From the NCBI GenBank assembly GCA_022984795.1, contig JALIHJ010000061.1, positions 1 to 64,000 on the forward strand: 64,000 nt of DNA, in the 5' to 3' direction. Made by a program: the position numbers and the translations under genes. Below are positions 1-64,000 of the stretch, piece by piece. This stretch comes from Fabrea salina (Eukaryota; Ciliophora; Heterotrichea; Heterotrichida; Fabreidae). How positions within the stretch are numbered: the stretch's first letter is position 1; the number at the start of each line of letters is the position of its first letter. Under the pieces are notes generated by a model. It did no database searches, was not told the origin of the DNA, and saw nothing but the letters and a program-made list of their open reading frames with translations.

Positions 1-590
1 ACTTAACTAGAATTTATCTATTGTAAAATTTATATCCGACATGTAGTTTGAATTTTTCATTTTTAAGCGTGTTTTTAAGTCCTTGTGTTGGTCTTTAGAA
101 ACTTTTATGTTTGAAAAAGACTCAGACATCTATAGAGTTATCCAGTTTTTGGTCCCATAAGTTCGTGTTCAACTGCCTGGAAGAAGTTATTAACTGAATG
201 AATCAACAATTCAGTGAGTAACCAAGACCCAGAGTTCAGGAGGGTAGTCACTTTCGACTGTAGATATCTGAGTCTGTTCTAATCCACTAAAGAGCATAGT
301 GACTCTGAGCTCCTAAGGAATTAATCGAGTTAAGCTTTGGGTGTTTGATGCTTAATCATTAATCCCAAACTAAATTCTAAGTTGTAGAGTGCTTCTACTG
401 CTGTTCTAGAGCACTCCTACTTAAGACTGATCAGGTCGGTGTTTCCATGCCTTGGCTCAATGAATTCATAAGCGATAGCTAGACACTTCTTCGGTAACTA
501 AAGGATCTTAAACTAGCTAAAGTTCAACCTTCTGTGAGAACTAATTCTAGTTCCTTTAAATTTTTTGTCTTTTCTGGTACTGCCTGATAA
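1..590. other. Gene-free stretch at the left end
   Basis: All frames are stopped often on both strands, so no protein gene is supported. Two small inverted repeats are visible: TTTGGG at 336-341 with CCCAAA at 364-369, and GAGTGCT at 387-393 with AGCACTC at 410-416. I see no tRNA-like T-arm. It is the longest non-coding stretch in a window where gaps are usually under 100 nt. It may be decayed upstream sequence of the broken WD40 gene that follows, or an unrecognised RNA; neither can be shown from the sequence. Confidence 0.6.
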
Positions 591-1254
591 ATGGAACCTA
601 GGCTGATTGTTAGCGGAAGTGAAGATAAGACTGTTAGGATTTGGAGAGAACCAAAGAAACTATTCACCTTTAGAGAAGTGGGTAATCTAAGACCTATTCT
701 CGAGGTGTTTAAGTTCTTGAGTTCTGACGAGGTAATAGGAATTGCAAGAGTCAACAAGCAATTCTATGAAGCCTCCTTCCACTCAGAAATGCCGAAACCT
801 GGGTTCAGACAGACCAAGGTTCTTGAAGGCCATACTGCATGCGTTTGGTCAGTTGCTATGTCTCTGAAGAAAGGGATACTAGTGTCTGCTAGTGATGATT
901 CTACCGTTCGAGTGTGGAGTCTAGTTACTGGGCAAGTAGCCCAAGTACTTCAGGGACATAGTGGTTGGGCATGGTCTGTGGCCATTTCTAGTGATGGCGA
1001 GTGGATTGTGTCGGGGAGTGCAGACAAAACACTTAGAGTGTGGAGTCTAGCTTCTGGGCTAACCACTCTAGTACTCAATGGCCATAGTCATTATGTTAGG
1101 TCAGTGGCCATTTCTAGCAAGGACCAATACATCGTCTCTTGTAGTTGGGACAATACACTTAGGGTGTGGAGTCTAACTACTGGAGAAGTGGTTAGAGTCC
1201 TTATAGGCCATAGTGATTGTGTCGAATCAGTGGCCATTTCAAAGACAGACCAAT
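591..1254 (+). pseudogene. F-box/WD40-repeat protein, 5' part of an interrupted gene
   Basis: The frame opens with the second half of a WD blade (VSGSEDKTVRIW), then an F-box-like helix pair (about residues 37-60: NLRPILEVFKFLSSDEV), then at least three full WD40 blades with GH...WSVAIS...VRVWSL signatures repeated about every 123-126 nt. The last blade stops mid-strand at SKTDQLY, exactly where the hairpin at 1255 begins; the frame then runs only to a stop at 1302-1304. The missing downstream blades resume near 2272 in another frame. F-box/WD40 proteins are normally SCF ubiquitin-ligase receptors; this copy looks non-functional in this molecule. Confidence 0.75.
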
Positions 1255-1303
1255 TATATGGCGGGTGGGTGGGCCTTTTTTTTTTAAGGCCCACCGCCAT
1301 ATA
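1255..1303. repeat. Hairpin at the left edge of the insert
   Basis: The left arm TATATGGCGG (1255-1264) plus GTGGGCC is mirrored by GGCCCACCGCCATATA ending at 1303, with a 4-5 nt bulge and a T-rich loop. The perfect TATA ends on both arms and the location exactly at the junction suggest it belongs to the insertion event. No partner copy is seen at the right edge. Confidence 0.7.
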
Positions 1304-2271
1304 GGGGGTTGGGGTGTTAGGGGGGTAAAAATTCCCTAATGAAAATTAGTGGACTTTTATAGGGAGAAAGTGGGGGGAATTAATAGATAAGGGGTTGATA
1401 AGATGTCAGGGAGAGTAGGCCAGGCTGCTGAGCCCTTTCGGCGTCCATCTTTGAGCGGGAGCTTAAGTGCAGTAGACCCAACAGGTGGCAATTCTGACGA
1501 CCCCCAACCGCAACTTCAACAGACCCCAGGGGAGGAACCACCTACAGAGGGAGTTAACACCCCCAACATAGGGCTTTTGGGAGAGCGCAACTACGAAGCA
1601 GAGTCGGAAAGGAGTTACTCAGTGGGTGACAACGTAAGGCAGATTGAGGAGTTAGGGCCAATAAACTCGGCACTGCTGCAGCTAATGTTTGAGTGGGAGG
1701 AAGGCAACGAAATTGTGATCCCGACTCCAGAGCAAGAGATAGTGTGCAACTTCAGAATCTGGAACGTGCACGAAGTCCCAAGTAAGCTAGTGGAAGAACT
1801 CAACAAGCAGGTGCCTGACATAGTTTGTATGCAGGTAGACCAAGGAGAAGTCAAGAAGCTGGTTGAAGGCAGTGAGTGGCAATGTCTAGCAAGCCCGGAG
1901 ACTATACCCTTTATGCTGCTATCTCCAGAGTGGGCAGTGTCGGACTTTTTCTACGAAGGAGAGTCAGTGCAGGTGGCAAGGGTGTTTAACCACCGAATGA
2001 GTGTGTGGGTAGTTAACTTGGCACTCAACTCTCCTTACGCTGCACTCAAGAGGAAGCTTTGGGAGGACCTTCCACTCAAGCACAGCGAGCAACTGAAAAC
2101 CCAACTCCCTAAAGTCCTGCAGTGTTGTTTGGAAGACTTTGTGATTGTGACTGGAAATTTAGAGTGCTTAGAAGGAGATATGCACTTCCACTGGGTCAAG
2201 TCCTTTGCAGAGCAGCATAACCTGTGCGACTTCGCCACTACAGCTAGGTTCGAAGAACATAAAAAGGTGAA
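1255..2271 (+). other. About 1-kb insert splitting the WD40 gene
   Basis: WD40 coding sequence stops at about 1254 and resumes at about 2272. Between them lies sequence of different texture: a hairpin, G-runs (about 1304-1325), a short AT-rich stretch and a reading frame with visibly higher G+C than its neighbours. No target-site duplication is evident. Compared with the preceding blades, about 11 codons of host sequence are missing at the junction, which points to replacement or repair-type joining rather than clean transposition. A retained internal eliminated segment or a captured fragment are alternatives. The exact right edge is uncertain by about 10 nt. Confidence 0.6.
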
Positions 2272-2320
2272 ACCATTAGAGTGTGGAGTCTCACTTCTGG
2301 AGAAACTACTCAAGTACTAG
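1403..2320 (+). CDS. Degenerate EEP-fold reading frame carried by the insert
   Basis: 305 residues. The first 60 or so are Pro/Gln/Gly-rich and disordered. From about residue 115 the pattern of an endonuclease/exonuclease/phosphatase domain appears: FRIWNV (117-122), PDIVCMQV (138-145), VVNLALN (203-209), VIVTGNLE (247-254). Against the canonical LQE, NTHxD and GDFN motifs, the metal-binding and catalytic residues are replaced (E to V, H to A or L, D to N, N to E). The domain lacks its last SDH motif because the frame runs across the right junction at about residue 290 and ends in out-of-frame WD40 sequence. It is thus 3' truncated and probably inactive. A non-LTR-retroelement endonuclease fragment or a captured host EEP gene are both possible; no reverse transcriptase is present. 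Confidence 0.45.
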   Translation: MSGRVGQAAEPFRRPSLSGSLSAVDPTGGNSDDPQPQLQQTPGEEPPTEGVNTPNIGLLGERNYEAESERSYSVGDNVRQIEELGPINSALLQLMFEWEEGNEIVIPTPEQEIVCNFRIWNVHEVPSKLVEELNKQVPDIVCMQVDQGEVKKLVEGSEWQCLASPETIPFMLLSPEWAVSDFFYEGESVQVARVFNHRMSVWVVNLALNSPYAALKRKLWEDLPLKHSEQLKTQLPKVLQCCLEDFVIVTGNLECLEGDMHFHWVKSFAEQHNLCDFATTARFEEHKKVKPLECGVSLLEKLLKY

Positions 2321-2469
2321 AAGGACACACTGGATGGGTACTTTCAGTCAATATAGCAAGTGATGACAAGTACTTGGTGTCTGGAGGTGGCACTAGAGAC
2401 AATTCAGTGAGAGTTTGGGACCTCTCTACAGGCCATACTCATAATGTATGGTCAGTCAACTTAATTTAA
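2272..2469 (+). pseudogene. WD40-repeat protein, 3' part of the interrupted gene
   Basis: Coding similarity resumes at TIRVWSLTSGE and gives one clear blade (VLEGHTGWVLSVNIASDDKYLVSG...NSVRVWDLSTG). The next blade is damaged: STG is followed directly by HTHNVWSVNLI, so the QVVRVLxG segment expected in front of GH is absent, and a stop follows at 2467-2469. Its frame differs from that of the 5' part, and no ATG of its own precedes the blade. It is best read as the decayed tail of the gene that starts at 591. Confidence 0.7.
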
Positions 2470-2476
2470 TTCTCGA

Positions 2477-2710
2477 TTAACTTGCTGAATCTAGCTTCTG
2501 AGTAAGTTTCTTTTGGTTCTGCATGAACCTTCCTTTGGTAGTTTTCTTCTGAGCAGCAATTCCGTCCAGTTCCACTTGTATCTGCTGGAGTTCTTTTATG
2601 AGTTCTTCGTAATTGCTAGTTCTTGCTTGGACTTCTTCTAAAGAAGCCCTAAGTTCTCTTTTTTGCTTCACATTTCGCTCTACGCGACGGGATTGGTTAA
2701 GGGAATGCAT
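2477..2710 (-). CDS. Small coiled-coil protein
   Basis: 77 residues, highly charged, rich in Lys/Gln/Glu and predicted by eye to be one long helix (heptad-like run from about residue 12 to 70, including YEELIKELQQIQVELDGI). No catalytic or metal-binding motif and no family I can name. It starts 6 nt downstream of the RPL13A stop on the same strand, with no intron signature between them, so it is treated as a separate gene and not an RPL13A tail. The ATG sits in a TAAATATG context typical of this window. Confidence 0.6.
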   Translation of the reverse strand: MHSLNQSRRVERNVKQKRELRASLEEVQARTSNYEELIKELQQIQVELDGIAAQKKTTKGRFMQNQKKLTQKLDSAS

Positions 2711-2716
2711 ATTTAG

Positions 2717-3322
2717 TTAGTGACCGAGTTCCTTGAGAGTTTCCAGAACAGGACCCAAAGCACTGCCTTTAAGTCTTTCTTCGACTTCTTCTTTCTGTTT
2801 TTGATCGTCAAGTTTCTTCTGGTACCAAGCTTCGCTTCTTTCCTTGCGCTCTTTTTCTAGCCGTTCAATCACAGCCTTCTTCTTCCAGCCAACTTTTTGT
2901 GCAAGTTCACCAAGCACTGTAAACTTCCTGCCAGGCTGAAGGCGGGCTACGCGCAAAGCGTCTGGCACTACCATTTTCTTCTTTGTGTCGTAAGGATGAG
3001 GCACTCCGTCAAATACTGAAAGTCTGGCCAATGCAGCTTCGCCACGGGCTGTTTTGCGGGGAACCATACCTCTCACTGCTTTGAAAAACATCATTGAAGG
3101 AGAGCGCTGGTGGAAGGGTCCTTTTTTGGGTTGGGTGTTTTTACGCTTGCGTAGGTAGTTCATGAAGTTAATGCGATTCCTAAAGATATGGCCTGAAATG
3201 TTCAGCTCTTCGCAACGGACTACTGTGATTTTTTGTCCTGCCAAGAGTTCTTTGGCTACTATGGAGGCCAATCTTCCTAGTAAGTGTCCTCTGCCGTCCA
3301 CCACAATCTCTTTCTTGAACAT
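2717..3322 (-). CDS. RPL13A: 60S ribosomal protein L13a (uL13)
   Basis: 201 residues, the usual eukaryotic size. It contributes to the large ribosomal subunit near the exit side. The uL13 signature is clear: [13 protein letters not shown] near the N-terminus, [19 protein letters not shown], then [15 protein letters not shown] and the conserved GVPHPYD stretch at about residues 132-138. The C-terminus is the eukaryote-specific charged helix ([27 protein letters not shown]). The start codon lies in ATATAAATATG, giving an AT-rich box directly against the ATG. Neighbouring genes are unrelated. Confidence 0.96.
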
Positions 3323-3397
3323 ATTTATATATTGCTTTTGGCCTTCACCAGGACTTTTAGCGACCAGAGCATATCACTTAGATTAAATTTAGATTAC

Positions 3398-6300
3398 TTA
3401 GTTTCTTCCTTGTTTCTTTTTCCTTTCGAGTTCTTCTTGCATAGGGATTAAGTACCCCACTGCTTTCATTACTTCGATTCTTTTTTCTTCTTTTCTCAAG
3501 AAAGGAAGGTACACCAAGAAGAACAACAGCATCGAAGTCACTCCGTAGGCTATTGTGAACACCATCATTCCTTGCAGCTCTTTTTCAATCAGGTTGTCTG
3601 ACTCTGAGTTAGCTATTTCGAATGTTAGTTCAGTTTGGTTCCTGATTTCTTTGTTGTAGTTGTGGAGAGTTACGAAGTGCTCTAGTTGCTCTATTCCTGA
3701 AATAGCTACTGAGTTGGAGTAGCTTTCTAGTATTGACAAGTAAGCACTGTAAAGTCCTTTTTTGAGCTTAGGTACTTCTTCTGGTTGGATTGTTTCAAAC
3801 AGTCTGGTTTTTGTTTGCTCGCCTATTTGGTCTTTGATGTTTTTTTGGTGCACTAAACTCAAGCGGTCCTTAACCTTTGAGCAAACTTTCAGGTACTCTT
3901 CTACAGGATACTCAAACAGAAATGCGTTTTGTATGTTGTCAGTAATCCCAAAAGGTGTAGAACAAAAAGCAGCCTCAAGTGCCCAAAAGTGAGTTTCCAT
4001 TAGGTAACTTTGAAGGTTTTTATAGTATTGCATGTACAAAGGTCTGCTTTCCAGATAATACTTGCACTGATCATAGAACACAAAGTAAGTCAAAAAGTAA
4101 AAAATGCCAGATAGTCCTACAAAAACTAGCAGTCTTGCTACATAACTCTTCAAAAGGCCTAGGTTCACCTCACTAAACTTCCTTTTTTTTGCATGGATGC
4201 TTTGACCTTCATCTATGTTAAGATCAATCTCACCGTGGATGTCTGAAAGTCTGAGAATAGCAGTTTGTCTCAGTTCGTAGTATACGTTCATACTCAGTTT
4301 CCGCATTTCACGCCAGTAGGTGTTCAGCTTTCTGTTGATTTCAAGACTGCTTCCTGCTAGTATGCAAAAACATACCGAAAGTAGAATAGTTACTACTATC
4401 AGCAAAGTGTTCATAAATGAGTTAAGGTCTCCAACAAAGTCCACATCACACTGTATAAACCCATTTAGGGCTTCGTCTACTTTGTGGAACATGGGACCTG
4501 CTCCGTTAGTTACCACAAAGAAAAGGTTATTGTAGTACTTAGTTGTTCCAAAAGTTGAGTTGCTTAAGCTCCTAGCTTGCTGGACAAACATAGAAGTAGC
4601 ATCTATTAGGTTCATGAACCTGAGTTGGGGAGTGTAGTAGTTCCCCCAAACAGGGACTGAATTTTCTAAGTAAATCTTTGAAGTGGGGCACTCTCTTAGT
4701 TTATCTTCAAAATCTATTTTCATTAGTTCGTTCAAATCATTTGCATATGAAAATATAATTTCATTCAATGAATTTACTGCTAATGGGAGTTTGAGTTTGG
4801 TGTAGATGTCAATCCCTCTAGCGTACGAAGCAGTTTCTATGATCTTTATTTTGAGGTCATTGAAGCTATTCACGCCTTCGAAGCTTTTAGCCCTGTTTAC
4901 TGCTTCTGCAGTGTAAAAAATCATCAGACTATAAGTTGCAAGAACTGATACAATGGAAAAAAACAAAACCCACTTAAACACAGACAAAGATCTCTTGATC
5001 CTTGTGTAGAGCTTTTCGGCAGGCCGAGTTCTAGAGAAAACTTTATTTGAATTTGAAGAGCTAGAAAAACTTGACCCTTTTTGAGAATCAAATAGGTTTT
5101 CTTGTAGTTGTGACTCTGACTGGTGGTGATAAGATCCAACTGTGAATAAAGGTCCTGGCTCGCTTTCATCAAATTTGACTGTGCTTCTTTGTTGCTCAAC
5201 CACATCCATAAAAGACACAGAGTGCATCTCTAGACTTGAGTCTGGCTTTCTTAGGTTCATGTCGACAGACTCTAAAACATCAATTTTGCTAAGAGCTTTC
5301 ACTTCTTCTTTTTCTGATATTACCCAGACAAACTTCATTTTAGAACTTCCAACAGGCACTTCTTTGCTGATGATAGCTAGTCTTTTTCCATTTACCTTCA
5401 AGAAATGGGCTTTGCTTGGGTCTAGTATTGATTCGAAGTCGGGGAACATGCTGGATATGCTTAGGCCTTGGATGTCAGTATCGTAGCCTAGTTTTGTAGC
5501 GAAGTTTTCGCTGTGGCTGTTTATGATGCCTGTTTCTGAAACTATAGCTACTTCTCTTTCGGAATTCATTTCTCTGAACAGGAAACTAAGAATTGGGTAA
5601 CTTTCGAGGGAAATGGCTTTGGAGTACATGGTTATTTCTACCAGGTAGCCTTTGTGGTTCAGAATTGCAAAGTTTTCAGGGAACCTCAGTTTGGGTTGTT
5701 CTGAGTACAGAAGGAACCTTTCTAAGACCTGGTTGTGGAAGGATTCGTAGGGAGGAGGAATCAGTGACTTGAAGTCTGAGCCAAGCATAGTGTCCACTGA
5801 GGTTTCTAGGATGCTGGCTGCTTTGGTGTTGGCGTATATAACAACTCCTAGGTTCTCTGGGTCTGCTGAGATCAGTAAGAGTCCGTTGTCTTTGTCGAAG
5901 AACTTGAGTTTGGAGGAGTACTTGTTGTTTGCACTGTTGTAAGAACTGATTAGTTCTGCCAGTCGAGTGAGTCTGAGGGCTTTTTCGTTGTCAAAGAGGA
6001 TGTCGTTCAGGAAAGACCCGTAGATGTTGCAGACGTCTGGGTTGCTTTTGTTCTGTTCTATCAGTTTTTCAGCAGTTTTCTGGATTTTGCGGATTAGTTT
6101 GTCGACGCTTTTGCTGAGGTTGCGCAGTACTTGGATTTTGGGGTGTGAAGAAGTGAGTTCGCTCCAGAAGTTGATTAGTTGGTGGCAGAGAGCGTTGTCT
6201 CTGTCAGTGACTTTGGAGAGTTTCCAGAGGTACTTGATGTACTCAAGGTCTTCGAAGGTTTTCTTTCCAAAGGCTTGTCTGCAACAGAACTCTTGATACT

Positions 6301-7636
6301 CAGTTTCTAGGTCGCTTTCTTTGCCAATGCACTTCCAAACCTTCAGTCGAGCCAGTCTTTCGTTTTTGAATGCGTAAAGACACAAGTTAGTTTCCCACAC
6401 GTAGAGTTTCTTTTTGTGTCTGAAAGTTGCTTTGTCAAAGCACCTTCCAAAGACTCTAATGAGTTCACTGCGTTGCTCAACAGGGTTGTTAATCAGATAC
6501 TTCCTTATGTAGAGTTCAAAGGTTTCAAGAGACTCTGCTTTGTGGAACTTGCTCTGAATCGAAGCCTCTATCGAGGAGTACCTGTGCTCAAACAGAGTTT
6601 TGAGTGGAACCAAACAAAGCGGAACCACAAAACAAGTCAGCAACACAGTCAAGAAAGCGTTGTCTTGCCAGTAACTCACCACAAAAACCAGTGCTTCCAA
6701 ACCAAGCACCAAAAAACCAGCACACCGCACACAGTTAGTGAAGAATGAGTAGTAGGGCAGGTTCTGCAGGTACTGAACAGCCATGTAGAGTGCAACTACT
6801 GCAACTAAGTTAAGGTGCAAGTAAGGCCTTTCTTCCAAAAGCAACAACTTAGACCCCGAAATCCCAACTACCAACAGTCCTTCCCGAACTCTGTACTTCG
6901 AAGTGCACACTGCAGTTAAGTCTTGCCCAGACAAAGAGTGCCTCATCTCCGAAGTAAAGGTGTGGAAACAAGTGTACAGCCCCAACACCAAAACCAAGTT
7001 CACAGCCAACAACAACCCGTGGTACTCTTTAAGTTCAAAGTCAAAAGTAGTGTACTCAGAAATGTCCACTCTTTTAGTGACTGAGTGACTCAAACCTATA
7101 ACACTGAAACTCACTGCTGGAATAAAACCCACCCCTGCTATGAACTCCAGGGCCTTCGTCAGAGCAAACTTAAAGATGGTGGGAACACTCTTCTTGAAGT
7201 GAACTAAAAGCCCAGTAATGCCCAAACCCACAGTGGTGGAAAAAGTCAACCACAAACTAAAAGATATCCAGAAGTAAGCTGAAGACAAGTAAACCACCAA
7301 CACGTCAAAGTTGACTGTCCGCAAAGCCACCCAAAAGGCAGAGTAAGACTCCCAGCCCTTCATTCCGTAGTCTTCATACCACAGAAAACTCATCATCTGA
7401 AGCGTAAATATAGCGTTTCCTAGCAGGATTTTCAACTTTTGAGTTCCAAAGCTATTCTTGAATTTGTTCTTTGTGGTAGAGAGCGAAAAAAACAGTCTAA
7501 AAATAGGGTTCTTAAGTTTGCTTAAAACCCTCCGAAAGTAGGACGTCTTTCGTTTAATAGATAACAACTTAACCAAAAAAGAAGTATTGCTCGTGCCTTT
7601 ATCCGAAGTCAGCGAATTCATTATATTTATAGCCAT
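3398..7636 (-). CDS. Large polytopic membrane protein with PAS domain, tmcB/tmcC type
   Basis: 1412 residues. The first about 370 hold many hydrophobic spans (about 70-150, 160-225 and on to 370). A cytosolic helical part follows, then a PAS-type sensor domain at about 590-700 (LLISADPENLGVVIYANTKAASIL, later FPENFAILNHKGY), a linker, and four more spans in the C-terminal half (such as VLFFSIVSVLATYSLMIF and MMVFTIAYGVTSMLLFFLVY). This layout is the large ciliate family often named after Dictyostelium tiny macrocysts proteins; its role is unproven, probably membrane sensing. Met6 (7621), preceded by TATAAATATA, is an equally good start. Confidence 0.8.
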   Translation of the reverse strand: MAINIMNSLTSDKGTSNTSFLVKLLSIKRKTSYFRRVLSKLKNPIFRLFFSLSTTKNKFKNSFGTQKLKILLGNAIFTLQMMSFLWYEDYGMKGWESYSAFWVALRTVNFDVLVVYLSSAYFWISFSLWLTFSTTVGLGITGLLVHFKKSVPTIFKFALTKALEFIAGVGFIPAVSFSVIGLSHSVTKRVDISEYTTFDFELKEYHGLLLAVNLVLVLGLYTCFHTFTSEMRHSLSGQDLTAVCTSKYRVREGLLVVGISGSKLLLLEERPYLHLNLVAVVALYMAVQYLQNLPYYSFFTNCVRCAGFLVLGLEALVFVVSYWQDNAFLTVLLTCFVVPLCLVPLKTLFEHRYSSIEASIQSKFHKAESLETFELYIRKYLINNPVEQRSELIRVFGRCFDKATFRHKKKLYVWETNLCLYAFKNERLARLKVWKCIGKESDLETEYQEFCCRQAFGKKTFEDLEYIKYLWKLSKVTDRDNALCHQLINFWSELTSSHPKIQVLRNLSKSVDKLIRKIQKTAEKLIEQNKSNPDVCNIYGSFLNDILFDNEKALRLTRLAELISSYNSANNKYSSKLKFFDKDNGLLLISADPENLGVVIYANTKAASILETSVDTMLGSDFKSLIPPPYESFHNQVLERFLLYSEQPKLRFPENFAILNHKGYLVEITMYSKAISLESYPILSFLFREMNSEREVAIVSETGIINSHSENFATKLGYDTDIQGLSISSMFPDFESILDPSKAHFLKVNGKRLAIISKEVPVGSSKMKFVWVISEKEEVKALSKIDVLESVDMNLRKPDSSLEMHSVSFMDVVEQQRSTVKFDESEPGPLFTVGSYHHQSESQLQENLFDSQKGSSFSSSSNSNKVFSRTRPAEKLYTRIKRSLSVFKWVLFFSIVSVLATYSLMIFYTAEAVNRAKSFEGVNSFNDLKIKIIETASYARGIDIYTKLKLPLAVNSLNEIIFSYANDLNELMKIDFEDKLRECPTSKIYLENSVPVWGNYYTPQLRFMNLIDATSMFVQQARSLSNSTFGTTKYYNNLFFVVTNGAGPMFHKVDEALNGFIQCDVDFVGDLNSFMNTLLIVVTILLSVCFCILAGSSLEINRKLNTYWREMRKLSMNVYYELRQTAILRLSDIHGEIDLNIDEGQSIHAKKRKFSEVNLGLLKSYVARLLVFVGLSGIFYFLTYFVFYDQCKYYLESRPLYMQYYKNLQSYLMETHFWALEAAFCSTPFGITDNIQNAFLFEYPVEEYLKVCSKVKDRLSLVHQKNIKDQIGEQTKTRLFETIQPEEVPKLKKGLYSAYLSILESYSNSVAISGIEQLEHFVTLHNYNKEIRNQTELTFEIANSESDNLIEKELQGMMVFTIAYGVTSMLLFFLVYLPFLRKEEKRIEVMKAVGYLIPMQEELERKKKQGRN

Positions 7637-7734
7637 TCTTAGCTGAATTTTACTAGAATTTTTCTTAGTTGCTGAATTTAAATTACAGCGACAAACTATG
7701 TAATCGCGCTACTAAAGTATAGTTAATTAAATCT

Positions 7735-8832
7735 TTAAGCATGAATTTGAGCGATTTCAGCATTACAGAAAGAACACCTGTGCACTAAAGCTTTGTGCTT
7801 GTGCAGCCAAGTAGGAAGACAGCAACAAAAAACAAACTCAAGCTTAGAAAAAGAAGTTCTTGTGGAATCTTTTTCAAGACAAACCTTTGTCACGACTTCT
7901 TTGGAGCACTCAGTGCAGTAAGCCACAGTAGGGAAGTCGCCAAATTCAGGAACTAATGAATGCAATGCACCAGAAGCTTTGACTTCTTGTTCATACTCAA
8001 ACAACTCCCTTTCTGTGAAGAAGTTAGGAGTTTCTTCACAGTTATCGTGCAGACCCTGTGTAGTAACTGTAGCGGCAGTAGTGGTGTATACTCCTCTTTT
8101 CTCTTCTTCAGGAATGAGCTTCTCTATATGCACAGAACACTCTGCTAGTTTGCGTTTGTTTGTGAAGCTTTCCGAACTAGTGAAGACAGTAGAAAGCCTC
8201 TCGTTAATTCTGGGTTCTGCAATGGAATTAGGAGCAGTTGCAGTTGTAGCCATGCTGCCGGAACCCTTGCTTTCTTCTACTTCTAAACTGTCTGCACTGA
8301 ATTGCTGTTTTTTCTCTTCTTCGCCTAAAACAACAGAGTCAGGATCAAAAATGATTTTTTCGTTGTTTTCTTCTTCGTTGAAAGAGACTGTCTTTTTGTG
8401 GGTGGATTTGGAATTCTTAATGTTGGACCTAGGTCTGGAGCTCTCGCGCAGGTTCTCTAGAATAGAATTGATGTTAGAGAGTCCAGATGGAACACTGAGT
8501 TCTCTTTCTTTAGGAGGGGTCTTGCTGTGGAAGAATACTGGCAAAAGTATCTGGCGCGGCCTAGACTCTCCGGGCTTTTTTTGGGTGAACTGAAGCAACT
8601 TGCTGTGAGGGCGAGGCATTTCTAAGGAGTCGCTGCACAGGTCTTTTATTATACTCGAAGAAAACCCTTCTTCTGGAATCTGGTTTGGATCTTGGGTTGG
8701 GGAAAGCTTTCTTTCAGAGAGTTGTGGTTTTGGTTGTCCTGATGAAATAGGGGAAGAACTCATTCTGGAGGGCTCAGAGGACACACTTGAACGCAAACTA
8801 CGTTTGGCCGGCGGTGTTAAGGCGGGTTCCAT
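7735..8832 (-). CDS. LITAF-domain protein with long disordered N-terminus
   Basis: 365 residues. Residues 1-300 are low-complexity Ser/Pro/Glu-rich with no fold visible. The C-terminal 60 residues form a LITAF-like zinc domain: CTEC at 306-309, a hydrophobic/Cys-rich insertion (FVFCCCLPTWLHKHK) and a second knuckle HRCSFC at 351-356. In known LITAF proteins the two knuckles close over one zinc and the middle segment dips into late-endosomal or lysosomal membranes. The middle here is shorter and less hydrophobic than in animals. The long N-terminus is unusual for the family, most members being 100-200 residues. Confidence 0.75.
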   Translation of the reverse strand: MEPALTPPAKRSLRSSVSSEPSRMSSSPISSGQPKPQLSERKLSPTQDPNQIPEEGFSSSIIKDLCSDSLEMPRPHSKLLQFTQKKPGESRPRQILLPVFFHSKTPPKERELSVPSGLSNINSILENLRESSRPRSNIKNSKSTHKKTVSFNEEENNEKIIFDPDSVVLGEEEKKQQFSADSLEVEESKGSGSMATTATAPNSIAEPRINERLSTVFTSSESFTNKRKLAECSVHIEKLIPEEEKRGVYTTTAATVTTQGLHDNCEETPNFFTERELFEYEQEVKASGALHSLVPEFGDFPTVAYCTECSKEVVTKVCLEKDSTRTSFSKLEFVFCCCLPTWLHKHKALVHRCSFCNAEIAQIHA

Positions 8833-8877
8833 TATGTATAATATTGTTTGAACCTACTGCACGTTAAGCACTTTACA

Positions 8878-9726
8878 TTAAGTTTTAATACAACTTGGTT
8901 TCCACTTTTGTGCTCCTTCAAAGCCTCCTTTTGCTTGTTTGTAGTCCTCTGTGGCTTTGTGCACCTCTGAGTAAGTTCTTCCAAAGAAGTTGTGCAACTT
9001 AACTAGCACGGTGTCAAAAGGCTGCCCTGCTGCCAGAGTAAAGCTTGCACTTTGTTCTTTGGTTTCTACCTTCAAAAGGCTGTCCCATCTTGTCAGTATA
9101 GAAACTTCTCCTTGTTTTAGCTCGTCTGACTCCACGTAGACTTTTCCTTTTTTCAGGTATAAAAGTGCATTCCAGCCTTTTTGAATTGCTTGTTCAAAGT
9201 AACTTCCAGGCTGCATTTCAACGTTTACAAGCAAGACAGGAGTTGTGTGTTGTGGTATAGTAGTTACTTTTGAGCCTTTCTGGACAACTTCTTTAGAAGT
9301 ATGGTAACTTAACTCAGGCTCTAATTGGCAGTAACTAGTTTCTAAAAGAACCCAAGCTTGGAGACCCCTAGCAAATCTAGATTGCTCTGCAAAAACTATT
9401 CCTTTTCCACTAGTAATCCACTCCACGCTTCCTCTGCTTAAATTACTGCAGTGTCCTTTGAAACTTTCATGTTCTAAACTTCCCCTTTCCACATAAGTAA
9501 CTATGCCTAAGCACTTATGAGAATGCTTTTGAAAGTCCATGCTTGAGTTAAAGTAACTAAGTTTCACGAAAGGATCAAAAAACTCTTCAACAATACTTAC
9601 TGCTTCTTCAGAGGCTTTAGGTTTGTAAATCTTTGTTAAACGTCTAAATGTTTTGTGCTCAAAGTACTCACAAAAATACAAACTTGCAACCAGAACTACC
9701 AAACTGGCAGTCACTAAGTCTCTCAT
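8878..9726 (-). CDS. Pirin-like cupin with N-terminal membrane anchor
   Basis: 282 residues. Pirin family landmarks run in order: FDPFVKL, HSH at 68-70, GIVTYVERGSLEHES, GSVEWITSGKGIV, then a C-terminal cupin half with the shortened LAAGQPF...LVKLHNFFG pattern. Pirins are iron cupins acting as quercetinase or redox sensors. Two metal ligands are kept (H68, H70) and so is E114 (of the HxE pair), but the third His is Phe112 (GIVFAE in place of GIVHSE). An N-terminal hydrophobic helix (residues 4-20) suggests a signal anchor, which is not usual for nuclear/cytosolic pirin. Its start codon is only 2 nt from the divergent bL36 start. Confidence 0.88.
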   Translation of the reverse strand: MRDLVTASLVVLVASLYFCEYFEHKTFRRLTKIYKPKASEEAVSIVEEFFDPFVKLSYFNSSMDFQKHSHKCLGIVTYVERGSLEHESFKGHCSNLSRGSVEWITSGKGIVFAEQSRFARGLQAWVLLETSYCQLEPELSYHTSKEVVQKGSKVTTIPQHTTPVLLVNVEMQPGSYFEQAIQKGWNALLYLKKGKVYVESDELKQGEVSILTRWDSLLKVETKEQSASFTLAAGQPFDTVLVKLHNFFGRTYSEVHKATEDYKQAKGGFEGAQKWKPSCIKT

Positions 9727-9731
9727 AAATG
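9724..9731. promoter_or_regulatory. Divergent start codons 2 nt apart
   Basis: CAT (pirin start, minus strand) and ATG (bL36, plus strand) are separated by AA only. Any promoter for either gene must lie within the other gene's coding sequence, and both leaders must be almost absent or overlap antisense. This is a direct sequence observation; transcription start sites are unknown. Confidence 0.6.
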
Positions 9732-9947
9732 AAAATAGTAAGTGCTTTGAAGAAAAGGTGTGAAGCTTGCAAGATAGTGCGCAGGAAGAAAAGACTCTAC
9801 GTGAAGTGTGAACTGAACCCTAGGCACAAACAAAGACAAGGCTTCTCAACTATGTGGCAATCAGCAATGCCAGCAGACTACATTGAAGCAATAGGCGGCT
9901 ACCAGGCTTTAGTTATGAACGCTTATTACTCTAATCTTATAAGATAA
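9729..9947 (+). CDS. Mitochondrial ribosomal protein bL36m
   Basis: 72 residues. The first 37 match bacterial-type L36: [20 protein letters not shown] with PRHKQRQG, giving the C-x2-C-x12-C plus His zinc-binding pattern. The family is an organellar or bacterial large-subunit protein, so in a ciliate this is the nuclear-encoded mitochondrial form. A C-terminal extension (about 35 residues) goes beyond the bacterial length, as often seen in mitochondrial versions. No separate targeting presequence precedes the L36 core, which begins at residue 1. ATG context is CATAAATG. Confidence 0.92.
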
Positions 9948-9952
9948 CAGGT

Positions 9953-10291
9953 TTATCCTTTTAAACTGGCTTCTTTAAGTTGGTTTTCAAGGTCCTCAAT
10001 GATAGAGTCGCATTTGTCGAGCTCGTCTCCTTTTTCATTGATCCAAGCTTCCAATTCCATCAACCGACTTTTCAAAGCTTGATTTTCTTCTAGTGTTTCA
10101 CGCAAAGCTTCTTTTAATTCTTTTATGTATTCTAGTTTTTCTTTACACGAAACACAGTCTGCTTCTTCAACAACTTCGTAAGATTCATCAGTAGTATCTG
10201 CGTTTTCTTTTCTTTCTTGGTTAGTTTTGGACTCTGTTGAGTCTAAGTCAGTTACAGTGCAGCAACTGGAACGTGATCTTCTAGATGACAT
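9953..10291 (-). CDS. Small coiled-coil protein
   Basis: 112 residues. Residues 1-40 are Ser/Thr/Asp-rich and disordered with an Arg/Ser start. From about 45 a CVSC pair leads into a continuous coiled coil (YIKELKEALRETLEENQALK...DLENQLKEAS). No known family is recognised. The stop lies 5 nt from the convergent bL36 stop. The 41-nt gap to the upstream EEP gene shows no 15-nt intron pattern that would join the two. Confidence 0.6.
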   Translation of the reverse strand: MSSRRSRSSCCTVTDLDSTESKTNQERKENADTTDESYEVVEEADCVSCKEKLEYIKELKEALRETLEENQALKSRLMELEAWINEKGDELDKCDSIIEDLENQLKEASLKG

Positions 10292-10332
10292 TTTTCCCGG
10301 TAATTATAAACCCCTCTAATTACTTTCTTGTA

Positions 10333-11067
10333 TTAACTTATTAGTACTTTTGTAAAAATAGGGAAATGGTCACTTGCGCATAAGTCTCCTGACCCAATGC
10401 TGTAAAGAACTTCTCCGTTTGTAACTTTGCAGTTTTTAACCCAAATGTAGTCAAAACACCCGTGCTTATCTAGGTCTGCGTGAGTTCCAAACAGTCCGCT
10501 CGGACAGGTAAGTGCGGGCTCTACTCCCTGAGATTCTTTTAAAGCTGAATTAAAGTACTCAGACATGAGGCTGTAGGCTGGAGACCCAGGTATAAAGTTA
10601 AAGTCGCCTGTAACAATCACACACTTCTCCATACAAGGTCTAAGCCACTCTACTAGTTGCTGGACTTGCTCTACTCTAGTGGATTCGTTTAAGTTGTCTA
10701 AGTGCGTATTTATGAACCAAAACTCATTTCCTTGCTTTTCTAGTAAAAGCTTATGGGCAATTCTTAACTTAGAATTGTAAACTAAAGTATCTTCTTCTAT
10801 GACTCTAAAGTTCTTTTCCAACAAAACAGCATTTCCATCAATTCTGAAGTTAGGTTCTGTGTCCTTGAGTTTAGGATCAGGAAGAAAGCTTATTTTCAGT
10901 TCATAGCTTTCTAAACTTAGAACTTCTGAGTTTCCTGAAAAGTTCACTTCTTGGAGTCCTATTAAGTCGGCCTTCAATGAACTAATTGCTTCTTGAAGAA
11001 TATGCTTTCTTTCTTCGTACCTGCAACTTGTATTGAGTATGTTGAAACTGGCTACCTTCACTTCCAT
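10333..11067 (-). CDS. Endonuclease/exonuclease/phosphatase family hydrolase
   Basis: About 244 residues from the preferred start. All signature motifs are intact: ASFNIL near the N-terminus, GLQEVNF, INTHLDN, VIVTGDFNF, and DYIWV...SDHFPI at the end. Magnesium-dependent cleavage of phosphodiester or phosphomonoester bonds is expected; the compact form resembles TDP2/sphingomyelinase/CCR4-type members but the substrate cannot be told. The first possible ATG (11085) lies inside the end of the upstream membrane-protein gene; the second Met (11067), after TAATAATTTA, avoids that overlap and starts right at the domain, so it is preferred. It is a useful active comparison for the degenerate EEP frame at 1403. 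Confidence 0.88.
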   Translation of the reverse strand: MEVKVASFNILNTSCRYEERKHILQEAISSLKADLIGLQEVNFSGNSEVLSLESYELKISFLPDPKLKDTEPNFRIDGNAVLLEKNFRVIEEDTLVYNSKLRIAHKLLLEKQGNEFWFINTHLDNLNESTRVEQVQQLVEWLRPCMEKCVIVTGDFNFIPGSPAYSLMSEYFNSALKESQGVEPALTCPSGLFGTHADLDKHGCFDYIWVKNCKVTNGEVLYSIGSGDLCASDHFPIFTKVLIS

Positions 11068-11074
11068 TAAATTA

Positions 11075-11893
11075 TTAGTGCTCATAATATTTAGCTATTT
11101 TCCGAAGCAATTGGCAACTGAACCTCATTTTAGTGGTTTTTAAATTATCGTAAACGTACAAAAACACAGCTAGTTTTTGGGAACTAGGCACACTGAACTC
11201 CTTAAGAACCCTTTTGGTGTGCTTTCTTTTGTTTATAATGTTTACTAAGCAAAAGGTTTTGATCTTCTGGGCATGCTTCAAAGGAATCAGTACAAATACT
11301 ACCAAAAAGAGCGGCAAAACAGTTAAAAAACCTAACCCAAATATCATAATAAAGTAATAGTCCTCTTCAGGAACTACAGGATGGTCCTTAAGCAAAACCT
11401 CAACATAGGGTTTTGGATACTCAGTTACTTCTAAGACTCCTTTGTCTTCATTGTTTATCCACCACCTGCACTTTACAGACTGCTTAACTCTTAAGTTGTT
11501 TTTGTAAGGGCCGCACAGCCATCTAGGCAGTATCAGGTGGCTTTCTTCAAACTGGTCAAAGTTCCAGTTTTCGTAAGAATCGTACTCGTAAGGGTACACC
11601 TTGTTAGCAGAGCTTTCGCTGTAGTTATCGTCAAAGTGCGAAGACTCACAAGAATAACCAGTTACATAACTGCCCTTTACTCTTAAGCCAAGTTTGTATT
11701 CCAGGTATTTATGCTCCACTCTAGTGCTAAACACTGTTTCTCGGACCCCTAGTACTTGACATTCGGCCTTTTCCCAATCCCTAGATAAAAAAGGGTGCAG
11801 AAATCTGAAGTAACAAAAACCCCAGAAGGCACAACCGAACACAGAGCACAAACTTAAAGCAATCCCCAAAATTCTATAGATCTTTCTGCTCAT
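11075..11893 (-). CDS. Two-span membrane protein of unknown function
   Basis: 272 residues. A hydrophobic helix near the N-terminus (about 5-30: ILGIALSLCSVFGCAFWGF) and another at about 190-215 (FIMIFGLGFLTVLPLFLVVF) flank a 150-residue beta-rich, Tyr/Ser-rich lumenal part. The order (span, WEKAECQVLG..., KQSVKCRWWINNEDKG, span) faintly recalls DUF3592-type membrane proteins, but I cannot confirm it. The start is taken at the ATG after ATAATAAAA (11893), since upstream frame sequence overlaps the carboxypeptidase stop. A short basic tail follows the second span. Confidence 0.7.
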   Translation of the reverse strand: MSRKIYRILGIALSLCSVFGCAFWGFCYFRFLHPFLSRDWEKAECQVLGVRETVFSTRVEHKYLEYKLGLRVKGSYVTGYSCESSHFDDNYSESSANKVYPYEYDSYENWNFDQFEESHLILPRWLCGPYKNNLRVKQSVKCRWWINNEDKGVLEVTEYPKPYVEVLLKDHPVVPEEDYYFIMIFGLGFLTVLPLFLVVFVLIPLKHAQKIKTFCLVNIINKRKHTKRVLKEFSVPSSQKLAVFLYVYDNLKTTKMRFSCQLLRKIAKYYEH

Positions 11894-11904
11894 TTTTATT
11901 ATAC

Positions 11905-13203
11905 TTAATCCCAAGGCCGGTTCTCAATAAACCGAGTAACCATATCCCTGGCGTGCACAGGCTGGTCGTGAGGCACCATATGCCCTGACTTAAGCACTAA
12001 GACAAATCTCAGGTTGTTGTAGTCCATAGTATAACCTGCAATTTCGTTGTCAAACTTCCAAACCTTCCTTACACTGTTTAAAAAGTGTTCAGTATGCTTC
12101 CAGTCAATGTCAGCAATGGTTTCCCTAGTCCCTACAGAGTTAACAATAAGGTCGTCTTGTCCATTGTAAAACATCACTTTAATGTTGTCGAGAATGTAGG
12201 GAAACAGTGGAGACATTGAAGTCATTATGTCTGCGTAAAAGGCTTTGTAAACATCCTGGTTGCATTCAACCCAGTTTACATTTTTGGGAACGTGCAGCAT
12301 TTCTTTGGTGGACTCTAGGTTAAGCCATTCCGGGAACTTGCCCAGGTCATAGTTCTTTTTGTAAACTCTCATGTTCAGCACATTGATTCCTCCTGCGTAC
12401 TCACTGATCAAGTTAAAGGTTCTTTCCATAACTGGTTCTGCTTCAGCCAACCTTCCTGCGTTGAGTAATGAGATCACCTGAGTTTGGATTTCTTCAATTA
12501 TGCCTTTTTCGTCTGAGTTGATCAGTCCTGTATTGAAGGCATACTCAGCGTAGTACTGACTCTGCACATAGGCGTTTACAAGTGGGTCTCCTAAAGCCAC
12601 TCCTTTCAAAGGAAGCTTTACCCTTCCAGTTACGTTGGAAGCTTGGTTTTCCATTAAGACCTTATGCGCAATTCCAGGAATCCAGTGGCCAGCATAACTT
12701 TCTCCAAATATGAACCAGTCCCTAGCAGCCCAACTAGGGTACTTCTTGGCGAGTTTTTGCAAAAAGTAGTAAAGGTAGTCGCTGGAGCCCTGAGTAGTAT
12801 TTCTGTAGTCAGAAAAAGATCCAGCAAAGGAGTATCCTGACCCGTACGGATAGTCAATAGTCATTACATGGAACTTTTCTGTCCAGGTGTAGTTGTTTGC
12901 GACAGGCATCATGTTTTCATTGATGTAAAAGGGACCTATGTTTTCGAAAAGCATCCCCGTCTCTCCAGAACACCCTGGCCCTCCTTGGAGCCAAATGATT
13001 AGGGGCCTTGAGTCAGTGGTTATGTTGCCGTTCAAGCACTCGAACAGCCAATAGAACATAGAAGACCCTGATAATTCGTTCAGAACTATCTCTCCTGAGT
13101 AACCGCTCCACTTTTCGAGCTGCCAAGGCCCGTCAGTGTCTGCTCTTACACCTGAAAGCATGATCACCAAGCTTACAAAGCAAAGTTCAAGTTTTCTCAC
13201 CAT
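11905..13203 (-). CDS. Serine carboxypeptidase (peptidase S10)
   Basis: 432 residues with an N-terminal signal peptide (LCFVSLVIMLSGVRA, cleavage near 21). S10 motifs are complete: WLQGGPGCSG (71-80, oxyanion region), GESYAG with catalytic Ser169, YNGQDDLIVN carrying the Asp at about 350, and SGHMVPHDQP carrying the catalytic His near 410. It removes C-terminal residues of peptides at acidic pH, so a lysosomal/phagosomal or secreted role is expected in a phagotrophic ciliate. The ATG follows TTATAA directly (TTATAAATG). Several NxT/NxS sequons are present. Confidence 0.95.
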   Translation of the reverse strand: MVRKLELCFVSLVIMLSGVRADTDGPWQLEKWSGYSGEIVLNELSGSSMFYWLFECLNGNITTDSRPLIIWLQGGPGCSGETGMLFENIGPFYINENMMPVANNYTWTEKFHVMTIDYPYGSGYSFAGSFSDYRNTTQGSSDYLYYFLQKLAKKYPSWAARDWFIFGESYAGHWIPGIAHKVLMENQASNVTGRVKLPLKGVALGDPLVNAYVQSQYYAEYAFNTGLINSDEKGIIEEIQTQVISLLNAGRLAEAEPVMERTFNLISEYAGGINVLNMRVYKKNYDLGKFPEWLNLESTKEMLHVPKNVNWVECNQDVYKAFYADIMTSMSPLFPYILDNIKVMFYNGQDDLIVNSVGTRETIADIDWKHTEHFLNSVRKVWKFDNEIAGYTMDYNNLRFVLVLKSGHMVPHDQPVHARDMVTRFIENRPWD

Positions 13204-13269
13204 TTATAAGTATTTAGCTGACCTAAGATTTTAGAGAGTTTAACGATTCCATTTGTAATTTAACTGTTA

Positions 13270-14496
13270 ATGAATAGTGTTGAAATTATACCAAAGAGGC
13301 TATATTGGGTCACAGGAAAGACTCCCCCACGCAACAAGCCTTGTTCTTCCTTCATCTGCATAGACAACGTAAGGGTTACTTAGGAGCTGAATTACGAAGC
13401 CTACGATCAAGATTTTGGTCCTTTGAATCTAGCTACGACTTACAGGTTTGTCAAGCAACTAGAACGACTTTTACAGGATCCCCGCTACTCGGACTACTCT
13501 ATATACCACTACACTTCCACAAACTACGCTAAGTGTGCAAACGCAGCTTACCTCATGGGAGCCTTCCAAGTAATTGTGCTTGGCAAAACAGCTAGTGAAG
13601 CTTGGGAGCCTTTTTCCAAACAAGAATTTGTTGCCTTTAGGGATGCAAGTGCAGGTCCTTGTTTTTACGACTGTACAATACTGCACTGCCTTAAAGGGTT
13701 AGAAAGAGCTATACAGCTTGGATGGTTTGATTACAGAAGTTTTAATTACGTTGAGTACGAACACAACGAAAAACTCGAGTACGGAGACATGAACTGGATA
13801 ATTCCAGGAAAGTTACTTGCTTTCAGTTGTCCTTCTTCAGTTAAGATAGACGGTGAGTACATGCCTGAAGATTACATTTCCAAGTTCAGGTACATGGGAG
13901 TCACTGCTGTCATTAGACTCAACGAACAAACCTACGAAGAAACTCGGTTTACTAAACACGGAATCAAACACCACGACCTGTTTTTCATTGACGGAAGTTG
14001 TCCCAGCGACGAAGTTGTAGCTAGGTTCCTTAAAATAATAGCCAACGAAGCAGGGGCCGTAGCAGTCCACTGCAAAGCTGGACTGGGAAGAACAGGCACA
14101 CTCATTGGGTGCTTTGCCATTAAGAACTACCACTTCCCAGCAGAGGACTTTATAGCCTGGGCTCGGATATGCCGTCCTGGAAGTATTTTAGGACCCCAAC
14201 AGCAATTTCTTTTAGAGTACGAAAAAAGAATTAGGTACAATAAACACAAAAGACTCAGCGAAGTCGCTAAATGCTTTTCTGACATCGACAAGCACAAAAT
14301 GGTGTTTGGTGATAACGGCCAGTCACAACGGCTTTTATCTGCTAAAAAAATTAACCAGAAAGTTTTGAGACCCCGCACTCCTTCTGAACAAAGACCTGGA
14401 ACTCCACAGAAGTTAGTTGCTAAACAGCCTAAATTCATTAGGAAGTCTCTTGATGCATGTGCAACTAGTCTTCCTTTTACAAAAGCTAATAATTAA
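13270..14496 (+). CDS. CDC14: CDC14 dual-specificity protein phosphatase (one 15-nt intron)
   Basis: Exons 13270-13368 and 13384-14496 give 403 residues. Exon 1 ends in SFICIDN and exon 2 continues ELNYEAYDQDFGPLNLA, which restores the CDC14 N-terminal domain (family pattern F-x-IDNELxY...FGPLNLA). The core motif VHCKAGLGRTG holds the nucleophile Cys263; FRDASAGPC and FNYVEYEHNEKLEYGDMNWI are further CDC14 landmarks. It reverses CDK phosphorylation, and in ciliates is tied to mitosis and basal bodies. The tail after about 300 is basic and disordered. Without the intron the first 33 codons would be lost. Confidence 0.95.
13369..13383 (+). other. 15-nt intron in CDC14
   Basis: GTAAGGGTTACTTAG, phase 0. 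Its removal deletes an in-frame TAG and joins two parts of the conserved CDC14 N-terminus (CIDN|ELNY). It has A at position 10, as do the other six introns. Confidence 0.93.
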
Positions 14497-14502
14497 ATTT
14501 TG

Positions 14503-15459
14503 TTAATTTTCAGAACAGTTTTCAGTGTCAAGGTTAACTTCAACTTGAGGAGACTGTAGAACAAGCAACTGCTGGTCGGACAAAACCAAAGAGGGGTCAA
14601 ACCTACTGTAGCTTCTTTTCCAGCAGCTTTTCTTGACCTTTTCTTTGTCCTTCTTAACCACTTGCTTAGTAGTTCTTCCAGAAAAGATTAGTGAAAAATG
14701 AAATAAGCACAAAAAGCTCAAAAGTAAAGTAGTAATTAAGCACACTGTGGCAATTACCACAACAATTGTTATGACTACTGATTTTTGGCGAATAACAGAC
14801 TCATCAGAAGCATCTACTCCTGGATCGTAGAAAAAATAAAACCCAATACCAACTAACTGCATAACTCCCAAAAACACAAAGTGCACCACCATGCCTATGA
14901 AAAAAAGGTAGTTGCGCTTGCCAATGCAGTTGTTTACATAAGGACAGTGGTGGTCAAAGTCCTCTACGCAGTTATCACAGGAGTAGCAATGGTGGGCAAG
15001 AGGAGGCCTGTAGATTTCGCAGGTAGTGCAAAACTTAGAGTTTCTGTTGTTTTCTTCAAACATAAGCGTCCCAGAGAACTCCTCAGTAAAGTTTCCCAAA
15101 GCAATCAAAAGCTTTTTCCTAGGAATAATTCCAGGTTCAGTTAGAGTTGTAAGTAGGAACAACACTATAGATACCAAATGGAAGTAAACAGTAAAAATCA
15201 GAATCCAAGGGCTTACGTGGTTCCAGATGTACTTGGATATTGCTAAAAGGTACACACTGGGAAGTAAAACAGCAACAATAACCGTAAAGATCAAGTGGTA
15301 GTTGTCTTTTTTAGGCCCTGTCATGAATTTTCCTTTGCACAGAAACCGGTTGTTTCCTTCCCAAAACTCCCATAACTGTTTTTGAGAGCAAATTTGGGAC
15401 TCTGGGCTGTTTTCCACACTTCTGTTTGGGTTTTCCGGAGAGTCAGTTCCAACACTCAT
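14503..15459 (-). CDS. DHHC palmitoyltransferase
   Basis: 318 residues, four membrane spans in the usual 2+2 order with the zinc-binding DHHC cysteine-rich domain between them: [20 protein letters not shown] followed by [17 protein letters not shown] at about residues 160-180. The DHHC Cys forms the acyl-enzyme in S-palmitoylation. Cytosolic N- and C-tails are charged; the C-tail has a [14 protein letters not shown] cluster. Order and length match animal and plant ZDHHC enzymes, substrate unknown. The first ATG (TTATAATAATG context) gives a full-length protein. Convergent with CDC14, stops 6 nt apart. Confidence 0.93.
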
Positions 15460-15548
15460 TATTATAATTATTCTCTAGTAAAGATGATTTCATTATGCTA
15501 AAAGACCTAATTGTATGAATAATGCCGTATCCATAATTAATACTCAAA

Positions 15549-16544
15549 ATGCAAACAGACCAAGAAGCCCAGGATATCGCTTTGCCTTTTAACGAAGTTG
15601 ATAAGCTCCAGGCTATGGGAATCAACGCAGCTGACATTAACAAACTTAAGTCAGCAGGACTCTGCACAGTGCTTGGAGTCCTCATGACTTCTAGAAAGGA
15701 CCTTATAGGCATCAAAGGACTTTCAGAAGGCAAAGTAGATAAAATCCTAGAAGCTGCTGCTAAAATAGAATCAGCTAACTTTATATCCGGAGTAGAACTG
15801 CGCTTTAAAAGAGAAATGATCTTTAAGCTCAGCACTGGCAGTTCAAGTCTGGATCAGCTTTTAGGCGGGGGCATAGAGTCCATGTCCATAACTGAAGCTT
15901 TTGGGGAGTTCCGTTCAGGAAAAACCCAGTTAGCGCTTACTTTTTGCGTAACAGCACAGCTGCCTAGGTCCATGGGAGGCGGAATGGGCAAAGTAGCTTA
16001 CATAGACACAGAGGGGTCTTTTAGGCCAGAGCGTCTAGCCCAAATAGCAGTGAGGTTTGGAGTGGATCCTTCACAGGTTTTAGAAAATGTACTCTACGCA
16101 AGGGCTTACACAGTAGAACACCAGTTCCAACTGCTCACTTTAATAGCCGCTAAAATGACTGAGGAGCCCTTTGCACTTATAGTAGTGGACTCAATCATGG
16201 CTTTGTTCCGAGTAGACTACTCAGGAAGAGGAGAGCTCAGTGAAAGGCAGCAGGTGCTAGGAAGGATGCTTAGCCGTTTGTTGAAAATAGCTGAGCAGTT
16301 TAACATTGCTGTGTTTTTGACCAACCAAGTGCAGGCAGATCCAAGTGGAGGAGTGAGTTTCGTTCCAGACCCCAAGAAGCCAGTAGGAGGGCACATACTT
16401 GCGCATGCAAGCACTACTAGACTTTACCTTAGAAAAGGCAGAGGAGATAACCGAATATGCAAAATCTACGACTCTCCCTGCTTGCCTGAAACAGAAGCTA
16501 CCTTTTCAATAGGGGAAGGAGGTATAGATGAACCCAAAGATTAG
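15549..16544 (+). CDS. DMC1: Meiotic recombinase DMC1
   Basis: 331 residues. N-terminal helix-hairpin-helix (about 15-75), Walker A GEFRSGKT (119-126), Walker [13 protein letters not shown], the L1/ATPase motif [10 protein letters not shown] and the L2 region ending [26 protein letters not shown] rather than GGNIIAHAST separates DMC1 from RAD51. It forms filaments on single-stranded DNA and catalyses interhomologue strand exchange in meiosis (conjugation). The only unusual point is FRSGKT where FRTGKT is common. Together with MSH5 at 29.5 kb it marks a sexual species. Confidence 0.95.
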
Positions 16545-16559
16545 TTCGTTTTAATATAA

Positions 16560-17624
16560 ATGGGAAATTGTATTCTAAAAGTGGATGAAAACGACGCTTC
16601 CACTACTTTGACTAAACAGCAATTCACTTATCTCTACCCTATTGGAAAAGGAGGGTTCGGCAAAGTTTGGAAAGTTACCCACAGAAAACTAAGACAGCAA
16701 TTAGCAATGAAAGAAATGTCTAAGGCTAGGATTGTTTCAAAAAGGTCAGTCAACTCTGTGATGAATGAAAGAAGAATCCTAGCTATGGTAAGGCACCCAC
16801 TGATAGTGAATATGCACTATGCTTTGCAAGATAAGCATAACTTGTACTTAGCTATGGATCTTAAATCAGGCGGAGACCTCCGTTACCATATTTCAAGAAA
16901 AAAAACTTTCACGGAAGCCCAGTGTAAGTTTTTAATAGCTTGCTTGATATCATCGCTGGACTACTTGCATACCAACAACATAATCCATAGAGACATCAAG
17001 CCTGAAAACTTAGTGCTTGACAACCGCGGCTACCTTCATATCACCGATTTTGGAATTGCTCGCATTTGGCAGCCTGAAAACGCACATGAAACTTCAGGAA
17101 CACCAGGGTACATGGCACCTGAAGTTCTGTGCAGAAACAATCATGGTTTTGCTGTAGATTACTTTGCAGTAGGAGTTATTGCGTACGAACTTATGATGGG
17201 GAGAAGACCTTATACTGGAAGAACCCGAAAAGAAATCAGGGACTCTATTTTGGCAAGACAAGTTCAGCTTTCCCGAACAGAGATTCCAGGAGGCTGGTCC
17301 CCTGAAGCAGTGGACTTTATAAACAAACTAATCCAAAGAAAACCCAACAACAGACTAGGAGTTAACGGTCCCAAAGAAGTCAAAGAGCATGTGTGGCTCA
17401 GGGACTTTCCTTGGAGCAGACTTTTGGAAAAAAAACTAGAAACTCCATTTTCACCCTTGAACGGAGACAACTTTGATTCAAGACACGTAAGGAACGAATG
17501 GAAAGACGAAGCTGCACTAGCTGGAATCTCGGAAGCTTCTTACTCCAACTTGTTCCAGGGTTACTTTTTCGATGGGAACCAAAACATCATTTTTAAAAAT
17601 AGGCCTACTGTAGTAGATAAATAG
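16560..17624 (+). CDS. AGC-type protein kinase, STK32/YANK-like, N-myristoylated
   Basis: 354 residues. MGNC at the start is a strong myristoylation plus palmitoylation signal. Kinase motifs: GKGGFGKV (29-36), catalytic Lys51 (AMKEM), HRDIKPEN with Asp145, DFG at 163-165, and GTPGYMAPE. The compact size, the IGKGGFGKV loop, the RHPLIVNMHYALQD pattern and the C-terminal TPFSPLNGDNFD stretch fit the STK32 (YANK) group best. It lies 15 nt downstream of DMC1 on the same strand, in an ATATAAATG start context. Substrates are unknown. Confidence 0.9.
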   Translation: MGNCILKVDENDASTTLTKQQFTYLYPIGKGGFGKVWKVTHRKLRQQLAMKEMSKARIVSKRSVNSVMNERRILAMVRHPLIVNMHYALQDKHNLYLAMDLKSGGDLRYHISRKKTFTEAQCKFLIACLISSLDYLHTNNIIHRDIKPENLVLDNRGYLHITDFGIARIWQPENAHETSGTPGYMAPEVLCRNNHGFAVDYFAVGVIAYELMMGRRPYTGRTRKEIRDSILARQVQLSRTEIPGGWSPEAVDFINKLIQRKPNNRLGVNGPKEVKEHVWLRDFPWSRLLEKKLETPFSPLNGDNFDSRHVRNEWKDEAALAGISEASYSNLFQGYFFDGNQNIIFKNRPTVVDK

Positions 17625-17628
17625 CTTG

Positions 17629-20022
17629 TTACTTAGCTTCGTACCAGTTGTCAGCTATCTTGGCGTCGGCTTCAAGACTGATCCGGAGAGGGTTGTCTAA
17701 GGGGTTTTCCATAATGTTTTTGACAATTTCCAAAGCTTGCTCACTACTTTCTTGAGGACCTTCAAGTATAACTTCGTCATGGATTTGCAACAGAAGTTTC
17801 CAGCCTAGTTCTTTGAGTTCTTCTGAGTAGTTTATTCTGACCATTGCTGAGTTAACTATGTCTGCAGCTCCTCCTTGGATAGGTGTGTTAATTGCTGCCC
17901 TTAACCCGTGCTTGCGCTTGGAAGGTTCTTTGCTGCGTACAAGGTCTGTGAGTCTTCTGTACCTTCCAAGTAAGGTCCGTGTGTAGCCCTTAGAAACAGC
18001 TAAGTCCTTCACTTGCTGCTGCCACTCTTCAACTTCTTTGCGTTCAGCATACCACCTTTTAAGGGCTTCTGCAGCTTCTTCTAAAGTGCAGTTCCAGTCT
18101 TTGGCAAATCCATGTGCAGTTTTTCCATAAGCCAACGAAAAGTTCATAGTTTTAGCGGTTTTGCGCTGTGCAGCGTAAGCATTTTTTAGAAGAGGTGCAG
18201 GTGGTTCGCCGTTTGCTGAGTCCCACTCTAAAAGAACTTTTTGTTCTTCAACTGCTTGTTTGATTTCAGGGTACATACTAATGGCAGTTCTTGAATGAAA
18301 GTCGCCTCCAGACTCAAATGCTTGAATCATACTTTTGCAGTTAGTCATGTGGGCAAGCACTCTAAGTTCTAGTTGTCCGTAATCAGCCACTATTAGTTTT
18401 TTTCCTTGTTCTGCTTTAAAAGCTTTTCTTATTCCATATTTGTCTTTGTCAAGGGCAGGTTGGTTTTGTGCGTTGGGCTTCTTAGCACTTAAACGTCCAG
18501 TTTCAGTGTTTAAGTTAAGTGAGTAATGTAGGCGGTGGTTTTGATCAACTTTGTTTTGAAGAGGAATTATAAAGTTGGCCAACAAAGTTTCTATAGACTT
18601 GTAGTTCAAAAGTGCTTTTAAGGCATGGCAGATTTCAATGCCTTTTTCTTCTTGGTTTTTGGAAGCAAAGTAGTCGTAAGCTTTTCCGTAGTTTTGGGTT
18701 TCTGGATTCCCTGCGAGTTCTTTTAAAGCTTTGCTGTCTACAGAAGGCAGTCCTGAAACTGTTCTTTGGTACACTGGAATTCCAAAGCCTTCAATTTCTA
18801 GCTTTATGGTTCTTCTAGCACCTTCCTCTTTAACTGGGTTCTCTATTTCAAAAACTTTAAGCTTAGGAAACTCTTTTTGGTTCCTAACGTAGTTAGGGTT
18901 GGAGTCTTCTTCATCGGAAGAACTTGAGTCTTTTTTTTCTCTAGTGAAAGGAGCGTAGAGTAGTTGCTGCATTTGTTGAGTAGAAGAAGGGTTGAAGCTT
19001 ACAAACTTAGGGTTCAGTTTAGTTACCCACTCCATAAATTCTTGCTTGAACTTGTTTTTGTCGTTGACTGCTTGTGCTTGTATTTTTTCTAGGTAAGCTA
19101 AGTCGAGTTTCATACCTCTTCGTTCCATGTCTGTAAGAGTCTCTCCTAAAGGCAACCAGTACTTCAGGTAAAACTCGTGCAAGTTAGTCATGTCTTCACT
19201 CTTTACTTCTAGTGAGCAAAGTTCAGTTGTTAGTGCTTCTCGCAAGTAAAAAGTTAACTCTGCGTCCAAAGCAGCGTACTCTACCCAGTTCTGCACAAAC
19301 TTAGTGTCAGTGTGAAGTTGCTCAACCTCTGGCATCATAGTGAGTTTGCTCAGGGCTCCACTTTTCAAAGTTTTCCTGTAGGAGAAAAGTTCTTCCATGG
19401 ACTTTTTAACCCTAGTTTTGGAGTACTTGGTGTAGTCCTTAAGGTTTTGCAGAACTTCAGAGTTGTTTTGGTAGAAAGTACTCAGTTCAGCTATAAGTTT
19501 TTTCTGTATTACAGAAATTTGTGAAGAGTAATTGCTAGTGCACTTAGACAAACTGTACTGGTTAGAGCCCCTTGAAGGATTGGCTAGTCTTGCCATGTGC
19601 ATAGTGTCTCCTCCGAAACCCTTTACGTCTATTCCATGATTATAAAGTACGTGTCTGTCAAATCCATAGTTATGCCAACACTTAAAAATTCCAGCTTCCT
19701 CAAAGTAAGGTTTGAACTCCTCCAGAACTCCACTTGCGTCTGCAAAGTTGTCAATGAACAACTTGGCTCCTGTGCCGAAATTTACCTCAGGACCTATAAA
19801 AGCAGAAGCGCAAATAACGTAACCCGTTCCAACTGGGGATTCCGTTTTGGCGTCCAAACCTATAGTTTCAGTATCCCAAGCATGGATTCGGTCTGTGTGT
19901 TTGTAAAGCTTTTCAAGAGCATACTTGGCCTGGTCTCTGGTTCTCACGATGGTTACGCCTGGCACCTTTAGTCCTTCGAAAGCCGCGTTCTTGGAAGCAA
20001 TCTTAGCTACCTTACCTAACAT
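17629..20022 (-). CDS. Organellar family A DNA polymerase (POP type)
   Basis: 797 residues. A basic N-terminus (MLGKVAKIASKNAAF) suits mitochondrial import. A 3'-5' exonuclease domain occupies about 30-280 (HAWDTETIGLD opens Exo I, WHNYGFDRHVL is Exo II). The polymerase domain from about 480 has motif A VADYGQLELRVLAH, motif B with TAKTMNFSLAYGKTAHGF, and motif C LLLQIHDEVILEGP. This matches plant and protist organellar polymerases, which replicate mitochondrial DNA in most eukaryotes lacking Pol gamma. A charged, Ser-rich insert (about 360-375) lies in the linker. Convergent with the STK32-like kinase, 4 nt apart. Confidence 0.92.
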   Translation of the reverse strand: MLGKVAKIASKNAAFEGLKVPGVTIVRTRDQAKYALEKLYKHTDRIHAWDTETIGLDAKTESPVGTGYVICASAFIGPEVNFGTGAKLFIDNFADASGVLEEFKPYFEEAGIFKCWHNYGFDRHVLYNHGIDVKGFGGDTMHMARLANPSRGSNQYSLSKCTSNYSSQISVIQKKLIAELSTFYQNNSEVLQNLKDYTKYSKTRVKKSMEELFSYRKTLKSGALSKLTMMPEVEQLHTDTKFVQNWVEYAALDAELTFYLREALTTELCSLEVKSEDMTNLHEFYLKYWLPLGETLTDMERRGMKLDLAYLEKIQAQAVNDKNKFKQEFMEWVTKLNPKFVSFNPSSTQQMQQLLYAPFTREKKDSSSSDEEDSNPNYVRNQKEFPKLKVFEIENPVKEEGARRTIKLEIEGFGIPVYQRTVSGLPSVDSKALKELAGNPETQNYGKAYDYFASKNQEEKGIEICHALKALLNYKSIETLLANFIIPLQNKVDQNHRLHYSLNLNTETGRLSAKKPNAQNQPALDKDKYGIRKAFKAEQGKKLIVADYGQLELRVLAHMTNCKSMIQAFESGGDFHSRTAISMYPEIKQAVEEQKVLLEWDSANGEPPAPLLKNAYAAQRKTAKTMNFSLAYGKTAHGFAKDWNCTLEEAAEALKRWYAERKEVEEWQQQVKDLAVSKGYTRTLLGRYRRLTDLVRSKEPSKRKHGLRAAINTPIQGGAADIVNSAMVRINYSEELKELGWKLLLQIHDEVILEGPQESSEQALEIVKNIMENPLDNPLRISLEADAKIADNWYEAK

Positions 20023-20117
20023 GTGTTATTATTAGATCATAAAGAATAGATGGCGAGTTGTTGAGAGTAGGCTAGAATAAGGAGACTTGCGTCTGAACTC
20101 CATTCTCTATCTAGAAA

Positions 20118-21338
20118 TTACATATCAGCAAGCGGGTGCTTGGTAGAAAGAGACCGCACTTTGGCAAACTTGCTCCAGCTCCACACGTTAATCACCGAGT
20201 CTTCGCCTACTGAGACAAACAATTCCCCGTCCCCTCGCTCCTTCAACTTAGTTACTGTGCCTTTGTGTGCTTCAAATTCTTTCACTTCTTCTCTAGTTTC
20301 AACATTCCACAAACTCAGATTCCCAGAAGGGGTTCCTACCACTAAAGTATGCAAATGCCAACTCAAACAACTGCATTCAGAAGAAAAACTCCACAAACTC
20401 TCCCCGCTAATCACCTTTACGCATCCTTTCTGCACTGCTGCAATCAAGCTTCCAGAAACTGCCAAGTTGTCTACGGGCTCCTGCAAAATTACCTTAACTT
20501 CGCCCTGGTTCAAGTCCCAAGTTGCCACTCCTTGTTGTCCGGCAATGACTAACTCCCATTCTCCCCTCCAGCCCCAGTTACTAAGTTCTGTTCCTACGTA
20601 ACTCCTCACACACTCCCCCCAGGAGTCCCAAACTGAGGCTAGACACCTAGAAAGGGTTAAAAAAAGGGTTCCCGAAGGATTCCACTCCACTGCAAATATG
20701 GGCGAAGGGTGATTCAGAGCACTTTGCAGTTGGCCTTCTCGGGACCAAAGACGCGCCAAACCATCCTCTGCTACAGAAACTAAAGCTCCAAACTCATTTG
20801 GAGCCAAAGCAGTTATGCTGAAGGTAGAGTAGTCAGGAGAGATATGTGGAAGTATAGTTAACAAATGGACTTCTGAAGGCAAAGGGCCGAGTTCCCAAAC
20901 CCTTACTGTTCCATCTTGTGCTCTGTATTAAAATTACCCAGAGAACAACTTGCCAGCACCTACAGCCACCACAGTGACAGGTGCAGTGTGCCCACTAAGA
21001 ACCACAAAATCTTGAGGGGCATTCACAGCACCGTTGGAGAGGTCAGGCACTTGAGCAGGAGCCCTTGTGTAAGCGCAGTCGTGAGCACCAAGTAAGGAAA
21101 AAGCACCTTGGCATTTAGGGAGTCCCTTCTTCAAAGCTTGGTGTTCATTTACATGGAGTTCTAGCTCTTGCATTTCCATAGCTTTCTCTAGATGCTTCAC
21201 AAGTGCCCCTGGTTGTACATCTGCAGGTTCCAGTTTGGTTTCGTTAAGGAGCGAGAATGCTGTGTGTCGTAGTCCTCTTTCCTCAAGGTAGTAATAAATT
21301 AGCTGGTTTATTTCATCTGAGGTAATGTGGATTGTCAT
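20118..21338 (-). CDS. LisH-WD40 protein, TBL1-like (one 15-nt intron)
   Basis: Exons 21338-20938 and 20922-20118 (minus strand), 401 residues. A LisH motif opens the protein (EINQLIYYYLEERGLRHTAF), a helical linker follows, then WD40 blades. The splice completes the first blade, KLFSG|AQDGTVRVWE. Later blades are clear (LVSVAEDGLARLWS; LSLWNVETREEVKEFEAHKG; FVSVGEDSVINVWSW). TBL1/TBL1XR1 are subunits of NCoR/SMRT-HDAC3 corepressors; the animal protein is about 515 residues, so this is a short relative. Chromatin repression is an inference from layout only. Confidence 0.85.
20923..20937 (-). other. 15-nt intron in the TBL1-like gene
   Basis: Sense strand GTAATTTTAATACAG, phase 2 (GG|A, Gly). 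It contains the in-frame TAA that otherwise ends the LisH part; removal fuses LisH and WD40 halves in frame within a WD blade. Confidence 0.93.
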
Positions 21339-21439
21339 TCTTTATAATCTTTATTATACACTTTCTGACTACTCCACTTTAGGTTTGTTCTTGTAGTTAT
21401 GTTCCTTTTTATTAATAAATGCAGAATACTTAATACAGC

Positions 21440-22123
21440 TTAGCTTCTTAATTCATTGATCTCTGCTTCAAGTATAACATTTTCATACCTAGTTTCTTCT
21501 ACCTTTTTAGTCAGGTCTTGCACTGACTTTAATAAACTTAAATAAGACTCTTCTAGCTGCTTGCGTCCAGGCAAGTTTTCTTTGTTGAAGTAGATGAACT
21601 CTCTTCTTTGTTGCAAAGAAGACCTTAGTTCAGAAATGCTTCTTTGGTAGTCGCCAGTGCTTTTGTTGAATCTTGAAGGAGTGAAGCTCTTCATGCAGGG
21701 TGTTTTTCTTGAAGTAGGTGGAGTGTTGTACCGCCTTTCTGTAATAAGTCTCATGTAGCCTACTTGTTCTTCTTGTGAAAGCCAAGTTACTTCTCCCCGA
21801 CTAACGTTATTCAAGTCCAGTTTGCAGTCTTTGGTTTCCTGAAGAACCTGGACAGGCTTTACAGGCCGCTTAACTGGAGAGGGTTTGTCTGCAAAGTGGG
21901 ATTTGAAGCTTTGAGGAGTGCAAGTAGGTTTGGTCTTTTTGGGTGACTTTAGAGATGACTGTTTAGTTTCAAACAAAGCAATTCTTCTTTCTAGGTTTTT
22001 AACAGAGTTTTGTTGAGTTTGAATATCCTTCATAAAGTCGGAGAGTTCACAAGAGCCCACTCTTGATCCTCGCTTTGGAGTAGGTTGTCTCGAAAGCGAT
22101 ACTGATCTCACAGGTACACTCAT
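21440..22123 (-). CDS. Coiled-coil protein with S/T-P rich linker
   Basis: 227 residues, no family recognised. A short coil near 35-55 (VKNLERRIALFETK), a Lys/Pro/Ser linker with SPKK and SPVKRP clusters (CDK-type sites or DNA/microtubule-binding), and a C-terminal coil from about 150 (RSISELRSSLQQRREFIY...KKVEETRYENVILEAEINEL). Such arrangements occur in cytoskeletal and basal-body proteins, but nothing here proves that. The start has an AT-rich leader. Gaps on both sides are 68-101 nt. Confidence 0.65.
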   Translation of the reverse strand: MSVPVRSVSLSRQPTPKRGSRVGSCELSDFMKDIQTQQNSVKNLERRIALFETKQSSLKSPKKTKPTCTPQSFKSHFADKPSPVKRPVKPVQVLQETKDCKLDLNNVSRGEVTWLSQEEQVGYMRLITERRYNTPPTSRKTPCMKSFTPSRFNKSTGDYQRSISELRSSLQQRREFIYFNKENLPGRKQLEESYLSLLKSVQDLTKKVEETRYENVILEAEINELRS

Positions 22124-22191
22124 TTAAATTTTATTAACAGTCACATAATTCTTGCAGTAACTTTAAAATGGGGATTTGTTGTTAATTCATT

Positions 22192-23961
22192 ATGCAAACC
22201 ATGGAATGCGATCTCAAAAAATTCCTGAGAAAAGCAATCAAGCAAGACGACTACAGAAAACTCGAAACTATGCTGCACGAAGTTGATCAGCAACTCCAAT
22301 TGGAATTAGTAAGTTATAATTAGATTGGCAATTCACAAGTGACTCCTTTGGTTTTAGCTAGTCATTTGGGATCCTCCAATTGTTTGCAGCTGCTTGTTTC
22401 AAACCTTGACCTTTCAAAAGCCCCAACTCAAGACTCTTACGGGCGAAATGCTGTTTTAAGTGCTGTGCACAGTAGGTCTTTAGAGACTTTTCGTTTGGTG
22501 GGCCACAAAATTGGCTTTGAAGGGTATGACAATGATGGAAATAGTTGCCTTAACTTAGCTGCAGCAGAAGGAAGTTTAGAAATAGTGCAGTTCTGCATTG
22601 AAGAGTTACAACACACAATTCACAAAAACCTTCACGGGCAAACAGCTTTGCACTTAGCAAGTACACCTGAAGTAATTGAGTACTTGGTTTTGCAGGGAGC
22701 TGGAATAGACGACCAGGACAACTATGGGTGGACTCCTTTACATCAGGCCGTGTATAACGGGTCCCCAGAATGCGTCAGATTGTTTTTGCAGATGGGAGCC
22801 AAACTAGATGTACTTGACAGCAATTTCAACACCTGTTTTGATTATGCTGTGAAGTCAAAAGACCAAAGTATTCTGGAAATGCTTAGGGACGAACTAAGGC
22901 ACAAAGTAAGAAGTCAGATCTTCGACCAAAATGCTCCGGAGGATTCCTTAGCTTTTATTGAGTCTAGCGATATCATTAAAGAAGTTAACTCTGAAAGTGA
23001 CGGAGAAAAAATCCAGTTGAAAAATAGTTCTGAAACTGTGAAACACTCCCCAAGTCCTAGCCTAAGAAAAGCACTTTCTAGTGTTTTCTTTAAGTATCCT
23101 TCAATGGAAGTAGAAAACTTAACTGACTTTGGAGTCGAAATAATAAAACTTGAAGAACTCTACTTAAGAGAACAACTTGGCAGAGGAGGTTACGGACACG
23201 TTTACAGGGGATATTACAGGTCAGGCGAAGTTGCTGTAAAGATCCTTACTGAAAACAGAGTTAGCGAAAGAGTAGTTAGGGAGTTCATTAAAGAAATTCA
23301 GTGCCTCGTGAAGATTAGACACCACAGGTTTCTGCTTTTGATTGGTGTGTGCATTGAAGGACCTCTGTGCATAGTAACTGAACTAGCCAAAGGAGGCAAC
23401 CTTGCAGACTCCATTAATTCAGGTTTGCTCACAGAAGAAGACAAGCTCAGAATAGCTTCCCAAATTGCTGAAGGAATGGCTTTTATTCACAGCAAGAACC
23501 CTCCAATAGTTCACAGGGACTTAAAGCCCCAAAACATACTTCTGGACTCCTTTTTGCAGGTGAAAATAGGAGACTTGGGACTCTCAAGAACTATCCAGCA
23601 GTGCGCTCAGTCATTCAAACTAGAGTCTACCCAAGTTTGTGCAGGCACAGTGAGGTACATGGCTCCAGAACTCTACGAAGAAGAGCCCATCTGCACTATA
23701 GAGTCAGATATTTGGGCATTTGGCTGTGTTCTTTTCCAGTTGTTTACAGGGCTCGAACCTTGGAGTGGTCTTGAGTTGACGGCAGTGCAAAGAAGACTAG
23801 TTCTGAGGTACCCCTTTGAAATGCCACAGTCCTTTTTCCAACCTGTAAAGGAGTTGATCCAGAGTTGTTGTAACCTTGACAGAAAGCAAAGACCTTCTTT
23901 CAAGGCTATTCGCAAAGCACTTCAAGAAGCCATGGGCATCCAGTCCTCGCAACCTTTTTAG
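22192..23961 (+). CDS. Ankyrin-repeat TKL protein kinase (one 15-nt intron)
   Basis: Exons 22192-22308 and 22324-23961, 584 residues. The N-terminal half holds five or more ankyrin repeats (TPLVLASHLGSSNCLQLLV; GQTALHLASTPEVIEYLV; GWTPLHQAVYNGSPECVRLF). The kinase starts near 320: LGRGGYGHVYRG, VAVKIL, HRDLKPQNILLD, DLGLSR (DLG replaces DFG), GTVRYMAPELYEE. Tyrosine-kinase-like or Raf-type MAPKKKs have this layout and a Ser/Thr activity. The intron falls at LQLEL|IGNSQ, and without it 44 codons of the first ankyrin helix are lost. Confidence 0.9.
22309..22323 (+). other. 15-nt intron in the ankyrin kinase
   Basis: GTAAGTTATAATTAG, phase 0, with an in-frame TAA/TAG. It is the classic heterotrich-like form, with A at position 10. 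Confidence 0.93.
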
Positions 23962-23964
23962 TAT

Positions 23965-24366
23965 TTAATGGTTATTTACAATCATGTAAACTTCTGAGTC
24001 TTGGTAGTTCCTTTCAGTTAAACACCCACTGTAAGAGTAAAATGGGTTCCTTTTAAAATCTTCTAAAGATTTTGAAAAGCTAACACGGCCTAACCTTAAG
24101 TCAAACTCAAAACTCTTTTTCCTGGAAACTATTATGTTTCGGCTGTCTATGTTCAAACTGTAGAAGCACTGGCTGTCTTTGTTGTAAGTACTGTGAATGT
24201 CTCCATCAAGGTATATTCTGATTTTTCCAGAAACTCTACTGATGTACAACTCAACACAGTGGAGTTTCTGGCCTATTCTAAACTTCCAAGCAATCTTTTT
24301 TTTGGACCTTTTAACTCTTTTGCCTACATTCAAAGTTTCAAAGCTTAAAGGCAAGAAGTCTGACAT
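23965..24366 (-). CDS. Hypothetical protein, beta-rich
   Basis: 133 residues. The sequence alternates hydrophobic and charged residues (KIAWKFRIGQKLHCVELYIS, KIRIYLDGDIH, FEFDLRLGRVSF), suggesting a small beta-sandwich. The run of WxFxIG...VxLYxxRxSGKxxxYLDG is faintly like the FAIM fold, but too weak to name. No signal peptide or metal site. It follows the upstream gene by 9 nt with no intron motif between them, and ends 3 nt from the convergent kinase stop. Confidence 0.6.
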   Translation of the reverse strand: MSDFLPLSFETLNVGKRVKRSKKKIAWKFRIGQKLHCVELYISRVSGKIRIYLDGDIHSTYNKDSQCFYSLNIDSRNIIVSRKKSFEFDLRLGRVSFSKSLEDFKRNPFYSYSGCLTERNYQDSEVYMIVNNH

Positions 24367-24375
24367 TTTAAATTC

Positions 24376-25206
24376 TTAATAGTTCTTAGTTTCTTGGCGC
24401 GAGTGCTCAGTCCTGATGATTATAGGTTGCGAGTACTTAGCTATTCCTTTAGCCAGCATTGCAGGCTCGGCCTTGTTAACGTCTTCTACAGTTTGCTTGA
24501 GTGAATCTTTCATCTTTTCGGAGTCCCCGATTCCAGACCTCACCCAGTAGTTCAACACAATGTCTACTCCGTCCCTGAACACAGGCATACTTGACTTGGG
24601 CCAAGACTCCTCTACTGTTTTAACAACGTCTTTAACTTCGTTTCTGAAACTTTCACTCACGTAGCCAATTGAAGGGTTGGTGGTTTTAAGCCTCCTTAAA
24701 CAAATGTCTTTGAGGAAAGGCAGTCTCAAGAACTCGTCGTAGTCCATATCAAAAGTTTCTCCGTAGTACTCGAACAGCACCCTTGCTCCTTCTTTGTTTC
24801 TAACTATAAGACCTACTGAGTCCCACTCACTTAGTCTGTACCTTCTTTGGTAGCCTAGTTCTTTTAAAGCCTTTTTGTAAAACTGGTGTGTGTAGCATCT
24901 GCGCATTTGCGAAGGAGAAAAGCTTTTGTGGCAAACGTGCTGCAAAAACAACAAGTCTCCTGAGTCAACCATCTCTTCTATCTAACTAACTTTTACTGCG
25001 CTGTCGGTTTTGAATCCGTAGTTTAGTCCGTAAGACTTGTTTCCAGGTCTAGAAACATCTCGCATATCCTCAGCGGCAGCTTCAAATTCTTGCTTGTTTA
25101 AGTAGCACAAGTAGTTAGTTGTCCCTAGGTACCCCAAAGCTCCTAGCCCCAGAACTGCTAAGCCCCTTGCAGCTGTTTTTGCTAGTCTCTTTACTTTTCT
25201 TTCCAT
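24376..25206 (-). CDS. Hypothetical membrane-anchored protein (one 15-nt intron)
   Basis: Exons 25206-24997 and 24981-24376 (minus strand), 271 residues. The N-terminus MERKVKRLAKTAARGLAVLG plus GALGYLGTTNYLCYL looks like a mitochondrial presequence or anchor. After the splice comes SAIEEMVDSGDLLFLQHVC, then a soluble Cys/Arg-containing part with no family I know. Read without the intron, this is an 75-residue frame and a 198-residue frame 9 nt apart in the same frame; the exact consensus intron between them argues for one gene. The divergent IDH start is 5 nt away. Confidence 0.75.
24982..24996 (-). other. 15-nt intron in the hypothetical anchored protein
   Basis: Sense strand GTAAAAGTTAGTTAG, phase 0, containing the only stop that separates the two halves. 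It fits GTAA-N5-A-N2-YAG. No homologue is available to confirm the join, so it is less certain than the others. Confidence 0.8.
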
Positions 25207-25211
25207 TATAA
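25207..25211. promoter_or_regulatory. 5-nt divergent spacer TATAA
   Basis: The only bases between two divergent start codons (CAT ending at 25206, ATG at 25212) are TATAA. Read on the plus strand this gives TATAAATG, the same motif found immediately before several other starts in the window (16560, 26241, 58073 and, on the minus strand, 13203). Whether it works as a TATA box, an initiator or a translation context is not known. Confidence 0.5.
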
Positions 25212-26228
25212 ATGCAAAGGACCTTGCATAGGAAAATAGCATCGGCTAAAGTGTCATTGTTCGAAGGAAACGGAGTAGGGCCAGAAGTTGTAGACAGCAT
25301 GGTAAAGGTGTTTGATGCAGCCCAAGTCCCCATTACCTGGGAACCCTCAGAAATCACCTGCATGGATGCTAAGCATCCTTCTACAGCTATTGACTCCCAT
25401 GGTCTGTTTTCTCTTAAAAACAACAAAGTAGGCATCAAGGGTCCTGTGTACAACCCTCCTGCTTTAGGAGAAACCCTAGCTTTAGTCCAAATTAGGAAGA
25501 ACTTAGGGCTTTATGCTAAGCTGCAAGTCTGCAAGTCGATCTCTGGAATTTCAAACAGGTTCCCTAAGACGGATGTTTTGTGCTTTACTGACAACTTTGA
25601 AGGGTGCTATTCGCCAACCCAAATAGAAACAATGCCCTCAGTTTTAGAAGTGTCTAAACCCACTTCTTTTGCCCAAACCAAGCAAATTGCCCAATTTGCT
25701 TTTGAGTATGCTAAAAAACAATCCCGGAAAACCATAACTGCTCTGCACAAAGTACATGACCAAAACAGTTTATTCTTTAAAGGCTGCAGAGAAGTAGCCG
25801 AGCACTTTCCAGATTTGGAATACCACGAAAGCAACCTCCACACTGCTTCAGGCAGGGTTCTTAAAGAGCCCCAGAACTTCGACTGCGTGATTTCAAACAA
25901 CCTCCACGGAAACTTGTTTGGAAGCATCTGTGCTGGAATGGTAGGAGGAGTCCAGCTTTGCCCAGTTGCAAACTACGGAAAAGAAGTAGCTTTGTTCGAA
26001 ACCAGTCATGGGTGCGCCTCCAACATTGCTCACAAGAACCTTGTAAACCCCACAGGAATGATCCTAAGTGGAGTTTTGATGTTGGAATACCTAAACCTTT
26101 ACGAGCACTCCCAAAAGGTCCAAAAGGCACTTTTTTCAACCTTGGAAAGAGGACAGATGCTGACTCATGACTTAGGAGGCAACTCTACACTTTCGCAGTT
26201 TACCAAAGCTATAATTCTATCTTTATAG
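25212..26228 (+). CDS. NAD-isocitrate dehydrogenase family subunit, probably regulatory
   Basis: 338 residues, isocitrate/isopropylmalate dehydrogenase fold: LFEGNGVGPEVV at the start, TDNFEGCYSP for the substrate loop (RENTEGEYSG in catalytic subunits), TALHKVHDQNSLFF, NNLHGNLFGSICAGMVGG, then ETSHGCASNIAHKNLVNPTGMILSG. The metal-binding Asp residues of the catalytic NLYGDIxSD motif are Asn and Ser here, as in animal IDH3 beta/gamma. So it is likely an allosteric partner for a catalytic subunit elsewhere, acting in the mitochondrial TCA cycle. The N-terminus (MQRTLHRKIASAK) suits import. Confidence 0.82.
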   Translation: MQRTLHRKIASAKVSLFEGNGVGPEVVDSMVKVFDAAQVPITWEPSEITCMDAKHPSTAIDSHGLFSLKNNKVGIKGPVYNPPALGETLALVQIRKNLGLYAKLQVCKSISGISNRFPKTDVLCFTDNFEGCYSPTQIETMPSVLEVSKPTSFAQTKQIAQFAFEYAKKQSRKTITALHKVHDQNSLFFKGCREVAEHFPDLEYHESNLHTASGRVLKEPQNFDCVISNNLHGNLFGSICAGMVGGVQLCPVANYGKEVALFETSHGCASNIAHKNLVNPTGMILSGVLMLEYLNLYEHSQKVQKALFSTLERGQMLTHDLGGNSTLSQFTKAIILSL

Positions 26229-26240
26229 CTCTTAATATAA

Positions 26241-26891
26241 ATGGAATCAGTCTACTGGGAAGCTCAAGAATCGGATGAACTCTGTGCAGTGCACGCATTG
26301 AACACTGCGCTCCAAGGCCCTTACTACGACCCTATTTCCTTAGCAAGCATTGCTCAAGAAATAGACCGAGAAGAACAGAACTTATACGGAACTTCTTTTT
26401 CCAGTGAAAATGTAGGCGCCACGGGATTCTACTCTGTACAGGTAATTTCTAAAGCTTTGCAGAACCAGTCTATTGAGATGTCTTACTACTCTTTAAGCAA
26501 CTCTGATCCTACGCAAGAAGAGTGTTTTATTTGCAATCACCAAGACCACTGGCTTACTCTTAGGAAGGTCCAAGGCAGTTGGTTCAACTTGAACTCCTTA
26601 AACGACCCACTTGGACCTAAGCCTATTTCTGAGTTTTACTTAGCAGCTTTTTTAGAAAACTTGCAGATGGAAAGCTACACTATTTTCGTTTTAAAAGGAA
26701 ACTTGCCTGCTTTTTCAAGTGTGTTGTTCCCTAACCTAGCACCTCATCAAATGGTGTTTTCTAAAGAGACTTTAAGTAGGACTCAAGAAGACGACTTTGA
26801 AAAGGCTGTTCAAATGAGTATTAAAGAAACCCAAGAAGAAGAAGACGAAGACCTTAAAAGAGCCATTGAGCTTAGTTTACAGCAGCCTTAG
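26241..26891 (+). CDS. ATXN3: Ataxin-3-type Josephin deubiquitinase
   Basis: 216 residues. The Josephin domain (1-165) keeps the catalytic triad with the same His-to-Asn spacing as human: Cys15 (ELCAVHALN), His103 (DHWLTLRK), Asn118 (WFNLNS). Two ubiquitin-interacting motifs follow, DDFEKAVQMSIKE (about 185-197) and DEDLKRAIELSLQQ at the C-terminus. There is no polyglutamine tract. The role is trimming ubiquitin chains in proteasome/p97 quality control. It lies 12 nt after the IDH gene with an ATATAAATG start. Confidence 0.95.
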   Translation: MESVYWEAQESDELCAVHALNTALQGPYYDPISLASIAQEIDREEQNLYGTSFSSENVGATGFYSVQVISKALQNQSIEMSYYSLSNSDPTQEECFICNHQDHWLTLRKVQGSWFNLNSLNDPLGPKPISEFYLAAFLENLQMESYTIFVLKGNLPAFSSVLFPNLAPHQMVFSKETLSRTQEDDFEKAVQMSIKETQEEEDEDLKRAIELSLQQP

Positions 26892-26903
26892 TTTGTAATA
26901 AAA

Positions 26904-27413
26904 ATGTTCACAGAAGTCAAAAGAAACCGAGAAGGGCACTTTTGCAGGGAGTCTGCAGAACCAAGAATAGCACTAGGAGTGGTTCTTAGCGGTAATAGCT
27001 AGGTAGTTTGGTCATCAGGTAACTTTTCTTTAATGACTGCTTTTATAAACAACTTCAACAAACAAGAAACCTTTTGGCATGTAAGTAAGTACTCACTCGG
27101 AGCGCTTAGTTTAAGTATTCCGTATTTTACTCTGAACGAGTTACTAACTAGTTTCCTGCACAAGCAAAACATTACCAACATTTACCTTACACATTCAATA
27201 GCTGGAGTAGTTTGTATGCCTTTTTTTGCGTGCTTTCAGCGCTTTGGAAGAGGGTTTAGTTTCTTTGAAAGCAGACAACTTGCTTACCGCTATGTAGGCA
27301 CTATGGTTTGTTGGAGCTTAGTCATTGAAACCTTAATTGCTGCCTACCGCTTTGCTCAGCTCGGAAGACTAAATACAGACCACTTAAAACAACAATTAAA
27401 AGTTAGACCTTAA
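26904..27413 (+). CDS. Hypothetical multi-span membrane protein (one 15-nt intron)
   Basis: Exons 26904-26991 and 27007-27413, 164 residues. Exon 1 encodes a polar N-terminus (MFTEVKRNREGHF...), and exon 2 three hydrophobic stretches (YSLGALSLSIPYFTLNEL; HSIAGVVCMPFFACF; VGTMVCWSLVIETLIAAY). No family is recognised. The frame through exon 1 stops after 31 codons unless GTAATAGCTAGGTAG is removed, and then joins exon 2 in frame upstream of its first Met. Its stop TAA shares bases with the convergent stop of the EXD1-like gene (TTAA). Confidence 0.72.
26992..27006 (+). other. 15-nt intron in the hypothetical membrane gene
   Basis: GTAATAGCTAGGTAG, phase 1, carrying in-frame stops. It fits the window consensus (A at 10, TAG end). 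The alternative is that translation starts at 27033 and the upstream ATG is not used. Confidence 0.82.
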
Positions 27414-28201
27414 GACAAAGCTTCTTTAATGGCTTTTTCTAGCACGTATTGCAGTGAAACATTGTCAAATTTAAAGTTTGGAAGAGAAGACTCAAACACA
27501 AACGAGTGACTAGGAGCTTCACTAGGGATTGGAGGTGGTTCTTCTTCTTGGCCTTTCACAGCCATCATGGACTTTCTAAAGATTGCTTCGACTTGCTCGT
27601 TTGTTAGGTAAACTCTAATATCGAAGTACGCCTTGAAAATTAAAGAAGCCATTCCTGACAGAAAACTGTGCATATGGTAAAGCAAAGGCCTTTCTTTCCA
27701 GTAGTTCTGGTTGCTAGAACTTTCTTCAGTAACGTCTTCGTAAAATGGTATTTCAAACTGAGTTACTCGCAAGCAAAACTCAAACAGGTCTAAGTTCTCA
27801 GATGGACCTTCAAGTACCTCCAAAGCAAACCTTACGTCAGCAGAATAGTTCAGGTCGACGTTGAATTCTTGCTTAAGGGCCCCAGCAACACTTTTGCAGT
27901 CATAAGTTATCTTCATGATGTTGGGGCTTTCTAGCAAAGACTTAAGTGTTCTTTGGGAGTTGACTAGGGCTTTTCCTCCTTTTAAAACGTCAAAAATGTA
28001 AACGGGGCCTCCCCAGTAAAATATAGTGACTAGTGCTATTTTTTCAGAAGAGTCTTCTTTAAGAGTTGTCAGAACTAAAGAAAACACAGAAGTGTTGTGG
28101 CTTATTTTGTTCACAGCAAAGTTAGCTTGTTTGTAGGTTTCAGCCCAGTAAACAGGCGAAAACATCATAGACTCTCCGATGTGCTGAGGCTTTTCTACCA
28201 T
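27410..28201 (-). CDS. EXD1-like 3'-5' exonuclease-fold protein, active site degraded
   Basis: 263 residues. The DEDD exonuclease pattern is recognisable: VYIFDVLKGG (motif I), a helix SQRTLKSLLESPNIM, then KITYDCKSVAGALKQEF (motif II with the conserved Asp), and DVRFALEVLE. The second acidic residue of motif I (DxE) is Leu, and no clear motif III YxxxD is seen. EXD1 in animals is a known inactive member working as an RNA adaptor in the piRNA pathway. A Glu/Pro-rich loop lies near 215-230. Its start codon overlaps the first ATG of the divergent DHHC gene (CATG). Confidence 0.65.
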   Translation of the reverse strand: MVEKPQHIGESMMFSPVYWAETYKQANFAVNKISHNTSVFSLVLTTLKEDSSEKIALVTIFYWGGPVYIFDVLKGGKALVNSQRTLKSLLESPNIMKITYDCKSVAGALKQEFNVDLNYSADVRFALEVLEGPSENLDLFEFCLRVTQFEIPFYEDVTEESSSNQNYWKERPLLYHMHSFLSGMASLIFKAYFDIRVYLTNEQVEAIFRKSMMAVKGQEEEPPPIPSEAPSHSFVFESSLPNFKFDNVSLQYVLEKAIKEALS

Positions 28202-28226
28202 GTCGTATTATAAACTTATTATAACC

Positions 28227-28850
28227 ATGCTTTGGAAGTGGGTAGGCAGGTTGTGTTTGGCTTTAGGCAACTTACTTGTCTTGGGAGTTTTGTTTACTTT
28301 TGCTTTGTACATTCGGCCTTTAGTTTTTAACAACTATTACTTAGAAGTTGTTTTGAGTTCCCTAGTAGGAGCTGCAGGTGTTTTAGTAGTTTACTACTAC
28401 TTAAAGTCTTCTGCTTCTGACCCAGGCAGACCTAGTAGTTCCAGTGACGTTTCTAACTACTGCTTCACATGCAATTTTGGAAAACCCCTTAGCACACACC
28501 ACTGCTCAGTGTGCAACAAGTGCGTTCTAGAAATGGACCACCACTGTGTGTGGATCAACAACTGCTTGGGAAAAAACAACAAGTGGGAGTTTTACTCGTT
28601 TATTACTTGGCTGTTCCTAGGGTGTGTGCTAATAGACTTAGTAATGTTGCCTTTGTACCCCAGAATTTTCTTCGACAAGAAAAGCCTAGAAAAAGAAGTA
28701 GGAGTTTGGGGAACTAACTTAGTTTGTTACACCTTGTTTTTGTGTTTATCTGTGGCAGTGGCATTGGGGATGCTTTTTGAGTTCCACAGGTTTTTGTACA
28801 AAAGTAACTTAACTACCCTTGACTACTTCAGGCGAAGCAAGTTAAACTAA
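28227..28850 (+). CDS. DHHC palmitoyltransferase, short form
   Basis: 207 residues from the preferred Met, four spans. The Cys-rich core is CFTCNFGKPLSTHHCSVCNK followed by MDHHCVWINNCLGKNNKW, with the catalytic DHHC Cys; it is flanked by two spans on each side. It is about 110 residues shorter than the other DHHC protein of the window (14503-15459), mainly in the tails. An upstream ATG at 28200 is in frame (9 codons longer) but overlaps the divergent gene's start codon, so 28227, preceded by TTATAACC, is preferred. Confidence 0.88.
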   Translation: MLWKWVGRLCLALGNLLVLGVLFTFALYIRPLVFNNYYLEVVLSSLVGAAGVLVVYYYLKSSASDPGRPSSSSDVSNYCFTCNFGKPLSTHHCSVCNKCVLEMDHHCVWINNCLGKNNKWEFYSFITWLFLGCVLIDLVMLPLYPRIFFDKKSLEKEVGVWGTNLVCYTLFLCLSVAVALGMLFEFHRFLYKSNLTTLDYFRRSKLN

Positions 28851-28898
28851 GTTAATTTGTTGTATGCTAAATTTGTGTAAGTTTTTAGTACAATAAAA

Positions 28899-29546
28899 AT
28901 GAACCCATACGAAGCAAGCGACCCAAGTCTCTCTAAAAAGAGCATCCGATTAGCTCCTTTGCAACCAGCGTCAACCAGAGTACTTAAAAGGCCTCCACCT
29001 CTGCGCAAGCCCAGTCGCGTTCCTTCCACAAGTTCCACACCTTCAACAGCTTCTGGCCTTGAACAAACAGGTTTTTTCCCTAACTACGATGAAGTAAACA
29101 AAAGTAAATCTTTCGGAAACGAAGAAAACGGTAGGTATTCTTTTCCACCGTATGCCCCGGAGTCCCCTAGAAAGGCTTGGTGGAAACAAACTTCAGTCTT
29201 GAGGCAGGGACACTCAAAACGCTTGAGCTCTGCCGATGCCCAATTTCCCACCAAAAACACCAAAAAGCATTGGAACGAAATACAGTATTTAAGTGAGGTC
29301 TGCAAACACCTTTTAGAAGAACAACAAGAGTTAAAAGAAAAAATTAGAAAGCAAGACTTAGTTCTTAGAGAAGTCAGTCCTCAAAAGAAACTTCTAGATA
29401 GACGCTGCAAGGTAAGCAGTATGGAACCTCCTTCTCCTTCTTCGGACCTTTGCGCTACTTTTGGAAGTCAGGACTGGAACATACAGAGAAGGTCCAAATT
29501 TCCAAGAAAAATTTTTAGCCCCAAAAAGCAAAGGCTCTTCACTTGA
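28899..29546 (+). CDS. Disordered basic protein of unknown function
   Basis: 215 residues, Ser/Pro/Lys-rich almost throughout, with RPPPLRKPSR near 37 and a short helix (about 129-160: YLSEVCKHLLEEQQELKEK). No family is recognised. The C-terminus is basic (RSKFPRKIFSPKKQR). It ends in TGA, the only TGA stop I found among the genes checked; the convergent MSH5 stop is 1 nt away. No signal peptide. The role could be cytoskeletal or nuclear, but nothing decides. Confidence 0.6.
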   Translation: MNPYEASDPSLSKKSIRLAPLQPASTRVLKRPPPLRKPSRVPSTSSTPSTASGLEQTGFFPNYDEVNKSKSFGNEENGRYSFPPYAPESPRKAWWKQTSVLRQGHSKRLSSADAQFPTKNTKKHWNEIQYLSEVCKHLLEEQQELKEKIRKQDLVLREVSPQKKLLDRRCKVSSMEPPSPSSDLCATFGSQDWNIQRRSKFPRKIFSPKKQRLFT

Positions 29547-29547
29547 T

Positions 29548-31758
29548 TTAATTCATTAAAACGTAAATTTTTTGCAAAAAAAGGTGAGGGTCGTCGTTTT
29601 CTTGGAAACTTGAAAGTAACTTCATGACTTGGTTGTACTGAGAACGCTTGGTTGTGGCAAGAGGTCTGAGTTGGTTCTGGGGGTTTCTCAAAGACTCCCT
29701 TACTTCTTCTGCCCTTCTAAGAATTTCTTCACCAATTCCTGCCCACTTAGCACAGTTGAACCCAAAGCTTCCAATTGGTTTTCCTTTGATAAGTTTGTAC
29801 AGAAATATGGGCTCTTGTCTTAAAGCCATTTCCATCGTGTAGAATTTAACAGTTGTGGTTTCTGGAACAATGTTGTGGGTGATTAGTTCTTGAAAGTGAG
29901 TGGTTAGCAAAGACAGAGGAGAGGTTTCTTTATTAAGGTAATTTATTAAGGCGCCCATTAAGCTCATACCTTCAACTGAGTTAGTTCCTTTTCCAAATTC
30001 GTCCACTAGAACCAGTGATTTGTAAGAGGCATTGTTTAGAAGTATTGAAACTTGCGAAATCTCTTCTTCGAAGTTACCCTCAGAGTAGTTGTCTGCATAG
30101 TTCACTCTTGAAAAGATTTGGTCTACAATCCCTAAAGAGGCTTCTTCAGCTGGAACAAAGCTTCCTACCTGAGCTAGGTAAACCAAACTAGCTACTGTTT
30201 TCATGTAAATACTTTTCCCTGAGTAGTTAGGACCTGTAATAACAGCTACTCTGTGTTCTGAGTCTAAAGCACAGTCGTTAGGAACTAAGTGGTCTACACA
30301 AAGCTCAACAAGTAAGTGTCTGGCATTCACAACTTTGATTTCTGAGCCTTGGGACATTTGGGGCCTAGTTAGTTGGTAGCTGTCTGCACTGACACTAAGC
30401 GACAGTATGCAGTCGAGTAAGGCCAAGCAGTCAGAACTATAAACTAGTGAGTCGTAAGCTTCTATTACTTGGTTTTCTAGGTTTCTTTTAATTTCGTTTT
30501 CCATGTCGCTGATCAGACTTTTAAGGTCGCCAAACTTAGAGTCTAGTTTTTGGGTTGTTGGGTTTTTGAAGTACAAAGAGTCCTCTGTGTTAAACTGGAA
30601 GTCGTAGTTGACTTCTTCGAAGAGTTTAAGATCTATGCTTTCTAGTTTGCAGGTGCTTGGGTACCTAATCTGCACTAAGTAACCTATTTGGGAAAAGTGA
30701 ATTATGCTTAGTTTTGAAAACTTGTGGTTAGGTAGTTTTTGCGTTTCTTTTTCCGAAAGTTCTGCTAAGAACCCGTCTAACTGTGAGTGAGTTTTGCGCA
30801 AGTAATCAAGTTTCTCACTTATTCCTTCGCTGATTCTTACAGACTCAGACTCGCTTAAGTCCAAGCAAGTCTTTAAGTTCCAAAACAACTCTTCAAGCTC
30901 AGAAACACTTACTCTGTGAAAGACACCTAGAATCCTAGGTACCTCAAAACTCTTAAAAAAAGAAAAAACGTTCAACAGGGTTTCCAATGTAGTGACTAGT
31001 TTACTCCAGTCGTTTTTTGTGTTTCTGAATTCGCAAAAGTGCTTAAGTACAGTGCGCAGGTCACTGACGTTCTTTAACTCAGCCATAAGTTCTTTAGTGG
31101 ACTGGTGCTGTACGAAGTACTCCACTGCATCTTGTCTGGAGCGAATAGCTTCTAAGTTGCACAAGGGTCTTAGAAACCAATCTCTGAGCATCTTTTTTCC
31201 TTGAGGACTGCAAGTGTTGTCAAACAGTCCAAAAAAGGATATTCCTTCTTTGGAACGGCCTAAGTTGTTTATTTTAGAAGGGTGGGAGTTTTCCTTAAAG
31301 ATACTTAAAGAGTTCAGAGTTAACGAGTCGCACACAAGTGTACCCATACTTACTTGCTTAACACTTGCTATCTCAGGAAGCCCATTGGTTTTTTCTAGGC
31401 ACTCTATCATGGTTCCTAAAGCAGTAATCATTTCTGTTTGGTTAAAGTTAACTGCACTTTTTGCTTTGAAGTAGTCATTCTGGAAGCAATGTTTGATAAC
31501 TTGGGTTTTGGCTTTTTCGTAGTTAAAGTTGGTGTTGGGTATGAACTGAGTGTTGGAGTTTTCCAAAAAAGCTTTTATTGACTGAGAAACAGAAGTTGAA
31601 GTAATTATTTGAGTAGGTCCGTAGATCCTTAGTACTTCTTTTAAGAAGTCTGTGTGTGCAAAGCCCAAGTACATTTCACACAGTTCTGCAGTGCTCTGGT
31701 TTAAAACAGCTACTCCAACTTTAGACTTGCAGTAGTAAAAGCAAAGATACACTTCCAT
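29548..31758 (-). CDS. MSH5: MutS homologue MSH5
   Basis: 736 residues. The core lever/clamp part (about 150-480) precedes a C-terminal ATPase: Walker A GPNYSGKSIYMKTV, then AQVGSFVPAEEASLG, and Walker B SLVLVDEFGKGTNSVEG, then LLTTHFQEL. GKSIY and DEFGKGTN are MSH5 marks (MSH4 has GKSTY and DELGRGTN). No mismatch-recognition domain I is present, as expected. MSH4-MSH5 stabilises meiotic crossover intermediates, so a partner MSH4 is predicted elsewhere. The start is the ATG at 31758, since the upstream extension has no ATG. The divergent neighbour begins 10 nt away. Confidence 0.9.
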   Translation of the reverse strand: MEVYLCFYYCKSKVGVAVLNQSTAELCEMYLGFAHTDFLKEVLRIYGPTQIITSTSVSQSIKAFLENSNTQFIPNTNFNYEKAKTQVIKHCFQNDYFKAKSAVNFNQTEMITALGTMIECLEKTNGLPEIASVKQVSMGTLVCDSLTLNSLSIFKENSHPSKINNLGRSKEGISFFGLFDNTCSPQGKKMLRDWFLRPLCNLEAIRSRQDAVEYFVQHQSTKELMAELKNVSDLRTVLKHFCEFRNTKNDWSKLVTTLETLLNVFSFFKSFEVPRILGVFHRVSVSELEELFWNLKTCLDLSESESVRISEGISEKLDYLRKTHSQLDGFLAELSEKETQKLPNHKFSKLSIIHFSQIGYLVQIRYPSTCKLESIDLKLFEEVNYDFQFNTEDSLYFKNPTTQKLDSKFGDLKSLISDMENEIKRNLENQVIEAYDSLVYSSDCLALLDCILSLSVSADSYQLTRPQMSQGSEIKVVNARHLLVELCVDHLVPNDCALDSEHRVAVITGPNYSGKSIYMKTVASLVYLAQVGSFVPAEEASLGIVDQIFSRVNYADNYSEGNFEEEISQVSILLNNASYKSLVLVDEFGKGTNSVEGMSLMGALINYLNKETSPLSLLTTHFQELITHNIVPETTTVKFYTMEMALRQEPIFLYKLIKGKPIGSFGFNCAKWAGIGEEILRRAEEVRESLRNPQNQLRPLATTKRSQYNQVMKLLSSFQENDDPHLFLQKIYVLMN

Positions 31759-31768
31759 ATTATTCAAA

Positions 31769-32278
31769 ATGCACCACTTAGAAAACCTACAAAGAAAAAG
31801 AACTCTTAACTTCTACTTACTCACCCCAGAAGAAGTAGTTCCTCCTATAGACAGAAGTTTTGTAGTCACTAAGCACAAGTACTCTTCCTTAGAAGCCGGC
31901 AAAGGATTCAACCCAGTAGTGCCGAGGCGAAAAACCTCTGCAAACCTCTCTAGAAGACCTACTTCGGTTACTCAGAGGAAAAAAGCATTTTCCGAAGGGT
32001 GTCCTACATGTGGAGAAAACCACACCCCAGTTGCTTTCTTTGGACACAAACACGTTTGTGGAAAGTGCATTAGGTATTTAAGATCCCCCACTAATAAGCC
32101 TGCAAAAGTAATTCAAGACGAGCAAGGAAACATCCATTCTATCTCTTACGACGAAGACAAAAACCACGTAGAGATCGACCCAAACGATCTAAGGATCTTC
32201 GACATCAAATGCTACGCAACCTTTGCAGACGAAGGCCAAGTGATTGTGTTGTTAAGAGACAGTTCTGTCCAATATTAG
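31769..32278 (+). CDS. Hypothetical zinc-knuckle protein
   Basis: 169 residues. One candidate zinc site spans about 77-101: CPTCGENHTPVAFFGHKHVC then GKC, i.e. CxxC...H...CxxC. The rest is a basic N-terminal region (NLQRKRTLNFY; RRKTSANLSRRPTS) and an acidic C-terminal part (YDEDKNHVEIDPNDLRIFD). It is too short and divergent for me to assign to RING, ZZ or another known finger. Convergent with RRP1, 8 nt apart. Confidence 0.6.
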   Translation: MHHLENLQRKRTLNFYLLTPEEVVPPIDRSFVVTKHKYSSLEAGKGFNPVVPRRKTSANLSRRPTSVTQRKKAFSEGCPTCGENHTPVAFFGHKHVCGKCIRYLRSPTNKPAKVIQDEQGNIHSISYDEDKNHVEIDPNDLRIFDIKCYATFADEGQVIVLLRDSSVQY

Positions 32279-32286
32279 GAAAATTA

Positions 32287-33432
32287 CTAAGAATGAGCTT
32301 TTCTCTTTTTGGCGGGTTTTGACTTAAGCAAGCCTTTGGTAGGAGTAGTTCTTTTTTCAACCTGAGGAACTTCCATGTCGGCTACACTTTCTTTTTTGTT
32401 GAAGTGCTGAGTTCTGTTGTTTTTAAGGTTGAAAACAACTTTTCTTTTTTGAGGAGTGGGTGTGTTCTTGGAAGGACTGGCTTTTCTTTTCATAGGAGTC
32501 ACTGGAGGAACTGTGTTTTCTAAGGTGTTGTTTGAGGCAACTAGTTTGTCGTACTGTTTTTCAGCTTTGGTTTTTTTGACTTTTTTGGGTTTGGAGTAGT
32601 AAGTGTCCATAACTGTTTCAAGTGCAGGGGGGACTTCTTCTTGTTTCTTTGGAGTTTTCTTTTTCTTGGGAGTTGTTTCTTTGGTTTCTTCTTTTAAGGG
32701 TGTGTTTTTGCCTTTGATTTTAGAGTAGAGTTCATAGAGTTTTTCTCTGGCGTTTTCATTCATTTTTTTCCTAAGTGAAGCTTACTTTGAAGAGGCTTTT
32801 TCAAACAGGTACTTTTCAAAGGACTCTGTGGGGTTGAGTTTGCAAAGAACTTTTTCAAAGACTCTATTTACAACGTGGTTCAAACGAGTGGCAGTGAAGA
32901 GGTCCAAAAAAGGCTGGCAAAGTTGAATTTTTTGCTCATTTTGGCAGTCAGGCATTTCTTCTAAGTAAATGTCTGCTAAGTGGAAACTCATTGCCAAGCC
33001 TTTAGCTTGGGACCTTTCAAGGCACTGAGTAAGGATCTGGCTCCACTGAGTTGGGTCTTCTAAGGCGTGTTTAAGTGCTTCTCTAAGCACTAATCGTGTG
33101 AGGTACATGTACTTGTCGATTCTAAACTTGTCAATGCCGTCCCAGTTAACTCTCATAGTTTCCAAAAAGCTTTGAAGCCAAGCCCACTTGTTTTTAACGT
33201 TATCCACCCAGGAAGCAATGTCTTCTGAAAGGGCTTCTTGGTACTCAACTCCGTCTGCCATCCACACGCCTAAGTAAAACTCACTGTAAAAAAGTGCTTT
33301 GCTTATTTTAAGGTAATCGAAATAAGAAAACTCGGTGTCCTGGAGAAGCTTTTTGGTTTGCTGAATGGCTTTTCCACGGGTTTCCGAAGCAGTGTTAGCA
33401 AGGTCGTGCGCCAATTTTTTAAAGTCTGTCAT
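32287..33432 (-). CDS. RRP1: Ribosome-biogenesis protein RRP1/Nop52 (one 15-nt intron)
   Basis: Exons 33432-32786 and 32770-32287 (minus strand), 376 residues. Exon 1 is the Nop52 domain (about 1-190): ALFYSEFYLGVWMADG, WLQSFLETMRVNWDGIDKFR, IDKYMYLTRLVLREAL. Exon 2 is a Lys-rich tail with KRKVVFNLKNNRTQHF, close in style to the conserved C-terminal motif of RRP1B, and KGLLKSKPAKKRKAHS at the end. As an uninterrupted frame the domain and the tail look like two genes. RRP1 acts in 27S pre-rRNA processing in the nucleolus. Confidence 0.88.
32771..32785 (-). other. 15-nt intron in RRP1
   Basis: Sense strand GTAAGCTTCACTTAG, phase 2 (AA|G, Lys). It contains the in-frame TAA that would end the Nop52 domain; splicing continues into the basic tail. 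Confidence 0.9.
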
Positions 33433-33450
33433 TTTATAGCCTTTAATAAT

Positions 33451-33882
33451 ATGAGGGCTACACGTATACTTTTAGTCTGCTTAATAGGGGCAGCTACAGC
33501 ACTTCCAGTTTACAACTTGAGAGACACCCACAGCATTTCTATCAATCCAAGAGAAAGAGTAGTTATAGAGCAACCTGAAGAAAACGATGCTCCTGAAATG
33601 TGGGTAGTGGGTCACTTTCCCTCTGAAAAAATCATGGTCGAAGAAGGCCGCTACGGAGACAGACGCAAAGAAAAAACTGATGACAAATTGGTTTGGGTTC
33701 AAAAGTTTACTTTTCACTGTGGGTACGCCAAATCTGGCGACGTGCTGCCAGTTGAGTTCTGGTACTTAAAACCCCATTTTGCAGAACAGTACTTCAACGA
33801 CCCTAGAGCTTACGAACAACTTCATGGAAAACAACCTGAAATCAAGATTATAGAATTTAAAGTAGGTAAAGAAGATTTATAG
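33451..33882 (+). CDS. Small secreted protein
   Basis: 143 residues with a signal peptide (RILLVCLIGAATALP, cleavage near 19). The mature part is beta-rich, with FTFHCGYAKSGDVLPVEFWY followed by KPHF. The FxF...G...FxYxxP order faintly recalls the last motif of chagasin-type cysteine-protease inhibitors, but the NPTTGY and GxGG motifs are not visible. So the family is left open. Start chosen at the ATG after AATAAT, since an upstream extension would remove the signal peptide from the N-terminus. Abuts the transporter stop with no gap. Confidence 0.65.
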   Translation: MRATRILLVCLIGAATALPVYNLRDTHSISINPRERVVIEQPEENDAPEMWVVGHFPSEKIMVEEGRYGDRRKEKTDDKLVWVQKFTFHCGYAKSGDVLPVEFWYLKPHFAEQYFNDPRAYEQLHGKQPEIKIIEFKVGKEDL

Positions 33883-34911
33883 TTAAATTTCCTTGTCAAT
33901 TTTTTCTTTCTTACACAGAACCCAGTTGAAGATGTCTACTCCCATCATAATGAAAACCACCCCAAATATTGCAATTAGCGACCCTATGATTTTAACAAGG
34001 TCAGGAACTATGCCTACAAACACAAAGTCTAAACAAATCTGCAGCACACCTACTAAGTTAGCAACAGTAACTGCTGGACCTATGTAGCCTGTCATGATGG
34101 CTTGGTTCAAAAAGTAAGCTCCGCCAGCTATCATAAGCCCTCCAATGTAAGACATGTGCAGAGAACTCTCCCCAGGAAAAGGGTTGTAACCCATCCCCAA
34201 CAAAAAGCCCATAATCACCCACCCAGTGATGCCTTCCCAGAGTGCGTTGAAGATTCCTGCAGTTACAACGTCGAGTCCGTCAACATCACACTGTCTAGAA
34301 GCTAAGTTCCTCAAAGAGAAAAACAACAAAGCAAGCACTCCGCACACAAATCCGCCAATAGTTCCGTCGGTGGAACTCTGCAAAGCAATGATGACAATTC
34401 CAACTGCACAAATCACCATTCCTAAAACATGGGGGACTTTCAGTACCTCTTTGTATATGAAGTACGACAATAGCGCACTTAACAAAGCTGAGCCTACTAC
34501 TATAACAGTAATTACACCTCTGCCGTTTGGAGCATAGTAAAATCCTAGAAATAGTGAAAACTGACCCAAAGAAGTTGCCACTCCTCCCAGTGTGGCCACA
34601 ATTATTCCATCTGCCAACTTGTGCTTGATTTGGCCTTCTTCTGTTGCGTAGGTTTTAAACACCGTTGAGTCCATGAACGTTGGACAGCTGCTCCTAACTT
34701 TTGCAGCTTTGGCCCAGTAAAATGCTATACTGATGACTGCAAAAGTGAAGTAAGCCGCTGAACACATACCTTTGACTGCAAAAGGATTGTAAGAGTAAAG
34801 TCCGCAAAGGAAAGAACCAAACCCTAAAAGTATCAGCGAAAGGAAGGATGCAAGAAGCCAGTGCATGTGCCTTCCTGGTTCCATGTCCACGTAGTCCACT
34901 TTCACTTCCAT
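33883..34911 (-). CDS. DMT/EamA-type transporter
   Basis: 342 residues, about ten membrane spans arranged as two five-span halves (from LLASFLSLILLGFGSFLCG to VKIIGSLIAIFGVVFIMMGV). Conserved DMT traits are GGVATSLGQFSLFLGFYYAPNGRGVITVIVVGSALLSALLSYFIYKE, with the EamA-like KE end of the fourth span, and GPAVTVANLVGVLQICLDFVF. Substrate is unknown; TMEM144-like sugar/metabolite carriers are similar in feel. The C-tail ends KKEKIDKEI. No signal peptide. It sits between two unrelated genes. Confidence 0.8.
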   Translation of the reverse strand: MEVKVDYVDMEPGRHMHWLLASFLSLILLGFGSFLCGLYSYNPFAVKGMCSAAYFTFAVISIAFYWAKAAKVRSSCPTFMDSTVFKTYATEEGQIKHKLADGIIVATLGGVATSLGQFSLFLGFYYAPNGRGVITVIVVGSALLSALLSYFIYKEVLKVPHVLGMVICAVGIVIIALQSSTDGTIGGFVCGVLALLFFSLRNLASRQCDVDGLDVVTAGIFNALWEGITGWVIMGFLLGMGYNPFPGESSLHMSYIGGLMIAGGAYFLNQAIMTGYIGPAVTVANLVGVLQICLDFVFVGIVPDLVKIIGSLIAIFGVVFIMMGVDIFNWVLCKKEKIDKEI

Positions 34912-34934
34912 ACTTTCAAATTATTTATCAATTA

Positions 34935-37490
34935 TTAATACTTGTCAATAAAAGCTTTACCGGAAACTAAACTAAACAGGTAACTTGCGTACTCTCCTTG
35001 TTCTCCTTTAACTTGGGACATTCGGCTAAGGGCTTGGCGAATAATAGTTTTGTCTTCTTCAGGAACTTGTTTTACCAAGTTTAAGTTTTTATGAATCCAC
35101 TCAAGTCCAGTGCTTTGAATAAACTCTGAGTTTAAAACTAAACAAAGCTTTTCCAAAACTTCTTTGGCTGTTTTGGTTTCTAGAAACTCAAGACAGGGCC
35201 CTGTTTTGTGCACAAGTCTCAAAAGGTAGATATCGTCTTGTGTTGCCAAAACAGTTTGGTAAGCTGAGTTAAAGTCTCCGAGTTGCAGACTGTTAAGTGC
35301 AGAGTTCCACGAAGAAACTAAAAGGTCTTGAGGCAGTGGCTGAGGTGCTGTTTGTAAGTGCTTAGAAACTTCTTTGTATTCTTTAAGGTAACTCACAGTT
35401 TCTGTGGCCCAGTCAATCCTTTCTTCTAAGGAATGTAGTTTGGACTGCATTGCGTAGAAACTGTTTTTCAGTTGATTTTGAATTACTGCAAAGCCAGACT
35501 CAGCAGCCTTTTTAAGTTTGTGGAATTGCTTTGGAGGCCTTACAAAGCTCTTAGTAGCTAGAACTTTGTGGGCTTCTTGGGACTCAGACTTTAATTGTTT
35601 GTAGTTGATAAGAATGCTTAGGGTTTCTTGAGACTGGAATCCTAACTGTTTGTGTTTGGGAAGTATGCTAAGCCAGGTTTGGTTCCTGACTTTTAACTCA
35701 GGCTTGACAGCTATCACTTTGTGAGCACCTTGGTACTGAAACTTTAACTGTTTGTGTTTGGGAGATATGCCAAACTTGGCTTGGTTCTTAACTTCTAAGT
35801 TAGGCTTGGCAGCTAGCACTCTGTGAGTGCCTTGAGATTCAAAGTTCAGTTGAGGAAAAGCAACTCTTGGAGCAGGAATTTCGCCCTCTGAGATTCTAGG
35901 AGTGTAATTCTTAGGAGTTTCAACACATTCAAACTGCGGAAGTTCTCCAGCATGTTTTTTTTCTGAGGAGTCCTCAAGAGTTTTGGCTTTAGGGAACTCT
36001 GAGGAAGAAACTATTTCTTTGGATTTTTTCTTTACAGGGAATTCTGGTTCTTCTCTTTGAAACACCTTGACTTCACTGCTAGGACTTTTGTCCTTAAAAA
36101 ATATTTCAACTTCTTTAGAAGGCTCACAACTGTGGTTTCTTTTAATGAACTCCCTTACACTAGGTCTTTTTTTAATAGCCCTTGAAAAGTCAACTTTGCC
36201 TCCTTCTACGTAAGCGTAGTTTCCAGAGCCTCTTTTCAAAAACCCTTCTTTGTTTATGCCCCAGTTAAACTCTTTGTTTTCTTCTTTTTTAAGCTTTAAA
36301 AGGTTCCTTGCAGCCTGGAAGTTACTTTTGCTTCTTTTTCCAAGAGCTTTGGGCATTGCTTTGAACTGGGGCAAGTTTTCTAAACTGCTTTTGACGCTTT
36401 GGACTTCAGAGTCTTTTTTGGCTATCTGAAGGGCTTCTTGCTGCTCCCAGGCTTTGAGTGCTTCTCTTACACTAGACTGCACAGCAGGGAACCTCTCCAT
36501 TTTGGTACTTTTAAGAGCACTGATGATTTCTGTAGTTATGTTTCCGAGTTTAGTAATTCCTAGTTCGCTTACCTTTTTAGAAACTAGTACAAGAAGTTTG
36601 CAGGTTTCTGTTTTTAAGTAGTGCGAGTGTTGGTTTTGCGAGAGTAAGTACTGAACTAGTTTGTTCAAAAAAGGAATCAAGGTGTCCAAAATGGGTTGGA
36701 AGCCTAACTTTTCAATCATAAGGCCCAAAGCACTAACTAAGTCAGGAAACTCAGGCCTCAACTTAACAAACAAACCAAGAGTTCTGTTGTACAGCGTAGC
36801 TAAGTTTAGGTCTTCATGGTCTTCTTTAAGCAAACTTGCCCACTTAAAGACTGCCAGTGCTGCAGCTTGTTGGGCCTGGACGTCTATTCCTAAACTCAAA
36901 ATGCTGTTTAAAGGCTCAAACATAAAGGTAAACACAACTTCTTGGTTGTCCTTTGGAAGAGAAAACTTATAAAGCAAGCACAGTGCGTCTGCAGCAGCTG
37001 AGTGCACTCGGCGGTTGAGGTCTTTGAAGTAAACCTGAATTACTTCTGCAATTCGGATTAGCAAACGCAAAGGGTTAGGTTGGTCACCGATCATTCTTTC
37101 TGAGTAAACCTGACAAATGAACCCTAACAAAAGGACTTCTTGTTCTCTGCCTGCTGGACTTTTTGCCTTTCTATGCTCTGCCAAACTGCTTATGTATATC
37201 CTTAAAGCTTCCAAAGAGTTGTTTCGTTCTATAAGTGTTTTTGCTTCTCGCAAAGCAATTTCTCTGGTGTCAATTGAGTTGAGTTTGTTAAGGGAGTTTT
37301 GGAACTTTTGGCGGAGTTGCTGCATAAGTTCTTGTTCTAACAGTTGTTTGTTTTTGGCTTTTTCGTGGTTTTTTCTTTGGGCTTTTAGTTTGTTTTTGAT
37401 TTCTTTGAGTTCAGGATTGTCGCTTATGTTTTTGTATTCTTTTTGGAGGCTTTTGAGCATTTCTAGGGAGTTCTTTTTTTCTTCTTCCAT
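34935..37490 (-). CDS. TORTIFOLIA1/SPIRAL2-like microtubule-associated HEAT protein
   Basis: 851 residues. A coiled coil (1-60) is followed by TOG/HEAT-type helical repeats to about 350. A basic disordered middle (about 370-640) contains a 34-residue tandem repeat. The C-terminal domain (about 740-850) has SSWNSALNSLQLGDFNSAYQ...DIYLLRLVHKTGPCLEFLETKTA, very like the C-terminal domain of plant SPIRAL2/TORTIFOLIA1 proteins, which bind microtubule minus ends and crossovers. In a ciliate this suggests a cortical or axonemal microtubule role. The N-terminal coil is not typical of the plant proteins. Confidence 0.75.
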   Translation of the reverse strand: MEEEKKNSLEMLKSLQKEYKNISDNPELKEIKNKLKAQRKNHEKAKNKQLLEQELMQQLRQKFQNSLNKLNSIDTREIALREAKTLIERNNSLEALRIYISSLAEHRKAKSPAGREQEVLLLGFICQVYSERMIGDQPNPLRLLIRIAEVIQVYFKDLNRRVHSAAADALCLLYKFSLPKDNQEVVFTFMFEPLNSILSLGIDVQAQQAAALAVFKWASLLKEDHEDLNLATLYNRTLGLFVKLRPEFPDLVSALGLMIEKLGFQPILDTLIPFLNKLVQYLLSQNQHSHYLKTETCKLLVLVSKKVSELGITKLGNITTEIISALKSTKMERFPAVQSSVREALKAWEQQEALQIAKKDSEVQSVKSSLENLPQFKAMPKALGKRSKSNFQAARNLLKLKKEENKEFNWGINKEGFLKRGSGNYAYVEGGKVDFSRAIKKRPSVREFIKRNHSCEPSKEVEIFFKDKSPSSEVKVFQREEPEFPVKKKSKEIVSSSEFPKAKTLEDSSEKKHAGELPQFECVETPKNYTPRISEGEIPAPRVAFPQLNFESQGTHRVLAAKPNLEVKNQAKFGISPKHKQLKFQYQGAHKVIAVKPELKVRNQTWLSILPKHKQLGFQSQETLSILINYKQLKSESQEAHKVLATKSFVRPPKQFHKLKKAAESGFAVIQNQLKNSFYAMQSKLHSLEERIDWATETVSYLKEYKEVSKHLQTAPQPLPQDLLVSSWNSALNSLQLGDFNSAYQTVLATQDDIYLLRLVHKTGPCLEFLETKTAKEVLEKLCLVLNSEFIQSTGLEWIHKNLNLVKQVPEEDKTIIRQALSRMSQVKGEQGEYASYLFSLVSGKAFIDKY
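35545..35855 (-). repeat. 34-residue tandem repeat inside the SPIRAL2-like protein
   Basis: About 102-nt units. Unit 1 starts LNFESQGTHRVLAAKP and ends SPKHKQ; unit 2 starts LKFQYQGAHKVIAVKP and ends LPKHKQ; unit 3 is shortened (LGFQSQETLSILINYKQ); unit 4 is partial (LKSESQEAHKVLATKS). Units 1 and 2 are full length; 3 and 4 are degraded. Net charge is positive, so microtubule or nucleic-acid contact is possible. Confidence 0.7.
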
Positions 37491-37502
37491 TGATTATTTT
37501 GA

Positions 37503-39359
37503 ATGCTTGCTAATATGTCGAAACCTACTTACCAAAGCGACGCTGCTTCTCAAATGTTCAGTGGCTTGAAAAGCGAATTAGTTCTGCAAAAGGAAGAGTC
37601 TTCAGTGCTGATCGTTTACACTGGAGGAACCATTGGAATGGTTAGGTCTGACGATGGGTATGTGCCTGCCAAGTCTGTTTTTGAAGACAACTTGCGCAAG
37701 AACCCCAGGTTTCACGACGAACAAGAACACCTGCGCAGAAGAATTGACAAGAACTACTCTCCAGACAACTTTATCACTCCTGTTTCTATTTACGGAAAGC
37801 GAGTTATCTACAGCTTAATTGAAATGGACCCTTTGCTGGACTCCAGTTGCATGACTAAAGAAAACTGGATCAGCATAGCAGAGATGATTGAAAGGTACTA
37901 CTACTTCTACGATGGGTTTGTAATACTCCATGGAACTGACACTATGGCTTACACTGCTTCAATGCTTAGTTTCATGCTGGAGAACTTAGCAAAGCCTGTT
38001 ATACTTACTGGCTCCCAAATACCTTTTAAGGAAACACGCAACGACGCTGTAGACAACTTGCTAGGTGCAGTTACGGTTGCAGGGCACTTTGAAATTCCAG
38101 AAGTTTCTTTGTTTTTCAATCATAAACTTTACAGAGGAAACCGGTGTACAAAGTTCGACAACTCTTCTTTCAAAAGCTTTGACAGTCCTAACCTCAGGTA
38201 CTTAGTTAAACTTGGAATAAGAATAGAAGTTAACTGGGACATTGTGTGGAACGCACCTCCTGGAAAAAAATTTACTGTGCAAAAAGCCCTTGACGGAAAC
38301 ATATCTATTCTACCTTTCTTTCCTTGCATAACAATTCAAACTGTCGAGTCGGCTTTGTCTGCTCCCACCAAGGCCTGCATAGTTCAGACTTATGGAGCTG
38401 GAAACATACCAGACAACAGAGAAGACATTCTCAACTCTTTTATAGAAGCCAGAAAAAGAGGTTTGATTATAATTAACATCACTCAGTGCTCTAAAGGAGG
38501 AATCTCTGACTCCTACAAGTCAGGAAAACTCCTAGGGCGTTCAGGAGTGATTTCAGGAGGAGACATGACCTTAGAGTGCGCTGTGTGTAAGTTAACTTAC
38601 TTACTTGGCAAGTACCCAGACGACCCAGAAAGAATCCAGAAGCTGTTTGAAAGGAACCTTAGAGGAGAAGTAACCATTAAGAAACACGAAACAAGATTTA
38701 GCTTCACTAAAGACGGAGTAATTGAGAGCATTGGAAGGTCACTAGGATTGCATACACAAGAAGAACTTAAGCACGTCAGCGAAAGGTTTCTGCCTTTGAT
38801 AGCTTGCATTGCAGCTAAAGACGGCTCTGTAGAAATCCTAGAAACTCTTTATAAACAAGGAGTCAACTTAAACAACTACGACTACGGAGGAAGGACTCCT
38901 CTGCACGTTGCTTGCAGTGCTGGAAATTCGGAAGTTGTTAAGTTCCTTGTGGCTATTAGGGTGAGTTTGAGTCCTGTAGACTCCAAAGGGAACTCTCCTC
39001 TGTTTGAAGCTATGAAAAACAACCACAAAGAAGTATGCGAAGTCTTAGTTTCTTTGGGCGCAGAAGTAAAAGCTAACCACGAAGAATTCATAACTGCTCT
39101 TCTGTACGCTGTAGAGTACGGAGACATAGACAAAGTTAAGTTCCTTCAGAGAGTAGACGCTAACTTAGGTGTGCTGGACTACTCTGGAAGGTCCATACTG
39201 CACATAGCTGCTATGTACAATCAATGCGAGATTCTTAAGTTCCTCAAAGAAAACTCAGACTTAAACTTTGAACTAAAAGACATCAACGGAGTCACTCCTT
39301 TAAAGCAAGCAGAACTACTGCAAAACCAAGAAGCCAGTGAATTCTTAAGTTCACTCTAA
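37503..39359 (+). CDS. L-asparaginase with C-terminal ankyrin repeats
   Basis: 618 residues. The asparaginase I domain (about 35-400) shows both Thr motifs: VYTGGTIGMV and LHGTDTMAYTASML, plus the VILTGSQIPFKETRNDAVDN stretch. Ankyrin repeats fill the last 180 residues (GRTPLHVACSAGNSEVVKFL; GNSPLFEAMKNNHKEVCEVL; GRSILHIAAMYNQCEILKFL). This is the architecture of animal ASPG (60-kDa lysophospholipase/asparaginase). It hydrolyses Asn to Asp and ammonia; phospholipase activity is possible but unproven. The alternative Met at 37515 shortens it by four residues. Divergent neighbour 12 nt away. Confidence 0.93.
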   Translation: MLANMSKPTYQSDAASQMFSGLKSELVLQKEESSVLIVYTGGTIGMVRSDDGYVPAKSVFEDNLRKNPRFHDEQEHLRRRIDKNYSPDNFITPVSIYGKRVIYSLIEMDPLLDSSCMTKENWISIAEMIERYYYFYDGFVILHGTDTMAYTASMLSFMLENLAKPVILTGSQIPFKETRNDAVDNLLGAVTVAGHFEIPEVSLFFNHKLYRGNRCTKFDNSSFKSFDSPNLRYLVKLGIRIEVNWDIVWNAPPGKKFTVQKALDGNISILPFFPCITIQTVESALSAPTKACIVQTYGAGNIPDNREDILNSFIEARKRGLIIINITQCSKGGISDSYKSGKLLGRSGVISGGDMTLECAVCKLTYLLGKYPDDPERIQKLFERNLRGEVTIKKHETRFSFTKDGVIESIGRSLGLHTQEELKHVSERFLPLIACIAAKDGSVEILETLYKQGVNLNNYDYGGRTPLHVACSAGNSEVVKFLVAIRVSLSPVDSKGNSPLFEAMKNNHKEVCEVLVSLGAEVKANHEEFITALLYAVEYGDIDKVKFLQRVDANLGVLDYSGRSILHIAAMYNQCEILKFLKENSDLNFELKDINGVTPLKQAELLQNQEASEFLSSL

Positions 39360-39376
39360 AGCAACTAAACTTACCA

Positions 39377-41209
39377 TTACTTTTTGCGTTTATCTGCAAG
39401 TTGGATCTTTTTGCGGACAACAGGTTTTTTCTTTCTCTTTTTCTTCTTAGCTTCTTCGTCGTTTTCGTCAGTGTTGTCTTCTTCAGGTTCTTCTTCCCCA
39501 AAGGGTGGAAACATTATTTCTAGTTCTTCCATAATCATTCTGACTTTGTTCTGGTCTGGATCACAAAAGTCCAAAATCGTGTCGCAAAACTCGTGTCCTA
39601 CTTCTTGCAAATGCTCTATGTTGAAGTGGAAGTCAGAGTACTTCCCAAAGTCAGGCCCGCAAAAAGAACTTTCTAGAGTGTAGGAGTTAACGATTCCAAG
39701 TTCTTTGTAAAAGACTATGCGTGCAGTCGACTCTTTGGCTTTCTGCATCCCAAACATGCAGTCAGCAAAGCTGAAAATATCTGAGTTCCTTTCAAACAGT
39801 CTGGGGAAAATCTTCTCTCGTATACGGTTGCGCCCCATACAGCCGTACATGAATATGTTTTTCTTCCTGGAGTGTCCGTGCAAGTCGCAAGCCAGCACTA
39901 CTTCGTTTTCGTCCATGAACTGCTTTATTAGTGACTTGGAGTAAAATATTGTTGGGTGGAGTTTTCGTGAAGGGTCCAGCCAGCACCTGTTAAGGTCCAC
40001 TCCTGCAAGTCCGCACCTGTAAGAACCGTTAATTACTCCATCAGGGTTCAGCATAGGAACTACTTTAAAAATAAAGTTGTCTCTTAGGATTTTGGCATCT
40101 AGAGTAGGTCCAGTTATGTAGTCCAGAAATCCCTTCATCATCCAAGAAGCGTTTGTTTCTCCAGGATGCACTCTAGCAAATACTGCAACTCCTTTCCTAG
40201 ATTTCATAGTTTCGGTGTCACAGTTGAAGTTTGTAATAGTAAGGCACTCACAAGCGTTGCCTGCTATGGTGTGGCAAAGCAGTTTCTTCCTGACTCTGTT
40301 GCGCTTTTTGGGGTCAGAAGTAAGCTTACCAAGATACTTCGTAAGGTCAGAGTAGGTGTAGGGGTAGCAGTGAGCAATGTATACAGTGTCTTGGTTGTAG
40401 TTAAAACTCAAAGAAAACGTTAGGGTGTAAAAGTAACCCCCTGACTTCTTACGCATGTTGTTTTGGTAGTAACAAATGTCAGTGCCTTCCCTAACCCAGC
40501 CCCTACTTCTGGTTTCAGAGTCTATTTGTGAGTAAACGCAAGGCTTCATTCCAAAGTTGTACAAAGAGTCTGGCTTCATCATGTTTATAATGTTGAACCT
40601 GTACTTGTGCCCTGCTTTGGTGTTTGAAACACTGAAGTAGAACCACTGTGTGTTGCCTCTTGTGTTGTAGTCGGGCTTAAGAATTAAGTCGTACTCAAAC
40701 TCGTAAACCTGAACTGCTCTTCTTAAGTTGCCTGATTCAAATCTAGATTCGAACACTAAAGTGGTGTCTTCTGGTTCCTTGACAGGGTAAAAAGGAGGTA
40801 AATCCTCAGAAAACTCTGACTCTTCCAAGTAAGGAGAGGGGTCTATGCAGTCGTAAACCACCCTGTTTAGCAGGTTTTCTTGTCCAGCAATTCTTTCAGT
40901 TTCTCTTTTAAGAGATTCTTCTAAAATGTTTTCTTGAGGATCAGAAATAGGTTCGTAGGGTTCTACGTCTGTTATAAACTCAGGGTTTTTCGAAAGCATA
41001 GGGAGTCCTGTACCTGTTTTAGGAAGTCCGTCGCTTGACTTAGGACAAGCAGCTATTGGAAGCGGGGCGGGAAAGGGGGTGGTTTTGTACTCGTCTTCTA
41101 GCAGCTGTGCTTGTGCTTTAGCGTCTCCTTTTATTACAGCGTTGGAGTTTTCTTGTGGTTTTTGCAAAGAGTTTACAGGAACTATTGCTTTTTTTGTTTC
41201 TATTTCCAT
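39377..41209 (-). CDS. Cytosolic carboxypeptidase (M14), AGBL2/3-like
   Basis: 610 residues. The N-terminal beta domain typical of the family opens at about 153 (FESRFESGNLRRAVQVYEFE...NTQWFYFSVSNT). The zinc site is His348 and Glu351 (HPGETNAS) with His444 (CDLHGHS); substrate residues NR at 407-408 and a catalytic Glu in LESSFCG near 525 are present. Such enzymes remove glutamates from tubulin tails, a main regulator of ciliary microtubules. A Lys/Glu-rich C-terminus (from about 560) and a disordered N-terminus (1-100) are extra. Confidence 0.92.
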   Translation of the reverse strand: MEIETKKAIVPVNSLQKPQENSNAVIKGDAKAQAQLLEDEYKTTPFPAPLPIAACPKSSDGLPKTGTGLPMLSKNPEFITDVEPYEPISDPQENILEESLKRETERIAGQENLLNRVVYDCIDPSPYLEESEFSEDLPPFYPVKEPEDTTLVFESRFESGNLRRAVQVYEFEYDLILKPDYNTRGNTQWFYFSVSNTKAGHKYRFNIINMMKPDSLYNFGMKPCVYSQIDSETRSRGWVREGTDICYYQNNMRKKSGGYFYTLTFSLSFNYNQDTVYIAHCYPYTYSDLTKYLGKLTSDPKKRNRVRKKLLCHTIAGNACECLTITNFNCDTETMKSRKGVAVFARVHPGETNASWMMKGFLDYITGPTLDAKILRDNFIFKVVPMLNPDGVINGSYRCGLAGVDLNRCWLDPSRKLHPTIFYSKSLIKQFMDENEVVLACDLHGHSRKKNIFMYGCMGRNRIREKIFPRLFERNSDIFSFADCMFGMQKAKESTARIVFYKELGIVNSYTLESSFCGPDFGKYSDFHFNIEHLQEVGHEFCDTILDFCDPDQNKVRMIMEELEIMFPPFGEEEPEEDNTDENDEEAKKKKRKKKPVVRKKIQLADKRKK

Positions 41210-41252
41210 GCTTTTTAAATTATCAGTGCTAAGAATCTACACCTAATCATAG

Positions 41253-42845
41253 TTACTGATTAATAATAGTCTGCACCAGCTTAAGTAAAACTCTATTTTC
41301 TTTAATGACTCGTCTTAGACCTAACACCACCCAATTGCTGGCTCTGCTCATCCTAGCAATTCCTTGTTTGACTTGTTGAAGCATTTCTTGTTTGCTTCCT
41401 TGGAGTCCAAATAACAAAGCAGCGTCTTTTCCACTCAGAATCACTTCTATGATCTCGTGCATGCTCCACAGTTTCATCACTCCGCAAAACTCAAGTCTTC
41501 CTTCTTTTTCTATAAAAGCACTTTCTAGGTTCCTTGGCTGGATTTCGATGAAAATCGCTTTGAGTCTGCAGAATTCCTTTTGTTCAAAGGGGTTGAGTAC
41601 CTGAGCTTCTTCAAAAAGCGGAGTGTCCTTCATAAGGGGTTCTGTGACAATCAGTTCTTGTTGCGAAGTCACGTCTTGGTAAAACTGCCCAAAGCTTGAA
41701 AGTGCCTCTGTTTTCATGTGCTCTATTCCTGGAAGGGTTTCTCTAAGGTGGTTCTTAACGTTAAGACTCCACTCTGGCATAGGCAGGATTGAACTGTGCT
41801 GGGTTCTTTCCAGGTAGTTAGAGAATATTTTGGCTTCCCTGAACTTAATCCAGGTCTTTTCTGGTATGTGTTGGAGTTCGTAGTAGTACCCAACGTAGTA
41901 AAGGAACCCAGTGTCGTCACACAGAACGAGGGTAGTTTTAAAGGCTTCAGGAAACTTTTCTTCTTTTTTAGCTACATAAGCTATGACGTCCAGTGACTGG
42001 TACCTGCTGTGCTTGGATTGTCCGATGTTTTCAAGTGTCTTTCCAGTAGTTAGGTCTTGGGTTTCTAGTTTGTTCAGTTCCCAGTTGTTGGCTTCGTGGA
42101 CCTTTTCTAAAACTTCTTCATCTTTCGAAAAAGGAGCAACTGAACTAACTAGCTCTGCGTTCTTCCAGTGGAATATTCCTAAACCGCCTAAGGACCTGCT
42201 GTAAGTTCCTTGGACGTTGGACTTGAAAACTTCCCACTTAACTCCGTGAGCCACTACAATGTCTCCTATAGAGACCACACTAGGAGGGTTTTCGCCGCTT
42301 ACGAAGCAGTTTAGAGTCAGGAACTTGCCTGTTTCTAAGGAAGAGTCTACTATTTTCATTTTGCAAATGTTGTCGCACTTTTTCTTTTCTTCTATTACAA
42401 AGTCTATAATAACACCGACTACACTCACTCTGCTAATGGACTTCGAAAGTGCTAGGCCCTCGCACTCTTTGAGGTTCCTGAAGTTACTGCGTCTTTTTTT
42501 GGGCTTTTCGCTCTCTACTTCGAACCGTACGTCCGAGTCACTTGGCTTAAAGGAAATGTAAAAAGTAGGCAGCTTCTTCCCAGGGATTCTGGGAGCGTAG
42601 AACTCTAGGTACTTCTGAGGTATTTCCCTTGCAATGAAAGGTCCCAGCAAAATCTTGTCGCCTTCTTTGATGACGTTTGCTTTTTGAGTCCAGTGGTTTC
42701 CCTCCATCATAGCGTAGACGAACTCGCCGCAGGAATCCTGCAGTAGGACTCTCCTCATCACGTCACAGATAGGCACTACTTCCCGCGCCACGCACTTAAA
42801 CACGCTTTCTTGGCGCTCTCCGCCTTTTATTTCTCGGACTGACAT
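41253..42845 (-). CDS. Telomere end-binding protein, POT1/TEBP-alpha-like
   Basis: 530 residues, built of OB-fold-like segments. The second (about 135-245) is the best match: SRVSVVGVIIDFVIEEKKKC (strand 1), CKMKIVDSSLETGKFLTLNCFV, then VVSIGDIVVAHGVKWEVF with a short loop and the final strand. This is the order of the POT1/TEBP-alpha ssDNA-binding OB (gVI, KIVD, GDIIxxH). An N-terminal OB-like piece (about 5-95) and a C-terminal helical/OB region follow. Such proteins cap macronuclear telomeres; ciliates have many chromosome ends. Its start lies 1 nt from the Yippee stop. Confidence 0.68.
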   Translation of the reverse strand: MSVREIKGGERQESVFKCVAREVVPICDVMRRVLLQDSCGEFVYAMMEGNHWTQKANVIKEGDKILLGPFIAREIPQKYLEFYAPRIPGKKLPTFYISFKPSDSDVRFEVESEKPKKRRSNFRNLKECEGLALSKSISRVSVVGVIIDFVIEEKKKCDNICKMKIVDSSLETGKFLTLNCFVSGENPPSVVSIGDIVVAHGVKWEVFKSNVQGTYSRSLGGLGIFHWKNAELVSSVAPFSKDEEVLEKVHEANNWELNKLETQDLTTGKTLENIGQSKHSRYQSLDVIAYVAKKEEKFPEAFKTTLVLCDDTGFLYYVGYYYELQHIPEKTWIKFREAKIFSNYLERTQHSSILPMPEWSLNVKNHLRETLPGIEHMKTEALSSFGQFYQDVTSQQELIVTEPLMKDTPLFEEAQVLNPFEQKEFCRLKAIFIEIQPRNLESAFIEKEGRLEFCGVMKLWSMHEIIEVILSGKDAALLFGLQGSKQEMLQQVKQGIARMSRASNWVVLGLRRVIKENRVLLKLVQTIINQ

Positions 42846-42846
42846 A

Positions 42847-43179
42847 TTAATCTAATTTATCAATTAGGTTCCGCTCAAGAATAGCTTTGCCTTCTTTGTA
42901 CTTTTGGTCGTGTTCAAAGGCCCAGTTGTACTTCCAACCAACTCTTTGTTTGCAGTTCACGCAAAAAATGTCACAAACACTATGGAGTCCTGTCCTCAGC
43001 ATTCTTTCTTCACATTGTCCGTCAAACACATTAACTACTTCTGAAAACAAAAAAGCCTTCCCGTTCCCTGCCCAAAAGTCTTTTGACTGCAGTTGGCTTT
43101 TAGAACTCAAGTGGGCTTTGCAGTTTTTGCAAGCGTACAACTTTTGGGCGTCTAAGTAATGCAGAAACTTTTTACCCAT
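42847..43179 (-). CDS. Yippee-like zinc protein
   Basis: 110 residues, about the full family length. The Yippee/Mis18-type zinc site is two CxxC pairs 50-odd residues apart, CKNC near 17-20 and CVNC near 74-77, within YACKNCKAHLSS, FSEVVNVFDG, VCDIFCVNCKQRVGWKY and the end signature W(A)FEHDQKYKEGKAILE. This is closest to YPEL5, a subunit-type partner of the CTLH/GID ubiquitin ligase in animals. The start is 7 nt downstream of nothing but the CDK gene's stop region; the genes are tandem on the minus strand. Confidence 0.93.
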   Translation of the reverse strand: MGKKFLHYLDAQKLYACKNCKAHLSSKSQLQSKDFWAGNGKAFLFSEVVNVFDGQCEERMLRTGLHSVCDIFCVNCKQRVGWKYNWAFEHDQKYKEGKAILERNLIDKLD

Positions 43180-43186
43180 TTTCTTA

Positions 43187-44083
43187 TTATTCTAGTCCTT
43201 CGAAGTAAGGATGCATCAAAGCGAATTTTGCAGCTATTCGGTTTGCAGGGTTCATGCAAAGCATCTTCCCAAGCAAGTCGAGTCCATCTGGACCTAGTCT
43301 GCTAAAGATATTTTGAAGGTTGCAAGGAGAGTAACTTTCATGTGTAGAAGGGAAGTTATTCAGTGTTGTCACGCCTGGCCAAGTTTCTTCAGTAGGAGTT
43401 CCCATGACTTTGAAAATGTCTATCAGTTGGGCAAATGGCGAAGACCCTGTAAACAATGGTCTCCTCAAAACTAACTCTGCAAAGATGCACCCTGCTGACC
43501 AAATGTCTATTGCTACTGAGTAGTTCTCAACTCCCAAAAGCACTTCTGGTGCTCGGTACCACAAAGTTTGCACTTCGTTTGTATAGGGCTTTCCTGGGAT
43601 CTGAAAAGCCCGTGCTAAGCCAAAGTCAGCTACTTTAACATTAGAGTTTCTGTCCAGCAGTATGTTTTCTGGTTTTAAGTCTCTGTGCATGAACCTCCTT
43701 GCATGGCAGAAATTAAGGGCTTTCAGAGTCTGGAAGATGATTCTTTTAATTGCGTTCTCGTCGATTGCAGCTGGAACTTCTTCCATGAGTTTCCTCAAGT
43801 CTTTTTCGAGTAACTCAAATATGAGGAACAGTCTGTTTTCAGTCACTATGATGTCGTGGAACTTGACTATATTGGGGTGGTTTAACTCCCTAAGCAAACT
43901 GACTTCGCGGATAACAGTTGTGGGCACCCCTTCGGTTTCTAGGTTCAGATTCATCTTTTTCATAGCAATGTCACTTTGGGTCTGGGTGTCTCTTGCTCGG
44001 TACACTTGTCCATACGACCCATTTCCTAGCCTTTCGTGCGTTTGGAACCGTTCCAAACTTCGATTGTGTCCAAACCCGCTCAT
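43187..44083 (-). CDS. Cyclin-dependent kinase
   Basis: 298 residues, only the kinase domain. Glycine loop GNGSYGQVYRA with the inhibitory Ser23/Tyr24 pair; catalytic Lys in IAMKKM; cyclin-binding helix EGVPTTVIRE (51-60; PSTAIRE in CDK1/2); HRDLKPEN with Asp135; DFGLARAF; T-loop Thr173 in YTNEVQTLWYRAPE. It is CDK1/2/5-class by its length and T-loop. The altered C-helix suggests a specific cyclin partner. The ATG is preceded by a TATATAT stretch. Tandem with Yippee 7 nt downstream. Confidence 0.95.
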   Translation of the reverse strand: MSGFGHNRSLERFQTHERLGNGSYGQVYRARDTQTQSDIAMKKMNLNLETEGVPTTVIREVSLLRELNHPNIVKFHDIIVTENRLFLIFELLEKDLRKLMEEVPAAIDENAIKRIIFQTLKALNFCHARRFMHRDLKPENILLDRNSNVKVADFGLARAFQIPGKPYTNEVQTLWYRAPEVLLGVENYSVAIDIWSAGCIFAELVLRRPLFTGSSPFAQLIDIFKVMGTPTEETWPGVTTLNNFPSTHESYSPCNLQNIFSRLGPDGLDLLGKMLCMNPANRIAAKFALMHPYFEGLE

Positions 44084-44112
44084 ATATATGGTAATAATTA
44101 GATAAAGATAAG

Positions 44113-44667
44113 CTAATTAAAGAATTCCAAAAAAGAAATGTTTGTGTCAGGTTCTAAGTACTCTTCTTGGGGACTTTCTTCTTCTTCTGGAGAGCTGTCT
44201 TCTTCTAAAAGGTTTTGCCAACTCAACACTATTCTTCTGTACCCAGTGGGCTCGTAACCACCTTCCAAGTCCACCACAAACTCGTTTGCTTTTTTCTGGA
44301 ACTCAACTTCTTTTCCATTTACAAAGCACCAATTCTTCCAAACTCTGCCTCCAAAACTAATTTCTCCTGGACACTCCTGGATTTCCAAAACCACTCTGTT
44401 TTGGAACCTTTGCTCCCCTATGAACTTGTTTGTGTAGTATGTCCACCCTTCTTGTGTGTAGGACTTAACAAAGAGCACTGGGTTTTTAGTGCAGGAGTAA
44501 GTGTAAGTAGGCCAATAAACCCCAAAAGAGTCTTTTTGAGAGGACTCAGAAGGCAAGATCAAACAAGGGTCAGAAAGTTCTTCTAAGTACTTAGATAACT
44601 CCAGGAACTTAGAATTCAGTGCTTTGACTAGTCCTAATGAAACCAGTAAGAAAACTGTTAACTTCAT
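44113..44667 (-). CDS. Secreted or lumenal protein of unknown function
   Basis: 184 residues. Signal peptide KLTVFLLVSLGLVKA (about 2-16), then a globular part with four Cys (CLIL, SCTK, QECPG, NWCF) that could form two disulfides, and an acidic C-terminus (EEDSSPEEEESPQEE). No transmembrane helix after the signal. No family is recognised. The 29-nt gap to the CDK gene and 32-nt gap to the divergent small gene are AT-rich only. Confidence 0.7.
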   Translation of the reverse strand: MKLTVFLLVSLGLVKALNSKFLELSKYLEELSDPCLILPSESSQKDSFGVYWPTYTYSCTKNPVLFVKSYTQEGWTYYTNKFIGEQRFQNRVVLEIQECPGEISFGGRVWKNWCFVNGKEVEFQKKANEFVVDLEGGYEPTGYRRIVLSWQNLLEEDSSPEEEESPQEEYLEPDTNISFLEFFN

Positions 44668-44699
44668 TTTAAAATTGCACCGTTACAAGGGGCTTTAAA

Positions 44700-45092
44700 A
44701 TGGAAATCTGGGACTGGTACTTAGAAGTACAAAACCAAGATTTAGACACTCTAGTCCAAGTTGCTGATATGGAGCCTTGGGAGCAGTTTAGGGTACTTGA
44801 CAGCTTCGGCATCCAAGAAGTCAGCGACCACAAAAGCCTTGTTGAAATAAACTCTATTGAAAAGTTTGCTAAAAAGTACTTTGAACTATCAGGCAAAAGC
44901 TTTGCTCTCCATAAAAACTCAGACTTGTACGAAGTCTACATTCAAAATGTTTTAGTGACAAGTGTGCACTCCCCAAAACACGAACTAGCTAAGTTCCAAG
45001 CCTGCTTCAACGCTTTGAAAACCGAAAACTTGAAACTACTCCAAGACTGGCTACTAAAACACAAACAAACAGTGGAAAAACTACTCAACTAA
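44700..45092 (+). CDS. Small hypothetical protein, faintly dsRBD-like
   Basis: 130 residues. The middle reads KKYFELSGKSFALHKNSDLYEVYIQ...VTSVHSPKHELAKFQACFNALK, roughly beta strands followed by a helix with the SxKxELAKxxACxxAL spacing of double-stranded RNA-binding domains. The match is weak and the N-terminal helix is short, so this is only a possibility. The ATG follows TTTAAA. Convergent with the GSTZ gene, 15 nt apart. Confidence 0.55.
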   Translation: MEIWDWYLEVQNQDLDTLVQVADMEPWEQFRVLDSFGIQEVSDHKSLVEINSIEKFAKKYFELSGKSFALHKNSDLYEVYIQNVLVTSVHSPKHELAKFQACFNALKTENLKLLQDWLLKHKQTVEKLLN

Positions 45093-45107
45093 GTCTAACT
45101 ATGTACA

Positions 45108-45743
45108 TTAATGTATAAGTCTGTCCTTTTGCTGTTCAGGAAGGGTCGGCAGCACTTCAGTGAGCTCCATCATTTTGTCTGCAACTTGTTTGCACCTAGG
45201 AAACCGAGTTATTTCTACGTCAAACAACTTAGCACTGTGAACCTGAGGCAAAATGCAGGCGTCTGCAAACGTCGGAAAGTCCTCGACTGAATAGTTTCTG
45301 CTGAATTCAGTAAGTATCTTTTCTACAGCGTAGAGTCCACTTTCTATGAACTCTTTAGCCCAAGCTTTGGGGTTCCCGCCTAACTCTTCAACCTTCCTGA
45401 GCACTGGCAAGTTCTGGAATGGGTGAATAGCTGAGTTGATGATTTCGCAAATCTCCCACATCTTAGCGCAGTCAACAGGGTCGGAAGGAACCATTGAACG
45501 TTCAGGGTTGGAGGTCTCTAGGTACTCCATGATGGCTAGACTTTGGGACATCATTAATTTGTCTCGGTAGCCCATTGTAGGAACTTCACACATTGGGTTC
45601 CGAGTTGAGTATTCTTGTGTGTGTTGCTTTCCTTCAAGGATGTTGACTGGGACCACAGTGTGGTTAAGGTGTTTGTAACTAAGAACTATCCGCACTCTCC
45701 AAGAACAGGTACTTCTCCAATAAGAATAGAGCGAGTAATCCAT
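45108..45743 (-). CDS. Glutathione S-transferase zeta / maleylacetoacetate isomerase
   Basis: 211 residues, the family's usual length. The N-terminal thioredoxin-like half has the zeta signature SYWRSTCSWRVRIVL (SSCSWRVRIAL in most), then NPMCEVPTM and QSLAIMEYLE; the C-terminal helical half includes NLPVLRKVEELGG and FADACILPQV. The enzyme isomerises maleylacetoacetate in tyrosine catabolism using glutathione. A Cys in place of the usual Gln (NPMCEVP for NPMQQVP) lies next to the glutathione site. No targeting sequence is seen. Confidence 0.93.
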   Translation of the reverse strand: MDYSLYSYWRSTCSWRVRIVLSYKHLNHTVVPVNILEGKQHTQEYSTRNPMCEVPTMGYRDKLMMSQSLAIMEYLETSNPERSMVPSDPVDCAKMWEICEIINSAIHPFQNLPVLRKVEELGGNPKAWAKEFIESGLYAVEKILTEFSRNYSVEDFPTFADACILPQVHSAKLFDVEITRFPRCKQVADKMMELTEVLPTLPEQQKDRLIH

Positions 45744-45801
45744 TTTATTCCAGTTTGCTAAATTGTTCCAAAGAATTTGACAAGCAGTAAGTCCATATAA
45801 A

Positions 45802-47691
45802 ATGTCAAACGAAGGCTCTTTGTTGCGTTTGTTTAATTCAGAATACTTTACGCACGAACATTTATTCTATTACTTGCTCAAAAAAGAAAACCAAGGAATT
45901 CAAAGCTACCTTATCAACAAACTTTACGGCTTCCCCGTTTCTTTGGTGTCATTTTTCTTGCCGCAACTAGTCAATCTCCTGCTCACAAAAGAAACCTCAA
46001 CTCAACTAGCTACCTTCTTCTTGGATGCCAGCATCAGAAGTCACTTCTTCGCAGTCAAATTGTACTGGCTGCTCAACGCTGCTTTTGAAGACGGAAACAA
46101 TACAGAGTTTATTGAGGACCTTTTGCACGACTTAGAAATGGTAATCGTCAACGCAAAACTCCCTCCTAAAGGACAGTCCCAGAACTCGCCCATTCCTCCT
46201 CAACTGTTTGACATCCAGGTTAATGAAACCGAAATGGAAAAGTACACCAGGAAAAACATAAGGGCAGAGTACTTCAACTACCAGCATAAAGTGACGAGTT
46301 TGCTATGCAAAATATCAGTAGGCTTAAACACAGTTCCACTGGAAGCCAGAGACGAAAGACTCAGAACCTGGCTTACAGGCATAGACAACTGGATTCAAGA
46401 AACTAGAAACAAGTACCAACAACCTGTTTATTCAGAGTACTCCAGAGTAATATTTAGGGGAGTCAGCATTCCTCTGGAGTTTTATCACAACTCCGACTCA
46501 GCTGACATACAGATAGTAAAACTCCACCCTTTGAAAAGTTTTTGTTTTACCACAAAAGCAAGAGTTCCGTACAAACTCTTACTAGAAACTGTTGAAATCA
46601 CAGAACTCCACTCTTACCAGAACCCAGGGAGCACAGTTGGTTCAGAAAACACAGAACTAGGACAAGAGGTGCAGGGCATAGACATAGAAGCTATATCCCA
46701 CATGGTGGACAAAGAAGAAGCTAGGTTCGAGGGCTTTGAAGAGTACGCTGAAGAAGTGGACAAAAAAGAAAGAGAAGGCACTGACTCCCCTCCAAACAAC
46801 AGCGGAAAGTCAGAAACTGAGGGAGAAGAAGACATTTGGAGTGAAAACTGGGAGGATCTCTGCGAAAGCATAAGGGCTGAGTCAGGGTTTGGAAGTTTTG
46901 TGAGCTGGAAACTAAGAGCTGTGATAGTCAAAGGTCTGGACGACATGAGACAAGAGTGCCTAGCTATGCAAATGATCAAGAAGTTCAAAAGCATATTTGA
47001 AGAAGCAGGGCTGAGTTTGTGGCTCCGCCCTTACGATATCCTAATCTTTTCTCATAACATGGGAATCATAGAGTTCATTCCTAACACTCTTTCGCTTCAC
47101 TCAATCAAAAAGAACTCTAGGAATTACTTGTCTTTACTGAACTTCTTTGTGAACCAGTTCCAAGGAAACTTCGAAGAGGCCCAAAAGAATTTTGTAGAAA
47201 GCATGGCAGGTTACTCTTTGTTCTGTTACTTAATGAACGTAAAAGACCGCCACAACGCAAACATCCTGCTAGACTCAGAAGGACACATCATTCATATTGA
47301 CTTTGGGTTTTTTTTAACAAACAGTCCTGGAGGCAACATCAACTTTGAAACAGCGCCTTTTAAACTCACCAACGAAATGATTGAACTCATGGGCGGACTT
47401 GAAGGAGAAATGTTCACTTACTTCAAAATTTTGCTTTTTCAGGGATTCTTAGAACTGAGGAAACACGTCGACGAACTGTCACTTTTCATTGAAATGCTGA
47501 GACCTGGAAACAACTTGCCCTGCTTCAGGGACTTTGACAGAGCTTTGTCTGACTTCCGAGACAGATTCCACCCCACTCTGACTGATGAAAAGTGCATGTT
47601 CAAGGTCAATGAACTAGTTGAAAGCGCTTCAGATAACTGGCGAACAAACAAGTACGATGCCTTCCAGAGATATTCCAATGGAATTCTGTAA
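45802..47691 (+). CDS. Phosphatidylinositol 4-kinase beta (type III)
   Basis: 629 residues. A helical lipid-kinase-unique domain (about 1-90) is followed by a long acidic linker (about 290-345, EEYAEEVDKKEREGTD, GEEDIWSENWEDL). The catalytic domain is at about 370-600: VIVKGLDDMRQECLAMQMI (ATP-binding), NVKDRHNANILLDSEGHIIHIDFGF (catalytic and activation loops with DRHN and DFGF), and a C-terminal lobe. It makes PI4P on the Golgi/trafficking membranes. The order and length agree with PI4KB (smaller than animal PI4KB). ATG in CATATAAAATG. Confidence 0.9.
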   Translation: MSNEGSLLRLFNSEYFTHEHLFYYLLKKENQGIQSYLINKLYGFPVSLVSFFLPQLVNLLLTKETSTQLATFFLDASIRSHFFAVKLYWLLNAAFEDGNNTEFIEDLLHDLEMVIVNAKLPPKGQSQNSPIPPQLFDIQVNETEMEKYTRKNIRAEYFNYQHKVTSLLCKISVGLNTVPLEARDERLRTWLTGIDNWIQETRNKYQQPVYSEYSRVIFRGVSIPLEFYHNSDSADIQIVKLHPLKSFCFTTKARVPYKLLLETVEITELHSYQNPGSTVGSENTELGQEVQGIDIEAISHMVDKEEARFEGFEEYAEEVDKKEREGTDSPPNNSGKSETEGEEDIWSENWEDLCESIRAESGFGSFVSWKLRAVIVKGLDDMRQECLAMQMIKKFKSIFEEAGLSLWLRPYDILIFSHNMGIIEFIPNTLSLHSIKKNSRNYLSLLNFFVNQFQGNFEEAQKNFVESMAGYSLFCYLMNVKDRHNANILLDSEGHIIHIDFGFFLTNSPGGNINFETAPFKLTNEMIELMGGLEGEMFTYFKILLFQGFLELRKHVDELSLFIEMLRPGNNLPCFRDFDRALSDFRDRFHPTLTDEKCMFKVNELVESASDNWRTNKYDAFQRYSNGIL

Positions 47692-47699
47692 TTAATAAG

Positions 47700-50600
47700 T
47701 TAGTTAAAAATAACTGCTTCAAACAAAGCTTTGACTTCTTTGTAAAGCAGATTTCTTCCTAAGAAGGTTTTGGCTTGCTCGTAAGCTTGGGCAAGGTACA
47801 TGTCTAGTCCTGAGATGTAATCTCCTGAAACTTCTTGGCATTTTTGCCTCAACTGGGAGTTTTTGTTGTGGTAAGCAGCTTCTAGCACCACAACGCCTCT
47901 TTTTAAGTTGGGAATCGAAGTAGATTCTGGAGGGAGAGTACTTACTACACAGTCTACTTCTGAAAACTCAGTAATGTCTGTACTTGTTTTGAGGTTGCTG
48001 AAGTCTTTTAGGCGGTGTTCTGACCTATTCCAGACATAAATGTTTTGCACTTTGAGTTTTTGCAATGCGTACACTGCGCCCTTTGCAGTTCCGCCAGCTC
48101 CAAGTACCAAAGCTGTGTTGATTTTGTGTTTTGTGAGTGGTAAGTATATTCCAAACCAGTCTGTGTTACTTCCAAACAGTTTTTGGTTAAACTTAGAAAC
48201 TGTGTTTACTGCTTTTAACTTGCGAATTTCTGAAGAAAGGCAATCTAGGGTCTTGGGTATTTGCTCTTTAAGTGGAATAGTAACTGAGCACCCTAGACAA
48301 GCTGAATCTTTGATTTTTGGAATAACTTCTTCTAGGTTTTCAGTTTCTAGTAGTTCGTACCTAATGCTTAAGCCTAGTCTTTGGAAAAGAGCGTTGAAAA
48401 ACCTAGGCCCAGGACTTAAAGATATGTTTTTTCCAACTAAGTAAATTACAAATTCTTGAGGCCGAAGGTTCAGAGTAACCTGCAAAGAACTTAATTCACT
48501 AAGAGTTAGTTGTCCAGGGGCTACTGCTCGTTCTAAAGCTACTGGGTTGAAGTAGGAGTTCTGGACTCTAGTTACTTGGCTTCTTTTTCCCATGCTAAAA
48601 GTTATTTCTCTCGTACCTTTTCTGTATAGTTTATTTCTGAAGTAAGGCGAGATGAACTTTACAATGTCTGGTTTAAGACTTTGCATTAAGTAGTGCTTAG
48701 TTTCTAGGTCTTCTGTTCCGTGGTAAGAAAGAATAACTCTTGTTCCTCCTAAGTTTTTGGTGAGTTCAAACCAGTTTAAAATCCAGTTTTCTGTTGGTTG
48801 GAATTCAACGTCAATAAAGTCGGGTGCCCACTTCAACAAGTCTTTAAGTACTTCCCAGTAATTCTCACTGAACCCAGACTCTTGTCTGAAAGTAGCGATT
48901 GTCAACAACTCAGAGTAGTTCTGTCTTAATTTGGTCAGCAGTTTGTAACCTTTACTGAGTTTGTCCAGTCTAAGTTCTATTCCAGACAATTGGGAGTCTA
49001 GACTCTCCAAGTTGTCCGAAGTTAAGCATCCAAAGTAACTCCAGTCGTTAGGAAGAGGTGACTTTTCTCCTTTTGCTCTTTTCAAAAACACAGAAAACGC
49101 CTTAGAAGTTTTTTCTAGGTCTCTGTCTTCGTAGTAAAACAAGTAATCACACACTTCTTCAAAATGGTTTTTTCTGCTTTTGTAAACACTTTCAAGGTCT
49201 ATTGGAGTTCTGTGTTTTGAGTCTGATTTTTGTAAGTTCTGTTTAATGTTGTCAAGAGAAGACTTAACATACACTACTGGGTAGTGGTTCTTCAAAAGCA
49301 CTCTGCTAGCTTCCAACTCCACAATGCCTCCTCCACAAACTAAGATGCAGTTCTTAGAAATGTTTTCGATCAAAGCTTTCCACTCAGCAAGCCTAAAAGC
49401 TTCCCAGCCTTCTGTTTCAATATACTCGCCTAAATCCCTACCTAATGACTCTGAAATTGCTTTGTCTAAGTCAACAACTTCCATTCCGAGCTCACTACTT
49501 GCAGCCCAACTTAAACTTGACTTGCCTACTCCCCTCATTCCTAGCACCACTACTGACCTTAGTTCTTGGCTGCAGCCCTTAACACACAACCCAGCATCTT
49601 TAAGAGTTTTCCAGAACTCAGGGAAAGTTTTGTCTACAGTGTTTTTGTTTTTAATCACTAAAGGCTTGTAGCTAGAAAGCACCCCGAAACTCATAGCTAT
49701 TCTGTGGTCGTCATAAGTATCAATACTCACTCCTTCTTGGATACTGCCTCCAAAGACTCTTAAGCCGCTAGGAAGTTCTTGCACTTCTACTCCAAGTTTC
49801 CCTAGTTCAACCTTCATGGCTTGAATTCTGTTGCACTCCTTAACTCTTTGGTTTGAAATTCCCGAAATAGTAAAAGTCTGGTCAGAAACTGCCATTAAAA
49901 CGGCAGCTGTCATAAAACTGTCTGTGCACTCACTCATGTTTACTTCCTTCCCTACTAGTTGGGACTCTCCACTCAGCACAACTTCTTTAGGGTTGATTGA
50001 GATTCTGCACCCAATGCTTTCTAACACCTTAAAGAAGCTAGCTTCGCCTTGGATACTTTCTGAACCTAAGCCTGGTATCCTAAGGGGTTGTTTGTGTAGC
50101 ACAGAAAGAGCTGCTATGTAAGAAGCTGAGCAAGCGTCTGGTTCAATGTTTACTTCTCCCGGACTTATATATTCTCCAGCTGGAACTAGCAGTTCGCAGT
50201 TACTGAGTCTTTGGACTTCTAAACCAAAAACCTTCATTACTTTAAGGGTCATCTCAATGTAAGAGTTTGAAACTGGTTCTTCATCTTCATCCAAGTCTTC
50301 TAAAACAATCCGAATGTTCTTTTTGGTTAGTGGCGAAGCCATTAAGAGTCCCGATATAAACTGTGAGCTTGTTTTGCTTTTAACTACAAAGGTGTTGTAG
50401 TCATAAGGTTTCCCTTCGATCTTTAAAGGAGTTGAGCCCTCTTTACTTAGATAAGTAACTCTTGTGTCGTACTTGTTAAGTGCCTCTACTAAGTCACCTA
50501 TTGGTCTTTCGTTCATTCGGGGCGACCCTTTTACTAGTGTAGTAAGAGGCAACAAAGCACACAAAGGGGTTAAAAACCTAGCAACTGTTCCAGCATTTCC

Positions 50601-51860
50601 TACAAATATACTCCTGGACCCACTCTCAAGGCTCTTAGGAGCAACTACCCAGTTTTGCACACTGCACAAACCTAAGTCTTTTAAAGCCTGCACCATGAAA
50701 CAAGTGTCTTGGCTTTGCAAAGCATTTTTAAGAACAGTGGGACTCTTGCAAAGACTAGCTAGGATCAACACTCTGTTGGTGATAGACTTAGACCCTGGAA
50801 TAGAAACTCCTTGTTCAAAGTTAGGAACTCCAGTAACACAGCAGTCACTACTCAAAACAAAACTAATAACACTTTTTTCTACTTGAATAGGACCTTTTGG
50901 AACCTGTCCTACAGTTTGAGGCACAAAAATAGGAGTTTTTTCAAAAATGTTTTTTTTGTCGTACTTCAGCCTTTTAAGTAGTAACTCAGGGTGGATACTT
51001 GGGAGTTCAGTGTCTATGTGGTACTGCTTCAGCAAGCAAACTACTTCGTTTAAGTCAATTTCTGTGAGTCCCAAAAACTTAGCTATCTTGAGTTCTAGCA
51101 CCATTCCAATTCCAACACAGATTCCGTGGTTCACCAAACCCCTTAACTCAGACTCCACAGCATGGCCTATTGTGTGCCCAAAGTTAAGTATCATTCTTAA
51201 GCTCTGTTCCTTTTCGTCAGCTTCGACTACTTGTTTTTTAAGCTCTACACTGCGTTTAACGATAAACAACATCAGTTCTTGACTTATGCTTTCAAAAGTA
51301 TTTGACAGCAACAAGTTGTAGAGTTCCTTGTCCATAAGCATGCTCACCTTGATTACTTCACTCATTCCAGCACTCAGCACTGAGGTCTTCAGGAACTCCA
51401 AGTCAATAAACACCCCCACAGGTCTGTAAATAGACCCCAGCAGGTTTTTTCCGTGTTGAGAGTCCACTCCTGTTTTAGCCCCCACACTTGAGTCAACCAT
51501 TGCTAGCAGCGAAGTGGGGACTTGAACGTACTTGACTCCTCTAAGAATAGTGGCTGCCACAAACCCAGCTATATCCCCCACTACTCCTCCTCCGAAAGCC
51601 ACTATTCCGGTTTTCCTGTTGATTCCAGAACTCAAAAGGTAGTCCTCGATTTTTTCTTTGGTAGCTCTGTTTTTGTGGATTTCTCCTTCAGGGAAGGCGT
51701 AAACGGGGTGCTTTGCATTATCCAGAGTTTCTTTGTAGTGGGAGTAAACTTTCTCATCCGTCAAAATGAACCAGTCACTTCCGAACTCCTCCAGCAACTC
51801 CCACTCAAAAAAGTTAATTCCTATTTTGACTTGGTAGCCCAAACAACTTATCACTTCCAT
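47700..51860 (-). CDS. Pentafunctional AROM polypeptide (shikimate pathway)
   Basis: 1386 residues in the order of fungal AROM: 3-dehydroquinate synthase (about 1-345; GGGVVGDIAGFVAA, DSQHGKNLLGS), EPSP synthase (360-790; SIPGSKSITNRVL, GNAGTVARFL), shikimate kinase (805-970; Walker A GMRGVGKSS), type I dehydroquinase (985-1190; SYHGTEDL and DIVKFISP hold the catalytic His and Lys) and shikimate dehydrogenase (1195-1386; SVTIPLKEQ, GAGGTAKGAVYAL, KAVNTVSKF). All active sites appear intact. It makes EPSP for aromatic amino acids, implying the cell can make chorismate if the last enzyme is present. The ATG at 51860 is used because the frame upstream has no ATG. Confidence 0.96.
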   Translation of the reverse strand: MEVISCLGYQVKIGINFFEWELLEEFGSDWFILTDEKVYSHYKETLDNAKHPVYAFPEGEIHKNRATKEKIEDYLLSSGINRKTGIVAFGGGVVGDIAGFVAATILRGVKYVQVPTSLLAMVDSSVGAKTGVDSQHGKNLLGSIYRPVGVFIDLEFLKTSVLSAGMSEVIKVSMLMDKELYNLLLSNTFESISQELMLFIVKRSVELKKQVVEADEKEQSLRMILNFGHTIGHAVESELRGLVNHGICVGIGMVLELKIAKFLGLTEIDLNEVVCLLKQYHIDTELPSIHPELLLKRLKYDKKNIFEKTPIFVPQTVGQVPKGPIQVEKSVISFVLSSDCCVTGVPNFEQGVSIPGSKSITNRVLILASLCKSPTVLKNALQSQDTCFMVQALKDLGLCSVQNWVVAPKSLESGSRSIFVGNAGTVARFLTPLCALLPLTTLVKGSPRMNERPIGDLVEALNKYDTRVTYLSKEGSTPLKIEGKPYDYNTFVVKSKTSSQFISGLLMASPLTKKNIRIVLEDLDEDEEPVSNSYIEMTLKVMKVFGLEVQRLSNCELLVPAGEYISPGEVNIEPDACSASYIAALSVLHKQPLRIPGLGSESIQGEASFFKVLESIGCRISINPKEVVLSGESQLVGKEVNMSECTDSFMTAAVLMAVSDQTFTISGISNQRVKECNRIQAMKVELGKLGVEVQELPSGLRVFGGSIQEGVSIDTYDDHRIAMSFGVLSSYKPLVIKNKNTVDKTFPEFWKTLKDAGLCVKGCSQELRSVVVLGMRGVGKSSLSWAASSELGMEVVDLDKAISESLGRDLGEYIETEGWEAFRLAEWKALIENISKNCILVCGGGIVELEASRVLLKNHYPVVYVKSSLDNIKQNLQKSDSKHRTPIDLESVYKSRKNHFEEVCDYLFYYEDRDLEKTSKAFSVFLKRAKGEKSPLPNDWSYFGCLTSDNLESLDSQLSGIELRLDKLSKGYKLLTKLRQNYSELLTIATFRQESGFSENYWEVLKDLLKWAPDFIDVEFQPTENWILNWFELTKNLGGTRVILSYHGTEDLETKHYLMQSLKPDIVKFISPYFRNKLYRKGTREITFSMGKRSQVTRVQNSYFNPVALERAVAPGQLTLSELSSLQVTLNLRPQEFVIYLVGKNISLSPGPRFFNALFQRLGLSIRYELLETENLEEVIPKIKDSACLGCSVTIPLKEQIPKTLDCLSSEIRKLKAVNTVSKFNQKLFGSNTDWFGIYLPLTKHKINTALVLGAGGTAKGAVYALQKLKVQNIYVWNRSEHRLKDFSNLKTSTDITEFSEVDCVVSTLPPESTSIPNLKRGVVVLEAAYHNKNSQLRQKCQEVSGDYISGLDMYLAQAYEQAKTFLGRNLLYKEVKALFEAVIFN

Positions 51861-51895
51861 CTTAATTAGAATGCACCATATTAACTTACCGGTAA

Positions 51896-52813
51896 ATGAC
51901 AAAAACTAAACGCGGGAAAGACTACTCAGGGCGCAAAAAGCAGTTTTTGGGAAGGTAACAAATAAGCAGAGTAGCAAACAGAAGCAAAGTCAAGCACGTT
52001 AACTTGATAAGCATAGGCAAACTAGTTCCTAAGCAGCCTTGGTACAATGCAGGGTACATCTTCCCTTTGGGCTACTCAGTCCAGGTAGAGTATAAAAGCA
52101 TCCTCAACCCTAACCTAAAGTCGCTTTACACCTGCGAAATACTAGAAAACGAAGCAAAGCCCCTGTTCAGAGTAGCCCAGGGAACTTTCAGCTTCACTGG
52201 GAAATCACCTACGGCTTGTTGGAAGCAAGTTTTGGACATGATCAACCAAACTCTCAAAGCCAACTCCAAGCCCCAGGTCAAAACCCAAGTAGCAGGTCCA
52301 GAGTACTTTGGACTCAACGACCCAGTAATTGTAGAAGCAATTGAAGCTCTCGACCCCTCACACAGTTGCGAACTTTACTGGAGCGAAAAAGAGAACATTT
52401 TAAAAGCCCGCGAAGCTTACCAAACTTCAGGCTCCAAAAAAGAACGCAAACGCACCAGACATTGCCACGAAAACGAAGATGACTCCTTTGAAAACTACGG
52501 AGGCGCCTGGTCGACTATTCAGCGCAGAGAAAGATATGTGAAAAGACTTGCGAACTTAGGTGAAGAAATAGTTCTTGAAGACAGCAACCCCATTCCTGAC
52601 TACGAAGACGAAATTACTTTGCAGCCAATAGTAGCACCAGCTATTTCGCCCCACGGCCACATTGCAGGTTACTATTCCTGGAAACAAGCTTTGAAAGAAA
52701 CTGACGGGTTCTGCCCTTTCACTAAACTGCCCCTGACTTCTGAGAGTTTGGTCCGCCTTACTAAAACTAACTGGGAAGTTTACAAAAACTCAATAAAAAA
52801 TTATTCTAATTAA
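51896..52813 (+). CDS. FYR-domain (FYRN-FYRC) protein with C-terminal U-box-like region (one 15-nt intron)
   Basis: Exons 51896-51954 and 51970-52813, 300 residues. Exon 1 gives MTKTKRGKDYSGRKKQFLG and continues R|VANRSKVKH. FYRN (about 42-85; YIFPLGYSVQVEYKSILNP then YTCEI) and FYRC (about 88-150; FRVAQGTFSFTGKSPTACWK, FGLNDPVIVEAIEAL) are contiguous, as in chromatin proteins such as TBRG1 and MLL. From about 230 lies DEITLQPIVAPAISPHGHIA, then FCPFTKLPLTSESLVRLTK, resembling a U-box E3 fold, an unusual pairing. Function is inferred to be nuclear. Confidence 0.78.
51955..51969 (+). other. 15-nt intron in the FYR gene
   Basis: GTAACAAATAAGCAG, phase 2 (AG|A, Arg), with an in-frame TAA. Without it there is no ATG for the FYR domain; with it the frame opens at 51896, 35 nt from the divergent AROM start. 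Confidence 0.9.
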
Positions 52814-54236
52814 GATTTTTATTTTGGACTGGGTCAATCAAAAGGTCTCTGAACTCCTCAAAACTAATGCAGTTAGGGTTTTGAACTGTCTTAAGCATTT
52901 CAATGATTTCTTCGTCCGAAGCAGGTTGACCTAACTTTTTTAAAGCTTTGTTGAGTTTTTCTTTAGAAATGCATCCTGTGCAGTCTAAGTCGAACTGCCT
53001 AAAAGCAGTTAAGATCAGTTCGTCTGCTAAGTGCTTTTTTGAGTAAAGCACTGCAGCCAGGAACTCAGAGTAGTTTATAGTCCCGTTTTTGTGCAGGTCA
53101 ATAGACTCCAGAATTTCCTCAATTTCTTGTTTGGCAAGTTTGAATCCAGCCATGTCTAGTGACTCCTGCAGTGTTTCTAGACTTATTAGCCCAGAAGCGG
53201 AAGTGTCTAGTTCCAAAAAAGCTTGGTTCATCTCTGAAATCTTATTGGCAGGTAAGTGCTTCACAAGCACGTTCAAAGCTTCTTTTTGGAACAGAGTGGC
53301 TTTTCTGTAGTCTTGCAAAGACTTCAGTAGTGTCTCGTCTACACTGAGTCTTTTGCAGTCTATTTGCTCAAACCAGGGGTGGTTAAGTGCTTGGCACGCA
53401 CTTAGTCTGTTTTCTGGGTCCAAGCATATAAGTTCGTTAATCAGGTCTTTCGCTTGGTCAGAAACTTTGTCCCAGATGCTTCCTTCCATAGTGAACTTAC
53501 CTGCCATCACCTTGTGGTGTATCTCTGAAATGTTTTCGCCAAAGAAAGGAAGCCGACCTGAAAGCATAGTGTGCATAATTACTCCTAAGCTCCACAAGTC
53601 ACACTTGCTGTCATAGTCTCCTTTAAGTACTTCAGGTGCTACGTAGTATATAGTTCCTACTGGTGAATGCATAGCTTCAAACTTAGACCCAAACTTGTTT
53701 GACAGTCCAAAATCCACAAGTTTCAGTTCAGCATTTTCGTGGCTAGTGTCAAACAAAAAGTTTTCAGGCTTCAGATCCCTGTGGACTATGTGACTACTGT
53801 GGAGGTGGTTGACTGCTAAGAGCATCTTTTTCATGAGTAGCATAGTTTCGCTTTCGTCTAGGTGTTCTTTTTCAGTTATTCTTGAAAAGAGTTCTCCTCC
53901 TTCACAGTACTCCATTATCATGTAGATCAAGTTTGTGTTTTCGTAGGTGTCATAAAGTCTAATTATGTTAGGGTGGTCCACCTCAAGAAGAATATCTATT
54001 TCTCTTTTCAAAAGGTCTAGTCTGCCTTCCACTTCTTTTTTTTGAATTGATTTAATTGCCAGTTTCTCTCCAGGAGAGTCTTTACGGTGTCCTAGCCTCA
54101 CAACACCGAAGTGGCCTCCTCCCAAAACCTTTCCGACAGTATAGACCTTTTTAATGTCTATTTCTATAGTGGAGTGGTCTATTGACTTCAGGTTTTCGTT
54201 TTCTAGTAGTGGGTCCTTACATAAACACAACCCCAT
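52806..54236 (-). CDS. Calcium-dependent protein kinase (CDPK)
   Basis: 476 residues. MGLCLCKD is a dual acylation signal (Gly2, Cys4). The kinase domain (about 30-290) has GGGHFGVV, IKSIQKKE, HRDLKPENFLF, DFGLSNKF, GTIYYVAPEVLKG; a junction helix follows; then four EF-hands: LDTSASGLISLETL, IDLHKNGTINYSEF, FDLDCTGCISKEKL and NCISFEEF, the last degenerate. Ca2+ binding releases the junction helix from the kinase. CDPKs are typical of ciliates, apicomplexans and plants. The stop overlaps the convergent FYR stop by sharing 52806-52813. Confidence 0.96.
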   Translation of the reverse strand: MGLCLCKDPLLENENLKSIDHSTIEIDIKKVYTVGKVLGGGHFGVVRLGHRKDSPGEKLAIKSIQKKEVEGRLDLLKREIDILLEVDHPNIIRLYDTYENTNLIYMIMEYCEGGELFSRITEKEHLDESETMLLMKKMLLAVNHLHSSHIVHRDLKPENFLFDTSHENAELKLVDFGLSNKFGSKFEAMHSPVGTIYYVAPEVLKGDYDSKCDLWSLGVIMHTMLSGRLPFFGENISEIHHKVMAGKFTMEGSIWDKVSDQAKDLINELICLDPENRLSACQALNHPWFEQIDCKRLSVDETLLKSLQDYRKATLFQKEALNVLVKHLPANKISEMNQAFLELDTSASGLISLETLQESLDMAGFKLAKQEIEEILESIDLHKNGTINYSEFLAAVLYSKKHLADELILTAFRQFDLDCTGCISKEKLNKALKKLGQPASDEEIIEMLKTVQNPNCISFEEFRDLLIDPVQNKNLN

Positions 54237-54267
54237 ATTAAATTCTAACCAATGTACATTAAATGAC

Positions 54268-54828
54268 TTAGTACCTGATGTGTTGAGGGTCTTCTTCAAC
54301 ACTCTCGTGGGTTTCTGTTGACCCGTCTGGGTGCCTAACAGTTGTTACTGTTTTTTTAACTCTTCTTCCGTTCCTCGTTTCTATCACAGTTTTAACGCTT
54401 CTAGAAGTGCCCATGCTGCTAAACCCTTGACTCGAAAAACCTTCAAAGGGTTGCCCGAACCCAAAAAAGTCTCTATCTTCATCCATAAACATAGCAAAGG
54501 GGTCTCTGCCCCCAAAAAACATCCTGAAAATCTCTTCTGCGTCTGCAAAGTCGAAGTGGTGGAACTCAAAGCCTCCAGGAGTGCTTTCGGTCCCTCCCGT
54601 TTCAAGCCCAGAGTGTCCGTACCTATCGTATATCTTCCGCTTCTGAGGATCTGTTAAAACACTGTAGGCTTCACTGAGGTCTTTGAATTTCTTTTCTGCT
54701 TCTTCTCGGTTGTTTTGGTTTTTGTCAGGGTGCCATCTTAGGGCTAGTTTGCGGTAAGCCTTTTTGATTTGTTTTTCCGATGCATCTCGGGAGACTCCCA
54801 AGAGTTCGTAATAGTCTGGCCGCGACAT
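54268..54828 (-). CDS. DnaJ/Hsp40 co-chaperone, DNAJB6-like
   Basis: 186 residues. The J domain (about 4-68) has [20 protein letters not shown] and the HPD signature in LRWHPDKNQ; then a Gly/Phe-rich segment ([23 protein letters not shown]) and a short Ser-rich tail with [15 protein letters not shown]. This suits DNAJB6/B2-type proteins, which stimulate Hsp70 ATPase. The ATG at 54828 begins [11 protein letters not shown]; an upstream extension of 18 codons has no ATG and is discarded. The C-terminus ends acidic ([16 protein letters not shown]). Confidence 0.93.
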
Positions 54829-54924
54829 TTTTATTATTAACTCACTAAATCTTAAGTTAAGGTTCTGGCACAGCAGTTCCAAAGGACTTGAACACTGAGT
54901 TTAAAATTGGTGACTCTATAAAAG

Positions 54925-55152
54925 TTACTTATTTGATTTATCAATGAGATACTTGCCTAGCCACTCTATAGGGTTGGGAGGTCTAGCCTTAGCTAGCTCT
55001 GCAAGTCCTTGAAGCAGCACTGGAACTACTGTTTGGTCTAAGTAAGCTCGGATTGGCAGGTTCTGCGCTCCGCTTTCATTTTGGTCCTTGAATCCACTGT
55101 TTTCTTGTTGGTGAGTTTCCTCAGTCTTGAACTCATTGCCTTTATTTTCCAT
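54925..55152 (-). CDS. DPY30-like protein
   Basis: 75 residues: a disordered 30-residue N-terminus and the Dpy-30 dimerisation motif at about 32-72 ([20 protein letters not shown], then [13 protein letters not shown]). Dpy-30 motifs dock Ash2L in Set1/COMPASS histone H3K4 methyltransferases and related helices anchor AKAP-type proteins in cilia; the sequence alone does not choose. Length suits DPY30. Its upstream gap is 18 nt, its downstream gap 96 nt. Confidence 0.9.
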
Positions 55153-55170
55153 TTTATAACCCTAAGAAAC

Positions 55171-56238
55171 TTAACTAGATCTATTTACTACTAACTGGGA
55201 TAACAGGTGTAGGTGGGTCTTTGCTTCTGAAGGCTGCAAAAGAGGGTCTAGTTTACTCCAAGCACTTTCTACCATTTCTTGAGCTGCAGACTTAGCATAG
55301 TCAATGGCGTCAGTAGACTTTATGATTCCCAGGGCTTCTTCAACGAGGCTGGGGTTCTTAGTGCGCATAGAAAGGATCTCTTTAAGGCGCCTAGCTTCTT
55401 TGGTTTGCGAAAGAGCGCGAATCACTATTAAGGTTTTCTTACCTTCAGTAATGTCTTCTCCTAAGTAACTTCTGCCTTTAGCGTATTCTTCTGACTCTAA
55501 GTTAATTACGTCGTCCAGCACTTGGAAAGACTTTCCAAGCTTGTCTGCAAACTCTATAAAGCTCCTTTGGGTTTCCTGGGGTTGCTGTGTGTAGTATAAG
55601 GCAAACTTAACTGCCAAACGAGACAACACAGATGTTTTATTAGAAACCATGGTGAAGTACTGGTCTTCGCTTGGTGTGAAGTCTGAGTTGTTCCACACAA
55701 TGTCAGAACACTGTCCAAAGTGGATGTGCACCATTTCCTCTGAGTAAGCTTCAAAGATGTTTTTCAGCACACTTCCGCTGAGTTGCATGTCCTTAATGAT
55801 CTTCAAGGGCAAAAAATATAGTAAGTTCCCTGCGTTTATAGCAACATCTACTCCGAAAACTTTGTGTGTGCAGGGCCTTCCACGTCTGTACTCAGAGGAG
55901 TCTTCGATGTCGTCACAGATAAGAGACCCATTGTGTATAAGTTCTACACTCGCAGCCAAAGGCAGTAACTCTTCTTTATGGGCTCCCAAAGCTTCACCAC
56001 TGATTAAACACAAAGCCCCTCTCCACATTTTGCCGCCTCTTTCAAGCATGTCCCAAGTAGGCTTTGATATTCCTTGGTGGATGCTTTCTAAATCGTAAGA
56101 ACTGTTTACGTCAGGCAGCAACCACTTCAAAGAGTCTTCAGTTAGGCCTGACCTCGGAAGGTACTTTTCGAAGATTTGGGAAGAGGTTATGAGGCCTTTG
56201 TAGTTGTTGAGGAACTCGCTAGAAAAAAACCTTTTCAT
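55171..56238 (-). CDS. Trans-polyprenyl diphosphate synthase
   Basis: 355 residues. First Asp-rich motif DDIED (in LICDDIEDSSEYRRGRPC) and a second, DDVIN (in FQVLDDVINLESEEY). The LGKSFQVLDD run and the GEDITEGKKTL stretch are family landmarks. It makes a longer isoprenoid diphosphate from IPP and DMAPP/FPP; the chain-length-determining residues 4-5 upstream of the first motif (HNGSLI) are small-to-medium, leaving GGPP, solanesyl or similar open. MKRFFSSEFL at the N-terminus may be a mitochondrial presequence. The second Asp motif DDVIN ends in Asn instead of Asp. Confidence 0.88.
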   Translation of the reverse strand: MKRFFSSEFLNNYKGLITSSQIFEKYLPRSGLTEDSLKWLLPDVNSSYDLESIHQGISKPTWDMLERGGKMWRGALCLISGEALGAHKEELLPLAASVELIHNGSLICDDIEDSSEYRRGRPCTHKVFGVDVAINAGNLLYFLPLKIIKDMQLSGSVLKNIFEAYSEEMVHIHFGQCSDIVWNNSDFTPSEDQYFTMVSNKTSVLSRLAVKFALYYTQQPQETQRSFIEFADKLGKSFQVLDDVINLESEEYAKGRSYLGEDITEGKKTLIVIRALSQTKEARRLKEILSMRTKNPSLVEEALGIIKSTDAIDYAKSAAQEMVESAWSKLDPLLQPSEAKTHLHLLSQLVVNRSS

Positions 56239-56245
56239 TATGAAC

Positions 56246-58048
56246 TTAGTTATCGAGTCCGTCAGGGTACTTAGCTTGAGTAATCCAGGGATGCTTCAGG
56301 GCTTCAGATGCTGTGGGCCTTGCGTCTTTATCCAGGTCAAGTAGTCTGGACACAAAGTCCAAAAACAACTCGTCGTCAGTTTTGAGTCTAGCCTTTAAAG
56401 AAGACTTTTTAGGCACCATGACGTGCACAGTTCTGCCCCTTGAAGTTTCTTTTTCGTCTGCTATGGTGTAAATTAGTTTTTCCCGAGTGAAGAAGTGCTT
56501 AATGAGTCTTCCAGTTCTAAAAGTGTCCTCTGGAAACCCTCCTATAATGCCCATTACTCTAGCTAAAAGGCCCTGCACGCTGTCGTTTTGGAACAGCACG
56601 TTGCCGGTCCACAACTCAGCTACTATACACCCCAAAGACCAAATGTCTATTCTGCTATCGTACTTGCAACCCAGTATGACCTCAGGTGCTCTGTAGGACC
56701 GCGACTGCACATAGGAACTTAAGTGGTCGTGGAAGAAACAACTGCTTCCAAAGTCAATAACTTTAACTTCGCACCTTGAGTAAGACTTGATTAGAATGTT
56801 TTCAGGCTTCAAGTCGCAGTGAATTAAGTGTAAGGAGTGAACATACTCTAAAGCTGTTAGTATTTGGTAAGTAATTCTTTGAAGTCTTCCCAGCGTAAAG
56901 TAAAGCTCTGACTCGTGCTCTCGGTTATACCGGTAAAACTCATACAAGTTGTCTCTTAACAGTTCAGTTACTATAAACAAGTGCTCTTTGTAGTAAAAGT
57001 AGTCTATGACCTTTAAAAAGCTTTTAGAGTCAGCTTCGCTGTTTTTGTTGATGAGTCTTAGAATCTTGATTTCATCAATGGACTGGTCTACGTAGTCTTT
57101 GTTGTTTTCGATAATCTTGACACAAACATGCTCTTTAGTTCTTAAGTCCAAACACTGAACAGCCCTACTAAAAGCAGCTGACCCTAAGTACTCAATTATC
57201 TGGTACCTGCCAGCTATTACAGTGTCTACTTCAATAGGAAAGTCTTTGACCTCTTCAAAACCTGTTCTTTCTCTGTCAGAAACTACTTTTAAGTTGAAGC
57301 AGTCATAAGTAATCCCTTCACACTCCATAGGGTACAACTTGTCATCTGAACTTGGAAACTCCAGAAACGAAGGTAGGCAAGAACCTTCTTTGGTGCTTAC
57401 TTTGCTAGTTCTTTGTTTAACAGGTTTTTTAGGTGCAACTGCTCTTTCAGGAAACTGGTACTTTTGGGCAAGTTGTTTGCTTACGTAGTCAATGTCTTCT
57501 TCAAAGCACTCAAACAAGTCAAAGCCAGGATCGTCTTCGTCTTCGAACTCGTCAACAGTTCTTTTGGAAATGACACTTTCATCCCTAGAGTTTTCAAATT
57601 CATCTTTAGTAGTTTTTTCTTGAGCGTTTCCAAAACGAGGCAAGTCTTCTTGGAAACTTTCTTCGGTTTTGCTTACTTCTGAGCTTTCAGCTCTGCTTTC
57701 ACTTTCGAAAAAAAGTTGTTCTGCGCACTTAACCATCTTGTGAAAAGCTTTAAGATCTGACAGTCCAGTTTCTTGAGGGTTTATTTCGTTGTAGTTGTTG
57801 ATTGAAGGTGTAGAAATGAGTTTAGACATAAAACCTTCCATAACTGCTTCTTGTTCTTGGGTAATTGGGCTGTTTTGGGGTTGGGACTCTTTGTTGTTGT
57901 TGAGCGCTGACTTGATTTTGGACAGAAGCTTTTCTTGTGACCCTGGGAGTTCTACTTGGTTTTGCTTTAGGTACCTTCTTAGGTCGTAAGCTGACCTGTG
58001 CAAACCTAAGTACTCTAGGTACTCCGAAATTGCCTCTAAAACTTCCAT
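56246..58048 (-). CDS. DYRK-family protein kinase with N-terminal LisH-like motif
   Basis: 600 residues. Residues 1-34 read LEAISEYLEYLGLHRSAYDLRRYL, a LisH-type dimerisation helix. A long disordered linker (to about 230) precedes the kinase: IAGRYQIIEYLGSAAFSRAV, VKIIENNKDYVDQSIDEIK, HCDLKPENILIKS (HCD replaces HRD, as in DYRKs), DFGSSCF, SYVQSRSYRAPEVILG (a DYRK-type YxQSR activation loop) and GCKYDSRIDIWSLGC. DYRKs autophosphorylate this tyrosine and regulate growth, cilia and transcription. The LisH addition is unusual. Convergent neighbours none; divergent NUP155 24 nt away. Confidence 0.9.
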   Translation of the reverse strand: MEVLEAISEYLEYLGLHRSAYDLRRYLKQNQVELPGSQEKLLSKIKSALNNNKESQPQNSPITQEQEAVMEGFMSKLISTPSINNYNEINPQETGLSDLKAFHKMVKCAEQLFFESESRAESSEVSKTEESFQEDLPRFGNAQEKTTKDEFENSRDESVISKRTVDEFEDEDDPGFDLFECFEEDIDYVSKQLAQKYQFPERAVAPKKPVKQRTSKVSTKEGSCLPSFLEFPSSDDKLYPMECEGITYDCFNLKVVSDRERTGFEEVKDFPIEVDTVIAGRYQIIEYLGSAAFSRAVQCLDLRTKEHVCVKIIENNKDYVDQSIDEIKILRLINKNSEADSKSFLKVIDYFYYKEHLFIVTELLRDNLYEFYRYNREHESELYFTLGRLQRITYQILTALEYVHSLHLIHCDLKPENILIKSYSRCEVKVIDFGSSCFFHDHLSSYVQSRSYRAPEVILGCKYDSRIDIWSLGCIVAELWTGNVLFQNDSVQGLLARVMGIIGGFPEDTFRTGRLIKHFFTREKLIYTIADEKETSRGRTVHVMVPKKSSLKARLKTDDELFLDFVSRLLDLDKDARPTASEALKHPWITQAKYPDGLDN

Positions 58049-58072
58049 TTTAATTTGTAAGCGCTTTTATAA

Positions 58073-61000
58073 ATGGATAATTACTTTTCATTATACCCAA
58101 GTAAAGACTCACCTAAGTCCCCAGCAACTCCTAACCTTCCAACTGCCAAGCCTTCCCCAGCAGTTAAGAGTTCAAACCCTTGCTTTGCCCAAGAGTTAGG
58201 TTTGCTAGGAGTTAGTAACTTAGGAGCACAAGTTTTGGAAACACACTTAATGTTAGACGAGCAGCACCTTTTAATTGAAGAAGAAGCTTGGGAGCCTTAC
58301 CAACAAACCCATCCTCACTACGTTTTTACCCAAAACACATACATTCCAAACCTCATTCAGGAAAGACTCAGAGCCAGTCCTCAAGCCACTTGTATTGGAG
58401 GAGTGCTGCCACAAATCCACAGAGTGTGGTGCTCCATTGACAACACTCTGTTTCTGTGGGACTACAACCGTGAAGACTCTTTGCTAGAGTACCCAGGAAT
58501 TCAAGACGTGATTTTAGACGTGATTTGCGTTGAAAGGAACCCTGAGATCTTTGTAAACAAAGTTACTTGGATGCTGTACGTAGTGACAAAAACCGTTATT
58601 AACGTGTTAGCAGTAGTGACTGCAAAAGAGCTCAGACTGATCAAAAGTGACATTGAAATTCCTACAGACGAAGTTGAAATCAATAAAGTTATTGCTTTGG
58701 ACAACGGCAGGGTGTTTATAGGTGCTGAAGACGGAAAGATTTCTGAACTAAGTCACACCTACTCTTCCTGGTTTTCATCCACAAAAAAGCTCAAAAAACA
58801 CAGAATTTCTGGAAGTGTGTTCACAGACGTACTTCCTGAGTTCATCAAACAAGTTTTTAGGTATCCAGTTAAAGAAATGACCGTCGACTCCTCCAGAAAC
58901 ATTTTGTACACACTCCAAACTAAACCACACAAGTACCTTTTGGAAGTGCACGACTTAGGCGAATCCGGCAACCTTAACAGAAAAGTTACTTCAATTAGCT
59001 CCAGAGAAATATACCAAAGGCTAGTGAACCAAAACCACAGACTTCTCTCAGTGGACCCAGACCGCCTTAGGATAGTGGACATCTCAGCAATCACTCTGCA
59101 GCAAAGCCAGAAGTACCATTTACTCGGCATTACTCAAAACGGAATCAGAGTGCTTTTCTCGTTCCACGAAACTGTCACCAACTTCAAAAGTGAGTTTTTG
59201 TCAAAGCGACCCACCAAGCAGTATAGTTTGACTACTAAACTTCCACCTGACGTAGTAGGCATCAGCAAAAACATTCCTTCCAGAGTAACTTCTGACAAAA
59301 ACACTGACTTCCAAAAAGCATTTATAACAGAAGAAGGCAAAGTTATCCTACTCGAAGGAAACTCAAAGCAAACTATAACTTGCATAAGAAAAAACTTATC
59401 AAGAATAGCAAAACTCCAGTACTACCCTTCAAGTCAAGTGCTAGACCCCAATGAAACAGTTAGTATGATTGAAGACTCCTTTGAAGACATACTGTGTCTT
59501 TGTGAAGTTTCTCCTGGGTTCAGAATGCAGGATAATCTTGCTGAACTCTGTAACTACAAACCCAGAAGTCAGTACCGGAAATTAGAGCCTGTCAGGTACT
59601 CTGAAACTCTATCAGTCAAAGCCCTAAACTCACTTTCCAACTTTGTTTATCTTCCCTCTTCAGAACTCTTAGTACTCACTTCTAAACAACTACTTAGGTA
59701 CACAGAAGTAAGACCTATCGACTTCTTAGTTGAAGGACTGAACAAGTCTTGTCCTGAGGACGAAGCCCAAGTCCACAGTATGCTAGAGAACTACGGAGCT
59801 GTTCACGTTTGTTCAATGCTTTTAGCCTTACTGAGCTCACCTATCAAAGTTAGGCACAAAAACCAAGAACTCAACTGTCCAGTTTCTGGAAACCTTAAAA
59901 ACAAAGCTTTTGAAGCGTTTAAGCAAATTGGGAACTTTGAAGTTAGGGACCCAGGCATGTATGGTTCTAGAGTTGGGAACCCTTTAGTTTGCATGGCAGA
60001 AAACAAAGCCTTTTACCTTCACTTAGGAAGGATTCTCAGACCCATTTGGGGCGAAAAACTAACACACCTAGACTCAGAGATCAACAACCAACTTGAACAG
60101 TTCACAGCTAACCAACTTTTGCCTGTCAAAGAAAGACTAGAACTCTTTTTGAAGTTTTTAAATGAAAACTACTCTGAAAAGTGCCAAGAAGCCAAAGCTC
60201 TCAAAATCACTAAAGCTTTCGAAACAACTGAACCCCAAGATCCAGTAGTCAGTTTGTACCAACTCATAACTAGGTCTTTGAATGCTTTAGAACTTATGTC
60301 TATAGTCTCTGAAGACTATGCCTTTAGAAAAGTAGTTTCAGAGCTGAAAATCAAAGACAAACAGACACTTTCTACTTTCACCTTTGGCGACTTAATCTAT
60401 ACATCCCAAGGAATGCACCTTGCTAAAGCACTTGTCAAAGCTTACATTGCTTACACCAAAAGCCCCAGTTTGCCCAGAACCAAACGCGTTCCTTTTGAGG
60501 TCATTCTTAAAAAGTTCAACCAAAAGTGCAGCCAGTTCTTTTCACAGGGCGACGCAGACGTAATAGTGGCAGAAGAGTGTTTGAGCAAGGCATTAGTTGA
60601 CTCAGCCAACAAAGATGAGTACTTAGACGAAGCACTTCAAAGACTCAAAAGGAACTCAGCCTTCGTAGAGTTGCCTAGAGTCACCCAAGCCTTAAAAAAC
60701 CTAGGCCAATTCAGAGCACTTGCAGAAATATGCTTGAAAAAAGCACAAGAGTGCATGCAACTCAAAGGTGACGAGTGTGAAGAAGTTGAAGAGTGTTATG
60801 ATGTTGTGTTTGGAGTTTTAGTTGAAATTCAGTCGGCTCACTTTTCAAGGTACAGCACTAACTCACTCAGACTCAAAGACGAAGAACTTTCAAGCCTCAA
60901 AAGGGAAATACTTCAAGAGTGCTACAAAGTTTACCACAAGTCACTGCACTGGGCTGTGTTCACTTGGCTCTGCGACATAGGGGAACCTTACGAGATCCTT

Positions 61001-62056
61001 TCTAGTCAAAGCGAGTTTGTAGAAAGCTACTTGAAGAAGCACTTTGGTTCTGATAGACAAGAAACTTCTTGTTTGCTGGGGAAGTACTACATGAAATTCC
61101 AGCGCTACGAAGAAGCCTGCAAAGAGTTCCAGAGAATAGCCTTTTTAGAAAAAGAGTCTTTGCCTATAGAAGACAGAATACACTACCTTGACTTAATTAA
61201 GTTGTGTCTTGAAAAGGTTGCTGGAGCTTCAAAAGACCACAAAAGAGAAGAATGCTTAAGCGAGTTGGAAGAACTTAAAGTCAGAAAACAAATAGCTAAG
61301 ATCCAGTACTCCATTAAGTTAGAACTCATTTCGATGAGGGTGTCTGGGAACTACCTTGCAAGGATTGACCGCCAAGTTTACAAAACAGACGAACTTTACA
61401 GAATGTTTGCTGAACCTCTGAATATGTTTGACAAGCAGTTTGAGTTGTTGGGACTCACAAAAGAAACTTCTCCCTCTCAAACTGAAGAAGTAGTTCAAAA
61501 CATGAAAGACTTGTTCAGGCCTATGATCAACCAATTTAAAGATACTGACTGGCCTCACAACGTAATCGAAAAACTCCAACAAATAGGCAACAAGTTCCCC
61601 AACGAGTTCAACTTAGGAGCTGTGATCGAGAGCTTAGAAGAAGTGACTTCTCAAAAGCCCAACAAAGAACTCCCTATTATAGAAGCACTTAAGGAAATGG
61701 ATATTCCTCAGGGCTTTGCTGAGATCTTTGACGTTTATATGAAAATTCTGAAAGACAGGAGGAGAGATTTAGCCTTTGTAGAGTGTTTACTGAGAAGACT
61801 CAGAATACTACTGATTGAGTGGTTTAATAGCATCAGGAAAAAAACCTTTGAACCAATAACAGGGTCTTTGAAGCACATGGATAAGTCCCCTAAGTTCAAG
61901 TTTGAAACCTACACCCAAGCTATTAAAGAACTGTTTGCTTTGGCCAACCCACTCATACAAGAACTGCCCAGACCCATCAGAAGAGAACTTGAAAGTGCCT
62001 ATGAGTCCTTGTCAAAGGAATTCTACTATTTAATGGACCAAGAAAAGTTAAGTTAA
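58073..62056 (+). CDS. NUP155: Nucleoporin NUP155/NUP170
   Basis: 1327 residues, near the animal size. The beta-propeller half (about 60-520) has YIPNLIQERLRASPQAT, WCSIDNTLFLWDYNRED, VICVERNPEIFVNKVTWMLYV; the C-terminal alpha-solenoid half has FYLHLGRILRPIWGEKL and later YHKSLHWAVFTWLCDIGEP. These are NUP155 marks. It is an inner-ring scaffold of the nuclear pore in both ciliate nuclei. An N-terminal disordered Ser/Pro segment (1-40) is present. The start codon is preceded by TTATAA. Confidence 0.93.
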   Translation: MDNYFSLYPSKDSPKSPATPNLPTAKPSPAVKSSNPCFAQELGLLGVSNLGAQVLETHLMLDEQHLLIEEEAWEPYQQTHPHYVFTQNTYIPNLIQERLRASPQATCIGGVLPQIHRVWCSIDNTLFLWDYNREDSLLEYPGIQDVILDVICVERNPEIFVNKVTWMLYVVTKTVINVLAVVTAKELRLIKSDIEIPTDEVEINKVIALDNGRVFIGAEDGKISELSHTYSSWFSSTKKLKKHRISGSVFTDVLPEFIKQVFRYPVKEMTVDSSRNILYTLQTKPHKYLLEVHDLGESGNLNRKVTSISSREIYQRLVNQNHRLLSVDPDRLRIVDISAITLQQSQKYHLLGITQNGIRVLFSFHETVTNFKSEFLSKRPTKQYSLTTKLPPDVVGISKNIPSRVTSDKNTDFQKAFITEEGKVILLEGNSKQTITCIRKNLSRIAKLQYYPSSQVLDPNETVSMIEDSFEDILCLCEVSPGFRMQDNLAELCNYKPRSQYRKLEPVRYSETLSVKALNSLSNFVYLPSSELLVLTSKQLLRYTEVRPIDFLVEGLNKSCPEDEAQVHSMLENYGAVHVCSMLLALLSSPIKVRHKNQELNCPVSGNLKNKAFEAFKQIGNFEVRDPGMYGSRVGNPLVCMAENKAFYLHLGRILRPIWGEKLTHLDSEINNQLEQFTANQLLPVKERLELFLKFLNENYSEKCQEAKALKITKAFETTEPQDPVVSLYQLITRSLNALELMSIVSEDYAFRKVVSELKIKDKQTLSTFTFGDLIYTSQGMHLAKALVKAYIAYTKSPSLPRTKRVPFEVILKKFNQKCSQFFSQGDADVIVAEECLSKALVDSANKDEYLDEALQRLKRNSAFVELPRVTQALKNLGQFRALAEICLKKAQECMQLKGDECEEVEECYDVVFGVLVEIQSAHFSRYSTNSLRLKDEELSSLKREILQECYKVYHKSLHWAVFTWLCDIGEPYEILSSQSEFVESYLKKHFGSDRQETSCLLGKYYMKFQRYEEACKEFQRIAFLEKESLPIEDRIHYLDLIKLCLEKVAGASKDHKREECLSELEELKVRKQIAKIQYSIKLELISMRVSGNYLARIDRQVYKTDELYRMFAEPLNMFDKQFELLGLTKETSPSQTEEVVQNMKDLFRPMINQFKDTDWPHNVIEKLQQIGNKFPNEFNLGAVIESLEEVTSQKPNKELPIIEALKEMDIPQGFAEIFDVYMKILKDRRRDLAFVECLLRRLRILLIEWFNSIRKKTFEPITGSLKHMDKSPKFKFETYTQAIKELFALANPLIQELPRPIRRELESAYESLSKEFYYLMDQEKLS

Positions 62057-62061
62057 TTTAA

Positions 62062-62979
62062 ATGAAGGAGTGGATCATAGACACAGACGCTGGCATAGAC
62101 GATGCCCAAGCTTTAGTTCTTGCCTTGAACTCACCTAACTTTGCAGTGCACGCAATCTCTACTGTTTCAGGAAACGCCCACGAGGAATTTGTGTACAGTA
62201 ACGTGTCCCAAGTTCTGGAAGTCTGCAATAAACAACATATTCCAATTTATAGAGGATGCTCGCGTCCTATATTAGGCTCACACATTGACGCAGGGTACTT
62301 CCACGGAAAAACAGGTTTTGGAGACTACTGGGACAGTGGAAGAGTACCTCCTGACAGAAATGACCCTCAGGAGTATGCGCCCTCTATGATTGCTCGCTTA
62401 GGAAGCGGAGAGCTGAACATCATTTGTTTGGGCCCCCTCACTAACTTAGCTATTGCTTACCTTATGAACCCCACACTCGAGTTTAACCAAGTAGTTGTCA
62501 TGGGTGGCACACGTGACTGTGAAGGCAATGTGCAGCCCACATCTGAGTACAACTTTTACGCAGACCCTGAAGCAGCTGCTATTGTGTTTAAGCGAGCTAA
62601 GCACATAGTACTTGTGCCTTGGGAAACCACTGCAGATCTAGAAGTCAGGGAAGGAGAGTTCCTTGAAAGGTGGCTAGGTCCATCGCCCTGTGGGGAGTTC
62701 TTAAGAGAGCTAACTCAGTACGTGATTAGAAGAGAAGGAGCAACTTACTTGTGCGACCCGATGGCAGTGGCTGTAGCCATAGACGAGAACATAATAGCTG
62801 AGTCTGAAGAAGTCCACGTTAAGATTGAAACCCAGGGAAAGTGGGGAAGGGGCCAGTGCATTTTCTTCAGAAACAAATGGGGCATCCTCAAAGAAAGAAG
62901 AAAACACGTAAAAGTTGTCAGGAAAGTACACTCAGACATGTTCCACGAGTTGCTGGTCCAAAGCACAAGTAATTATTAA
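62062..62979 (+). CDS. Inosine-uridine preferring nucleoside hydrolase
   Basis: 305 residues. The Ca2+-binding N-terminal signature DTDAGIDDAQA (7-17) is present, then AHEEFVYSNV, GCSRPIL, the active-site stretch GNVQPTSEYNFYADPEAAA (about 153-171) and the late Asp-rich DPMAVAVAIDE with the DPxA Ca2+/substrate pattern. It hydrolyses nucleosides to base and ribose (purine salvage). It starts 5 nt after NUP155 in a TTTAAATG context. No targeting signal. Confidence 0.93.
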   Translation: MKEWIIDTDAGIDDAQALVLALNSPNFAVHAISTVSGNAHEEFVYSNVSQVLEVCNKQHIPIYRGCSRPILGSHIDAGYFHGKTGFGDYWDSGRVPPDRNDPQEYAPSMIARLGSGELNIICLGPLTNLAIAYLMNPTLEFNQVVVMGGTRDCEGNVQPTSEYNFYADPEAAAIVFKRAKHIVLVPWETTADLEVREGEFLERWLGPSPCGEFLRELTQYVIRREGATYLCDPMAVAVAIDENIIAESEEVHVKIETQGKWGRGQCIFFRNKWGILKERRKHVKVVRKVHSDMFHELLVQSTSNY

Positions 62980-62981
62980 AG

Positions 62982-64000
62982 ATGCTTGTTTTACTATGCT
63001 TGTTTGTCAGTGCTAAGTCGTTTCAACATTCAGAAGTCTATGGAAGTGTTGAGGATCTGGGCTACTACTATGTTGAAGTCCACGTAGGCACTCCTCCTGT
63101 CACTCAAACAGTTATAGTTGACACTGGAAGCACCGTAACAGCTTTTCCATGTGTGGGGTGTACTAACTGCGGGTCACACATGGACATTTACTTCGACTAC
63201 CGTAACTCCAACACTTCAAGAGTAGTCACATGCCACGAAGGAGTTCAGTGTTCTTCGTGCCACAATGATAAATGTGGCTACTCTCAAGGCTACGCTGAAG
63301 GCAGTTCGATTGCTGGGTACTTAGTTGAGGACTACTTTAGTTTTGGAAACAACCAAGAAGTAAGGTTTGTGTTTGGATGCCACACAAAAGAAACAAACAT
63401 GTTTAGGTCTCAGAAAGCCGATGGAATCATGGGGTTGGGCTTCACGAGAAGGAACAAAGGCACTCTAGTAGATGCTTTGTATGAAAGTGAAATAGTGTCT
63501 ACTGATGTACTCGGGCTGTGTTTGGGAAAGACTGATGGGTTTATGACTGTTGGGGGTTTCAACAGTTCCAACCACCTTGAGCCTATTAAGTGGGTCCCAA
63601 TGCACGAGAATCCCTTTTACTCACTTACAGTGTCAGACATCAAAGTAGGCGGAGTGAGCTTAGAAGTAGACAACCAAGACACGATTATTGACTCAGGGAC
63701 TACTTTTGCTTACTTGAGCACTAGCAGTTTCAATGCTTTTTGGAGCGAGTTCCATGAGTACTGCTCAGACCCCACCAGTTGCATTGGGGAAGTCCAAAAC
63801 ATAGCTTCGGAAAACTGCTTTAGGCTCAACGGAACTTTAGATGAGTTCATGGAGAGCTTCCCGGTGATTTCTTTGGTGGTGAACGAAACTTCAATAGAGT
63901 GGCTTCCTCAAAACTACTTAGTGAACTGGCCTGAGTTTCCCAATGTGTATTGTGTAGGTGTGTACAGAAACCACGGAAGACAGAACGTATTAGGAGGTGT
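62982..64000 (+). CDS. Aspartyl protease (A1, plasmepsin V-like), runs off the window
   Basis: At least 339 residues, 3' end missing. A signal peptide (MLVLLCLFVSAKS) leads to VHVGTPPVTQTVIVDTGSTV with catalytic Asp47 (DTGS) and a second Asp at about 237 (IIDSGTTFAYL). Between them are a Cys-rich insertion (CVGCTNCG, CSSCHNDKC) and YAEGSSIAGYLVEDYF, a pattern seen in plasmepsin V-like/BACE-type proteases of alveolates. These are secretory-pathway or vacuolar enzymes. It starts 2 nt after the nucleoside hydrolase stop. No stop is seen up to 64000. Confidence 0.88.
   Translation, partial: MLVLLCLFVSAKSFQHSEVYGSVEDLGYYYVEVHVGTPPVTQTVIVDTGSTVTAFPCVGCTNCGSHMDIYFDYRNSNTSRVVTCHEGVQCSSCHNDKCGYSQGYAEGSSIAGYLVEDYFSFGNNQEVRFVFGCHTKETNMFRSQKADGIMGLGFTRRNKGTLVDALYESEIVSTDVLGLCLGKTDGFMTVGGFNSSNHLEPIKWVPMHENPFYSLTVSDIKVGGVSLEVDNQDTIIDSGTTFAYLSTSSFNAFWSEFHEYCSDPTSCIGEVQNIASENCFRLNGTLDEFMESFPVISLVVNETSIEWLPQNYLVNWPEFPNVYCVGVYRNHGRQNVLGG

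Follow-up and report, generated by a model that had tools for sequence, protein, structure and literature searches.

An insert in a WD40 gene of Fabrea salina, possibly one of a family of hairpin-ended subtelomeric caps

Introduction

Near the start of the stretch of Fabrea salina DNA analysed here (the window, 64,000 bp, positions 1-64000 of the 141,210-bp contig C61), the coding sequence of a WD40 gene breaks off inside a blade and is taken up again, in another reading frame, after an insert. What is this interrupting DNA, and is it peculiar to this one gene? The preliminary description of the locus saw in it what could be a retained or mis-joined segment carrying a dead EEP domain, on the premise that mobile DNA is normally removed from macronuclear-type sequence. 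For heterotrich ciliates this premise is too strict. The accessible parts of the Blepharisma genome reports describe non-LTR retrotransposon sequences kept in the macronucleus (PMC9942806, PMC9942856) and many alternative telomere addition sites (PMC9942806), and with these precedents both retained mobile DNA and flexible chromosome ends are to be expected in heterotrichs. Fabrea itself has, on contig C51 (171500-177500, L070), an EEP plus reverse-transcriptase element of non-LTR type inside a Cys-rich gene; its reverse-transcriptase frame runs for 796 codons, there is one in-frame TGA in the EEP match, and the match of the host gene to furin-like repeats lies below the cut-off.

All cap copies described below were taken from one assembly of Fabrea salina (18.33 Mb, 103 contigs). 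Genome searches scored the best candidates, so that copy counts are lower bounds, and P values assume independent copies. The assembly is macronuclear-type: the contig ends inspected carry repeats of CACCCTAA, which the accessible part of the Blepharisma report gives, as a permutation of CCCTAACA, for the telomere unit of that heterotrich (PMC9942806). Long open frames are obtained with the standard code. The start of C61 is without these repeats, and its first 57 bases equal a stretch that precedes the telomere directly at the opposite end of C61 (L025); this start is therefore probably an assembly break in subtelomeric-type DNA.

Results

Anatomy of the interrupted gene and its insert

The 5' part of the WD40 gene (591-1254, plus strand) holds four WD40 stretches and is cut in a blade after the residues DQ; its frame is open from stop to stop over 591-1304, with WD40 character ending at 1254. 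WD40 coding resumes in the third frame near 2264-2272 (open frame 2263-2469), and the tail at 2264-2469 (plus strand), made up of the end of one blade and the last blade with its stop at 2467-2469, is common to contig C64 along with the insert. The two frames agree with the break at 1254 and the restart in another frame that had been described for this gene. Codons have indeed been lost between them, though not the eleven or so first counted: about 8-9 are missing by eye, assuming that both flanks belong to one blade, and 51 when the translation is compared with that of the intact paralogue located at the opposite end of C61. Similarly, the label F-box/WD40 holds for its second half, the F-box match of the N-terminus being marginal (Pfam E 0.022, below cut-off).

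At its left edge the insert shows AT followed by a terminal hairpin (1253-1303, plus strand; arms 1255-1275 and 1286-1303 with a T-run loop between). The DNA fold of 1251-1403 has an energy of -22.9 kcal/mol (z -5.2), equalled by 0 of 200 shuffles. The hairpin passes into a G-rich stretch (1304-1323, plus strand) with GGTGTTAGG, part of the telomere repeat and readable in 14/14 copies, and its G-runs contain GGGGTGTTAGGG, which overlaps the telomere unit of the genome; the TATA-ended hairpin and the G-runs noted earlier are thus both borne out. Together with what follows they form a leader whose core of about 120 bp (1255-1374, plus strand) is common to all 14 copies found, some 158 bp being common with the copies of cap type A described below.

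Beyond the leader lies a cargo frame of cap type C, which runs from an ATG over 1403-2320 (plus strand; about 289 codons up to the junction) and then out of frame into the WD40 tail, within a 309-codon frame at 1391-2320. The longest frame inside the insert, 291 aa, is above all 1000 dinucleotide shuffles (maximum 225), and its GC content by codon position (0.59/0.37/0.55) differs from that of the WD40 part (0.51/0.45/0.39), in keeping with the earlier impression of a reading frame of different composition. Further along the window, a gene for ribosomal protein L13 (2717-3373, minus strand) adjoins a 1436-codon frame (3398-7708, minus strand) with a TmcB-type TPR match and a weak, sub-cut-off PAS match.

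The cargo frame and the EEP question

The dead EEP domain read into the cargo frame found no support in profile searches with Pfam, NCBIfam and PF03372, which left the frame unmatched. No Pfam family was found for the open frame at E ≤ 1 or for its domain at E ≤ 10, no NCBIfam model matched the domain at E ≤ 10, and phmmer against PDB sequences gave no match at E ≤ 10. A genome search with PF03372 (E ≤ 1) returned 21 places, 19 of them over the cut-off, which include C61:10366-11052 and not the insert. The AlphaFold model of the cargo, built from the single sequence, was unusable (mean pLDDT 37; 0 Foldseek matches at E ≤ 0.001, best E 0.23). Because an EEP-like spacing can be seen by eye (WN, PDIVCMQ, VIVTGN), the frame may still be a very diverged EEP relic.

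Two possible sources of the cargo were rejected. The first, derivation from the EEP gene at 10333-11067 of the window, had been put forward as a local origin and comes down to a lone match of 25 residues (E 0.010, from one comparison). The second is the C51 element, to which the best match has E 0.75 by blastn and 0.81 by tblastn. Reverse transcriptases (RVT_1) occur at 6 places in the genome, none of them on C61 or at a cap position. No phage relatives were found by blastn against phages, and no relative in viral contigs by the hairpin pattern; for the protein, 1 stretch in viral and 18 in prokaryote contigs fit a pattern, and none was confirmed. Within the genome, the only other copy found of the cargo frame is that in C64. 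Nine sites differ between the two, 5 of them synonymous and 4 nonsynonymous, which is too small a number to assess selection. We consider the frame probably to be a coding relic.

A leader repeat with one exact left end

Queried with the insert, the genome gave 14 places, with full-length matches at C61 and C64 and matches to the first 120-164 bases at 12 others; a leader repeat of about 120-150 bp is thus found 14 times, as a lower bound, in 18.3 Mb. The 21-nt hairpin arm, with up to 3 mismatches allowed, returned 14 matches, all exact, and the reversed control 0. A leader query free of the hairpin led back to these 14 places; no copy found lacks the left end. All 14 copies start at one and the same base, and this shared exact left end speaks against a single retained or mis-joined segment, although retention of eliminated DNA may still play a part. 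The left arm (1255-1275) is identical in 14/14 copies, columns 3-25 are invariant in the 14-row alignment, and over leader columns 3-124, with the T-run masked, identity is 93-100% in the 16 pairs compared; C55 gives the lowest value (98/105 against C28), and C101 reaches 102/107.

The right arm was then used to look for a second hairpin end. Among the 18 matches (control 2), 13 belong to the right arms of copies already known, 12 of them with 0-1 mismatches and that of C101 with 3, the arm of C23 being missed; the other 5 have 3 mismatches. The 14 hairpin-arm matches are all left ends, and a second defined end, with inverted repeats, was not found in these searches. The edges of cap A, read by eye as AT/TATATGG on the left and /TACTTGG on the right (slashes mark the edge), have at most 1-2 bases in common; no clear target duplication was found.

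Right parts of the copies

What follows the leader varies. Type A is present at C25, C28, C19 and C18, where 651 bp are 100% identical and are followed by a WD40 last blade that starts, by eye, where in the blade the left joins also fall; C81 carries type A cut by telomere repeats. The 144-aa frame of cap A was found (E ≤ 0.01) in those four contigs only and has sub-threshold matches only, the best to Ubie_methyltran (E 0.004, 17 of 20.1 bits).

Type B, at C20, C36 and C15, has about 180 bp of leader and type-specific sequence, then part of a Cys-rich gene; a 69-bp query of the B-specific sequence found these three contigs only. What follows in the cap is the final ~212 codons of this gene, of which longer versions occur elsewhere. 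Its frame has seven relatives at 96-99% protein identity that match from residue 6 only, with open frames of 563-567 codons in six and 316 in C14, then three relatives at 55% aligned from residue 1, and more distant ones after these (31 rows); the junction was inspected against three of the seven close relatives. The B copies are 96.8-100% identical over positions 118-2315 and 89-91% over 2316-3540. An ATPase_2/AAA-like gene region lies 3' of the Cys-rich gene in all three (L017, L018, L020), and it looks as if it had changed faster than positions 118-2315. The gene matches ATPase_2 over the cut-off (E 3e-11) and TniB below it (E 8e-4, 19.3 of 22.4 bits), the latter of which we take as general AAA similarity. 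An apparent excess of conservation in the leader over its own cap (C36 against C15, binomial 2e-4 relative to the whole B body) was gone on binning, which gave 99.1% for the leader, 96.8-98.5% from there to 2315 and 89.6% in 2316-3540.

The B leaders of C36 and C15 agree at 99.1%, and that of C20 is 92-93% identical to both. Despite its B cap, the C20 leader equals that of C61 in 110/111 columns (T-run masked), against 106/115 for C36, to which the following 2.2 kb are 98-100% identical. Such a mosaic, resting on few alignment columns, would hint weakly at exchange inside the leader.

Type C, at C61 and C64, consists of the cargo and the WD40 tail; the two copies are 98.9% identical over 1236 columns, beginning a little to the left of the leader, with unrelated left flanks that belong to different genes. 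In C34, C23 and C101 telomere repeats begin at the end of the leader, and in C81 within cap A. Right parts are thus shared across copies with differing left flanks, and in the window a type C cap with its WD40 tail splits a WD40 gene that has no assembled telomere nearby. No transposase or HUH protein (Rep/helicase) was found over the Pfam cut-off in the frames of C, A and B or in the ATPase gene of cap B, and the cap copies look degenerate, unlike an intact autonomous element.

Might the variable right side be the work of development? A germline transposon could be eliminated imprecisely, keeping its left end and losing its right side by variable deletion, end joining or telomere addition. 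The passage of four copies to telomere repeats at different points of leader or cap fits this, as do, in the accessible parts of the Blepharisma reports, the alternative telomere addition sites (PMC9942806) and the eliminated elements (IESs) of the germline, about three-quarters of which are TA-bound and some of whose repeat families are palindromic, possibly MITE-like (PMC9942856). However, identical right junctions are found in 4 contigs for type A, 3 for type B and 2 for type C, which makes them inherited or copied rather than fresh somatic cuts, and a cut at TA would, by eye, leave the WD40 frame of the window unrestored. We therefore hold imprecise elimination to be rather unlikely.

Placement in the genome

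Thirteen of the 14 copies lie within 6.5 kb of a contig end, a zone that makes up about 7% of the total sequence (P ~2e-14, assuming independence). Twelve point outward, and all 12 lead into telomere repeats, the first 16-mer of which comes 124 to 5894 bases from the hairpin; the C55 copy is interior and the C61 copy points inward. A search for the WD40 gene gave 77 matched stretches from the 40 scored of 184 candidates. Among the 40 best matches, 21 could be placed relative to a contig end; 21/21 are at most 20 kb from it and 19/21 are outward, the exceptions being the gene of the window itself and a copy on C9. Since WD40 matches themselves are near ends and mostly outward, location and orientation of the cap copies are largely explained by their targets. 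This large WD40 family near contig ends comes with two N-terminal halves, one F-box-like and one short, Cys-rich and with a coiled coil (e.g. L025, L012, L017), which suggests domain swapping at chromosome ends.

Left flanks and junctions

The left neighbour is a WD40 gene in 11/14 copies, cut at nearly one place of the 126-bp blade. Ten of these flanks match the WD40 part of the window (C61 itself, C25, C19, C18, C34, C23, C20, C36, C55 and C101), and C15 is flanked by another WD40 gene (Pfam WD40 E 7.7e-19). The left flanks of C64, C28 and C81, read from translations, are Cys-rich/coiled-coil genes without a WD40 blade; the N-termini of the C64 and C81 genes, and of the gene at the other end of C61 (L025), match no Pfam family over the cut-off. 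From the GH codon to the conserved start the distance is 47 nt in C61, C19, C18, C36 and C101, 46 in C25 and C15, 45 in C55, 43 in C34 and 41 in C20. C23 is without the GH marker, and its distance to a second marker is 20; the value for this marker is 20-21 in six other copies and 17 in C34. That eleven sites should fall by chance in a 7-nt window of 126 has a probability of 2.8e-13 (about 5e-12 for the ten measured), assuming independence. The blade that is cut is the fourth in C61, C25, C19 and C18, the third in C23, C20, C36 and C101, the second in C34 and the first in C55.

In the 42 columns beside the junction, the 12 same-blade pairs compared (6 fourth, 6 third) are 76-93% identical, with no consistent rise of identity toward the junction; different-blade pairs, C15, C55, C34 and the non-WD40 copies were left out of this comparison. 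With flanks at 76-93% while four caps share 651 bp at 100%, one defined end has been joined independently to diverged genes, and the joins compared are independent and exact on the side of the repeat. What the sequences show is thus one exact left end, repeated exact joins to already diverged genes, a strong site preference, with 11 joins at one small WD40 blade region, and right parts common to copies in different left contexts.

Ordinary subtelomeric recombination, with the leader as an old spacer, arms swapped by homologous exchange and no mobile end, has several points in its favour. There is a large WD40 family to recombine (77 stretches from the 40 scored of 184 candidates), its placeable members lie near contig ends (21/21), right arms are shared, and the C20 leader may be a mosaic. 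Yet the divergence of 7-24% is there already in the first 42 columns, with no fading within the WD40 homology of the 12 pairs, and this sharp identity step makes it less likely that the joins arose by homologous recombination within WD40; moreover, the same left edge occurs in non-WD40 genes. We find this explanation quite unlikely.

Let us consider, alternatively, that the leader is the reverse transcript of a small RNA, representing the minus strand of the leader with the hairpin at the 3' end, copied onto broken ends. Priming at the RNA 3' end would give a fixed hairpin edge and a variable other side, and the minus strand has beside the hairpin, by eye, a telomerase-template-like 12-mer, CCCTAACACCCC, in 11/14 copies, its core CCTAACACC being readable in 14/14. 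It is this sequence that makes a telomerase-RNA version attractive, and rodent telomerase RNA at breaks offers a precedent in the available part of the report on TERC-ITS (PMC2246262). On the other hand, Rfam gave no family for positions 1-4000 of the window at E ≤ 1, a comparison that does not take in Fabrea's own telomerase RNA. The genome searches gave no 15th copy that might be the RNA gene, cap B holds kilobases that include intergenic DNA, and the cargo stands in the plus sense. The small-RNA account is improbable on this balance. An assembly chimera at the start of C61 is hardly credible, for although that start lacks a telomere, repeats 57 bp from beside the other telomere of the contig and matches C64 at 99%, which could mislead an assembler, the same left edge is found at 13 other places, 12 of them then leading to telomere repeats.

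Discussion

We propose that the insert belongs to a family of subtelomeric caps whose hairpin end is transposon-like and favours WD40 blades, a reading that we consider about as probable as all its competitors taken together. What stands of the preliminary description is foreign, mobile-looking DNA that splits a WD40 gene in macronuclear-type sequence; its dead EEP domain found no support, and the insert is not a one-off. A cap would consist of the exact hairpin end (AT followed by TATATGGCGGGTGGGTGGGCC), a leader of about 120-150 bp with the telomere-like G-rich stretch, and a variable right part, which may be of type A, B or C or may be telomere repeats at once. A transposase-like or site-specific activity perhaps cuts at the hairpin end and joins this end to the WD40 site. 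Since there is a telomere on the distal side, joining the hairpin end alone might suffice to provide the receiving chromosome with a new terminus. Arms may later be swapped by recombination in the shared leader, and distal parts that are lost may be healed by telomerase on the G-rich leader.

A stronger form of this proposal is that of a mobile chromosome end. Here a single hairpin terminus would attack a fixed codon position of the WD40 blade, move the whole telomere-bearing arm and replace the receiving end, one-ended transposition being viable because the other end is a telomere. We lean against this form, while regarding it as a serious, tentative possibility.

Several known systems resemble the caps in part. 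Telomere-attached retroelements, HeT-A/TART and the Athena elements/terminons of bdelloids, have a defined inner edge, a variable outer part and telomere repeats beyond. Caps likewise have their inner edge toward the chromosome interior, a variable outer part and the telomere beyond, but no reverse transcriptase was found in them, cap B comes with host genes and intergenic DNA, and there is the bias for WD40 blades. Trypanosome VSG genes form exchangeable, telomere-proximal terminal cassettes bounded by 70-bp repeats, and caps similarly have a short conserved leader upstream of exchangeable telomere-proximal cassettes; however, the leader begins inside broken genes at one base, and the cap cassettes look degenerate. 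The TERC-ITS of rodents, proposed in the accessible part of their report to mark repaired breaks, share with caps a telomere-like stretch in a short insertion at many loci (PMC2246262), whereas caps have a single fixed outer edge, coding cargo and arms that form chromosome ends, and Rfam gave no telomerase RNA for positions 1-4000 of the window. In Blepharisma the palindromic MITE-like IESs, as far as the available text of their report describes them, are also short palindromic elements with TA at the edge in a heterotrich (PMC9942856); caps differ in being present in a macronuclear-type assembly, in having one defined edge and in that removal would, by eye, leave WD40 codons missing in the window. 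Lastly, non-LTR retrotransposons with EEP and reverse transcriptase, such as that on C51, are like caps mobile DNA retained in a heterotrich macronucleus, from which the insert is set apart by having no reverse transcriptase, no supported EEP domain and no similarity. A hairpin-ended cap targeting WD40 blades is not named in the titles and abstract openings of the literature searched, in which subscription journals are thinly covered.

If the proposal is true, Fabrea could renew or exchange its chromosome ends by a route other than telomerase alone or a telomeric retrotransposon, and the turnover of its large WD40 family would be tied to somatic chromosome ends. The cap repeat may then also serve as a heterotrich marker for the amount of mobile DNA that escapes elimination.
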